Shown here piece by piece: positions 1 through 64,000 of a stretch of DNA of 64,000 nucleotides. The stretch comes from Cucumis sativus (lineage: Eukaryota > Streptophyta > Magnoliopsida > Cucurbitales > Cucurbitaceae): positions 30,150,272 to 30,214,271 of the forward strand of contig NC_026659.2 in the NCBI RefSeq assembly GCF_000004075.3. The letters run 5' to 3'. The position numbers were made by a program, and so were the translations under genes. The notes beneath the pieces were generated by a model that was not told the origin of the DNA, searched no databases, and saw nothing but the letters and a program-made list of their open reading frames with translations. Position 1 is the first letter of the stretch. Each line of letters opens with the position of its first letter.

Positions 1-429
1 AATGGCAAAACAATGACATTTAATGTTATCGAAAAACTGTCACGATTGCACAATCGTTGACTGGAAAAAAATGTCGTCAATAACTAAACAATGACATTTT
101 TACAAAAAAAAAACTGTCGCGAAAAACATATTCATGACAATTAATACATGTCACGATAATAGAATTCGTGACAATTATTTAACTGTCGTTAATAAAGAAA
201 TGATGATAGTTATTGAATGTCATAAAATAAATTATGACAGTTATTGAATGTCGTTGAATGTTGATTAACGACATTTATTTCATGTCATAAAACAACCTAT
301 TGCGACAGTTTTCAAAAACTGTCGTCGAAGGCCTTTCCATGACTCCCGCTTCTATGACTGAAAATAACTGTCGCGAAATCCGTTCGCGACAGTAAATAAC
401 TGTCGTCGTAGCCCACTTTTGTACTAGTG
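1..429 (+). mobile_element. 3' end of a CACTA (En/Spm-like) DNA transposon
   Basis: The last bases of this block read TACTAGTG and the reverse complement starts CACTAGTAC, the hallmark CACTA terminus. Upstream lies a dense subterminal array of short motifs (ACTGTCG and TGTCGT in both orientations). Two perfect small inverted repeats are visible: 303-312 with 315-324, and 367-377 with 383-393. Subterminal arrays like this are the transposase-binding region of CACTA elements. The element runs off the left edge, so its length, its other end and whether it encodes a transposase cannot be seen. A 3-bp target duplication would be TTA at 430-432. Confidence 0.7.
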
Positions 430-2052
430 TTAGTTTAGATTATTACAAAATAAATTTTGTAAAATTTTTTATTAAATCATAAACAATTTTTATTTGAGAA
501 TTATATTTTTGGGTATGTTTCTATTTGACACAATCAAATAATCAATCTTCTAATATTCATAACTTGAATGCATTTTTTAATATCATATTATTGTTTTTTT
601 AAAAGAGATATCATATTGGTGAAAAAACGAGTAACAACTAGAATACAAAAATCGAGAAAATATAATATTTAAATACAAATAAAAAATAAGAATATTCTCA
701 AATTTCCTCTAAGTAATTTGAAAAATCTTGGAATGTATGTTGTCCCTTACAAATCCGCTATTTACCGACAATTTGGCAAATAAGATGTGAGATTACTTGT
801 CAACTAAAAATTCATATTTACATCACACGTGAATTAAATAAGTGATCTTATTTGGACACTAAATGTTTATATATATAGTAAAACACATGATACATGGTGA
901 ACACTAATACTAGTGATCTTAACCTAATGAGCATTTATATTTTATCTTAATATTTATTTCATGTAAAAGTAAAAAAAAAAATTAAGTGCGACTGAAACAA
1001 CATAGTTAATGTTGAATGAAAATTACTCTTCTTCTACTCCTCAAGTTTTTTTTTAAGGATATGTTCATGGTTTTGTAAGTTCTAAAAATATATTATTAGT
1101 TCTGATGTTTACAAGAACATTATAATATATTTACTTTTACTTTTTTTTTTAAAAAAATATTTTAAACTTATTTTTAAAAATTCAATATTTAAAAGATATG
1201 AAACCAAATAAATTATTCTTATAAACTCGAGGACTACAAAATAAACACAGATTCTTAAAAAATTGATGACTAAAAAAGGTAACTTTTCCATTAAATATTT
1301 ATTTATCGAACACTATAACATACTTTTCTATTGAAGTAAAGTTATCGCCAATTATTTTAAAAATGAGGAAGAATTTGAAACTAAATCTTAACATTACCAA
1401 ACAGAAACGTATACAAATATATATTTTACAAACATTAACATAAGAAAAGATTTTGGAAATATTCCTAAACATATAACATCAGAATATATGAAACTCTTCC
1501 CATTCATATCTGCAAATATGTCCATCTTACTTAGAACACAAGCATGAAAAATTTAGTAAAAAAAAGGAAAAGAAAAAGAAATTCACATCCCATTATTATT
1601 TAGCTAATTTGCAGTAGAGTCAGCTAAGAAAAATGAAAAAAGAAAAAGCAACCATGATTTATTTATTACACTTACACACAACATTTTTTTATAAACAAAA
1701 GTATTAAAAAATAAACAATAAATAGAATGTATTATTTAATATTATTAAATATTATTATTAAACATGAAGGCTGCCACATTCAATATTACGCGGTTTTATT
1801 TTTAAAGATAAAAAAGAATTTTTAAAAATATATTTCATTATTTTATTTTATTTGGAAAAAGCATGCTGTTGCTGTACTTATTATTTAATGCTATTTTTTG
1901 ACTCTTTTCCCACTCCATTTCTTCTTTTCTTTTTTAATTTAAGTTCTCACCATTTTTGTTTTTTGTTTTTTTGTTTCAATTTTCTCTCTATTTAAACTCT
2001 CTCAAAAAACCCAATATTGTTTCAATTTTCTACAAAATTTCAAGCAAAAATT
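430..2052. other. AT-rich upstream region of the MYB gene
   Basis: No coding region is supported; short reading frames here are AT-rich noise. From about 1905 the sequence becomes pyrimidine-rich, as plant 5' leaders often are. A TATA-like TATTTAAA lies at 1989-1996, about 60 bases before the MYB start codon, which fits a core promoter with a short leader. Confidence 0.5.
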
Positions 2053-3069
2053 ATGGGAAGGCCTCCATGTTGTGATAAAGAAGGTGTGAAGAAAGGTCCA
2101 TGGACTCCTGAAGAAGATATTGTTCTTGTTTCTTATATTCAACAACATGGCCCTGGCAACTGGAGGGCTGTTCCTTCTAATACAGGTTTGCTTAGATGTA
2201 GCAAGAGTTGTAGATTGAGATGGACCAACTATCTTCGACCTGGAATCAAAAGAGGTAACTTTACTGATCAAGAAGAGAAAATGATCGTGCATCTTCAAGC
2301 CCTTTTGGGAAATAGGTAAGTTGCTATTGTATTTATATATCCAACTGGTTTAATTTTATGGTGTGGAACTGTTAGTAGTGTTACATTCTCTGTGTTTTGG
2401 TTGTGTAGATGGGCAGCGATAGCTTCGTATCTTCCGCAAAGGACGGATAACGATATAAAGAATTATTGGAATACGCATTTGAAAAAGAAGTTGAGGAAGG
2501 TTCAAGTGAGGTCAAATAGTTATGGAGATACATCAAAGCAAGGAATGGCAAGAGGGCAGTGGGAAAAAAGGCTTCAAACTGATATTAGAATGGCAAGACA
2601 AGCATTATGGGAAGCTCTTACACCACAAACTTCAACTACTGATTTCTCTGAATTATTGTTAAACCCTTCTTCACTTGGTTGTTTCTCAACAAAGCAAGCC
2701 CAAGCTCAAGCTCAAGCTCAAGCTCAAGCTCAAGCCCAAACTCAGGCCCAAGCCACAGCTTATGCTTCAAGTACTGAGAATATAGCCAAGTTGTTGACTG
2801 GTTGGATGAAGACTCCGGCCAAGACGGAGGTTAAAACCGAGTCCAGTGGTGGCAGCGGAGGTGATGGCGGTGGCGATGGGGAATTCAGGTCGATTTTGAG
2901 ATACGAGTGTTATGAAAATGGTAATACATGTGAGAATCATGAGGAGGGGATGAATTGTGAAGGATTGCCATTTTCTATGATTGAGAAATGGTTGTTAGAG
3001 GAAAGTGGTGGAGCTCAACCAAGAGATTGTGAGCTTAATGATATTGGAATATTGGATGAAAATATATGA
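2053..3069 (+). CDS. R2R3-MYB transcription factor, subgroup 1 (MYB30/60/94/96 clade)
   Basis: Two coding exons, 2053-2315 and 2409-3069, joined across a 93-base GT..AG intron, give 307 residues. The start is the ATG of MGRPPCCDK, the usual R2R3-MYB N-terminus. The R2 repeat has regularly spaced Trp (17, 37, 57), and R3 follows to about residue 116 ([11 protein letters not shown]). The C-terminal part has the subgroup-1 signature [13 protein letters not shown] near 209-221 and IEKWLLEE near 279-286. Family members regulate cuticular wax, drought and ABA responses, pathogen-linked lipid synthesis or guard-cell opening; which role applies here cannot be told. A run of ten Gln-Ala/Thr dipeptides (residues 184-203) precedes the signature. 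The intron usually found inside R2 is absent. The end ([19 protein letters not shown]) resembles MYB94/96 more than MYB60, but this is from memory. It is a nuclear DNA-binding protein. Confidence 0.93.
2316..2408 (+). other. MYB intron (R3 position)
   Basis: The intron begins GTAAGT and ends TGTGTAG. It splits the Arg codon before the first R3 Trp (AG|A), the common second-intron position in R2R3-MYB genes. Confidence 0.9.
2695..2754 (+). repeat. In-frame hexanucleotide repeat (CAAGCY) coding Gln-Ala
   Basis: Ten 6-base units, mostly CAAGCT or CAAGCC, encode seven Gln-Ala, one Gln-Thr and two more Gln-Ala dipeptides in the MYB protein. Unit changes keep the frame, so the tract can vary in length without breaking the gene. 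Confidence 0.9.
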
Positions 3070-6000
3070 ATATTGAAGAAATTAGACATCATTATCTTTC
3101 ATTATTTTACCTAAACATACTGTTTTCTTTTTAGATTTCTTTGGAGGGAATATTTTTTCATCTCTCCTTTACATTCTCTTAACGAATTTAGTTTATATTT
3201 TCCAATGTTAAGCAATATTGTTATAGATCATGTAAAAATTTCCATATTCATGTTTCTATTTTATTATCGGTTGTTTTTGTTTAAGATTTTAATTTCTTGT
3301 TCTTCATCCACAACTTATATATCCTCTATTTTAATCGTCGAATTTCTCTTTTTTTTTAAAAAAAAAAAAATTAATAATCATAATGTCACTTTTGTATTGA
3401 TAACTTTTATTATTATTATGAGGATATGAAAAAATGATGTACTTCAATTATTAATTTTTTTTCATACTATTGTTATAGCTTATCAACTTTAAAACTTTAA
3501 CTTAATGATTCAACATAGTATTGAGCATTATCTCATAATGTTATCTTTTAAGGATAATTTGAATTAATAACTGTCTATGACTAAATCTACAATTTTAAAA
3601 GGATATATTCTTCCTAAAATATTTTGTTTTTGTAGAGTTAAAAGTGAAATGATTAATTTCTATTAATAAATGTTTTATTTATTATACATAAGGAGGTTAT
3701 ATAACTAAAATATACAAATTCCCTCCGTATAACATATGTATATATATGTGTATATGTACTTCATTTACAACTATATCATATATTAATTTTCTTATTTTTT
3801 TATAGGCAAAACATGCATCAGTATATAGTTTTCTGTATTCAATATTTTAATTGACTTGTTTATTTACAATATTTTTTTTGCTCATACATAATTCAAAATA
3901 GTGTATAAAGTACAACCCTAATTAACTAATTTGAGAAATTAAAATGTCAAGCCATGTTTTTTTTTTATATATATATATAATATATCTTTAATCTTCCGTT
4001 TTAAGAAAATTTGATTACAAACATTTGAAAATCATTTCTAAAAAGTTAAAATTACTAATAAAAAATCGACTCATAAACAACATTTTTTCTTCTTCTAGCT
4101 TTTGAAATACACAACATATTTGACCCAAGAAGTACAAATTGGGGAGAATTATATTGTGACTTGTTTTAAATAACTTTTGTTAGTTTTAATTATTGTTTAT
4201 AAAAAAAATAGTAAATTTTGAAAAGAAAAAAAGAAAAAGAAAGAAAGAATTTAATTGAAATAATATTAAATGATTGGTTTGAATTAAGTAGAGGTTGGAA
4301 AAAGAAGAAGAAGAAAAAGATTGGTATTTGTGTGGTGTAGAGCATGTAAAATTATAAAAAGAAAAAAAAAAAACGAAAAGAAACATATATATTTACCATT
4401 GGTGTAAAGTAAAGAGGGCATTGAAAAAAGAAGCAGAAGGGCTCATGAGAATTGTTGGCCATTTAATAACTTTACAACTTAGAGAAATTAATAAAAGGAT
4501 GTGAGATTTTTCACATTTTCCAACTCACTATTAATTCTTTCCACTTAAAATTTTTCTTTTTCAATGAGCCCTAGCTGTTGCTCTCATGGACACCACACAA
4601 CAACATTATACAAAAGGTCACTAACTAGGTCAATTTTCAAACTCATTTATTTCTTTTCATCTAAAAGTCCATTTTTCTTTTCATTTCAATTTCCGATTTT
4701 AAAAGTCGTTGTTTAATCTTATGATCTGTATTTTAATTAACTAAGTTATGTTAATTTTGATACGATAATATCATCATCCACACAATTACATATATTTTCA
4801 TTCATATTGATATTAAATTTAATTGTGTTATCATTTTGCATGCTAACTCATTCATATTTACTTTAATTTATGCCTAATAAGTGTAGTTAATGTTTTCAGG
4901 GGCAACAAGAAATAAACATTAGCTAGTGAAAGTGAGCATATAACTCAATAAAATATAATATATGTATTATATTACATCATTTTGTACTTTCATTCGTTAC
5001 ACTATGAATCGATTTTTTTTTACTAAAAAAAAAGTCATTTGAGGTATAATCATTTCAGTCTCTAACTTGCTAATTTGGGTGCAAGCCATTATAATTAATT
5101 CAATGTTTGGGCTTACGTTTATAATAGTTGAAGTTCATACTTGTTAGTCTACCATGTTTACTCATTTGTTATTAGATATTATACATGAGATTCGATATTA
5201 AAATCAACCGATTATGAAAATAGTAGTTTATCTATTTTACAATGAGTGTGAATCTCTTAATTCTTCGTGTGGGGTCCTCGACTTGCTCTCTTAAAATGGT
5301 GTGTTTTTTGGGTTTTTATTTTTGTTATTTTATTTTATTTTTAATTTATCGAATCTCAATTATTTCTTCTTGTTCGAGTACCCCTTTCGGCTTTGTGAGC
5401 TTTGATACCACATATTAGATAGTACGAGATTTCATCTAAAAACTAATTAACTATATAAATGAATTTAAATCTAATTTTATCTTAAGAGTACAAGGTTATT
5501 TGATTCTTGTGAGGTACAATCATCAACATTTGTAACCAAACTAAAATAATTGACTGCACTCCAAACACAAATTATGTTAATCACTAAATTATAAATGACC
5601 TGCGGACCAGCTATCAATAAAATGTATATACATGTGAGATATATGGTGTTATGTGTGTTGTAAAGTGGATTGAAATTTAACAATATTACATATAAAGCAG
5701 CTTATATGTAATATTTTGGTTGATATTTTTGTGGTTGGAATGATGAAAAAAAGGGGATAAATTTGCATATGAAAGTTAGTTTGGAAAGACCAAGTCATGT
5801 GGGCTTTCTCTTAGACAAGTCATAGTAAGGACATTATCTCATGAGTGTCATTAAGTGCTGCATGTGGATTTATATATATTAAAGACAAAAATACAATTTG
5901 GGGATTTGGGAATGCCAATATATATGCCAAGTGACAACACAAAACACATAGATCATATAGCCAATATGTAAAAAGCTATGTCTCACATTGAGTACTTTAA

Positions 6001-7500
6001 CATGTGTTATTTGTACCCTCAAATTAACTTTAAGAATATAATATCAAATATATCATAAACTAACTATTTAAGAAGCTATATATAGCTCAACATAAAAAAG
6101 AAAAGAAAAAAAAAACAGAGTTTAAGATATCATTTTGCCTTCAAAAAAAGACGCAAAAAGCTAAGGATTAGGTAAGTGGAGTAAATGTTAAGTGCATCTA
6201 CCTTGTGATACCAAAGCTGTCATAAGTGAAAGAATTAGAAAGAATAAAAAAGAAGAAGCAAGTGTGAGAAAAGATATAAATTTATGTATATTTGTCAAAA
6301 GTTTGAAATCAACTACGTACCCTACGTCGTTGACAATAATGCTTTGGTTGTATAGTTTGTTTAAATGTCCATTAATTGTTGAACAAGAAATTAATACCAT
6401 GAGCTATCATACATTTCTATATCATAATACTCAAAAGACTTTTGTGGTGATAATTTAAATTTTGTTGAAATTGTGGGTAAAAGTTATAGGATGACAGTAG
6501 TAAAGAAATTAATTGTAAAATAAAGTACTAAATATTTTAAAGGAAGATATAACGACCCAAGAAAAGAAAAAGGATGATTAAAAAGTTTCTACCATTATTT
6601 TTTAAAAATTATATTCATGATTAAATCGTGAAATATTTTTACTTTAAACATGGAGTATAATTAAACTAGTTATGCATGCATTAATATTTTATTTATTTTT
6701 GTAGTAAGTTCAAATTCTACTTGTTATTGTGTAATGTAATAATGTAATAACACACACAAACATTATATATATTATTATATGAATTAACCTAATAACACAT
6801 TTGTTAGTACATTTGTAACTTTAGTACAAAGTGCTAGCATTATATTTTAACCTTCAATTCAAAATAGCTTGAAATTGAAAATGTCTATGGAATTGTTAGT
6901 GTGATTATTTTACTTTTAAGATGAAAAGTCTTCGAAGTCACATGCATGATATTAAATTTTTGTAAAGTCTATTTCCATGTTTCTAAGAATGAGATATTAA
7001 CCTCAAGGACAGTGAATTGATTTTTTCAATTTTTAAAAAGCTTACAAAAGACGAAAAACGAACAAAAAAAACCAATACATAAATGTGATAAAATGTAAAT
7101 ATAATATAAACAATAAACATTTCAATTTTTTTAAAAAATGAGGTGGAGTAATTATAAATAAATTTTAACTCTTTACTTTTACTGTATCGAAGAAGTATCG
7201 AGTTGACAATATTTTATTTATATTTTCATCGACAATTTTTTTAAATTGTGGCCTGAACAATTTTATAAAAGACTAATTTAATTATACTTATACACATACG
7301 TTAAATTAAGCATGGGTGATATTGACAGTATAATTGAAATATAAACAAGAGAAAAAAGTAGTAAAATTAAATATAAGAAAAGTTGATATTTGCAATAAGT
7401 AGAGAGACAATGATGAAGGAGCAACATATAGCAATGGCCTAATTGTAGGAAATTTAGAGATGACCCTACTAATTGTATTATTATATATGCTATGTTAAAA

Positions 7501-7521
7501 AGAGAGAGAGAGAGAGAGAAT
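7501..7521. repeat. (AG)n microsatellite
   Basis: About ten uninterrupted AG units in intergenic DNA. Confidence 0.9.
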
Positions 7522-9092
7522 CTTTGCAATTTTTAGTGGTTTTTAAAAAGAGGAACAAATTTATAATACATTTGATTCAAAATTCAAATTGAATTGCACC
7601 AAAATTTTACCCAAATATAATTCTTCTATGCCCATATCAATCAACACCAAATTTCCTAATTTAATGTTGGCATTTTCAATTAAATTGATCCATATTCGCA
7701 CTATGATTACTCACTTTTTGAATGAGAAGAATTTGCAGAAGATTTGGTGATTAGGAAAATAGAAAATATCACGATTAAACATCGTTATCAAAGTAACTTT
7801 ACTTAATTAAAGTCGTCTACGTGTCTTTGAAGTCGATAATTATCGAAAAAACTACCCACCACAAAACAATGTTGGATGCATGTAGAGTAATATCATTTTA
7901 TATAATATATCAACTATGTACAAAATTGTAATTGTGATAAAATGAACAATTTATTCATTATTTTATGAAGTCTTTTTATATAAAAAATACAAAGTTTTGA
8001 AAGTTGATATCAAAGGTGAACAATGACATACCCATTATAGAGACCACATTATAAATAGGGATCATCGTAGGGTCATAAAGGTCAATGACACAAAAACTTT
8101 AATATATTATATATTGTTGGTGTTTAATTGTTCTCGACGTTCAAAATTATGTGAGAAGAAAGGAATGCTAGTATATGTAATTTTTTTACTTTTCGATCGA
8201 ATTATTATTCTAATTTTTGTGAGGTGAAAATAGAATCGATCTATACCTTACTTAGAAAAAGAAAAACAAAAGAGAGATCCATACCACATAAATGGAGAAT
8301 AGTTATTATAATAATCATCGTAGTATTTGATGAAAATATGAGGGTTTATATTCAAATTGAGTATTACTATCATGATACCACATTGTTGATGATATACCTT
8401 AATAATACATATATCTATATGCATATAATGTGTGTATATATTTTAACACTTTACCTAATTTTCTAGCCTTTGAGTTATGTAACTTTTGTCGGTTTAGGTA
8501 AACATGTACGAGGATTAAATATACCAATGTTGATATCAATATTTCATTTTTAGAGATATATCGATAAAATATTAATATCCACAAATAGTTCTTTAGAATC
8601 ACAAAATTTACATATAAAAGTTATTTAAATTAATTACCAGCTAAGTTTATTTTCGAAATAAAAATTATAGATTTTGATATTAGTACTACTATTCATATTA
8701 GTCTAACCAAATGTTTTTTTTTATGACTATATACAAAATATGTTGAAGATATTCACATGAATATTTAATATCAATGTCGAACTGTTTAATTTAAAAATAT
8801 GTGAACATATCTCTCAATATTTTCTCATTAACATAAAATTTTAAATGACTAGCTTAATCTATATTCTTTTTTATATAGTAAAAATAAATACTAGGGAGTG
8901 AGTGAGAATTGAATTGAATTGACGTTGTAATGTATGTCTTCCACATCCAACTATACACATTCATAATGTATTTATTTTATTTTATTTTGAAATAGGAAAT
9001 TTCTGTTTTTAAAAAGTAATGAGGCACCAAAATTAGATGGACATATTTTGGAGAGGAAAGTGAACAAAATTGTGTTTGTTGCTGCTTGCTAT

Positions 9093-9204
9093 ATTTGTCA
9101 AATTAGATAATTAGGGCTATATTTGTCAAGTTAGATAATTAGGGTTACATTTGTCAAATTAGATAATTAGGGTTACATTTGTCAAATTAGATAATTAGGG
9201 CTTC
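9093..9204. repeat. 28-bp minisatellite, four tandem copies
   Basis: Four consecutive units of exactly 28 bases start at 9093, 9121, 9149 and 9177. All share the core ATTTGTCAA, TTAGATAATTAGGG, and they differ by only a few bases (for example GGGCTAT versus GGGTTAC at the end). No flanking gene uses it. Confidence 0.92.
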
Positions 9205-9326
9205 ATCAGCACCTTCTTGAAATCTTTTATAAAATAATATAATTTTTGCTTATTTATTTCATTCTTGTGATCCCCCACAAAAGAAGGGAAGGAATTTTGA
9301 GAGAAATTCCAATGACATTGACAATT

Positions 9327-9330
<4 letters not shown>

Positions 9331-9357
<27 letters not shown>
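9331..9357. repeat. (TA)n microsatellite
   Basis: Uninterrupted alternating TA run of about 27 bases. Confidence 0.9.
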
Positions 9358-9362
<5 letters not shown>

Positions 9363-10849
9363 AGGCCTAAGTAGTATGATTTTTTAAATATATTTATTTC
9401 AAAATATTTTAAAATTATATTAATATTTTTTTACCTAATTCTAAATAATTTTTAATTAGCTAAAAGTCACTGTGTGAGGAAAAAAAATTAGGTTACAAAC
9501 ACCTTTGGTTAAACCTCAATCTTTATATATTTGATTTGAAAGAATTAAGAATTTAATTTTGTAATAATTTAGTTAACTTTAACATGTAACAATTTATATA
9601 TTTCATTTTATTTTTAATTTTGTAACAATTAATTAGTCTTTAATCTAATTTTTTTAAAATTTTATTATTTCATCACATAATATAGACTTCATATTTGATA
9701 AATATATTCTTTAATTAGTTTTATCAATTTATTAATTACAAAATTTTGAGGTAAAAAAAATAATTAAATTGTTTCAAAGTAGAGTTGATGATCTAAATTA
9801 TTAATTTAATTCTATAAAACTCCATTGGCCCTTAATAATCTATATATTCTTTCTTATGTCAATTCATTCATCTAATCAACTTTCCTTTTTAAAAAAAAGA
9901 TTAAAATTTCAATTTTTTTATATATTAATTATTATCCATATTATATTATTAAATAGGAGTTGACAAAGCTATAGATTTTTTTTCAAAAATAATAATTAAA
10001 AAGAACAACCTATTTACGCTCATACAAACTGAAAATATTAAAACTAAACAAAAATCCATTATACTTATTTTCTTTTCTAAAAGATATAACTCATTACCCA
10101 CCCTAAAAAAAGATTATATGTTGGTTCTATAAATCTACAAATGGTGTAAAAAATAATTTATGGCTTCAAAAAAGAAACGATTGTATGACGATCTTCAAAA
10201 TAACTAGAAATTTGATTATATTTAAGCTAGTCTTTCGTGTAATGATATTAGTTATGCTTTATCTATTTTGCATAACCATTAGACAAATTATATTGTCACA
10301 TAGGAATGTCAATATTAAGTGAGTTGCTAGATTTGACCCTTTTGTTAATTATGAATGTGCATGATATAACATATTATTCTATTTGCACATGAAGAAATGG
10401 ACTAGTTACCAACAAATATATAACACAACAACACCAACATTTTGAATGTCGTCACAATGTATGTTTTCTTTTCTCATTCCTATATGTTAGCAAATTCAAC
10501 TTCAATTAAGTTTATTTCATATAGATGACTCTATTATTGCCATGAGACATGAACATCCATCCTTGTATTCAAATATTGATGAATATATATACAAATTAAA
10601 GTAAAGTTATTAACTGAAAATCAAACTCTATCCTTACCACTTAAGTCATCTCTATGTACGTTATAAATCAACAATCTTCAAAAATCTATTAGCCACTCGA
10701 AGCTATTGATATTTGATAGGTTAGGCATATTAATTTTTGGAACAATAATAATAGCAGAAGTTTGAGGAAATTAAAAGCAAAACAAAGGAATAGCTAGGGA
10801 GTTATAGTTTGAAATCAAAGTGATTGAAACTATTTGGATGTAGCAAACC

Positions 10850-11560
10850 TAACTAGCTAAGGCCAATTCCATGCAAATTCTTCATACCAAATATCTTATA
10901 AAGGGTGGTGAGATATTTGGGTTTGGAATTGACATCTACCCTCTCAAACCTCATTGAAATACAACGTATACCCGAAGCTTTGTTCCTCATAGGTACCCTC
11001 CAAAAAACCTAACTTTGAATCACTTTCATCTGCAAACACTTCACATGGAGTTAATTGGCTAGCCATATGCTCTCTCCCATTTCTCTTCACTTTTTTTTCC
11101 TCTCTCACATATCCTTTCATGATTTTGCTCATTCATCTCGCTCACAAATCATAATTTCACTTTGTTGTTGTTATATCACAACTAAACTCAAAAGGCTTGA
11201 GTTGATTCTGTATCAATATAATTATGAACGTACCAAATATGTAATGCTTATCTTTTTTCATTTGATTAGTATAACGCTCCATAACCATGTTTAATTTCAT
11301 ATTAGGATTTGAAACTTGGATTTTATACCTAATAGACCCGATATATTCCCCTACAACCTTACAATTTCATCTAGTTTACTTGTCTTGAACTGCTTCTAGG
11401 AGTAGAGCAATCCTCACAAACCAAGGGAAAGTCATATTTCAACATGTTTTGTTCTCACTTATATGTTTTTTACAAAAGTTTCCAAGTGATTCATTTAATA
11501 TATTATTATATTGCTCTAAACTAAACATGCATCACTTTGATTTTTCTTCAATCATTTTTT
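10850..11560 (-). pseudogene. Decayed coding-like segment, family not recognised
   Basis: The reverse strand shows stretches that look like coding sequence broken by frameshifts and stops. One part near 11500-11340 reads ESLGNFCKKHISENK and then, after a stop, KYDFPLVCEDC or NMTFPWFVRIALL depending on frame. A second part near 11075-10870 reads LTPCEVFADESDSKLGF and, after a frameshift, VDVNSKPKYLTTLYKIFG. The composition is richer than the surrounding AT noise. A related segment lies at 15385-15580. I cannot name the family. It could be an old gene copy or a retroelement relic. Confidence 0.3.
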
Positions 11561-12791
11561 GATATTTTAATCCTTTGTTGTATATTTTTTCAAATAATTA
11601 AATCGCATTGACACATTGATCTTTTTTTTTCCCCTTATATCTTTTTGCATAAAATCTAGCTACAATGTTTCTTTCTAGCATTCTCTCTTTAATGTCTCAA
11701 ATCTGGTCTTTAGCTAATCAATAGCATCAACCAACTAGAAAAGATAGCAACTACTTCCCTTCAATAGTGGGTTGTGTGTTAGTTTAAGCCTTTAATCAAC
11801 TTTTAAGTACATTGTTAAAGAAACTTTCCTCTATAACAACCAACATGATTGGATGTGTGGGCCTTCCATTTTGAATACTAAGTAATATTACCAAACAATT
11901 TTTTTCCATAAATAGAGACTTATAATTCTAGCTGTATGAAATAAAGTAGTTTCCTTAATATATAAAACCCTTTGTATTATATGCAAATAGACAACAATTC
12001 TAGGGCTAAATATCAAATTATAAAATAACCACAAAACCCCCCCTTTTCCCCCCAATTTTTACATATTATCCTTTTTAAGTAAACTTATTTTTACATGAGG
12101 ATTACAATAATTCAAATTTACCTTTTTACATGAATTATTTGGAGGATTATTTACCTCTAGGGTGGTCACAAGATTTAAAATCTCTAGAAAAGGGGGAAAA
12201 AAAAATTCAAGAAATTGCTGACCCTTTTTCATTCAAGGGTTTTGTGAATATAATATTTGATCATATTTGTAAATTTTTTTTTTTTTTTAATTTTGAATGT
12301 CATAGCATTATAGTGTCAATAATTAGTTGAATTGAATTTTGCCAGATATTGTAAGGACTGAAAGCTAAAAGATATTGCCATAAAGATTTTTGGTCTATTA
12401 CTTCCAATCTCCAAAAGATACACTCAAATCAAATACATATATAATTCAAAAGAGATATAATGAAAAAAAAAAAAGGATTTACATAACTTTTTTTTATCCT
12501 CAAATGAACCTGAAATTAAAGGGGGAAAAAAAATTCAAATTACACAAAACACACAATTTCTTAGTTCAAGTCAAGTTCATTCCAATCCAACACAAGAATT
12601 TTTTATAAAAATAATAATAATAATAATTCAAGCAACACAACGACAAAGCTGAATCTCAACTCCTAATCCCATGTTGAGAAATTTCGTTTATTCAGCACCC
12701 CCCCCTAAAAAAAAAGAGAAAAAATTCCTCACCCCATACACACTGAAGTTATAGTATTATTATATGTACAGTCTTTTAATTAAGTTCCATT
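11561..12791. other. Intergenic region downstream of the MIF gene
   Basis: AT-rich with poly-A and poly-T runs; a small AAT repeat lies near 12610-12630. The part nearest the MIF stop is its probable 3' UTR (minus strand). No other gene is seen. Confidence 0.5.
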
Positions 12792-13070
12792 TCAGGGTGA
12801 TGAAGAGCAATCACACACTACCTCAGTTCCAACTTGCCTTCTATGGAAATTCCGGTGGCAACCACAAGCGGCGCAAGTCAGTCCAGCAGTCGTCCCTTCG
12901 TCACCACTCGCCATGAATTCTCGACACCCATCAACGGCGTACCCTCCGACACCGGCAGCGTGGTTCTTTTGACACTCCCCATATCTTACACTTCTAACTG
13001 TGAAAGAAGAAGCCACAGAATCCCTTGAGGATTCTTCTGATCTTCTAAGCACAACTTGACGCTTCCTCAT
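12792..13070 (-). CDS. MIF2: Mini zinc finger protein (MIF2 / INHIBITOR OF MERISTEM ACTIVITY type)
   Basis: A single exon encodes 92 residues. The start is the ATG of [10 protein letters not shown], exactly the family N-terminus; the frame stays open a few codons further upstream but without another ATG. The protein is essentially one ZF-HD-type zinc finger at about residues 28-78: [32 protein letters not shown]. It ends with the family tail TEVVCDC. There is no homeodomain. Known MIFs are small interfering proteins that bind ZF-HD factors and block their dimerisation, DNA binding or nuclear entry, and act in meristem termination and hormone response. A telo-box-like AAACCCTAACCC lies about 180 bases upstream at 13244-13255. 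The assignment to MIF2 rather than MIF1 or MIF3 is from remembered similarity. Confidence 0.93.
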
Positions 13071-13243
13071 TTGAACCAAAGGAAAAATTGTAAAAAAAAA
13101 AAAATCCTTTTTAGGGTAATTAGCTAGGTCTTGTTCTACAAAAAAAAAAAAAAAAAAAAAGCTTCAAATTTTGGTAATGGAATAATAAATTCAGTGTAGG
13201 AGTCAGGGACAGATTTTACAAATTGAAATGGGGTTCTTGGCTG

Positions 13244-13255
13244 AAACCCTAACCC
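13244..13255. promoter_or_regulatory. Telo-box-like motif upstream of MIF
   Basis: AAACCCTAACCC matches the plant telo-box core AAACCCTA found in many promoters and 5' leaders. It lies within 200 bases upstream of the MIF start on the opposite strand. Function is inferred from position only. Confidence 0.4.
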
Positions 13256-15384
13256 TTAAAGCACTTGTTTAAATAGAGTTGGAAAAAAGTTCGATTGGAA
13301 AAATAGCTTTTATGACATGTCATTTTCTCATTTGTTAATTATATATCATATGGATTTTTAATTATAAATGAGATAAAATAATTATTAATTTTCTTTATTT
13401 TAATCATGACCATTAGTGTAATAGGAAAAAAAAAGGATACTTGATTTGGTCAAGAACAGCTGCTCTTAATAGTGAGGAGACATGTTTTTTTCTTTCAAGT
13501 CTCTTCTCATATTTGGATAAATAACTTTTTGTTCTTTCTTTTATAAATAAAAAAAAAGGAATTATTAAACAATGAATTGATAATTAAAATAAAAATAAAA
13601 TGTAGTAATGTGATGATGGGTTAAAGATGAAAAAAAAACCCTAGGGGGAGGTGTGACCTACTGGTTGAAAATGGGGTGATTTACAACTCACCATAAGGCA
13701 AAAATAAAAAAGAAAAAAGAAAGCAATAATTCAGATGTACTAAATAAGGCAAATTTTAAAGAGGTTAAGAAATTTTTTTTTGTTTTCATGTAGCTGCTTG
13801 ATTGGTTTAATATAGAATTGAACAGCTATGTAATAAGTTGGCTTTTGAGCCTAATTTGTACTGTGGCCCCTAAATGAGTGTAAATGGGAGGATGGTTTTT
13901 GTGGGGCTATTACTGCCTAAAATATTATATATATATATACACACTTCAATTTTAATTTAATTTAATTTCCCCCTACTTTCCATATTATGTATATCGAGAC
14001 TTTCTATTTTTACTAAATTTGATTCAAATTTAAGTTGAGATTATTGTTACCATAGTCTCTGTGATCTCTTATGTGCTTGAAAAGATATGATACTTTATTG
14101 AATTATAATATTTTCAATTTTATTTTTATATATATTCACATATTATATATATGGAATTAGGGATTAAGAAACCCTAGCATATATACGCTCCCATTTTAAC
14201 ATAGTACTTCCAATTTTATTTTTAGCATGCGTGCTTCCGTATCTTTTTCTTTGATTGATGCACTTTTATTGGACGGAGGCGTGATTTGATAGTGTCGAAG
14301 AGATGTCAATCTAGTTGAGATATTCGGATGTGCTTACTGACGATCTCTAATTCTCTTTTTTTAAAAAAAAAAAATGAAAAGATGGTAATGTTAGGCCTCG
14401 ATGATATATAAGAAAGAAGAAAAGAAAGAAATTTATCTTATATGAAGCCTAGTCATGTATAGGTGTAACATGAGCTACAATCATGCATCTATTGTGCAAT
14501 GTCTTAAATATCACTAAATAAAATATCATCATATAACAATTTTTTAAAATCAAATTATTTTTGTTTTTTCTACAACGTAATATAGCGATTAGCTAAAGCT
14601 TAAAGTTGTACCTAACTATTGTTGTGACTAAATTAGTTAAGTTTTGTGATGAGGCCTCGTATAAATATTATGAGACCTAAGTTTAATTAAGAGCATTTAA
14701 TTTGTTAAAGTATTAAATCCTTCCAAAACTTAAACTCATTGCTAGTTAATTATTATTGATAATCTATTATTTATTTTTGGTAAGAATATATGATGGGCCC
14801 TCAACATATTTGAATTAATACATCATTTTTATATGTGTAGTATAAAAAGAAAATTGGTTTGTTTCATCCTAAATGTAGGCTAAATTCTCATTTTTGTCCT
14901 TAAAAATTAATCTAATTTGTTTCATATGATTTCTCAAATTCAATTATTGTCCTTCATCTTCACTACAATCCTTTCTAGTCAGACAAATTTGGTTTGCAGC
15001 TTAATTATTCCGAAATACCATAAATTTGAGCAAACAAAATGGCTTCTTTCATGTTTAATAATAATAGAGATGTTGTACAAACAAATATTATATGTTGTTG
15101 TAGTACATGCTACTTTTTTTTACTTCATCTAACTTTTTACAAAATATATAATACAATTATGCATGGTGTGTAGGTTAATTTGAATATAACTCAACTTATA
15201 TTAAAGTTTTATTATAACAACTTCAAGATAACATATTTGATTTTTTCCTACGTAAAAAATCAATTATAGTTTAGGAATGTATGTTTATATATAAAAAAAA
15301 ATCAATTATAGCTTCGGAATGTATGTATACCGTGATTGTTTATCATATATAAATATATTGAGATACGTTCATTTGTGTCTCTCC

Positions 15385-15580
15385 AACTACTCTCACTACA
15401 TTGTTCTCTACGACTTGGTTACACCATCTTACTTTGCTTGTCTTAATTAAGTTGCTTTTTAGGAGTGAAGACTATCCAATATATACTTTATTCTCACTCA
15501 CATATTTTTTAGAAATTTCTCCGGGAGATTCACCTAGCTAATATAGAATAATTGTTCAAAGGTAAAACACGTTTAATTAA
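15385..15580 (-). pseudogene. Second decayed segment related to the one at 11.3-11.5 kb
   Basis: By eye, the plus-strand sequence aligns with 11340-11515: CTTGTCTT, then GCTTYTAGGAGT, then TTCTCACTYAYAT, GATTCAYYTA and an AT-rich tail occur in the same order and spacing. The reverse strand gives ESPGEISKKYVSENK, matching ESLGNFCKKHISENK in the first segment, and is followed by stops. The family is not recognised. Confidence 0.3.
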
Positions 15581-16639
15581 CTTTGAAATTCATATGAGTA
15601 AGTCACGTAAAAGAAAGATGACACATTGTCGTCTATGTAGGATCTATTTGCAACGTTCTTTCTTTTTAATTATTTCTTTAACCATACTTTTATATTATCG
15701 AAATCTCTATCATTTGGACGTGTCTTGGTGTACCTCTACAATGCCATCATGTACCAACAATTTTGCATCTTCTTGTAAGCTTTTTTAGGGTTTGGAAAGA
15801 GTTCTTATTTCGACAAGTGTTTGTTGCTTTGCTTGTTGTGTGGCACCAAAAAAAACAGTGTCAAAATTTTAAAATTGGTTAGGACTTTGAAATGCTTTAG
15901 TAAAATATATATTACAAAGTTTATAAAAGTAGCATTCCACACACACACACACATATGTTAGTTTGCTTTGTTCATTTATTTTTTTAAAAGAAAGCCTACT
16001 CTCATATGATGATAGCTACCAATTCACATTAGAATCAATCCATCGAAGTACCCTCTCGGTCTCTCATATTATTGGTAGGCTAATTAATAATGTAATAGGT
16101 CAATTAAAATGTTCAATTCTCATTATGATTATATCAAGTTGACACATTATTTAATTTGTATAGATATTAATGCATGCATATTATTATTATTTTATTGAAG
16201 TATCATAATGAGTACTAATGTAAGCATAGTTTAATTTAATTGAGACTAACCTAATTTAGATATATATTATTGATTGAAAAGATCAGAAATTTGATTCTCC
16301 AAGAAAATGTAAATTAAATTTGTCTCTCATGACAATATAATATCCTTTGTTATTTGATTTTGATTAACAATCTTAATTTGGTAGCTTTTGTGTTCTTATA
16401 TATTGTTTGTATATATATGGGACCATCGCAAATATAATATAATAATAGATTCAAAACTAACATATGTAACCCAAGGTAAATGAATTATTTTTCAAATAAA
16501 TATAGCATTATTTAGATTCAATTTTTAGGAGTCTATTTATAGATCTCTTGTAGCATCTTCGATAGAAGTAATCTATTAGTATAGTAGAAAGTCTATTAAA
16601 TTGTAGTATCTGTACTACGAAATGGTCCAATATACGTGA

Positions 16640-16910
16640 ATCATCATAGATAGTTGAAAATATAACAATCAAATTCAAAATACAATATAGCAACACATTT
16701 TTATTAAAAAAATTGTAAATATAACAAAACAACGATATAAATTTTGTATATCTTATCAAATCAATAAAATTGTATAATCTATCAATATTATATTATTGGT
16801 AGATTTCTACCGTTGATAGATTTGTATGGTCTATCAATAATAGACCACCAACAATACGAGAGTCTATAAGTATAAGTCGACTTTTCTATATTTGCAATAT
16901 TTCTTTTAAA
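16640..16910. repeat. AT-rich dispersed repeat with TCTATCA/TGATAGA motifs
   Basis: Repeated inverted words (TCTATCAAT, TTGATAGATT, GGTCTATCAATAATAGACC) sit beside AAATATAACAAAA-type sequence. The same combination recurs near 19.5, 22.3, 22.8 and 32.5 kb. It looks like a miniature non-autonomous element, but exact ends and target duplications could not be fixed by eye. Confidence 0.4.
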
Positions 16911-19084
16911 TGTTGCTATCATTTTCGTTATTTTCGTTATTAAATCATTAACATCCCTCCCTCTTTCTTCGTATTAAACTCTAGTTCTCTCCCCATTAGT
17001 AAAAGTTAAAGTTATGTAAACTCCCCTTTATCCCTCCATATATCTTTTGCTTTTATACTAAACCAATGAATTTGATTGTATTTGACTCAATAATTAAAAT
17101 GTGTTCCTTAAAATTACTTTAGAAAATAGTTTACTATATAAAACTTTGTAGTTGCCTTCTTCAATACACACTTGAATTTACTTTAACTTAATTACATTAT
17201 TCAAGTCTTATTAAGGCCTTTTCAAGTCTTTATTTCACTGTTAAAAAAGCAAGTTGAACAACTTTTCATTAGAAAAATTAGATTGTGTTTTCAAAGTGAT
17301 TGGAGAGGAAAATTCTCATTACTTCTCTTCTTTCTTGTGAATTAAGATTTAACAACATTTCATTAGATTTAATACAAAAAGAATTGAAAATGACCCGATA
17401 AATGAACAATTATTTAGAATTTTTGATATGTTTTAGATTGATTTTCTAAGCATTTATAAAGATTGAAAGTCAATCCAAAGAGCATCTTTGGGTCAAAATA
17501 AAAATCGAACGAGTTTAAAAGTAAAAATAGTATAATTTTGATTTTTTCTTCTATGGATATATATATTTAAAAATATTTTACACATCTAATAAATAAAATC
17601 AGATCTAAAAACTTAACCCAACAATAAGTTTTTATAAAACCTAATTCAATACACATAAATTTAAACTTAAAAAGGAGTTTAGGGTTGGAAGGAATTATAA
17701 AGTAAAATTTAGAAAAAATGTTTTAAATGATAAAGATGTTGAAAATATTTATAAATACTAGTGAGATTTATTTTGGGTTGAAAAGTAAATTAAAATTTTA
17801 CTTTATTTTAGGATATTATTTATTTGTTATGGTCTTACCATATTTGAAAAGTTTCCTTTTAAAAGAAGAATAGGTGAGATAAAAATGTATGCATTGGAAC
17901 ATGAGAAAGGTAGTAAACCCCACATAGCAAATTAGCAAAGCAATTTGGATGTGATGACCCGTTGTGTTTGTTAAAGCTTATTAGTTGCTGACACACACAC
18001 ATTACCAAGATGTGAAACCACTATATAATAATACCTCATAAAGAAATATGTTTCCATCTATTCTTAGGCCAATCTTCATTATCCAAAGATCACATGTGAC
18101 ACTCTACTACTCTTCCAACAAATATACATTTTGATTCCCCCTCTTCACTCATATGTCAAAAGGCCAGTGTTCTTTTTCTTTTTTCATTCGATACTGCAAC
18201 ATCGTTTTTGGAACAATATTCAATCCCTATCTGCTTTAAAATAGAGCGAATAAAATCCCTTTTAAAAAAACTCTAGCAACTTGAGTACAAGTGTAGGAGA
18301 ATTTAGATAGTGTAACTTGATAAAAGGAAGAAGAAGGCAGTATGTGTAGATGATAATAAGAATCCAAATTGAAGACTACTCGCCAACATAAATCGAAGAA
18401 TAATGTAAAAGTGTTGTCTGTGATAGGCAAGGAGAGTGATACTGTGATACCAACTATGTAGGTAGTACAAATTTAGTAGGGGATAGAAGGGGGGCCCTAA
18501 CTTTCAACATTTCCTATATATGTTGAAGTGTTGTTTTCTAATAACATCTTCCTTCTAGGTGTTGTTTTAATTACAATTCTTCTCCACTCTCCGCTTCACA
18601 TTCTCCTTCATTGTTCATCACTTTCACATCTTTACATTTCTGTACATATTCATTTCTGTTTTTCTTTATTTAAATTACAGCTGTGTTTTAATTGTTTTCT
18701 CAATCAAAACAAATGGTCTATATATAAATTTTTTTTAAGGCATCTTTTACTATTTTAATTATTATGAAGAATGAGTATTTGTTGTTTAGAAAAAAATATC
18801 AATTATTGTGTTACCATGTGTCTTGTTTATTTATATAAGTGCTGGAAAATATTAAATTTCAATTAATAAGAAAGAAATAGACTCAATTTTAATTTAGAAT
18901 TAGCAAAAAGGACCCACTCAACACAAAGTAGAACTAAAAATAAAAATAGCAAAAATTAAAAACCAAATTGATTATAAACTAATGCAATTAAAATAAAATC
19001 AACCCATTGGTTTTGTTCTTTTAATGGACATTGGTTTGTATCCATTCTGTGTAAGTTGAGGAGTGAAATGAGTTTAGGGCTCGT

Positions 19085-19182
19085 TGGGCTATGTGATTGG
19101 CCTATTGGGCCATCTCATTGCCTTTTCTTTTATCTAATGCTTTGGGCCAAAAATGGCCACTAGTAAATGACATGAGGGCCCA
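19085..19182. promoter_or_regulatory. Cluster of TGGGCC/GGCCCA (site II-like) motifs
   Basis: TGGGCC occurs at 19106-19111 and 19143-19148, GGGCCCA at 19176-19182, and TTGGGCT just before. Site II (TGGGCY) elements mark plant promoters of translation and organelle genes. No gene is seen on either side, so this may be a promoter fragment or chance. Confidence 0.25.
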
Positions 19183-22100
19183 AGGTCCAATTTGTTTATC
19201 TAAAGAAATATGTGAGCCTTTCAATCATCCACACCTATTAACCATCTTATAATACTGAAAAATAACTTGAAACATGAAAATAAATACAATAACATAAGTT
19301 TGGATGCATACATAAAGCAAGATGAACATTAATGATTGAAGTTTACTAGTACATAAATTAGTAAAATCTTAGTCCACTAATACTATTTGCATAGTAAAAT
19401 CTATCCAACTTTGGTACAAAGTCCTAAAAAAATCATCTCCACCTATAAGAAAAATGATTTTGGAATGATTGAAGTGTGTTAGTATTTAGACTTTTGTTAT
19501 TGATAAACATATATCATATTGATAGAATTCTATATGTATTAAATTTTATCACTATCTATTTGCTAAACTTCTATTGCTAATAATTTAATTAGTTAAATTA
19601 TAGACTTTTAATGTTATTAGGGCTATATTTATATTATCAATATCTCCCATTTAATAGAATAGACTTGTACTGGTTGATACAATTATACATATGTATTGAA
19701 GTGTTAGTAGTAACTATCACTTGGAGTGTGTTCAACTCATAGGGTTGGTAACCATTGTTTGAGTTTAGGGTGCAAAGTTGTGTTTGGTTGAATTATGTGT
19801 GTATGTATATATATGTTGCTATAACTTTTTGTTCTACCATTCAACTACATGAGTACTTTTCAAAAAAATTTAAAACTCATTTAAGATGTAAATTCAACAA
19901 ATAAAAATATATTTTACACTTTTCTACATGTAACATACAAAATATTTAATGTAGTTTAATGTATTGAGTTGAAGAACTCTAAAACATATTTTCCATAAGT
20001 GATTGAGTTAGAATTTGGAGTTGGTCGTCTGAGGTGATCTTTTTCGAATATGGTTGCCTTAGGTTAACGTCAATGTTGGTCATCAAAGGTGGTTGTTCTT
20101 GAAGTTGATCATCGTCAAAATTGTCATTAGATTTAGATGTTAAAGCCTTATGTAGATCGTTGGAGTTGATTGAGTGGAAATGCTCAACAGAGTGCAACAT
20201 CGACATTCCTTGGCAATGGTGGATGAGTGAAGTAATTGAAAACATTAGAGGGATGATGGTATCGTTAGTTGAATTGGTAATCAAAATAATGAACTCAACT
20301 AAAGTGAGTGGAGGGAAGTATAAGGTGAATTATGTTTACCTACTAAACTCAACTCTGATGTTGTTGATAAAGAAGACGATGTATAATATTTTTTGGTTGG
20401 AAAAAACAATCATTAACACACTTCCAACAAGAATTAGGATGCGTTAGATTGACTGTTAGACAAGTTGGAATCTCTCACTTTATTTTGAGTAGAGATAAAG
20501 GGGGAATGGAGAGAGGAAACATAGAAAAAGAAAAAGGATAATTTGGTTGCTTAATGTTGTAGAAGGAGAAAGAGTAAAGAGTAAAGAGTAAAGAGGGAGG
20601 AGAGGTAAGTAAGTAGGCAGAGAGAGAGAGGGAGAGATGCGGTTGTAATGTGTTAGGACCACAGCATTTACAAAATGCCCTAATTTTATGCTCCATATTA
20701 TCATTATTATTATTATTATTGTGGTCCTTTCAATTCCCCATTGCATTAATGCCTCACCCATTGCCTTCCTTACACATTTCTTCCCTTTTCCTTTCACTTC
20801 TATCTCTTCTTCTTCTTCTTCCTCTTCAATTTTCCCCCTTTTCCTTTTTCAAATCATTCTAATCCCTTTCAATTTTTTTTTATTCAATTTCAGAACAAAT
20901 GCTTCCCCTTTCAAATTTTACTTTTATCCTCCCGCCTTACATCCATATGCCTTCAAATCCTTTCAATAAAAGAATATGCTCACCACCTTCTCTAATAATA
21001 TCAAACCAACACTTTAACTCTATACTTCAACTACATAATATCATACCATTCTACTAAATTCTGCCATCTCTAACTATTCTAATCCTGGCCGTTCAACTCA
21101 CCATGACTACCCACCTCTAAATTAATTTACTATGTGTTTTTTTAACATCCAAATGTTGAACAATTAGGCGGTGGCTCAAACACACTAATAATAAATATTT
21201 TTAAAAAAAGAATTCATTAACTAGAAAAGAAAGGGTGAGGAGTAGGTAGGTAAAACATTAATTCCCAATTATTTCAAACACCCAACTTTTTTAATTCAAG
21301 TTTGACTAAGGAAAGGAAAAAAAAGTTAACTTTTTTCTCTTTTTTTTCGTTGGGAGTTGCTATTATACATATACAATTATCAACGTGTGTTTGAAATACA
21401 TTTTTAAGTAAGTCGTGGTAGAGAAAAATTAGAATGTTTGACAAATACTAAAAACAGATTTTGAAATGTCGTATTTTAAACCACTTTTATTCAAAGAGTT
21501 TAAATAAAAGAAAACGCTTCCTTTTTAAGCCAATTCAAGGAAGCCCTAAATCAAAGAACGCAACAACCAAATTATTGAAATAAGATGGCTTGGAGTTAGG
21601 GTTATTGTGTTTGTACGGTACATTAAGATATTATAACAAATATTATATAGCATAAATCTACCCTTCAATAATTTTCAATAATGTTTTCAATAATAATTCA
21701 ATCCCTATTCAGTATATCATTCATTTGTACATGTTAAATAAGAAAATGTGATATTCATAATATTGTTTTCTTCATCAATTTGAAAAAAAATAAAAACTAT
21801 TAATTATTAAATATATATATATATATATATGCACTTTTTGAATGATACAATCAATCAATATTAATAATTTAACAATTCATTTGTATGATATATTTTAAAT
21901 AATGATCCAATTCTATAATTCATTATAAACAATTTATTTTTTCATGAAATTTGTCATCTTTGATACAAGCAATATATATGAATAAGTGTTGCTTCAATTA
22001 TTATATACAAAAAATAAGTAACTCTAAATTTTAGGTTGGTTATTGAATTCTATTGAATGATTAATTAAAACACGTACGACCCAAAAAGTACGTGTCATTT

Positions 22101-25100
22101 TTAGTGACATCGATAGAATATGAATATTTTTCTATATTTCGTAAATATTTTCAACAATTTTACCATTTACAATAGTTTTAAAATGTTATTAAGAAAAAAA
22201 TTAAAATTAAATACAAAAGTTATCAATTTAAAAATTAATGTTGGTAGAATGTGTTCTTTTGAATTGATTATAGAACAAAAATGCTTTTATAATTATTTGA
22301 ATAATTATTAATATAACAATGTTTCAAAAAGATTTTACAATATAGTAGAATCTATCTATTATAAATTGTATAAGATAGGGTTTAATAGTTGAATCTTTTT
22401 TTCTTTTGGTTATAATATCTACTAATATTATGTGTATATATATATATATATATGATATTTTTATTAAATTGAAATTAGAGAAATTAGGTTAGAGAAAATT
22501 AAGCAAAATTAGTAGGACCAATAATGAGACAAAAGAAAGTGTCATTTTTTAATGCTACTTTAGGTTGATGATAAGCTCTCTTCCATTAGAATCCAATGAA
22601 AATAGACTAATGCTTCTTCAAATGGCCATAAATACATATAGTGACATTCATTATTTGTTTTCACTAATTCTCCAAATCAATCAAATTGATAAACTTCACA
22701 TCAATTCATTAAACTCTAAACTCCTACATGGCTTCTTCCTCTCCACCATTTTTCTACCTACAAGGGAACTCTTTTTATTTCCTAATCATAATTCATTTGT
22801 TAAAAAAAAAAATAACAGTATCGATAGAAAATATTTACAAATATAACAAAATAATAGTCTATGGTGATAGATTGTTTTTTGAATTATTGTGATCTAAGAT
22901 TAATTATTTTACATTATATGTAGATATATAGTATTAGAAAAAGAGATTTTTGTATCCTAATTATTAAGGAGTTGAGCTATTTTTATCAATATAATAGTTG
23001 AAATTGACAAGTTGTGAATTATTTTATAGTTGGCATCTAATAAGTTTAAAGGTTCAGCTTTTAAATCATAGATTAAGTGTCCATTTTTGCTATAGTCTAA
23101 TGTTTTGAGACAGAAAAGACAGCTAAACAAAATTGCACACATTTTATTTACCTAATTAAGCTAACACCTCTAATTATTCTATCCCTAACATAACTTAATT
23201 TCAACCCCTCCAAAAAAATAAAAATAAAAAGTTTAATTACTATTAACTTTACATATCCCATTCATCATTCTTTACACTTTGCCTTTTTGTTAATTCTCTA
23301 CTGCCTATGATTGTATCGAAAACCTCCACTCCTACGGTGTGAACGAAATAATAGCAAATAGATTACTCAAATTAATTGATATAAAAATATCACGGTTCAT
23401 TCTGAATTCCAGAAATTTTGTTGATACGCTTAAACCTGGATCTAGATCAGGATGGTGGTGAATGTGGGCGGTTGAAAACGAAAACAAACCCTTAAAAGAA
23501 AATAATAAAATTAGGTTTGTAATAATTAACGTGAAAAAGCTTCAAACTTTATAGAAATTATTACAATCACATATGATAATTCTCTCTCACAAATCAATTA
23601 TATGAGCATTTTCTTAAAACTTTTACACTGTTTACACACTTTGTTGTCACTGTCACACACCTAGAGTATAGAAAAACGAATTTTGGTCAATACACTCGAA
23701 TTTAAATGTTGTTAATTAATTGTGTGACCGTTTGAAACGACTGAATACACATATGTATATATGTTCCTTTTATAGTGTAATTAACACACTCTATATTGGT
23801 TTGAATTTTGAAGTCAAAATATGGAGTAGAAGAAACATGTAGTAATCCCATATAATTGATAGGTGTAGTAGCCTAGAGTCTTTCACACAACTCATAAAAA
23901 GTACATAGGTAATACCATTCATAAAGCCTTGTATTGTGACAAATGAGTCATGCAGGTCCCAATATCTTTATACTCTAAAAAGATATTTCAATTCTTTTTT
24001 TTTTTTCCTTTTCTCTTTTATGAAATATTTATTCAATTTAATTATTATATCATTAATTCAACCAACCATTTCAATTCTCCCTCTCATACTTTTTGTTCCA
24101 AATCTATGAAATTTTTTTAAAAAAATAAAACATGGAGCTATAAAGAGATTAAAAAACACACAAAAGCTATCAAGTTTTATAGGGAAAGTATTTTGAACTA
24201 GTCTTCATTGTGACACTTTTTTTTTTCATTGTTCCTCATCCATCTAATAATTATAAATGTGATCATAACAAGGTATAAGTCATATTTTCATTAATTATTT
24301 CAAGTAAAAAAAAAGAATAATTAAAGAATCAACTCTATCTATCACCTTATCATGACAATAAAGAACTTAATTCAAAATAAAAATTCAACCCCCTAAATAA
24401 TGGAATTTAATTAAGTTAATAAATTTATACAAAAAGAAGAAAAGAAAAAGAATTGTTCAATAAGCAACCAAATTCAAACTATTTATTTTTCTTTTTCTTT
24501 TTTTGTGTGTAAAATTGGCAAAATTACTTTAAACTTTATGTAATTAAATATTAATGATATACAAAAGAGGAATGCTTCCCATTAAAGGAAAGTGGGATTA
24601 AATTAAAGAAAGGGGAAGAATTTGTAGAATTAATAACACATGCAAAAAGGGTAATTCGATTATGATGATTATTATATTAAATCTAAAAGCATTATAATTA
24701 ATTATTCTAATCACTTTCTTTAAATATTAAATGATGTACTATTTACACATGCCCCTTTCCACTTTGCTTCTTTAAACAAAAAAAAAACAATAATATAAAG
24801 TACGACCAATGATTGAAAACAGTAAATTTAAAATTAAAATACAAAACCCTCCTTACTTAATTATTATAATTATACATTAATGTAATACATAATCTTTGAT
24901 AAATGTGCATAAAATCTAATGTTTTAGGCAATATTCTACTTTTTGCTGCTTTCTTCGAGACAGAAGATAAGAGGGAAAAGAAAATCTTTTGGTGTTTGTG
25001 ATTAGATGTTAGATTCATTAATTTCATAGTTTAGAGTGGATTAATAGATAGATTAAGGAGGAAAATAAAGTAATTAATAAGGATTAATGATTGATTAATG

Positions 25101-25320
25101 TTTTTTTTTACTCCTCTCTCTGTTCTTAATTAATAATTTCATCTCAGTAGTCACCTCTTAATTCATTAAATTCAACACTAAACTAAAAAATTAAAAAAAG
25201 AAAAGAAAAAGAAAAGAAAAAAAAAAGAGAGAAAAACTAGAGCTACCTAGCTTGGATTTCCGTATCAGGGGATGATGATGATGGAGTTTTTATTAATTAA
25301 TTACTTGGGAGAAGAGCAGA

Positions 25321-26244
25321 TCAAGAAGAAGAAGATGACCCATTTGAGCCAATATGCATATGTAAGCCTCCATCTGGTTCATCTTCATGATTGTTGACGG
25401 TGGCGATGGCGGCGGCGACGGTGGCAATGGCGGTGGCGGTTGCGTCGCCATTGGAATCAGGCTTTTTTCCCATGGTGTTCTTGTTGTTATGCATCCAAAC
25501 TTTAAGAACCCCTCTTTCAACTCCAACTTGATTACAAAAATCTCGAACCAAATCTTCATCTCGTTTCTGCATTTTCCATCCCACCCGTTCGGCGAAATCC
25601 AGCATTTTCTCCTTCTGTTCGTTACTAAATTTCGTCCGAAACCGTTTCCGGGTGTTCGGACTCACCGTCGGCACCGAATTATTCCCCTGAGTGTGATTTT
25701 CCGGAGGACGACCCGACAAGCCAGCGGAAAGCGCTAATAACATATGTGGCGCAGATGGGTAATAGGAAGACGAGATTGGGGGAGGAGATGCGGAATTGGG
25801 GCTTCGGTTACCGGCGAGTGGCGGTGGGGGTGGGTGGTGACGGTGGTGAGGTTGATACTCAATAACATGAGTTGGGGCTGTATTGATAGCTAAAGTTGAA
25901 ATTGGATCTTCAGGATCGCGGCGGTGGAAATTGCGGTGACAGCCACAAGCGGCGCATCTAAGGGAAGTGGGATCGGAGGGTGTAGCGGAAGGGGAAGGCA
26001 TAAATTCGCCACATCCATCCAAGGCGTGAGCTCCTAAAGTGGCGGCATGATTTTTGAGACATTCTTTGTAAGAAACAACAACCGTGGAGGAGGGTGGGCG
26101 ATGGTGGTGATGGTGATTGTGGTGGTGGCGCTTGAGAACGCCGTTGGTGAAAGACGGTGGGATCTTAGTCGGAGTATCGGAGTCAGGGTCGGGGGATTTA
26201 GTGTTATTACTACTAGTAGTGATGGGAGCTGGGGCTAAATCCAT
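25321..26244 (-). CDS. Zinc finger-homeodomain protein (ZHD9/ZHD10-like)
   Basis: The gene has one coding exon of 307 residues, as is usual for this family. The first ATG ([10 protein letters not shown]) is chosen; the frame stays open two codons upstream without another ATG. A His-rich stretch (about 40-48) precedes the ZF-HD dimerisation zinc finger at about 58-110 ([32 protein letters not shown]). A Pro/His linker follows ([22 protein letters not shown]), then the homeodomain at about 199-261 ([27 protein letters not shown]). The PHHRHHPP and PISSSY linker words are those of the ZHD9/ZHD10 branch. The protein acts in the nucleus as a homo- or heterodimer; family roles include development and stress response. 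The C-terminus is Ala/Thr-rich and ends in Ser. Upstream is a CT-rich leader with a predicted 5' UTR intron. A MIF gene, a likely binding partner, lies 12 kb away on the same strand. Confidence 0.95.
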
Positions 26245-26268
26245 GGGCACTATCTCTCAAAAACCACA

Positions 26269-26368
26269 CTAAAAAGAAATAAAAAAGGGGGGCGGGGGGT
26301 GGGTTTCTTTAAAAATTCAAAATTAAAGAAACACAACAACTAGAAATAAAATTGAGGAAAAGATTAAC
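26269..26368 (-). other. Predicted 5' UTR intron of the ZHD gene
   Basis: On the minus strand a donor CAG|GTTAAT ends at 26368 and a pyrimidine-rich acceptor TTCTTTTTAG ends at 26269, 24 bases before the start codon. ZHD genes often carry a leader intron. The intron contains a G-rich run on the plus strand (26287-26303). No transcript data support this yet. Confidence 0.4.
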
Positions 26369-26406
26369 CTGTCTGTAAAAATTAAGATCCTTACTCATTA
26401 CTTCTC

Positions 26407-26460
26407 TGGTGAAGAAGAAGAAGAAGAGGAAGAAGAAGAAGAAAAGAAGAAGAAGAAAGA
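26407..26460. repeat. GAA/AAG-rich tract in the ZHD leader
   Basis: Imperfect GAA repeats on the plus strand; on the sense (minus) strand this is a CTT-rich 5' leader, common in plant genes. Confidence 0.7.
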
Positions 26461-27066
26461 AAGGGAGTAAGAGAAAACAGAGAAAAAGGGGAAGGAGATA
26501 ATAAAAATATTTTTATTTTAAGATTTATTATTATTTGTGGTGGTGCTTTGTTAACCCAATTCTTTTCAATTTAACCCTAGTTATAATCTGTGGTTAAGTT
26601 GGGTGGACCCACATTGAGGATAGTTGTTGCATGTGTAATAAATATACCTCAATTCAACCACTGAGTAGTAGCAACTAGCAAGTAATGTTTCCATTTTATT
26701 ACTTTTCTGCTTAATTTTGATTCAATCACTCAGAATTCTGACTTATTAATTTATTATTCTTTTTATTTTAAAAAAAATATATTATTAAAAGGTTATTTGC
26801 AAGGTTTAAATGTAATTTGTAGAACAAAATTGAATCTAAATGGTTGGATATGAATATGAGGATGAGATTAGGATAATACATTTGAAGCTCATTTCTTCAA
26901 TATATATTTCATTCTGGGAATAATGAATATTTGGACAATTATGAATGGGTCAGGAGTGAGTTGACCCGAGAATTATATAATAAATAAAGGAAAAAGAATT
27001 GAAATTTTAACTATAGGGTGATGGAGGGAGGACCAGAGACAATACACTGCAAACCCATGTTAATTT

Positions 27067-27070
<4 letters not shown>

Positions 27071-27101
<31 letters not shown>
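27071..27101. repeat. (TC)n microsatellite
   Basis: Fifteen uninterrupted TC units. Confidence 0.92.
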
Positions 27102-27107
<6 letters not shown>

Positions 27108-27176
27108 ATTTATTTTAAATTTTGGCAACTTGCTTCTAGGACTGGACCGCTTTTAAAGTAACTTTCTTTTCTTCTC

Positions 27177-27208
<32 letters not shown>

Positions 27209-30200
27209 GAGAAAAGAAAGAAAGAAGTTAATTTTATTGATATTAGGTTTAGGTGTTTGTGTGTTTTAGTTTTGGATTTACATAAAGAAGAGCAGGTGTA
27301 ATTGACGAAAATGGGAGTTTAGGGGAAATGGTGATGAGGGGTAGATTTGTCTTTTGAAAGGGGGAGCCGGGAGGGGGGAAGTTGGGGGATATATATTACG
27401 GCTGGAAGTGGGAAGGGGTATTTATGTCGGCTTCAAAGGAATTTTAGGACGTTGAAACTTGGAATAATCCAATAACCCTTATTTTAATATGTCCATTCCC
27501 AAACCACACCGCTTTTCACTTTATATTCTATATTCACTCTTCATCTCCAAAACCCCCCCCTCCTCATCTCTCTCTAACCTTTTCTTTCTCACCTACCTTT
27601 TCCCTTATTACTTACTGATCTTATCATTCTCACATTTTTCTTAGAACTCTGCTAATACTAAAAATACATTCTTCTTCCTATCAATCATAATCCTTTTATT
27701 TTATGTTTCTATTTCCTCTAAATAAACTTCCTATACGCAATTAAAAATTACTATAAAATACACGTTTGTATATTCCTATAATTTCATTTATGTTTAGGAA
27801 AAGATAAGCAAAATAATTAATAGAAAAAGAGAGAGGTTTACATGTAGTTGGAGATATTAGGAGAAATAAAATAGAAGGAATTTGTGAAGGGGGATGCAAT
27901 GATGGACGAAAGTTAGGGTTTTTCTTATTTATCGAGAAACAGCAATTTGCATCGAAACTCCCAAACAAGCTTTTCCGTGCTTTCATTCTCAAACTCAATT
28001 ATTTCTTTTTCTCCCAATAATTACACTGTCCTCTAAACCCATAACCAACTACTCCATTTATTTACCTTTTATATTTTACACATATCTCTTTTCTAAATTT
28101 CCTAAAATGATTCTTCTCAATTAGTTAGTGACATTTTAAATTTATTTTTAATACTAATTGAAAACTTCAATTAAGTATTCTTTTAATTTTTTAAGTTAAT
28201 TATAAATTATTAGTAAAAATATAGACTTAGTATATATTCAAATTTAAACCAAATTCAAACTTTTAAAGTAAAATTATAACAAATTTATGAACTTTAACTT
28301 AATATTGAAAGTGTAACCTTTCAAAATGTAGGAGTCAAAGTAAAAAAAAACAAAATTCAACGTTTTTTTTTTTTTTTTTTTGTGTGTTTAACAATTTATT
28401 AGATGGTAAACATTAATTCATAATAGGCCAAAACACCACTGAATTCAAAATCTAATTCCATCATTTATTTATATAATTTATGAATTCCCATTTGATGAAA
28501 ATTGAATTACTAATTATTTTTTCTAATAAAACATATTTATAGTAGAAATGATCAAAATTAGATGGGCATTAATTTGATCACAATGTCTATTTCTATAAGA
28601 TATGACAAAGATTTTATGTGTTGGAAAGGTCCTTTCAAAACTTTGGATGCTGCACAAAGCTATATGAGAGTTTTGATTTCATCAATAATATTATATATAT
28701 ATATATATATAAAAGCAGTAGTGGTGAAATTAATATGAAAAAAAAAAAAAAGAGGGAAGGCTAATAAATGAAATTAGATGATTGTATGTGATATACACAC
28801 TTAAGGACAGTGTAGGTGTAGGGCATATAGATCTAGCATCAATTTTCCAAGATTTTTTCTTCTTCAATATTAAAAACAATAAAAAAAAAAAATTGTGGGA
28901 ATATTGTGTTGAGGTACCAAAATGCAAATATAAAAAATTAGGGGAAGTAGGGCCAAAGTATGGAGGGAGGGGGGGAGGGGCATAAAAAGAAAGAAAGAAA
29001 TGAGGGAAGAAGGAAAATTGATTGAGAAAAAAAGAAGAAAGAAAGGAAGAAAGAAAGAAAGAAAGTCTGGGGTTCCCCATAATTGTAGGGGCATGGGACC
29101 TCCTTCCTTACTTACTTACATTGTGGTCCTATTCATCCCTATCATTTTATTAAATTTCATTTATTCCATTCCCTCCCCCTTTTTTTTTTTTATATATATT
29201 TCTTTCTCTTCATTTTCTCATTTTCCCCTCTTTTTTTTCTTTCTTTAATATACAAATTCATTTTTGTTTTAAGTGGATTTTAGTTTCTATCACTAATATT
29301 TTTTACTATTTTGATTTTTTATTATCCTATTTTGATTTTTTTATTATCTTTGTTAGGAGTGAAATAATTAAATTTGACAAAATAAGTAAATAATTCTTGT
29401 TTTAAAAAATAATAAGTATAAGATAGAATGGATTTAGGTTCAAATAAATTTATAATCTCTATTATACTTTAAAAAATGTTTGAAACTTTGTTGTCTGAAC
29501 TTGATTGTCTAAACGGATCACTTTGATGAAAGTCACTTACATAGAAGCCTGAATTAGTCGTTTGGGCTATGATTGATGTGATTATAATCTCCAAAACAAA
29601 AGCTTATTAGATAAAAGTCTGAGTTGCTCTCTTTAAAATGTTTTGTGACTCTATAAAAAGTGTTAGTTCTTGATATTGCTACTAGGATAATAAACAACCT
29701 AATGTTCGATCATAATTGTATCGAAATTGATCAAAGTACCAACCCTCATTGATGTTTTTACTTGAAAACAAAAATGAAAGAGAAGAAGTTTGGTAAGAAA
29801 TATGTTTTTATAGTGAATTTAAATGAAATGATCGAGAAGGAGGACTAGTGATGGATTTTATAACACCTCATTAGTCCTATCAATTCGTAATGGTTCAAAC
29901 GGTCAGGTCAAAACGTAATGATCTCAACACGTTCAATTGCCTCAACAAATCAAATTTTTAAATTTTATGTTAATATTTTATTCCACACCACACTAGACTA
30001 CAACTCGTTGGTCCAAACGAACCGAAAGACAACACACATAGGTACCTCTAATGGGTTGGAATATAGTTATAGTTATCCAAACTAATTGAGATTTAGCATT
30101 AAAATTGACTTTTAAACCGACCATGAAATTAAAAATGGGAGGAAAACTTAGGATTGTGATTATATTATAGATGAACCAAAGGTTTGATATATAGTTTTAA

Positions 30201-31276
30201 TGGTTGGGTTCATTTACTAGGGGGTGTTAAATTTGTACAGATTCGAGTCCACATTTTACAGATTGTCATAAATGCTATTGTATGTTCTCTTATTGATCTT
30301 CATTATTATTGATTTTAATTTTTTCGACCAAGTCATTATATGTCATAAAATGCTATTATTAACTAATAGGATAATGATGTACTAATATCAAAATACTTAT
30401 AATTATTTATTGAATATAAAATTATTTATACTTTAATTGCTTGAAATTGACATATCACTTTACCATAGATTTTTTTTTTCTTTATAAGTTATCGTTTCAA
30501 TAAAATTAAATGCGCAAAAAACTTAGTTACTTAGCTGAAATTGCTAGTAGTCATCATATATAGAAAATTGACGCTATTAAATGATGTTGTACATTATACT
30601 AACAATTGCCACTGTCACAAAACTTAATTACCACATGCTTGATTGAATTTATATATTATTGTCAATTTTCTAATGTTTAGTGAAACATTAATTAACTCTT
30701 TCCATTTCAAAAATCCAATTTAATAAAATGGGTGAGTTGTCACCTTAAAATTAGTATAAAATTATGAATCGGTGATATTTATTGTTATCGTTATTGTTAA
30801 GGTCGAATAGTAACAACAACAGCAACGATGTTAATCTAATTGTACTTACAATTCAAGTCTATTGTGATTCATCTATTACAGAATTTCATTTCGATTATAC
30901 TAATTTTCATTACGGTTTAGTAAATATGGTCTTATATAAGAAAAAAAAGACAGAATATGTTGATGGTAAAGAAAATGTTGCCAAAAAGAGAGATTCCATA
31001 TCATACAAAAACAATAGTATTATATTCATTTGTTTTTGTCGAATCAACTAGCTCGACTAATTATATTTAATACCACATCTTTTTTTTTGTTAGTAAATTA
31101 ACGATTCAAAAATTATTTAGAACTATTTTTCAAACTTTATGAACAAAATAGATGTCAACGTCGAGTTTGGCGACAAAAGTGAAAAGAAAAAAGCGATAGG
31201 GATATTTATGGGAAAAACGGGGGTTGGATGATTGGGGATCCGGATCGTACGGCTTCCGAGGTTTCGAGTTTGCGGG

Positions 31277-31347
31277 TGGGCCCTTCTCTTGGTCATTTAG
31301 TTCACGATGGGCCTCAATTGAAGGCCCATTTCCTCTTCCATGGCCCA
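31277..31347. promoter_or_regulatory. Four site II-like (TGGGCC/GGCCCA) motifs within 71 bp
   Basis: TGGGCCC at 31277, TGGGCCT at 31308, AGGCCCA at 31322 and TGGCCCA at 31341 lie in a local G+C-rich island in otherwise AT-rich DNA. Such clusters are typical of promoters of housekeeping, ribosomal and mitochondrial genes. No convincing coding region starts on either side; the overlapping short open frames have no domain. Confidence 0.4.
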
Positions 31348-32820
31348 ATAACTACGAGATCACTGGATCTCTAGTGCTAGCCCAACGAAATAAATGGTTA
31401 CTAATGATCAAGTCCAACAACCAAATAAAAAGAAAAGAAATATAAAAGAGAAAACTGTGAGAATGTCTCCAAATAATAAATAACAATTTTTTTTTTTTAC
31501 TTTTATCCTTCCTATTCATGATGAGGAGTTTGAGGGAGTGATTTTTTGTTGGCTGATTCTTTACTTCTTTCTCCTAATTAAAAAAACTGAAATCATAAAG
31601 GGAATCAACATGGCACATTACACAAAACATGTAATCACTTCTTGTTCACTTGAAGCAAAGAAAGGTTACTTTATTGTTGAGGCAATTAGAAGGATAAAGT
31701 AGGTAGCCTTAAAGCTCACTTGTGTAGGGTAAGGAAAAAATTAATTAATCTCATAGACTTTTTTTTCATTCCATAGTTTTCCACCCATTACATATTTACA
31801 ATCTATTGAAGTGCATGATGATGATTTCTTCTTCTTCTTTTTTTTTGTCTTGATTTTGGCATGAATAGTGATATATTATGATTTCTCAAATAAAATTTAA
31901 CTCAAATTGATGTAAAACATGAGAAATTCAATATTGATACGTAAGATATCTAATTTATGTATACTCATATAAAATAAGATGTTCAAATATTTTCTATGCT
32001 ACTCCATAAGTAGTTTGGAAAATAGTGATGAATGAGAAGACAAGAACATCATGGCTAATCACAACAAAGTAATTAGGAAATCAAATAATAAATTAGAGAA
32101 ACTAAAATGCATTAACTTTTGTTTGGGATTAATTAAATCTCACTATTAATTACTTAATCAATTAAATGTCGTATTGGATGAATATATAGGTGAGAACTAT
32201 TTTCTCTAACAATATATAGTCTTTGAATAAAATAAAAATAAATAAATTTATAAAGACTTAGAATCAAAATAAAAACAATATGATATTTTTGTAGAGATCC
32301 CATGCCAATGGTATAATTTTTTTATTAATGTGTTATCCCTTGTTATTTAAGAATGAATTTTAGTTTTAACGCGTTTAAAAAGTTAAAGAATGATTAAATA
32401 TTTAAAGATAATACAATTGACCATAATAAAGTAAGAAAACTATTGTAAATGGTAAAATTACTTAAACGCTAATAAAATATAACAAAATTTTAGATTTTAT
32501 TATTGATCTATCAATATAACTACATTGATAAAATCTGAAAAATTTGCTATATTTTTCTATATTTGAAAATGTTCGAATAAAATAACTTACTACTATATAT
32601 TACTTCATTGTCCAACCGTTCGAAGGAAGAATTTGTAAGTTTCTCGTAAATGAAGGAAAATATTCTTTCTAATAGTAAATAGGATATAGTATATACAGAC
32701 AAAATAGAGTATTTTCTAGTAAATATTTCAATAATTATTATATCTTCATCTCGTTACTATTGAATTGTATCGTTATATAGAAAGAGGGAATCAAATCTCC
32801 AACAATAATATTACGAACTA

Positions 32821-32828
32821 TATAAATA
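32821..32828 (+). promoter_or_regulatory. TATA box of RNase T2-like A
   Basis: A perfect TATAAATA lies 72 bases before the start codon. Confidence 0.6.
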
Positions 32829-32899
32829 GAATACTAACACTTTTTTTTTTTCAATTTACATATAACTTAGAAAACACAACTTTTATTTTACAAGAAAAT

Positions 32900-33891
32900 A
32901 TGTTGATGGCAAAGAAGAAAAGTTTATTTATTCTCCTATGCATTTTGATGTTAAATCTTTTAATTGGGGATGCCTTGAATGGGCTAGAAGAGAACATAGC
33001 TTTCACGGAATCCAAAAATGATCATCCTAGTTTCTATGGTTTGGAGAGGATGAAAGAAGTTCCATTTGATTATTATCAACTTGTATTGCAATGGCAACCA
33101 GCAACTTGCAGCAATGCCATTTGTCTAAGACCCTGGTCGTCGAGGTTTAGCATCAACGGTCTATGGGCTGCCAGCTATTCTCGCCCTATTGGTCGTTGCA
33201 CTGGCAACGGATTTCTTCAACAAAACGTATGTTTTTTTTGTTCTCGTTAATATTGTGTTTTTTAAATATATTTTCATTATAGTATGATATTCTATTATCG
33301 TTTACATCTAATTCATTTTACTATAAAACTAATAAAAAAAAATGTCTGAACTTAATATAAAAATTTTGAATATCTATGCGTATATCCATTTTTTTATTAG
33401 CAGTCTAATCTATCAATACCTAAATCTAAATTTTATTACATCTACAAATTATTTTTTACTAGATCACGAGCATTAGAAAAGAGTTGGATGAGGATTGGCC
33501 GAGTTTGGTAATAAGTGCAAACCCAGCAGTATGGAGTGAAGCATGGAATTTACAAGGCACATGCTTTGAATCTCCAACATTCCAAATCAATGACTATTTC
33601 CGATTAGCACTATACCTTTTTTGGAGAAGCGATGTGCAAAAAGCACTTCAAGAATCTGGGATTGAACCAATAAATGGAAAGCAATATGAAAAGTCGGATA
33701 TTGAAGCAGCCATAACCAAAAGCTTTGGGAAGCCAGCATTGCGTTGCAACTTGAACTTAAAGTACTTACTTCAGTCTCAATTGTCACAAGTGTTTCTTTG
33801 CTTTGATAAATGTCTTGCTCACATCGATTGTCCTTCTAAATATTCTCCTGCCCTTGGATGTCCTACAAAGATCCTATGGAACAAAACATAG
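32900..33891 (+). CDS. RNase T2-like protein A, catalytic residues lost
   Basis: Exons 32900-33226 and 33463-33891 join in phase 0 to encode 251 residues. The start ATG (MLMAKKKSLF) is followed by a hydrophobic signal peptide (about 8-24), so the product should be secreted. The RNase T2 fold is clear: FDYYQLVLQWQPATC (56-70), the first conserved box FSINGLW (83-89), ELDEDWPSL, the second box WSEAWNLQGTC (133-143), and CFDKCLAHIDCP near the C-terminus with family cysteines. Active enzymes have FTIHGLW and a W-E-H-E-W-x-K-H-G box. Here His is Asn86, and the second-box His, Glu, Lys and His are Glu135, Ala136, Leu139 and Gln140. The protein therefore should not cut RNA. The reading frame, splice sites and TATA box are intact, which argues against a simple pseudogene. 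It may be an RNA-binding, inhibitory or structural secreted protein. It converges with FTSH6. Confidence 0.87.
33227..33462 (+). other. Intron of RNase T2-like A
   Basis: It starts GTATGT and ends TTTACTAG, phase 0, just before ITSIRKEL. The same position is occupied by intron 3 of RNase T2-like B. Confidence 0.85.
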
Positions 33892-34701
33892 TTTTAACTT
33901 TTAGTTTTTCCTGGATATGCAAAGGGATAAATTAAATAAATAAACAAAACTTCATTATTCCCTTTGCCTCTTTTAATTTGCTTTGTGTCGGATTATATGA
34001 CTATATGTGTACGTGTATCATCTCATCATCAATAAAGTTGCTACTCATATCATCTACTTATGTAGAAATGTATCTATATATATATGTAATCATCAATAAA
34101 GTTGCTACTCATATCATCTACTTATGTAGAAATGTATCTATATATATATGTACGTATGTATTTATCTATGTATACTACATTTCTAAATTGATGATTTTTC
34201 TTTAACATCTCCATTGATCGTCCTGATCTGAGCATCTTTGGCTTTGAATTTGTGATATAAACAAGGATGCTATATTGAACACACCTTCTGTTCTTTTTGG
34301 TTCATTTGTTTATTAAAAAAAAGAGCAATAGTTTATTTGGTTTAGCTTTCCATTATTGTTGATGTTTCATTTTTCTCTCTCATTTCCCCTTCCAAAATCC
34401 AAACCATTTATGTCGTTCTATCTGCCATCTTCTTATCATTCCTCTACTATATATATTCTTAAATAAATCTAAAATGTTAATTGACTCAAAAGTATGATAT
34501 CAAAAGTCTGTGAGACTGATCCAAAAACTTAAACGAGTAGATTGTGGCAGCATGAAGAAAGAAGAACGATGATTGAAAAGCTGCAACGTTTCATTTATAC
34601 AACCATCTTAGTCCTATGATCTCTACTTCTGCCTTTTATTCTATGTAATAAATACACAGCATATTTATAATTTGATGTCCTAACTTGTACACAAAGATTA
34701 T
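33892..34701. other. Convergent 3' region between RNase T2-like A and FTSH6
   Basis: It holds the 3' UTRs of both genes and a 64-base tandem duplication (34027-34154). No other gene is seen. Confidence 0.6.
34027..34154. repeat. 64-bp tandem duplication
   Basis: Two adjacent, nearly identical 64-base units start at 34027 and 34091. Each begins CATCAATAAAGTTGCTACTC and ends in a TATATATATATGTA stretch. They lie in the probable 3' UTR or flank of RNase T2-like A. Confidence 0.92.
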
Positions 34702-37861
<3,160 letters not shown>

Positions 37862-39052
37862 AGTTTCTGCTGTGTATTTTGACAAGCGTTTTGAGTGATG
37901 ATTTGAAAGAAATGTGAAAAGAAAAAGATACGTTGAAGCTTTAAATGGAGAAGTAAAGAAGAGGAAATAGGAGTTTCCAGAAATTGGAATTTGGGGATGT
38001 TTGAAGTTTCCATCTGATTCATGAAGGCTCTGGAATTGGCTCCAAAGCTGAATCCAAGAAAGTTTTGATGAGAAAGAACGTTGAATAAGGTGAAAATTTG
38101 TATGCTCCAAGCGCCACACACTTGTGCAAAAGGTAACGGCGACTTAAGAATTTCCCACCAAATCATGCATATAACTTTTTTTTTCTTGTTTGTATCTCAT
38201 TATAGTCATTGCCATAAAATCTTCTTGTACTATTTGAGGAAACCCTTCGAACTGACACTCTTGACCTTCTGTTCCTTCAATGTAGATCATCATGTTAGGA
38301 ATAGAATTCAATCTCTACAGACAATTGTTTTATGACTTTCCTCATCTAAATTCAAACATTTGCTGATAATGATGACACTAGTGTTCTATTGAGGAAGCAT
38401 TGTATTACACATTCTTTTTCTCTAACATACATATACACATATATACCTTGGATAAAAAAAATTAAAATAATAAATAATTGACATGGACTTGATTTTCTAA
38501 AAAGAAAAAGAAAAATAAAGCAAAGGAAAACTCTAGAAAAATGTATTATGTGCAATAAGCTTATTTTTTAAAAACAGAAAACTTATAACAAATAACCAAT
38601 GGCATCAAAATCAACATTTGTATTGGTCTCTTTCACATATTTTATTCATATTATTTTAATTAATTAATTATATATGATGGATTAAAATTTAAAAAAATTA
38701 TTTTAAACGACAATTCTTTTTAAAATATTATAGATATAATATCATTTTACTATATTTTTGAAAATAAATTTGTTTATTTTTTTATATATTTTTTAAAAAA
38801 ACTTTAATTTTATAAATTAAAAGTCAAGATGTGTCACTAAATTACTAACGCAATGTGCCACTAATTTTTATAATTTAGAAAGAAAAAAAATCAACTTAAA
38901 TTTGATTATAATTTAATTATGTTGAATTGAATAAAAGAAGGAAGAAGAAAGGGAGGAAAAATGAAATCCCCGGTTTTGTGTAGAGCGGCGGCCAAGGTTT
39001 AGCATTTCATTGCCCTAAATCGCTCCCTTCTTCCCTTTCTTTCCATTTACCC
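37862..39052. promoter_or_regulatory. Divergent intergenic region between FTSH6 and NFD6-like
   Basis: About 1.2 kb separates the two opposite start codons. The frame upstream of the FTSH6 start stays open for 86 codons without a better start and looks like leader sequence. The NFD6 side carries a G+C-rich leader from about 38975. No other gene fits, so both promoters must lie here. Confidence 0.5.
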
Positions 39053-39630
39053 ATGGCTTCCTTTGCCGCCAGGTCCATTTTTCGATCCTCCTCCGCCAAG
39101 GCTGCCACTCTTCTCAGCGCCGGAGCCAGAGCTGCTCCGGCTTCTTCACCATTTCGCATTGCTTCCAAACGACCTTTCTCTCACTGCTCTTTTAGGTAAT
39201 TCCCTCCCAACCCTTCGACTTCGACGATATTTTTTCAATGTAATTTGATTCTGGAAACTCAGCGTGTGAGTTCAGTTAAGATGCGTGGAAAAGTATGCTG
39301 AGTGTTCTCATAGGTATTGTTTTTCACTTTCTCTTTGAAGGCTTCCGATTGAACTGAGCTTCTGCGTCGAGTCCATGCTTCCCTTCCATTCTGCAACTTC
39401 TTCGGCATTAATGACTTCGATGCTTTCTGTTTCTCCCCATAGCTTTGGTTGGCTTTCAGAAGGTATTTTCAGTCCTTATTCTTATAGAGTGAATTTTACT
39501 TTTTCCTATCTTCTTTTTATCCTGCCACTACGAATTCTGATTTCTTTTGTTCAACATTGGATAGATGCATTCTTGGTCCTACAATCGAATTAGTAGTTTC
39601 TACAGTGAATTTTACCTTCTTTTTTTTTTT

Positions 39631-39662
<32 letters not shown>

Positions 39663-40182
39663 TATTCAATGTTCTTGTTCTGCTGACACTATGAAGTTTC
39701 TGATTTCTTTCGTTCAAGAATTTGGATAGCTCCATTCTTAATCTTACTACCGTGAGTTTTAACTTCTTCAATGTTCTTGTTAGCTGGCACTATGAAACTT
39801 TCTAATTTCTTTTGTTCATGATTGAATTTGAACTTTTTCAATGTTCTTGTTACTTACCGCGCTTCTATAATATAAATGCTCTTTTTGCTTGATTGAACAA
39901 GCATCTTATCCGTCCTTTTTTTTTTTTCGTTTTTTTCGTATCAATGGATTGCAATTTTGAGTTCATCTTCCTAAGATAAATATTAAATGCTGCATTCTGT
40001 ACTAGGGTCTAACTTTTAAGCTAAAGAAGTAACGAAACCCTCCCCTCCAACTCTAACTTGTAATTTAGTTCTTTATAAGTGATGCTTGTATGTTCAAATC
40101 ACGACTATTTCATCCACATAATTGATATAAACGCGAGGATACTAATTGTGATGTTTAATCAGTGTTCAATGATGATGTGTGA
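39053..40182 (+). CDS. NFD6: NUCLEAR FUSION DEFECTIVE 6 (NFD6)-like mitochondrial protein
   Basis: Three coding exons, 39053-39195, 39341-39462 and 40163-40182, give 94 residues. Exon 1 encodes [16 protein letters not shown] with an Arg/Ser/Ala-rich, acid-free stretch typical of a mitochondrial presequence. Exon 2 encodes the conserved block [31 protein letters not shown] followed by GWLSE. The last coding exon is only 20 bases and adds VFNDDV before the stop, matching the acidic ending of family members. NFD6 is a small mitochondrial protein whose loss blocks polar-nuclei fusion in the Arabidopsis female gametophyte; its biochemical role is unknown. The family is known for alternative 3' ends, and if intron 2 is retained the protein would end differently after GWLSEG. 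Exon 3 is the least certain part. Confidence 0.85.
39631..39663. repeat. (TCTT)n microsatellite in NFD6 intron 2
   Basis: About eight TCTT units directly follow a poly-T run. Confidence 0.9.
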
Positions 40183-41690
40183 TGACGAATGGTCAAGGGG
40201 CAGGAAGTTTTATGTGCAGAGTTCTACATTGTGACAGTGGCACTGCTAAATTTTGTGAACTGATCTGCAGGAATTTGGATTCCCAAGTCTTGACTTTCAT
40301 TCTAGTTTGCATGTCTTAGATTCTGAATTTGTGTCACTATGGATTACTAGTAGAGTGTATAGGAAGAGATCTACAATCGACAAACATATGAGTTTTATCT
40401 GAATAGAAAGGTTTCAAGAAACTGAATTCACAAAGTCTTATTATGTTGAATTCCTTATAGGATTGTCTTGCAATAAAATGAAGGATTCTTTCTCCAGTTG
40501 TATGGTTGCTCTATCATTACTTAAGCTATGAACATACTTCATAGTTCTGATGGATGCTTGTGTTTTACAACTCCGAAATCTGTTAGATTGCTGAATGTAT
40601 GAACTCAACAAGATTTATTAAATACAAAGATGTTTGGTGAACTCTAATCTTATTTTCTGTCTATGAACAGATCTGTGTTACACATCGTTAACGCTATTTA
40701 GTATCTATTTGGCAGTGTCTGGCTTGCAAACTTCATGATATATGATGATGATTGGATAAGGTTTTGACCACCTGGGCAACAACATATTCTATTCAACCTG
40801 ACTTGGCGATCTTATATATTGAATTCTGTTTCCTCAGCAAAGCATATGGTTGAGATTTCCCATAGAAACATGAGCAACAGTTTTGCTAGGATTGTCCTGT
40901 GTTTTAGTGACTTCAAAAATTGTTCTCTCGTGGTTAATTTATGGTTTTAATGATGTTAAAAAAGAAAAGGAAAAGAGTTGAAGTGGAATGTGAATGAAAA
41001 AGAAGATATTAAGGTCGTGTTTATTCCTGGTGAAACATAATCAATCAAAAGTATTCTAAAAGATGCGTCTTATTTCGTTAGATTTGTTTTGTTACTTATG
41101 TTTTGTAATGGTAATGAATTGAAGGAACATAGCTTGCAAATTTGTTATAAAAATGTGTGCAATCTGATTGAAGAAGATAGGGGTGTTTGAAAATGATGTG
41201 GGACTCGCTACTTTTATGGTTACATATACATTAGAGAGAGAGTTATGAATTTGTTGCATTTATCATTACCGATATGTATTAGTAGAGGCCTAATTTATTA
41301 AATTTGTACGGATGATTCAATTTTCCAACCCAAAATGTCAAATGATTTATTTTAAAATTTAATGTTATTTGATCCAATGTTGATGTCATCATCAGAAAAG
41401 ATTAATACCAAAATTTCCTCATGCAGTCATGTTTGTCTTTATACCCTTCAAACCTAAAACGAAAACACTTTAATCTTTGAACAGCTTCATTACGTTTGAA
41501 ATCCATCAATCACTTTGCAAATTTTCCTTCCACATGCGCCCTACAAATTTAATCTAACAAGTGAATTTAATCTTCGTTTCACTTGTGTCTAGCTAATTAT
41601 GGTTTTGGGATTTTTGCATTTTGTTTATGGTTTTTTGTTTCTTTGTTTTCTTTTTTTGGTTTCAGTATGTTCTATACCATTGAGGTTGAA
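40183..41690. other. 3' region of NFD6-like gene and spacer
   Basis: The composition up to about 40.95 kb is less AT-rich than true spacer and probably includes NFD6 3' UTR or alternative 3' exons. No separate coding region is supported. Confidence 0.45.
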
Positions 41691-41699
41691 TATGACTAG

Positions 41700-43650
41700 T
41701 TAGAGAGTCAAGGGTTTAGTGAATGTAAGCGAGAGAGATGTTGAGAGCAAGACAAGCCAGACATACGAGCCCAATATCGAGAGCAAAATGGGCTAGAGTG
41801 AGTGCGAGACAATTAGAGAACAAGATTAGCAAGACACTTGGAGAAAGCAGGAGAAACAAGACTGGGAAGAGCATTTCTAGCGAGTGTAATTCTAACGAGA
41901 TGAAATACATAATGCTTTTACTAATTTGTTTTTTCGAAGATATGTTATTGTATGTAGAATTGACTTAAGATGTCGACGCGTATGTATTAAGAGTATGTAT
42001 TTTTTCATCACACAAATTATATATAATTTCAAAATTTAAGAGTATGTATTCCTTAGCGTACAAAATAGGATTTAAATATACTTTTTTTTTTATCATATTA
42101 ACTAGAAGACTCAAGACTTATTTAGATTTAAGAAAAAAACAATTTTTTCTATAAAAAAAACTCATTTTTATTTAAACTCTTTTGATAAAGGCAGTTTAAA
42201 TATTATATTGCATATACATCATAGAAAGATAACCATAACTATCACTAAATGTAACTCTACCTGACTTTCACTTTTGCATGACCCTTTTCCTATGCTTATT
42301 TTGAAACTTAGCTATTAGACACTTTCTAATGTTTTGCTTAATTGAAACTTTTGTAAATTCCATCCGATTACATAACTTATTATATTTTGTGAATAGTTTG
42401 TAATATTCTTAATTAGACCATTTACTGCAATTGTAATCAAAATTATTGTTATTGAACGTTAAACTTTTTTGTTTTTACATTATTGTCATGAAAATTAATA
42501 AGTTACGAAATTTAATTATGTGTACTAAATATGTAAAAAATCAATTAAATATTTTTTACATAATAAATTTAGTTTGTACAATTGACAAAAAAGAAAAGAA
42601 AAAAAAACAGATTAGCTAAGCTTGAGAATTCAAAACAAGTTCCCCAAACATAAACATTAGAAATCTAGATTACCAATTTCTTCACTCAATTCCTGCATCC
42701 CAAACTTATCAAATAAGCCCACAGACATTTAATTATGAACTTGCACACCAAACACCCTGAAGGACTATACTGACCTGGGATAACACACTCCATATAGTCT
42801 AGTTCACATGGTTTCTTATGACCAGCTACTAATGTACCACGCTTGTTTGAAGTGCTACAATATGGTGAATTCAACCCTCCTAATATCTCGCTACTACACT
42901 GGTTGGTTGCGTTTGGTGTTCCTCTTATTGATTTCCATTGATTAGTGCGCTCGTTGTCTAGTGATAACGTTGATGGTACATTGTCTGTTGACAATGAAAT
43001 GTCATCTTCTTCTCAACAAAACTTATACGATTCCTTGTATTGTTTGCTACACACGCATCATCATAACTCATATTTTCAGAACTTGTTCTCAAATTTTCAT
43101 CATGATACGATTTTAATGTTACAAATAATTGAACTCTACAAAGATCTTTCTAGAAAGGGAGAAAGCGAACATCACCATTGTTCCTTATAATATACTGAGG
43201 AAGGCCTTCATACTCTAGCTTTATATTTAACTCTCATTATGATGACAAAGTCTAAAGAACTAATGTTTGTAATTCTGTAGATGTATGCTTTAAGTTCTTC
43301 ATACTTCAATGTAATAGACACAATAATTCTTGTCAATTTGCTTCCAACATACAAACTTTGGTTCTCATCTTAATCACCTTCGTATCGAACAAGTAGTCAT
43401 TTTTCTGTCGTCTGCAAAGCAAGAAAACATTTGTCATTAAGTTGTAAAAGAAATTGAACATCAATGCAATATGCAATTACAAAATTGCTCGTTCTCACTA
43501 TCATTTCCTCTAGATGCCTAGTTATTTTGCTATGTTTCGTTCTCACTAAGTCTTTCTCTCTCTCTTGCTGTCGCTAGTATCGCTCTTGCTATCTCTCGTT
43601 TTACCTCCTTCTATGCGTAACCAACCACTCTCTTGCACTTATCTTTAATT
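41700..43650 (-). mobile_element. Decayed Mutator-like (MULE) element
   Basis: A MULE transposase N-terminal relic (42.69-43.41 kb) sits between two purine-rich arms of opposite orientation. The left arm (about 41715-41910) reads GAGAGCAAGACA, CGAGAGCAAAAT, TAGCGAGTG on the plus strand. The right arm (about 43490-43650) reads similarly on the minus strand (AGCGACAGCAAGAGAG, ACGAGAGATAGCAAGAGCG). Inverted arms around a MULE relic suggest degraded long terminal inverted repeats. Exact ends and the 9-bp target duplication expected of MULEs could not be fixed. Confidence 0.4.
42686..43410 (-). pseudogene. MULE transposase N-terminal domain relic
   Basis: On the minus strand, moving from 43410 down, the pieces read LLVRYEGD, DENQSLYVGSK, ITLKYEELKAYIYRITN, VKYKARV, GLPQYIIRNNGDVRFL, LCRVQLFVTLK and ENMSYDDACV. 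This order matches the all-beta N-terminal region of plant MULE transposases (V.Y.G.W..N..Y.GG, YEEL...Y, IRND.DV.F). Stops and frameshifts break it, and no zinc-binding or DDE core is seen. It is not functional. Confidence 0.55.
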
Positions 43651-43659
43651 TCAATCTTA

Positions 43660-44724
43660 TCAATCTCACTCAGAAACCAATTGAATAGTTTTCAATACTC
43701 GAAGACAAAAGATAATTTTCCCAAACTAAAAACAAATAAAGATAACTCAAATTATTTGAATCGACACTCATATTTTATACACTTTGCTAAATAGTAAATA
43801 GTGTAATGTGTCATATGATAGGACCCATCACCATTTCCACTCTTGGGAAAGTAACAAAGATTTTAGAAACCCTACAGTTTGGTTTACAATGCATGGAATT
43901 AGATGTCATTTAAGTAAACACATTAAAGGAAGTCCTTTCTATTGGTTGGAGATGGTTTACAAACTTAACTTTAAGGATTTAATTCTCAATTACTGTGTCA
44001 ACAATTATACCTACCTGCATATTTATTATAGTTAATAACCTCAAATTATAGGAGAAGTTACACTAACAATAACCTCATGGATTTTTTTAAAACTAACAAT
44101 ACAATCCAAAAGTCAGAAAACACTCTCTAACAATCTACATTCATTACAAGACACTTAGTGGATAAACTTATTGGCATTTTCATGTATCCTTTGTTACACG
44201 ACAAAGTCATCTTTGAATTTTTTGAGTTTTTATGATTGAACGACTGAAAATGGAGGTGTATACTCTTGGTAAGGGTTGTGATTTTCAATTCTTTTAACTT
44301 TTTCTTAACCACGTTAGTTTATTCATGTCCCCTTCTAAACTCGTTATGTTACAATGCAACATAGTGCCACTGCATACTTTAGCTACAATAAATATAAGAA
44401 AACCATATGATAATCTCAACTCTTCGTCTCCTCGATAAAGAAAATGACTTAAGGAAAGTCGAACATTTTCATTACTCAATGGAAAGTGACATTGAAAATG
44501 TTAACTAACTACTCTAACCAGTCAAATTTAACCCAAAAAAATTCAAAAACTAGAATGACCGAATACTCTGCCAAAAACAAATAGTCATCCCTTAAGGAAG
44601 TTTCTCCTCGTTACATTAACTCAATTGTAATTGCCACGATAATAATTAGTATAAAGCAAACCTTAATATTAGGTGTCAAATCAGCAGACCATTAAATTGA
44701 AGCTACAGAAGAAAGGTTTTGGCC
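43660..44724. other. Intergenic region upstream of RNase T2-like B
   Basis: AT-rich, with only short low-quality open frames. No gene is supported; the last part is the promoter side of RNase T2-like B. Confidence 0.5.
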
Positions 44725-44730
44725 TATAAA
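44725..44730 (+). promoter_or_regulatory. TATA box of RNase T2-like B
   Basis: TATAAA lies about 65 bases before the start codon. Confidence 0.55.
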
Positions 44731-44790
44731 TTTGAGTCCCCCAAACTTCATTATCTTATCTCTTTTGGCCTAAGAAATTGGAGTATACAA

Positions 44791-47043
44791 ATGAAGTTTC
44801 ATCACCAAACTGCCATGAAAATCCATCCCAACTGTTCTACTCCAATGCTCATTCTCTTTCTCCTTTTCCAGCTTCTTGGTATAACCATATCATGTCAAAA
44901 CATTGCATCATATAACTCTTCTCAGGTAATTTAATCATAAAATTTTGTTTATTTCTATTCAAAGTTGACCAAATTAGCCCACCCCCCTTTTGTTTACAGC
45001 TGTTTTCAGAAGGCAACGGAGAATATGAGTTTTTTTACCTTGTTCAACAGGTAATCAAAATTGTGTTCTTCCCATTTGGGTTTATCTTATGATCACTTTT
45101 CTTATTTGTGGCTGTATTGTAAGCATTAGTGGCAGGTTTCTTTATGCAATTTGAGGCCTTGTCAAAAACCAGCAATACCCACTTTCAGTATTAATGGTTT
45201 CCGGCCTTCTTCTTATGGGATTCCCAATTGCAAAATTGGAACAAGTTTTGATTCTTCAAAGGTATTTTTTGCTGCACAGAGAGATTAATAAAGAGGGGTT
45301 GATATGATTCAAATTCATTATGATGTTCTTTTTAATAGATGTTGGACCTGAAAACTGAGTTAGATAGAGAATGGCCATCACTTGAGGTGGAAGAGAATGA
45401 AGAAATATGGAGGAAAGAGTGGGAAAACCATGGAATCTGTTCACAGCCATTGCTAACTCAACACGCATTCTTTGAAACTGCACTCAAGCTTAAGCAAACT
45501 TTTGATATCTTCACTATCTTAGCAAACAGAGGTTTGTACTGTTTCAAGATTTGAACAAAACTTTGATCTTCCATTTGAAAAATAGTCCACTTGTCCTTGG
45601 TAAGGGAAATGAGTTTATGTTTACCCATAATACTTGTTAATTCTCTTCAAGTTTTGAAAATTGTTGTAAGTTGTCCTTATACTAGTTTATTGTTAATATT
45701 GTGGAGAAAAATGTGGTGAGTTAAGGTACCAACTATTTTGAGATAATGGAGAAAGATAGGAAGATCGAGAAAGAACATATAAAGGATTCAATAACCTTTG
45801 GAAGAAATACAAGCATGGTCATCTTGATGTGATAACAGATAGTAGGGCTAACTTTTCAAACATGTGCTCAATTAGATGACAAAGACAAGTGCAAAAGAAC
45901 TATAAAGAAAGTATGCTATTTATTATTTCACCAGAGTTGTGTTGATGCCAAAATTCGGATAGGAAAAAGAGTTGTGGCCTTTCACTTGGTAACAACAATA
46001 AATTTGTTTTGAGAGGAAAAGAATATGACTAGCAAAACAAAAAGAAACTTGCACATCGTTGTAGTGCTACACAAACTCTTATGCTTACAGTTAAGAGTAA
46101 AGTAGTGTGAAAACTTTAGAATTTGAGAATCAAAATGAGCTTACTCCTCCTTTAGTTACAAAGATGCGTTTATAGAAGTAATCATCCTAGATTATCCAGC
46201 TTAAACACACCCGTATGAGATCGAGCATCTCCCTTGGATCCATTTTAGGCATAGAGTCATGCTTTGGGTTGGGGCATAAAGCATGGCACGCCTCACTAAA
46301 TACTTTGCTACAATGAGATCGAGCATGTTGAGCTTTGTCCAAAGCTCAAGCCAACTCTCTCCCCTAGGTCTATTTCAGTTCTAGGGTGTTATATACAGTT
46401 TAAATCTTGTTACTTTCTTAACTTCTTTTCACTTTTGTTTTTGTTTATGTCGATTATGTCCTTTGATTTAAAATCACACTATGTATGAGCAAGTATATCA
46501 TTCTTTTAACTTATATGTCATATCTTCTTCAGATCATTAATGATAGATTTACACGTTCAAAATCATTTTCAAAAGTTTAAACAATTATCTACAGAGACAA
46601 CAAAATGTATTTCGAAACAAACGAAAGTTACAAACAATATATTAAATGCCAAAGAATCTCACCTAACATAATAGCATCCTATGTTATTAGGTCAATGAAT
46701 AAGTTCTTTTCAACTACTTAGACTTTGCTTTCTAGAAATCATTACAAAACTTAGCTCTATTATATTATGTGTTTTTAATGTTAATGAAATGGTTTGGGAT
46801 GCAGGAATCTTTCCATTTGGAGAGGTGTATGACTTAGAAAACATAAGTGATGCCATTAGAGATGCAACAGGACATACTCCACAAGTGGAATGCAAATCAT
46901 ACAAACAAATTCCTTTGCTCTCCAACATCTTCCTTTGCTTCAAATACAATGATAATGCCATTCATATTGTGGACTGTCCCCTTATAAGAAGATGCAATTT
47001 CCAAGCTATCCTTTTCCCTTATGCTCAATTTGGTCCATCTTAG
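44791..47043 (+). CDS. RNase T2-like protein B, catalytic residues partly lost
   Basis: Five exons, 44791-44925, 45000-45050, 45136-45261, 45339-45531 and 46805-47043, join in frame to 247 residues. Either MKFHHQ (44791) or the in-frame ATG MKIHPN (44815) could be the start. A hydrophobic signal segment lies at about 19-34. RNase T2 landmarks: EFFYLVQQ..LCNLRPC, first box FSINGFRP (79-86) in place of FTIHGLWP, ELDREWPSL, second box WRKEWENHGIC (128-138), and FLCFKYNDNAIHIVDCP. The first-box His is Asn82 and the second-box first His is Lys130 and Lys is Asn134, but Glu131 and His135 are kept. The Trp-Pro before the first family cysteine is also missing. RNA cleavage is therefore unlikely. The start of exon 4 shares its intron position with gene A. 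Intron 4 is long (1,273 bases). It converges with the AAR3-like gene. Confidence 0.82.
45532..46804 (+). other. Long intron 4 of RNase T2-like B
   Basis: Phase 1; it begins GTTTGT and ends GATGCAG. It holds no coding region I can recognise. A less AT-rich part near 46190-46390 (GAGATCGAGCAT repeated) may be an old insertion. Confidence 0.65.
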
Positions 47044-47786
47044 AAACTGAAAATTCACTTTGTAATGGCACTAGAAACAGTCCCATCTATTTTTGCTTCA
47101 CTAGAAACAATTCCATCTATTTTTGCTTCTGCTATCAACTTTTTTTAGTGTTTTATTTATGGCTGAATTTACACTGCTCCACCTCTGTTTTGATCTTTAT
47201 GTTAAATAACAAGTAACTTATTAAGATTTACGAAGTGACAAACTCGTTTGTTTCTTTTTTATTTAAATATATAGTTGAATTATAAAGTTTGAGTTCAATC
47301 TATTAAAATCTAGAAAAGTTTGTGTTTGGAATAACAAAACTTATTAAAATTGAGTTATTTTATACTAAGTAATGAAATTGGAAGGTAGGAAAAACTGTGT
47401 TTTTAGATGTCTAGGAGCAAATCTAAACTGATTATCGTAACAGATGGAAACAAAGAGAAGACATTGAAGACAGCTTAACACAATCTCCAAATTGAATCAT
47501 ATCATTTAAAGCCAAATGGAATAGTATGAAGGGTATAGAATAAGACAAACTATGTAGATTCTTATTTGTTCTTTGAATTGAAACAGACTAATTACAACGT
47601 AAAGCCAAATCATTAATTTCTTTTCCCTCATTAGAAATATAGCCAAACCTTTTGTTCTAGTTTGCTGCCAAATCATCAACTCGTCTGATTAAAAATGCTG
47701 TGCTACGACAAAAATGAAAGATATAACCACATATTGTAGACCATACAACCTGCAAACATCACTTACTTAGGATAAGTGGCTTGTGC
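47044..47786. other. Convergent 3' region between RNase T2-like B and AAR3-like
   Basis: 3' UTRs of both genes. From about 47393 the sequence belongs to the segment that is duplicated at 57.5-59.24 kb. Confidence 0.6.
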
Positions 47787-49530
47787 TCACGTGAACGACG
47801 CTTTCCTTTCTTGATCCAATCCTAAGAACAAACGTGTTGAGAAAAGCCCAGCAAAACCTTTCGACAGGCAACCTTCAACAGCACAAGGGGATTTGGAACC
47901 TACTGTACTATTATGTCGAACCATCTCTATGTTCTCAGCTGCAGTACATGATGGTGAGTTTATCTCCAAGTTCACTGGCCTGCAAGCCATAAATCTACTT
48001 TTCTTGACGCTCGTAACAGGAGTAAACTCCATGGCACTGGTTCTAGGATCACTCGGAGACACAATGCCGTCCATTTGCATGTCCTCAGGTAATTTCCTCT
48101 TCAACCCAGGGAAAAACTTTAATCCTGATACAATACAACAGTAAAACAAGGCTTTATATAACATTCTGCTTCCAATGGAAGTCCCAAATGTAAAACAGTA
48201 CATTTTTTTCCTGACAGTTGAATCCATACCCGAAAGAGAATCTTCAAATACACCTGACTCTTCTGAGTCTCCACAATTACAAGATAACTTCGAGACTTTA
48301 TTAGATCCTGAGCGCCTGCACAATGATTATCAGTAGACCAAGTGTTAGTACAAGACACCATGGGCTTAAAATGATATGCAAAAAAGAACAATTTATCTAC
48401 ATTCAACTTCAAACTCATTGCATCTGTAAAATCCTCAACAAACGAACCTGTACATATGCTCGACGAAGTCATCAATGAGAACAGGCCAAGCACCTGATAG
48501 AAAAACACAACTGAGTAACTACAAACATTACATTAAGAAAAGATGAGCATTCTACTTATTTTAAAGCATACCCAACATTTCAAAAGAGTAAGGGATAGAG
48601 TGGAGGGTCTTTCTCCAACAGTAGTGATCCATAATCCTCAAATTAATTAGAAAATTTTTATAATATAAAACTAAAAGTACCGGGAAAAAATCAAGTATCC
48701 CCCCTTTGAAAAACTATGAAGCTCTTCTTTAACTTTAGTTTTTTGTATTTTTCATAAGCTTTAGTGACAGAAGTACCTTTTTTATATCCGTAAGTGTTTA
48801 AGTCAATTTATGTGCGCCTCGACTAATCTCACAGGATAATCCGTCTAACCCTTCAACATTTGAGTGTCAAAGAAACTTATAAAAAATTAAACCTAAGGCG
48901 AATTGAGCCCAAGACCTCTTAGCTAGTTATTGAGACTATGTCTCTCTTTTTACCACTTGACCAATTACCACAACCTTTGTTGTATAGCCAACAAATTCAA
49001 AATTGGTTTACCATACTGGAAGGATGGGCCAACAAAAACTGCTAGTTGTATTATTCCACTCATTATATAACTATTTGAAACTCAAGGACACAGATTACAT
49101 GTACAACCTATAGAACAAATCCTATTGAAGTAAGATCATAGCGCCATTATCTGTGAGTTGCATTATTCCACCATTATATGACTATTTGGAACTCAAAGAC
49201 ACAATTATACACCCTATGGAACAAACCCTGTTCAAGTAAGGTCGTAACCATCATATTGATATAACTATCAATCTTCTAATATCAGTGTATTGAAGCATGA
49301 TCTTTTGCCTTGAAAGCTTTTTACAACTCTACCGTACCTTGAGGCTCGCCCCCCAAATGCACAAGCCAGAAAAACGTTTTAAGGCATTAGGCACACACTT
49401 GACACTTGAGAAAGAGAAAACAAAACAATAATACCAAGCGAGCATATATAATGAGATCAATTAATAATTGCATTCTCTTCATATTTCAAGCCCTCCATAG
49501 AAGAACAGAAACAGAAGGTTAAACAAGAAA
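47393..49530. repeat. Segmental duplication, parental copy
   Basis: This block (3' flank, exons 9-7 and part of intron 6 of the AAR3-like gene) matches 57524-59240 in the same orientation, with many long identical runs, for example around the exon 9 start and GAATTGAAACAGACTAATTA in the 3' flank. The breakpoints are approximate. Confidence 0.88.
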
Positions 49531-52289
49531 ACATGAAAGTGAAGCATTATATTTTTCTTATATAAATGGACAAAATATACTTTTTAGTTCTTAGTACGAT
49601 AGAATTCAATTGCATCAGTGAAACAACTTCAAAAATTAAGGAGAATGATTACGTAGCGTAATTCCAATGTCTTAACATTCTTAATTTAAATAATATCTAA
49701 AAGATTATTTCCATTAAATAAAAATAAAAAATAAAACAAATACCTTCGGGATCATACCCTTCCAGATTTTCATGTACACAGCGGCTGAAAGCCAAGACTT
49801 GCTGCCAAGTATCCTCAGAAATATTGTGTCGCTGATTGTTCTATAGAACTCAAATGCATCAGAACCCTTGAGATAAGTGGCACTACTAATCCAAGGGATG
49901 AGTTGAAGAATAAAACACCAAAAAATAATATAAATTCACAAAACCAGACAGAAGAAATTTGGTCGATTTAGCTTAGGTACAAAAATTATCAAAATTTACC
50001 AAATTCATCTGCTTCAAACATTGAGACAAATGCATGCATTTGTGTAAGATATATCTATGAACATCTATCCAAATGTCTCTGCAGATGGCAACTACATTAA
50101 AATTTTCATTCATGGTTATTTAGCATGTACAAATGTTTCATATTTGTTAGGCCCCATAAGCGCAAGTTGATGAAAATGACTTTACGTAGAAATTCTGATT
50201 TCCTGATTATTATCATTATGCCTAATTGACAGAATAAATGAGAAAAGGGAAAAGGGTACCTCAACAAAAAGGAAAATAACTATTTTGAACAAGAGCTTTC
50301 TATAGGTTGTACATTGTGTCCTTAAATTTTAAAGAAAAGGAAAGAAAGAGAAGGGGCAAAAGAATACCTCAACAAAGTCACACCATTGATTAAGTAACCG
50401 AAATCTCCCATCCAAAACTAATCTCCACGCTCTAACAGCCATACTAACAGCTGTAGTTCAAATAAGTAAGTGAAAAAAATATATCAGAATGTAAGAGAAA
50501 CAACTTATCCAATGCACATTCATGTTATCTTTCATGTTAGGAAACTAATACATATTTTAATATCCAAATCTAAAGAAGGAATCTTACTGATATTTTTTTG
50601 ACCATTCTCCCGACACACAAAAAAAACAAATTCGTAGAAGCGTGAAAATTCTGAGAAGTCTACCTACAGAATAAAATTGTCAAAATCCAAAGTACAAAAA
50701 TTTAATATTGCCACCAGCTAATACCAAAAGCTTGCCAAATTAAAGGAAGCTAGAGTAGAGTATGAAACCAAGAAATCTGATAGGAAGAAGATTACCATAA
50801 AGTTTAGATATGACATCAGCTTCGATAGTTCATAAACAACTGAGTTCCTGCAAAAGTAATTTTTACTTTTCAGATAACCTGGATTGATATGAGAAGAACT
50901 TCTTATGATGTAAAGCTACAAAGGAACAAAAATGATTCGGAATGGCCTCATTTATCCTGTTGTGAATTTGGCACGCTTAGTTTTTCTCCACGTGTCATTC
51001 CTTTTTATTGAACTGCAAGAAAAATACTAGACCAAACCAGAACTAAAACAATCAAACTAGCAAGCATCAATGTCTATGAATTATTATATTAAAAATTATT
51101 TTTCATTTGATAATTGAATTGATAAACTAACTTAGTTTCACACATCTTTCAGTTAAAAATGTTTGGAAAACGTCTTATATTGGAAGGCAAAAGATATCGA
51201 GTCGTAATTCTGTAAATCCCCAGCCTATCATGGTCCATTTGGCATAGAGTACAAATAACAAAGCATCGCAACATATACAGTGTCGGTTTGAGGGATATAC
51301 CCCATCTGCAGTGAAGATTGCACATATATTAAGAGCTCTGCAAGTGCCTGCTTCGAACTTTTACACATTTGTGTTTCAGCATTTCCAGAGTCTTCATTCC
51401 CATGATAGCCATTTTGAGATCGAATATCTATACACAAGTTAGTAAATAAGTTAAAACTCCATTATATGGCTAATTTGAGTTGCTAACACAAAGCACATCA
51501 GACTAAGTTCATTAATTCATAGTCTAACCAACGAGGGAGATTTCAAAAATCAGAATTGTGATCTTTTTTTCATGACAACGAAGCGGCAATACAATCAAAC
51601 TAAAATAGCAAACCTTGACGTGCTCAGAAACCAGAAGAAACCCAAGCACATGATAACCTCATATGATATAACTAACTTGATTCAAAACAATTAAGAGCCA
51701 GAACATGATACTACTTGTCTTTCTTTGAGTAAAATTTAATGTTTCCACTTAGCTCCATTAACCCCACATTTTCTCAGTTCCTTTTACTCTCGTTTTCTGT
51801 CATCCAAAACAATATTAGTTTCATCTGTCCGCAACGATTAAGTAAAAACTCAAACGTTTCGATAAATTTAATTCATAATTTTCTTAGGAAGCTAACTGAC
51901 CAAAACATAAAATGGACATTGACCCTTAAAAAAAACACCCATAAACTGAATCTTTACACTCTTTATCATCCAAATTATTAATGCAGGACCCGAAAAATAA
52001 AAGGTACCAAAACTTATTAAGCATCCAAACCCACATAGCAAATAACCCATCTTTTCAAAAAAGAAATAAAAGCATCCAGATTTTTAGCATACCGAAGATA
52101 GATATCTACAAATAAAGATTGCAAGAGAGTAAGATTGTAAGGGTTTTAGGAAGAATTGAAGAGAAAAGGGGCGGAATCGAAAAGTTGAAAGAGTGGGGGA
52201 AGGAGAAGGAAGTTGTTACCACAATATTGTCGATAAATCTGGACGATGTCGAAGCGATTCATATGCGAGAAACCCAGAAGGGAAGTCAT
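47787..52289 (-). CDS. AAR3: DCN1-like protein (AAR3 type), cullin neddylation factor
   Basis: Nine exons join in frame to 324 residues: 52289-52220, 51427-51301, 50847-50796, 50663-50588, 50450-50368, 49840-49744, 48493-48448, 48315-48230 and 48124-47787. The start is the first ATG after an in-frame stop; ATG at 52262 (MNRFDIVQIYR) is an alternative. The DCUN1/PONY domain is clear: VDFSEFSRFYEFVFFVCRE (84-102), AVRAWRLVLDGRFRLLNQWC, HNISEDTWQQVLAF and GAWPVLIDDFVEHMY (169-183). These are the residues that hold cullins and the E2 in DCN1 proteins, which promote NEDD8 attachment to cullin. A plant-specific basic/Ser-rich tail follows (GLKFFPGLKRKLPED). Arabidopsis AAR3 has this architecture and its loss gives resistance to anti-auxin and 2,4-D. 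Intron 6 carries a SINE. A broken copy of the 3' half lies 10 kb away. Confidence 0.92.
48702..48975 (-). mobile_element. Au-like SINE in intron 6 of the AAR3-like gene
   Basis: Read on the minus strand, the insert begins TTGGTCAAGTGGTAAAAAG (an A-box-like start), continues GAGACATAGTCTCAATAACTAG, AGAGGTCTTGGGCTCAATTC (degenerate B box), and CCTGTGAGATTAGTCGAGG followed by CGCACATAAATTGACTTAAAC. The last words match the conserved 3' part of plant Au SINEs (GATTAGTCGAGGTGCGCG..). The duplicated copy near 58705 lacks the block and runs straight across. About 80 bases at the low-coordinate end may be separate inserted sequence. Confidence 0.65.
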
Positions 52290-52769
52290 GGAAGTTTAAA
52301 GATTGTTGAGGGAAAAAGTTGAAGAAGAAAAATTTAGACCTCAACTAAGATTAGAAGCTCTTCTTGATTCTCTTTCTTTCTCCTTCAGTTCTTTGCCCTT
52401 TTGGTTTTGCTTTTTATTCTCTTTCTAAACATTATGTCATGCCTTCACACAATTCCTCTTCTATATATTTTCTATTTGTTGTTAAGTTTTCAAAAAAAAA
52501 AAAATTCATTTTGTTTAGGATTTGATACATCTAAATGATGTTTAGTGAGTTATTATAATATGTATTTAATATAGTTTGTATTTAGAGTACTCCGTGCACA
52601 TAATTATAGTTTGGTTATTATAATATAAAAATATTGAAATTGAAGAGTTATGAATAATGACATATGAGAAATAAGTTCAATAGCTCACTCCACTCATTCA
52701 TAGTTGAAGGTCAAACACCCCCTTAGGGTTTGGTTTTAATTTAATTCTAAAATTTTATCATTCACATAT

Positions 52770-53060
52770 TTATAGAGGTGAGCATGATAGACTGAAAAAT
52801 CGGGCCGACCGACTCACAACAGAAAACAAAAGGAGTCGGTCGGGGTCAATTACGATTTCGAAAAGTTTCAAATCGAGAATTTTCAAAAAAATATTTATAA
52901 GTGTTAAACGAACAAAAATCGACTAACCGACCGACCGACCGACCGACCAACGATTACTAATTGAAGTTGAGGTCGATTACTAAATCGATTATGGTTGGTT
53001 CAGTGATGATTTTGTCAAAAAAAAAAAAAAAAACCAACTTCAACTTATTGATGATTGCTC
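52770..53060. repeat. Repeat block with (CCGA)n and CGGTCGG motifs
   Basis: It starts GAGGTGAGCATGATAGACTG, has GGGCCGACCGACT and GGAGTCGGTCGGGG in opposite orientations, then five CCGA units at 52927-52948, and ends at a poly-A run. This style of sequence is common in small non-autonomous plant transposons; the family is not identified. Confidence 0.35.
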
Positions 53061-55985
53061 CTAAGTTTTTGTTTTCATTCATACTTAAAGTAAGCATTAC
53101 TAAAAATTGTAGATATAAGTTTAAATTTTGAACCATAAACAAATTAAACAAAATTTAAATATGAAAGTTAAAATTGTAACATTTTGAAACTTATAGACTA
53201 AAATGAAATTAAACTCAAAACTTAGTGATTGTATAGTGGAATAAGATTGATGGAAATTAAGTATGAGTGTGTTTTGGTTGCATTGGAATGTTATCATTTA
53301 TGAAGAATGCATGAAAATAAATTGTTATTTTATCTAACTTGTAAAATCAATCGCGATATTTTCTTCGTTTGGTTGTGACTTTTTAAACTCAAGGTATTTT
53401 TGCTACGATTGTTGCATATATTTTTGAGTTGTTCTTAGAGGTTATTTGAAAGAAGTTTGTATTTGAACTGAACTACTTTAGAGGGAACCTAAAGCCTACT
53501 TATTAGAGAAGAGAGTTTTCATTAACTTGGTGGAACCTATGTTTCATAGGTGAAGAGAGTTCACAAACAAACAAGAAAGATACATCAAAATAGAGTTTTA
53601 TTCACTTTATGGGAGCTTAAGTATTGAAGAGAAAAGTAACATGTAGGGAGAGCCTAGATATCTTGTGAGTTAGCTCTACAAGTGTTTTGTAAGCTTGAGA
53701 ATCTACTGATAAGTATATCGTTGTAACTGTCCAACTCATTGATATTAGTGAAATATCTTTCTTGCACACACTTTCTCTAACATGATTACCAATTTCTATG
53801 TGTTCTTTTGCTTAGTTAATGTGACTTTTATTATTATTACTATTCTTGTTAGGACATATTGTATGATATCTTACACACAACATAAGAGAACCACCCTTCC
53901 ATAATACTAAAATGTCATATAATTCTTTTGTTAGAAAATATAGTAATTGATATGTTCTATAAGTATGTGAATTATTTTATTGCATTCATTATAGGTTTTT
54001 CTATCGTAATATATCATTAGTTTAAGAGACTAAAATTATTAGTAACAAAATTATTGATATTCTAAACACAACCTTGAATTAGTATTTTAAAATGCATATT
54101 TCTTTTCTTTTTTATTTAAAAACAAACTTTGCTTTACACTCGTGGAAAAATGTAAACATACTTGCATTAATGTTTTATTTTATTAAATCTCGACTACTCC
54201 CAAATCATAAATTAAAGATTAATACACCTTTACTTTGATTTCAAGTTTAATTTGATTCTCATATAAATTAATGAGTTTATTTCTTTAAAATTTTATAAAT
54301 TATATATCTTGAAAATGTATGAGGTAGAAAATTAAATCATAGAACATAAATAATAATAATAATAAATTGTAGCTTATCCATTGAATTATTCTTAAATGTT
54401 TAAACTAGTATGACCTAACTTACAAGTTTACCTTAATCTAATAAATAAATGATGACAAATGTTTAAAATTAATTTAAGGTTGCAAATTACCTAGTACAAG
54501 GATTAGGTATATAAGTCAATTTATTTAAGGGAAGCATATAGTAAATTACTTAGATAATTAAGGAGAACTTTGGCATTAAAATTGATGAATACTAATTGAA
54601 TTAAATGTGATAGTACTATTGTATTACATTTTTCTTTTCCACATGTTAAAAGGGAGTTTCTTATTAATAAATATTTTTAAGAAATGCTTCCATTTATTTA
54701 AGTTGAGGATTTTTCTTTTCCACGTTTTGGTTAGCTCCGCTAAGCAAAGAATGTCTTATTTCTTAAGTTTTGTTTTCCTAAAGCTACTGTGAAAGATTAA
54801 GATATGTCAATTCAGATTGACCACGAGGATAAGATGGTAGCCCATTTAGAAGTAGACCCCATGAAAATGAGGGAGGTGACTCTTAGACCCCGACTTCTAA
54901 GGATCGAACGAGGTGGGCATTAGGGTAGTGTGCACAATTCACTTCGGTTCGATTTTGGATAGATCAAGGGCTAAATCAAATCGTTGGATTCATAATAAAG
55001 AATAACAATAGAAAACATATTTTCATCGGTTTCAATTCTTGAACCCAACCAACATGATTTGGTTTAGGTCGTTCAATTAGAATTTTAATTGATTGTTGAC
55101 TTTGATATTTTTACAAAATATTATTTTCTACTACTTCCTCGTGCCTTTTGTCCCAGCTAGGTTTTACAATTCCTTGGTCCCAAAATCTCAATCGTAAGTT
55201 TATCCACAATCTCAAGCATAGTTCATCCAAGTCTCAATATTTATTCATCCAAAACCTCAGGAAAAGTACTTGAATACATTTCATTCGAACTCTCAATCAA
55301 AAGTTCAAATTAAAGTCAAAGTCCCTCTAACCCCATTCCTCAATCACCTTCATTAACCAGTAAATACATTAACAAGTTAATTGATGAAATATAAATAAAT
55401 AGATATAGTTTCAATATTAAGAGTAGGTTCTAAATTGTAATATTAACAATTAACATAAAATTTTAAAAAAAAATAATTAAAAATCAACAGTTAACACTAT
55501 GAATAATCCAGTAAAAATCACCCATTTTTAACAATCAACCTCTCTGCTTCTTTCCAAACTTAATTTATGAATGGCTGGAATCTATAATTAACAAAATAAA
55601 ACAGCAACTAATACACAGAAACTACAATTACTTTTTTCTATAAAAGAAAACCCCAAATTAAATTAAGACTAATAATTTTAAAAATAGTTGACATTAACAT
55701 TACCAACCACTCAAAAAATTGCACAAATAATGAAACAAACAAGTGGACGAATGAATGCATCAATCAATCAGAATGACACAAATACAAAAATATATAACAA
55801 AACTAAAAAATATATATATAGATATATTATTATTATTATCATCATTTATTATTAATAAGCGTAGAGAAGAAAGCGTAGACTCCCCGTGTTCTTCCCACCG
55901 GCATCAAAATAAATGGGACCGACCTTACCGGCGTCCGGTGGTGGCCCGTCAAGTCGGTCACCGTGCCTTTCTGCCGCTTGCACCT

Positions 55986-56010
55986 CATCATCATCATCAT
56001 CATCATCATC
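55986..56010. repeat. (CAT)n microsatellite upstream of the RING gene
   Basis: Eight CAT units about 140 bases before the RING gene start codon. Confidence 0.9.
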
Positions 56011-56076
56011 CTAGAATTTTCTTCCAGAATCTTCTCACCTTTTCGCCGTGGCCGCCTTCTTCATTTCTCTATTCAT

Positions 56077-56083
56077 ATAATAC
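56077..56083 (+). promoter_or_regulatory. Possible TATA box of the RING gene
   Basis: TATAATA lies about 70 bases before the start, followed by a pyrimidine-rich leader. Confidence 0.35.
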
Positions 56084-56150
56084 CCTTTTTCTTTCTTCTT
56101 CAATTCTATTTGATTTCTTCCCTTTTTGTCTATTTTCTCTCTAAACGACC

Positions 56151-56873
56151 ATGTCTGATTCCGATTCTTCTCCCTCTCCTTCACCGCCACCGCCTCCGCG
56201 GACCCTTTCTATGCTTCTCCCTTTTCTCCTTGGCCTTGCTCGAACTACCACCGGATCCAACCTCAACCAGATCGTCGTTCTCGACCATGCTGCGCGAACG
56301 GTTGTCGTTTTCGAAGGACACGTTCTTGATTCTCTTCTTCGTGACTTATCGGAGAAATCTGGACCGTTGCCGGCGTCCAAGGCTTCGATCGATGCGATGC
56401 CTCGAGTTGGGGTTACGGAATTGGGGATGGATTGTGCGATTTGCTTGGATGGATTTGAAGTCGACGAGGAAGCTAGGGAGATGCCGTGTAAACATATGTA
56501 TCATTCTGATTGTATTGAGAAATGGTTGAATGTTCGTGGAACCTGTCCGGTTTGTCGGTTCGCGATGCCGGTGGATGATCGGAGAAAGGACGGTGGTGGT
56601 GGTGGTGGTGGTGATGAAGAAGAAGAAGAAGATATGGAAGGTGGAGAAGGTGGTGAAGGTGGTGAAGGACGAGTGGTTGTAGTTAATTTGTGGGTTAACG
56701 ATGGTGAACCGATGGATGTTGAGTCGGGATTGGAACATGGATCAGAGGATTCCGATTCAGAATCACAAGATGAAATTATGGTTGAAGTTGATGGCTCATC
56801 AACACAAGAACAAGAACAAGATCCAAGTTCTGAAGATTCTTCTTCATTTTCATTTTCGTCTTTTTTCAATTAG
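56151..56873 (+). CDS. RING-H2 E3 ubiquitin-protein ligase (MPSR1-like)
   Basis: A single exon encodes 240 residues. An N-terminal Ser/Pro tract (5-17) precedes a short hydrophobic stretch (MLLPFLLGLA, 21-30). The RING-H2 domain spans 95-135 with all eight zinc ligands: Cys95, Cys98, Cys113, His115, His118, Cys121, Cys132 and Cys135 (CAICLDGF, MPCKHMYHSDCIEKWL, GTCPVC). The Trp after the sixth ligand, used for E2 contact, is present. The tail is Gly/Glu/Ser-rich and acidic (GGGGGG, EEEEED, GGEGGEG), probably disordered. The CPVCRFAMPV ending and size resemble the MPSR1-type small RING E3s, which clear misfolded cytosolic proteins in Arabidopsis; that assignment is from memory. It should ubiquitinate proteins as a monomeric E3. 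Confidence 0.92.
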   Translation: MSDSDSSPSPSPPPPPRTLSMLLPFLLGLARTTTGSNLNQIVVLDHAARTVVVFEGHVLDSLLRDLSEKSGPLPASKASIDAMPRVGVTELGMDCAICLDGFEVDEEAREMPCKHMYHSDCIEKWLNVRGTCPVCRFAMPVDDRRKDGGGGGGGDEEEEEDMEGGEGGEGGEGRVVVVNLWVNDGEPMDVESGLEHGSEDSDSESQDEIMVEVDGSSTQEQEQDPSSEDSSSFSFSSFFN

Positions 56874-57523
56874 TTTTTTCCCTTTGATTTGATAGGTTTT
56901 TCTGGAAGTGTCATTGTTTGATTACTTACGGCAAATTACTTACTACAAATCCTCAGCTTCAAAAGTCCAAATTGGGCCATTCATGATTTTTTCTTCTTCT
57001 TCTTCTTCTTCCTCCTTCTGGGATTTGGCAAGTTTTGAAGTTGTAAATAATGAATCAGTTCATGAAGTTTGATTACAAAATGAAAATCCCTTTTCTTATA
57101 TGTTCTTTCTAGTTACCCAGGTTCAAACATCAGGGTACCCTATGTATCCAAAATATCAAATTTCTATTAGTTCTTGTTCTGTTGATCCTTAGAGAAGTTG
57201 AAGAACAGAATGCAATATTCACAAGTGTATGTAATGAATTCATTTCATTATTATAACCTCATTGAAAATGAGTTTAATGTACAATATATCATATTTATTG
57301 AATGAAAATCTCATGTCTCAGTTTGACATTTTGCAAGGGTCGGCTAAGGTCGAGGCCACTTATCTCTTCCTAGGGTGATGCTTTGGGTCCTATAATGCTA
57401 TTTTTCTTACCTCTGTCGCTTCTTTTCGTTTGATTCCCATTGTGCCTTTTTATCATCCTTTAATTTATCAGGTCATGGTTTCTTGATGTGTATCAAACAC
57501 ACTCTTCAATCCAAATGAGAAAA
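56874..57523. other. 3' region of the RING gene
   Basis: 3' UTR and short spacer, with a TCT-rich tract at about 56992-57018. No gene is seen. Confidence 0.5.
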
Positions 57524-59240
57524 CAGTGTTTTAGATGTTCAATGAGCAAATCCAAACTCATTTTTTGCATCAGATTGAAATGAAGATAGAGAAGACAAAT
57601 GAAGACAGCTTAACACAATCTCCAGGTTGAATCATATCATTTAAAGCAAAATAGAACGATAAGAAGGGTTAGAATTAAGCACAAACCAGTACACTCTTAT
57701 TCGTTCTTTGAATTGAAACAGACTAATTACAACGTAAAGCCAAATCATTAATTTCTCTTTCCCTCAATAGAAACATAATCAATCCTCTGTTCTAGTTTGC
57801 TGCCAAAACCAACTCATCTGATTAAAAATGCTGTACCACAACAGAAATGAAGATGTAACCACATTGTAGATCATACAACCTGTAAAAGTATCGCAAGGGA
57901 TAAATTGCTCGTGCTCATGTGAACGACACTTTCCTTTCTTGGTCGGTCCAATCCTAAGAACTAACGTGTCGGGAAAAGTCCAGTAAAACCTCTTGACAGA
58001 CAACCTTCAACAGCACAAGGGGATTTGGAACCATCTCTATGTTCTCATCTGCAGTACTGATGGTAAGTTTATCTCTCCAAGTTCACTGGCCTGCAAGCAT
58101 CAATCTACTTTTCTTGACGCTCTTAACAGGACTCAACTCCATGGCGCCGGTTCTAGGATCACTCAGAGACACAATGACATCCATTTGCATGTCCTCAGGT
58201 AATTTCCTCTTCAAACCAGGGAAAGACTTTAATCCTGACACAATTCAAACCAGTAAAACAAGGCATATATAACATTCTGCATTCCATGGAAAGCCAATAC
58301 GCAGAATGGTATACTTTTTTTAATGACAGTTGAACGTAATCTATACCACAAAGAGAATATTCAAACACACCTGACTGTGATTCCGAGCTCCATAATTACA
58401 CATAACTTTGAGACTTTATTAGATCCTGACCGCCTGCATAATGATTGTCAGCAGACCAAGTGTTAGTGCAAGGATGAACCATGTACATGCGCTTGACGAA
58501 GTCATCAATTAGAACAGGCCAAAAACCTGATGATAGAAGAACGCAACTGAGTAACTCCAAACAATGTAGTAAGGAAAAAGAAAAATTCTGCTTATTTAAA
58601 AGCATACCCAACAATTCTAAAGAGTAAGGGCCAGTGCTGAAGCATAATCCTCAAGTTAATTAGAAAATTTTGATTTTACGAAACTACCAAAAAGAAAAAA
58701 ATCAAATATCCATCCATTACCACAACCAGCGTTGTATGTCCCAATGCATTCAAAATTGGACGACCACATTTGAAGCAGACAACTATTAGTTGATTACACG
58801 CATCATATAACTATTTGAAACTTAAGGACACATAAGTTGTACTTAAAGAACAGATCCTATTTGCCATCATATAACTATTTGTTAGTTGTACTATTCCACC
58901 CATCGTATAACTATTTGAAATTCAAAGACACAGTTGTACAACCTAGAGAACAAATCCTGTTCAAGCATCAATCATCTAACTATTTGTCATCATGTAACTA
59001 TCGAACCTCTAATCTTGTATTGAAGCATGAGCTTTTGCCTTGAAACCTTACAATCGTACCGTACCTTGAGGGTTGCTCCCAAATGCACAAGCCTCAAAAA
59101 CGTTTTTATGCATTAGGCATACATTTGAGAAAAGAAAGTAACAATACCAAGCTACCGTAACAATACAATGAGATCAATAAATACTTGCATTCTCATCATA
59201 TTTCAAGCCTCCATAGAAAAACCAAAACAGAAGGTTAGGC
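57524..59240 (-). pseudogene. Truncated AAR3-like pseudogene (exons 7-9 copy)
   Basis: This is a segmental copy of 47393-49530 in the same orientation. Exon 9 homology lies at about 57920-58236 (FPGLKRKLPEDMQMD still readable). A one-base loss after KKSRLM shifts the frame and creates a stop at 58083-58085; a two-base gain and a deletion of about 20 bases follow. Exon 8 homology lies near 58340-58430 with changes, and exon 7 at about 58489-58530 still reads WPVLIDDFVKRMYM, but its donor splice site is altered. Exons 1-6 are missing, so there is no promoter or start. It lies directly downstream of the PPR gene on the same strand. Confidence 0.88.
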
Positions 59241-59289
59241 ATGAAATTGAATGATGAATGGAAGAGTAAGCAATATAGATTTACCAGCA

Positions 59290-61410
59290 TCACCAATAGT
59301 CTCCACAAGAACAACTCCCATCTCTGAAATGATGAAATCTGCTAGCATCTCTGATCACAATTTCACGTTTGGTTATCATAGCAATCAGTTTAATCACAGA
59401 ATGGCAGTCACTGCAAATACGATGGCTTTGCACAATCTGCAATGGCGTTTTCTCTAAAGTGTTTAGAAGACCATAAGCAATTGCCAATTTCTCGCTGTGG
59501 TACATCCGTATCTTTTCTTCATTTTCATCAACATCTGGAAGCATGAAGTTCTGTTCTTCAGGTACATAACCAAGCTTTGAGATGTTCAACATTAATTCAT
59601 CCACTTTTCCCACTACTTTTTCTATTTGGACGTGGTGTTTATCCCCAGATAGGAATGCATGCGGCTGGTTATTAACTTCTATCCAACTGCATGCTGGAAG
59701 CATTCTTAAGCCCTTTCTTTTTAATGTCTGAAAAACATCAGCTGCTTCCTTTAACTTACCAGAACTGTTATATATGTTTAAAAGCACAATATAATTACTA
59801 AGCTTCTCAGGTTCCATCCCATAAAGTTTTTCAGCAGCAAACTTACCAAGTTCTAGGTTTCCATGAACTCGACAAGCTCTAAGCAATGCAGCCCACATAT
59901 TTGCCGTTGGTTGAAAGGGAGCTTTCCTTATAAGGGCATAGGCTTCGTCTAACAGCCCTTCTCGACCTAGCAATTCAATCATGCACGCGAAATGCATAGC
60001 ACGCGGTTTAACCTTGTGATCTCTAGTCATTGATTGAAAAATTTCCCATCCACGTTCAAACAAACCTGAAATACTACAAGCAGATAAAACAGCAAGAAAT
60101 GTCACATGGTTTGGCATCATGCCTTCCCGAAGCATCTTCTCAAACATATCAATGGCTTCCTCCCCATGACCATGATTCCCATATCCAGCAATCAAAGCAT
60201 TCCATGATATTATGTTTCTACAAGACATCCTGTCAAAAACATGTCTAGCATCATCTACTTTTCCCCATTTGCTATAGAAATCCACAAGGGCTGTATTAGC
60301 TACCACATCTAACCCAAAGCCATTACGAACTAAACTCGCATGTACTTGCTTAGCACGTGCTACCGATGCCAATCTCGAGCATATTCTTATAATTATAGAA
60401 AAAGTGAAATGGTCCATCTTAACACCAGAGTCACGCATCTCATGGTATAAATCCAGAGCTTCTTCACTGTAGCCATGGAGTGCGTAACCAGCTATAATTG
60501 AATTCCATCCAACTATTGTCTTATCAGGCATCTCATCAAAAACGCAATGAGCATCTTCAAGGCTTCCACACTTGCTGTACATATCAATCAACGCACAGGA
60601 AACAAAAATGTCCTGTCCTAGACCAGCTTTTATTGCACATGAATGCAATTGCCTACCAGGAAAAATAATTTCCAAACCAGCTGATGCCCGTATCATTGTA
60701 GCAAAGGTACGAGGCCCACAATCATAAAACTCCTCCCGCATCAAAATGAACAATCTAAACGCTTCAACATAATTTCCAGAGTCTACATATCCGGAAATTA
60801 TAGTACCCCACGAAACCGCATTCCTCGCAGGCATTTCGTCGAACAGTCTACAAGCATCAATCATCATCCCACATTTCACATGCATAAGTAGAACCCTGTT
60901 CCTCATGTACTGATCAGGTTCAAATCCATTATCAACCATGTAATTACACAACCTCTTCACTCCTCTTATAGACTTCAACCCAATACACGCATTAATCAAC
61001 GCATCGTACGTGCTGTAACCAACATGAAAACCATCTTCCAGTTCAAAAATTTCAAACATCTCAAGTGCATCTCGATACTTTTTACACAAAACCAACTTCT
61101 CTATTTGACTACAGATCCCAACACTGGATTTCTTAACATGGGTCTCCTTCAATGGGGTTTCTTTACGATCACCCACATCAAGTTTCGAAGGTTTAGGCTG
61201 AGGCCGTGGGCGTGGGCGTAGCCCTTGTTCAAAGGAAGAACACTTGATCCAACAAAATGAATTACGGTATTTTCTTGGATTAGAAAGAAAAGAAGTTTTC
61301 GTAAAAAGGTCTGAATCTGAGTAACGCAGGGAGAAGAAGGAAGTGGAGTTACATTGAAGGCGATCATAAACATAGTTTTGATAGCGGGAGAGAGGGAGTT
61401 CCATGTTCAT
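59290..61410 (-). CDS. PLS-class DYW pentatricopeptide repeat protein (At5g50390-like)
   Basis: An intronless frame of 706 residues starts at the ATG of MNMELPLSRY. The N-terminus is rich in Ser/Arg/Lys with few acids, fitting import into plastids or mitochondria. After KKSSVGICSQIEKLVL come successive P, L and S repeats of about 31-36 residues (AVSWGTIISGYVDSGNYVEAF, VGWNSIIAGYALHGYSEEAL, IISWNALIAGYGNHGHGEEAI), then E motifs and a full DYW deaminase-like domain. The zinc/catalytic motif HSEKLAIAYG begins at 638, followed by CSDCH and the terminal HHFRDGSCSCGDYW. DYW proteins bind organelle RNA and carry out C-to-U editing. The overall sequence resembles Arabidopsis At5g50390, an embryo-essential plastid PPR, from memory. 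The stop is only 50 bases from the AAR3 pseudogene, so its 3' UTR likely runs into it. Confidence 0.95.
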   Translation of the reverse strand: MNMELPLSRYQNYVYDRLQCNSTSFFSLRYSDSDLFTKTSFLSNPRKYRNSFCWIKCSSFEQGLRPRPRPQPKPSKLDVGDRKETPLKETHVKKSSVGICSQIEKLVLCKKYRDALEMFEIFELEDGFHVGYSTYDALINACIGLKSIRGVKRLCNYMVDNGFEPDQYMRNRVLLMHVKCGMMIDACRLFDEMPARNAVSWGTIISGYVDSGNYVEAFRLFILMREEFYDCGPRTFATMIRASAGLEIIFPGRQLHSCAIKAGLGQDIFVSCALIDMYSKCGSLEDAHCVFDEMPDKTIVGWNSIIAGYALHGYSEEALDLYHEMRDSGVKMDHFTFSIIIRICSRLASVARAKQVHASLVRNGFGLDVVANTALVDFYSKWGKVDDARHVFDRMSCRNIISWNALIAGYGNHGHGEEAIDMFEKMLREGMMPNHVTFLAVLSACSISGLFERGWEIFQSMTRDHKVKPRAMHFACMIELLGREGLLDEAYALIRKAPFQPTANMWAALLRACRVHGNLELGKFAAEKLYGMEPEKLSNYIVLLNIYNSSGKLKEAADVFQTLKRKGLRMLPACSWIEVNNQPHAFLSGDKHHVQIEKVVGKVDELMLNISKLGYVPEEQNFMLPDVDENEEKIRMYHSEKLAIAYGLLNTLEKTPLQIVQSHRICSDCHSVIKLIAMITKREIVIRDASRFHHFRDGSCSCGDYW

Positions 61411-64000
61411 AAATTGAAATAGGTTTGCGAAATCTAGAATGGTGGGGAGTGAAGGAAGTTACCTGGAGAGATTAGGAAGGTGATGGTTCCACTACAATTC
61501 ATGAATTGTAATAGAAAACAAAACGGTGAAGAGGAAGAAGAAGAAATGTGGATCGAAGAAGGAGCAAGAGCATCGAGTACTCCGCCCTAGAGCCGGTTTT
61601 CTTGTTGGTAGTTCAACTTCCATTTTTTCGTGGGAAAGAAAACCAATTTATATATTAATACGGTGTTGATAACAAAAATGTGATTACATCTCAATTTCAA
61701 AACTTAATATTGCAAAGATTCCATTTAAATAATCTATCACTTTAGTCTTTAAATTTCTAACTCTAAACATCTTTCATTTAAATTCTAAATTCTATCTATA
61801 AATTCAATTGAAGATCCAATCAATTTAAGTCAAATCACTAAAATAACCCTACCTTAATTGATATAAAACGAAAAACAAAATGAACTTTCACTCTAATTTT
61901 TAATTAGATGTATAATTCTCTCATTAACTATTATTTAAGATTAGGGCTAGGGTTAGAGATAACCCCTCCATTTCAAAACCTAAGTTCGAATTTAAGAGCC
62001 TAAATTTAAAACTAATATTTGTTTAAGAAACAAGAACACAAAAATGGACAAAAAGAAATTTAAGACAATGAAAATTAAATAAAAAAATATATAATTACAA
62101 ACTTATCCTATTTTAAAACTTTAAAGAATGGTTTACGACAATTTTGATAGATTCCACCTAAATTTACACATTTTTTTAAAAAAAGATATTTATAATACAA
62201 CTTGTAACCTTTTCTAGATTGGATCTAGATCTAGGTTTTTGTTTTCAAGATGAAAAATCAATCAGATACATATAAGCATTTCCTTATGTACATATGAATG
62301 CTAGTTGAGCTAACTTGTTCATATTTGAATTAAAGATTATTTATGTAATGATAATTAAGTTTGGTTCACTTTTAGTTCAAGGAGTTTGCCTCCTCAACTT
62401 TTAAGGTAGATTTGTTAATTACAAATAATACGATGTTTGTACTATCAACTTCAAGATTACACAACTTTTACGAAGAAGAAAATAAAAATTAGAAAATGGA
62501 GATTTAAATAGAAAAGAAATTCACACACTTTTTTAAAGGGGTCACCCAACTTGTTTTACAAGAATTGTTTTCTTTTAATTTAATTTTTTAAGAACTTTGA
62601 AAGAGAAACCAAAATCTACCTTTTAGAAATCAAATTTAGTGATGGAAGAGGTGTTGGAATTGTTGTTCCCAATTTTAAGCCATGAACTATTCAACATAAT
62701 AAAATCAATACATTAATTAATCTCCAAAAATCCAACACTTTGTATCCCCATCATATTCAGACTTTCAACCTTACCTACCCCACATTTAATCAAAGATAAA
62801 TATTAATTTAACCGAAGATTGGATCTCCTAATTTTCTATTATATATTATTATATCTATTATATAGTTTCTTTTGTGCTTTATTGGCATGGATATGGGCAT
62901 CAAATTTCTTTCATATTTTCCCTTTCTTTGGCATGACACATGGAGTATCCATTCCATCGAAAGAAATCTGATTCCATTTCCCTTTTGTTAGAATTTTAAC
63001 TCTCCTCCAAGACCCAAAGAGGAATTCAAATCTCTTCTATGTTAATCTCTATCTCAATCTCAAGTGGGAATCCAATTCCATGCAAACCAATTTGCTATGG
63101 ACCAATTCAAAGAGACATCAGAAATATGATCCACATCTTTGTTTAGACCATTTGATTGAGTCTCACTTTTGTAATTCCTGATGTAGTATGTAACTTGTAG
63201 AGTGCCCAAAGTTTGAGTAAAGAATTCAGTTTTTCCTACTACTAGTCCTCCATCACAGTTAGCCTTCTCATAAAGTTTTGCTTACTGATTTTGAAAGTTC
63301 AAGTAATTGATGATCAGAATTTCCATCACAATAGGTTTCTAATTTTAAATGGCTAGAAGTATCACATCATTTGGTATGAAAACTCTGATAGCATATCGAT
63401 TCTAAACCGAGCCAATGCCCCGATACCTCAATCAATGCCTAAATAAAGATCAAACCCAACAGACTCTTCAATGCAAGCTTTTTCTTTAATAAACAGGAAT
63501 TCAAAATAACAAAAACATATGAACACATGAGCACTGAACAGAAAACTTACACCTGCAAACCATTTCCCAGATATAGGTTCCCAACTGCCAAACACAACAG
63601 TTTCACCTTCCTCGAGATGTAACCTTAATCAACCACAGCGATTCTACAGAACTTCCATGGATTATAGGTCCCTAAGAGATCTCAAACACGAGGTTACTCC
63701 TAACTTGAATGCAATTCAGCCAAGAACATGGGGCCATAAAAGTCACTACAATACTTTTCAACCATATAGTTTTGTTCATTAGTTGGATGCACATTTATCA
63801 AAAATTTATCACAGATCATAAAACCGAAAAGTAGTTGGTTTTATAATGTGATAATAATAGAAAATAAAACCTCTACCAGCCTATGATGCAATAACTTCAG
63901 TTCATCATCAAATCACATATAATATAGTTAAACAGCAAACCCATATAGGAGGTAATAGAGATAGAGACATGGGCCTATTGATCAAAGCTTTTCATTAGAC
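61411..64000. other. Region upstream of the PPR gene; no gene recognised
   Basis: 61411-61620 is the probable PPR leader and promoter, less AT-rich and GA-rich. The remainder is AT-rich spacer. From about 63.4 kb the composition is more balanced, and the minus strand has a possible GCAG/GTGTAAG splice context near 63550, so a non-coding exon or gene edge could begin here, but I find no coding evidence. Confidence 0.45.

Follow-up and report, generated by a model that had tools for sequence, protein, structure and literature searches.

A cucumber ribonuclease T2 gene without any of the five catalytic residues is probably maintained for a non-catalytic function

A 64,000-nucleotide stretch of the Cucumis sativus genome (contig NC_026659.2, positions 30,150,272–30,214,271; hereafter the window) contains a gene, designated A, that encodes a protein of the ribonuclease T2 family in which every catalytic residue has been replaced while the reading frame is open. 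This raises the question of whether the gene is decaying or is kept for a function that does not require RNA cleavage and, in the latter case, which function this might be.

Gene A lies on the forward strand, with an ATG at 32900 and a stop codon ending at 33891, and encodes a product of 251 amino acids. Exon 1 (32900–33226), which was also found as an exon match in the genome search, encodes residues 1–109 and comprises a signal-peptide-like N-terminus, an extension and the first half of the T2 domain; exon 2 (33463–33891, including the stop codon) encodes residues 110–251. The 236-nucleotide phase-0 intron between them (33227–33462) has the donor GTATGT after 33226 and the acceptor TACTAG before 33463. 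Within the range tried, the frame stays open with seven donor/acceptor pairs, of which 33227/33462 was chosen because spliced alignment with RNase MC1 selects it and because it matches the intron position of the paralogues. The TATA box noted in the preliminary description corresponds to a TATA-like element, TATAAATA, at 32821–32828, which ends 72 nucleotides 5' of the ATG; as it was read from the sequence only, its promoter role is putative. The signal-peptide-like N-terminus suggests that the product is probably secreted. It is followed, before the T2 domain, by an acidic extension of about 30 residues (codons 25–54, 32972–33061; pI 4.7) that is absent from the seven T2 genes on C3 and from gene C7a (described below), and none of the 23 matches that the A protein gave in the genome, other than A itself, extends over residues 1–50. 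About 130 nucleotides 3' of the gene there is a 64-nucleotide tandem duplication with 97% identity (34020–34147). Elsewhere in the window, two reverse-strand frames with a ZF-HD dimerisation region lie 12 kb apart (12795–13163, 123 residues, and 25324–26256, 311 residues).

The protein matches the Ribonuclease_T2 family (PF00445) with an E-value of 3e-33 and 115.9 bits (cut-off 26) over profile positions 1–188, i.e. the full length, and this is its sole Pfam match at E ≤ 0.001. RNase MC1 is the best relative of known structure (E = 4.6e-20, identity about 33%). All seven MC1 cysteines in the stretch used (Cys15, Cys23, Cys48, Cys91, Cys151, Cys168 and Cys179) are kept in A, Cys242 aligns with a cysteine of the paralogues as the eighth conserved one, and Cys226 (codon 33811–33813) is a ninth. 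The gene model and the alignments with MC1 and the paralogues thus bear out the earlier view that the frame, splice sites and structural cysteines are intact, and the protein is expected to retain its disulfide-bonded fold.

The single phase-0 intron of A, after residue 109 and between the two active-site boxes, lies where the seven C3 genes and C7a also have their only intron; C5a, C5b and gene B, unlike A, have an extra upstream intron. A single intron without the first intron of class I is a mark of class III, and A is labelled class III-like here on this intron pattern. Class I T2 genes mostly have three introns, and class III patterns are reported to resemble those of class I (PMC5598434). 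The calculated pI of A depends on the cut, being 6.9 from residue 25, 6.2 from residue 21 and 8.4 (basic) for the domain alone, the lower values being due to the acidic extension. When the first 20 residues are left off, C7a and C3b both have a pI of 6.6 and the other C3 genes 8.3–9.0. In class III, six shifts to an acidic pI are reported to have gone along with loss (PMC5598434).

The catalytic-site residues reported for MC1 are His34, His83, Glu84, Lys87 and His88 (PMC9266746), and none of the five is kept in A. In box 1 (FSINGLWA, 33146–33169) His34 is replaced by Asn86, and in box 2 (VWSEAWNLQG, 33529–33558) His83, Glu84, Lys87 and His88 are replaced by Glu135, Ala136, Leu139 and Gln140, respectively, so that the alignment agrees with all five substitutions in the preliminary description. 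Pro38 (Ala90) and Phe80 (Val132) are also changed. The same description had considered that a transcript with other exons could restore the HGLW and HEWxKHG boxes. No HGLW or HEWxxHG box is present in any of the seven alternative-splice proteins, and in all six frames of 26900–39900 the only similar box is the FSING of gene A itself, although this search would miss a box interrupted by an intron.

Around the catalytic site, the B1 site of MC1 is reported to consist of Arg150, Gln164, Trp37 and Ser44 and the B2 site of Gln9, Asn71, Leu73 and Phe80 (PMC9266746). The equivalents of Trp37, Arg150, Gln164 and Gln9 are kept in A (Trp89, Arg203, Gln218 and Gln64), the positions of Ser44, Asn71, Leu73 and Phe80 are altered, and the histidine and lysine residues that contact the phosphate and ribose are lost. 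Among the three cucumber genes with a lost site, A is the only one to keep all of Trp37, Arg150 and Gln164; C7a keeps Trp37 alone. Asn71 and Leu73 also vary in the intact paralogues, and all six intact C3 proteins in the comparison have Glu in place of Gln164; these positions are therefore less telling than the catalytic ones, and the retained glutamine is no clear signal. As judged from these residues, catalysis should be lost in A, with part of the nucleotide pocket remaining.

The concentration of changes in the active site was assessed against 12 reference proteins that have His34, His83, Glu84 and His88 (eight of this genome, MC1, LE, 1iyb and NGR3). Within the MC1 stretch, 25 columns are invariant in all of them, the four catalytic ones by construction, since the set was selected on these residues; Lys87 is not among them, being absent from two of the cucumber paralogues included. 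Gene A has lost all four catalytic columns and two of the 21 others (Phe to Tyr59 and Pro to Ala90; Fisher p = 0.0012). The corresponding losses are 2/4 and 2/21 for gene B (p = 0.11) and 2/4 and 1/21 for C7a (p = 0.057).

A search of the genome (226.6 Mb, 88 contigs) with the PF00445 profile gave 27 exon-level matches, from which 12 T2 genes were modelled; the weaker loci L016, L017, L018 and L019 were left out of full modelling. Cucurbitaceae are reported to have 13–28 T2 genes, with one subclass drawn from Rosaceae and Cucurbitaceae (PMC9250077). His34, His83, Glu84 and His88 are kept in nine of the 12 modelled genes, namely C5a, C5b and the seven on C3, with C3c, C3d and C3e lacking Lys87. 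The status of C3e was taken from its protein identity with C3d, which is also why it was left out of the alignments. These two genes (C3d, L013 8632–9319; C3e, L014 2592–1905) lie on opposite strands about 80 kb apart, and the pair could reflect either recent duplication or the way the sequence was assembled. C3f is identical to cusativin at all 15 residues checked (Gln36, His60, Trp63, Ser70, Asn97, Val98, Val99, Thr100, Phe106, His109, Lys113, His114, Arg176, Lys178 and Glu189, in the numbering of PMC9266746). At L018 1934–2371 (C5:24747448) there is a decayed T2 copy that is interrupted by in-frame stops.

The site is wholly or partly lost in the remaining three modelled genes, A, B and C7a. 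Gene B (44791–47043, forward strand; exons 44791–44925, 45000–45050, 45130–45261, 45339–45531 and 46805–47040, followed by the stop codon) begins about 11 kb beyond the 3' end of A. It has five exons, class I affinity and a stretch before the T2 domain, and its site is partly lost (His34 to Asn, His83 to Lys, Lys87 to Asn and Trp37 to Arg, with Glu84 and His88 kept). Gene C7a (C7:15753243–15755002; L015 1700–3503), which has an intron of 1172 nucleotides, has His83 replaced by Ser, Glu84 by Lys and Lys87 by Met, with His34 and His88 kept.

In a maximum-likelihood tree, the set for which includes an incomplete class II protein encoded at L017 and leaves out C3e, A stands on its own long branch between a group of C3a–d with C7a and the rest (support 44.5/57). 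None of the six constrained placements of A is rejected by the AU test: A with C7a (p = 0.45), A with B (p = 0.56), A with B and C7a (p = 0.18), A with the MC1 clade (p = 0.16), A with C3a–d and C7a (p = 0.67) and A with class I (p = 0.13, or 0.126 unrounded); the placement with the MC1 clade is the only one outside the bp-RELL and c-ELW sets. In view of the four introns of B and its affinity to class I, a simple tandem-duplicate origin of A and B is not favoured, although their grouping is unrejected.

Whether A could have reached its present state by neutral decay was addressed by simulations that started from three intact paralogues and covered nine divergences for each (27 settings of 20,000 runs), under an assumed AT-biased mutation spectrum and without indels. 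Loss of all five catalytic residues together with an open frame occurred in no run in 25 of the 27 settings and in a single run in each of the other two. Multiplying the separate rates of these two outcomes gives at most 2.4e-5, or 2.3e-6 if all eight cysteines must also be kept. Simple neutral decay of A is unlikely.

Codon models point the same way. On a topology like that of the maximum-likelihood tree, omega on the A branch is 0.18, compared with 0.27 elsewhere; omega = 1 is rejected (p = 2.1e-4) and equality with the background is not (p = 0.42). The branch value is 0.19 with single-intron genes only (omega = 1 rejected, p = 1.9e-4) and 0.23 with A and B as sisters (p = 8.4e-4); B and C7a have values of 0.20 and 0.045. 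The branch leading to A has a saturated dS (branch length between 4.9 and 6.9 in the units of the model) and spans some time from before the loss, so that omega supports constraint on A but gives no date for it. The preliminary description had proposed dN/dS as the check on selection: the value stands clear of 1, at about 0.2, and is to be read as one from within-genome paralogues with saturated dS and with time before the loss mixed in.

Since the sequence indicates a dead site, and since both the simulation and omega make simple neutral decay unlikely, selection for another job is the best reading, as the preliminary description had suggested. Of the jobs that it listed, RNA binding without cleavage may be possible, with the phosphate and ribose contacts gone and the equivalents of Trp37, Arg150, Gln164 and Gln9 kept; self/non-self recognition fares badly. 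This last idea would make A a pistil factor resembling an S-RNase, and it draws on the class III-like intron pattern, on the basic pI of the domain without its extension and on the linkage of related genes to F-box genes. A genome search for PF00646, in which 150 of 212 candidates were scored, gave 145 matches. Measured start to start, each of the seven modelled C3 genes lies 2.1–3.4 kb from an F-box match and has 2–5 matches within 50 kb; these genes (L010–L014) are near 29.68, 30.2–30.36 and 33.74 Mb and form about three clusters, and they are not independent. FBA_1 was also found in both of the neighbouring F-box frames scanned on C3. Among the same 150 scored candidates, there is no F-box match in the window, none within 490 kb of A, the nearest being 503 kb away, and none within 439 kb of A, B, C5a, C5b, C7a, the decayed C5 copy, a C4 locus and a C7 fragment; nor was an F-box found among 20 chosen window frames (of 113) run against Pfam. 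As the intact class I genes C5a and C5b are unlinked too, linkage is a feature of the C3 clusters rather than of an intact site in itself. The distance of A from any F-box match found thus argues against a self/non-self role, as do the reported need for the catalytic histidines in S-RNase rejection (PMC12403065) and the pI of A, 6.9 from residue 25 compared with at least 8.10 for S-RNases (PMC5598434), and this role is extremely improbable.

The arrangement of T2 and F-box genes on C3 resembles an S-locus, and C3f, the match to cusativin, is among its RNases. Cucumber is self-compatible. Class III RNases beside several F-box genes have been reported in five eurosid species beyond the known S-loci (PMC5598434).

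Proteins of this kind have precedents. One survey lists 91 plant T2 sequences that lack an essential histidine or have been shown to be inactive, proposing that some of them may have changed function and noting that little is known of the jobs of most (PMC5598434); its main text does not contain 'Cucumis' or 'Cucurbit', and no cucurbit names were found in PMC8774079. RNase MC1 from bitter gourd and cusativin from cucumber share the T2 domain and cysteines with A, which differs from them in its five catalytic residues, in Phe80 and in the N-terminal extension. CalsepRRP from Calystegia sepium (1jy5) resembles A in lacking the first-box histidine, with Lys in its place and Tyr at the first histidine of the second box, but it is a class II protein that, in the stretch shown, retains EWAKHG and with it Glu, Lys and the final His, whereas A has class III-type introns and has lost all five residues. 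The class I clades without one or both histidines (37 grass and 14 Caryophyllales sequences), for which a functional shift is considered possible, have shifted to a basic pI, whereas A is class III-like; the major protein of Panax ginseng (GMP), a T2 protein without RNase activity that is treated with class III, is reported to keep its catalytic His, unlike A (PMC5598434). No paper on gene A was found in a literature search that covered mostly titles and the beginnings of abstracts and few subscription journals; one gene-name match on chromosome 5 belonged to a zeatin-pathway list and was discarded. A scan of viral contigs gave six pattern matches and no relatives of A. Gene A is judged to add to a known kind, the secreted RNase-related pseudoenzymes, and the idea of a non-catalytic T2 protein is not new.

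The reading favoured here, and held to be probable, is that A is a secreted T2 pseudoenzyme derived from an active RNase and kept by purifying selection for a non-catalytic, binding-type job. The ancestor would have been an active plant T2 RNase, of class III type by its intron pattern, in which RNA cleavage was lost and the disulfide-bonded fold retained; purifying selection would then have kept the gene for a role that depends on the folded protein and not on catalysis. The protein may serve as a scaffold that binds a ligand or partner outside the cell or in the vacuole, through its surface, the remaining nucleotide pocket (Trp89, Arg203, Gln218 and Gln64) and the acidic extension. The loss of His83, Lys87 and His88 and the changes at Phe80, Asn71, Leu73 and Ser44 speak against binding, and the choice of a binding role ahead of storage is a guess from the sequence. 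Storage, in which A would be kept only as an abundant folded protein derived from an RNase, is doubtful but has family precedents: the inactive class II CalsepRRP, itself a PDB relative of A (E = 1.4e-13) and proposed to be a storage protein, and the class III GMP, inactive although its His is kept (PMC5598434). No sequence feature of A points to storage, which would not require the loss of five residues.

A special case of the favoured binding reading, with which its probability overlaps, is that A is a decoy or regulator, guarding against sister RNases such as cusativin-like enzymes, or controlling them, through competition for a substrate or partner. There are nine other modelled genes with His34, His83, Glu84 and His88, one of them cusativin-like, and the retained equivalents of Trp37, Arg150, Gln164 and Gln9 would suit such a role; a T1-like RNase fold is also found in a fungal protein proposed to be an RNA-binding pseudoenzyme (PMC6464244). 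The absence of His83, Lys87, His88 and Phe80, with Glu in place of His83, makes this specific form unlikely. That A is instead a dying pseudogene, its frame open by luck or its death recent after some other function, is quite unlikely: the loss of all catalytic residues and the decayed T2 copy on C5 are in keeping with it, and a recent death is compatible with the simulation, but neutral runs combined five-residue loss with an open frame at most once in 20,000, omega is below 1, and the conserved cysteines and splice sites are intact. A further idea, very unlikely, is that A, B and C7a form one old non-catalytic lineage whose site was lost before they split and whose members now act as extracellular nucleotide or RNA sensors or as decoys against cusativin-type RNases. 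Of residues absent from 12 intact proteins, A shares eight with B and seven with C7a, and B and C7a share six, while by a stricter count A has 0–2 exclusive residues in common with any single intact protein. A similar pattern can arise from long branches. Grouping the three costs 10.2 log units (AU p = 0.175, not rejected), and the class I introns of B argue against a single lineage.

With T2 genes linked to F-box genes on C3 and A, B and C7a unlinked, this family may bear on the history of the linkage between RNase and F-box genes in self-incompatibility. The loss of all five catalytic residues in one gene of a sequenced crop, together with the well studied active relatives cusativin and MC1, makes A a clean test case, and it could reveal what the T2 fold does without catalysis.
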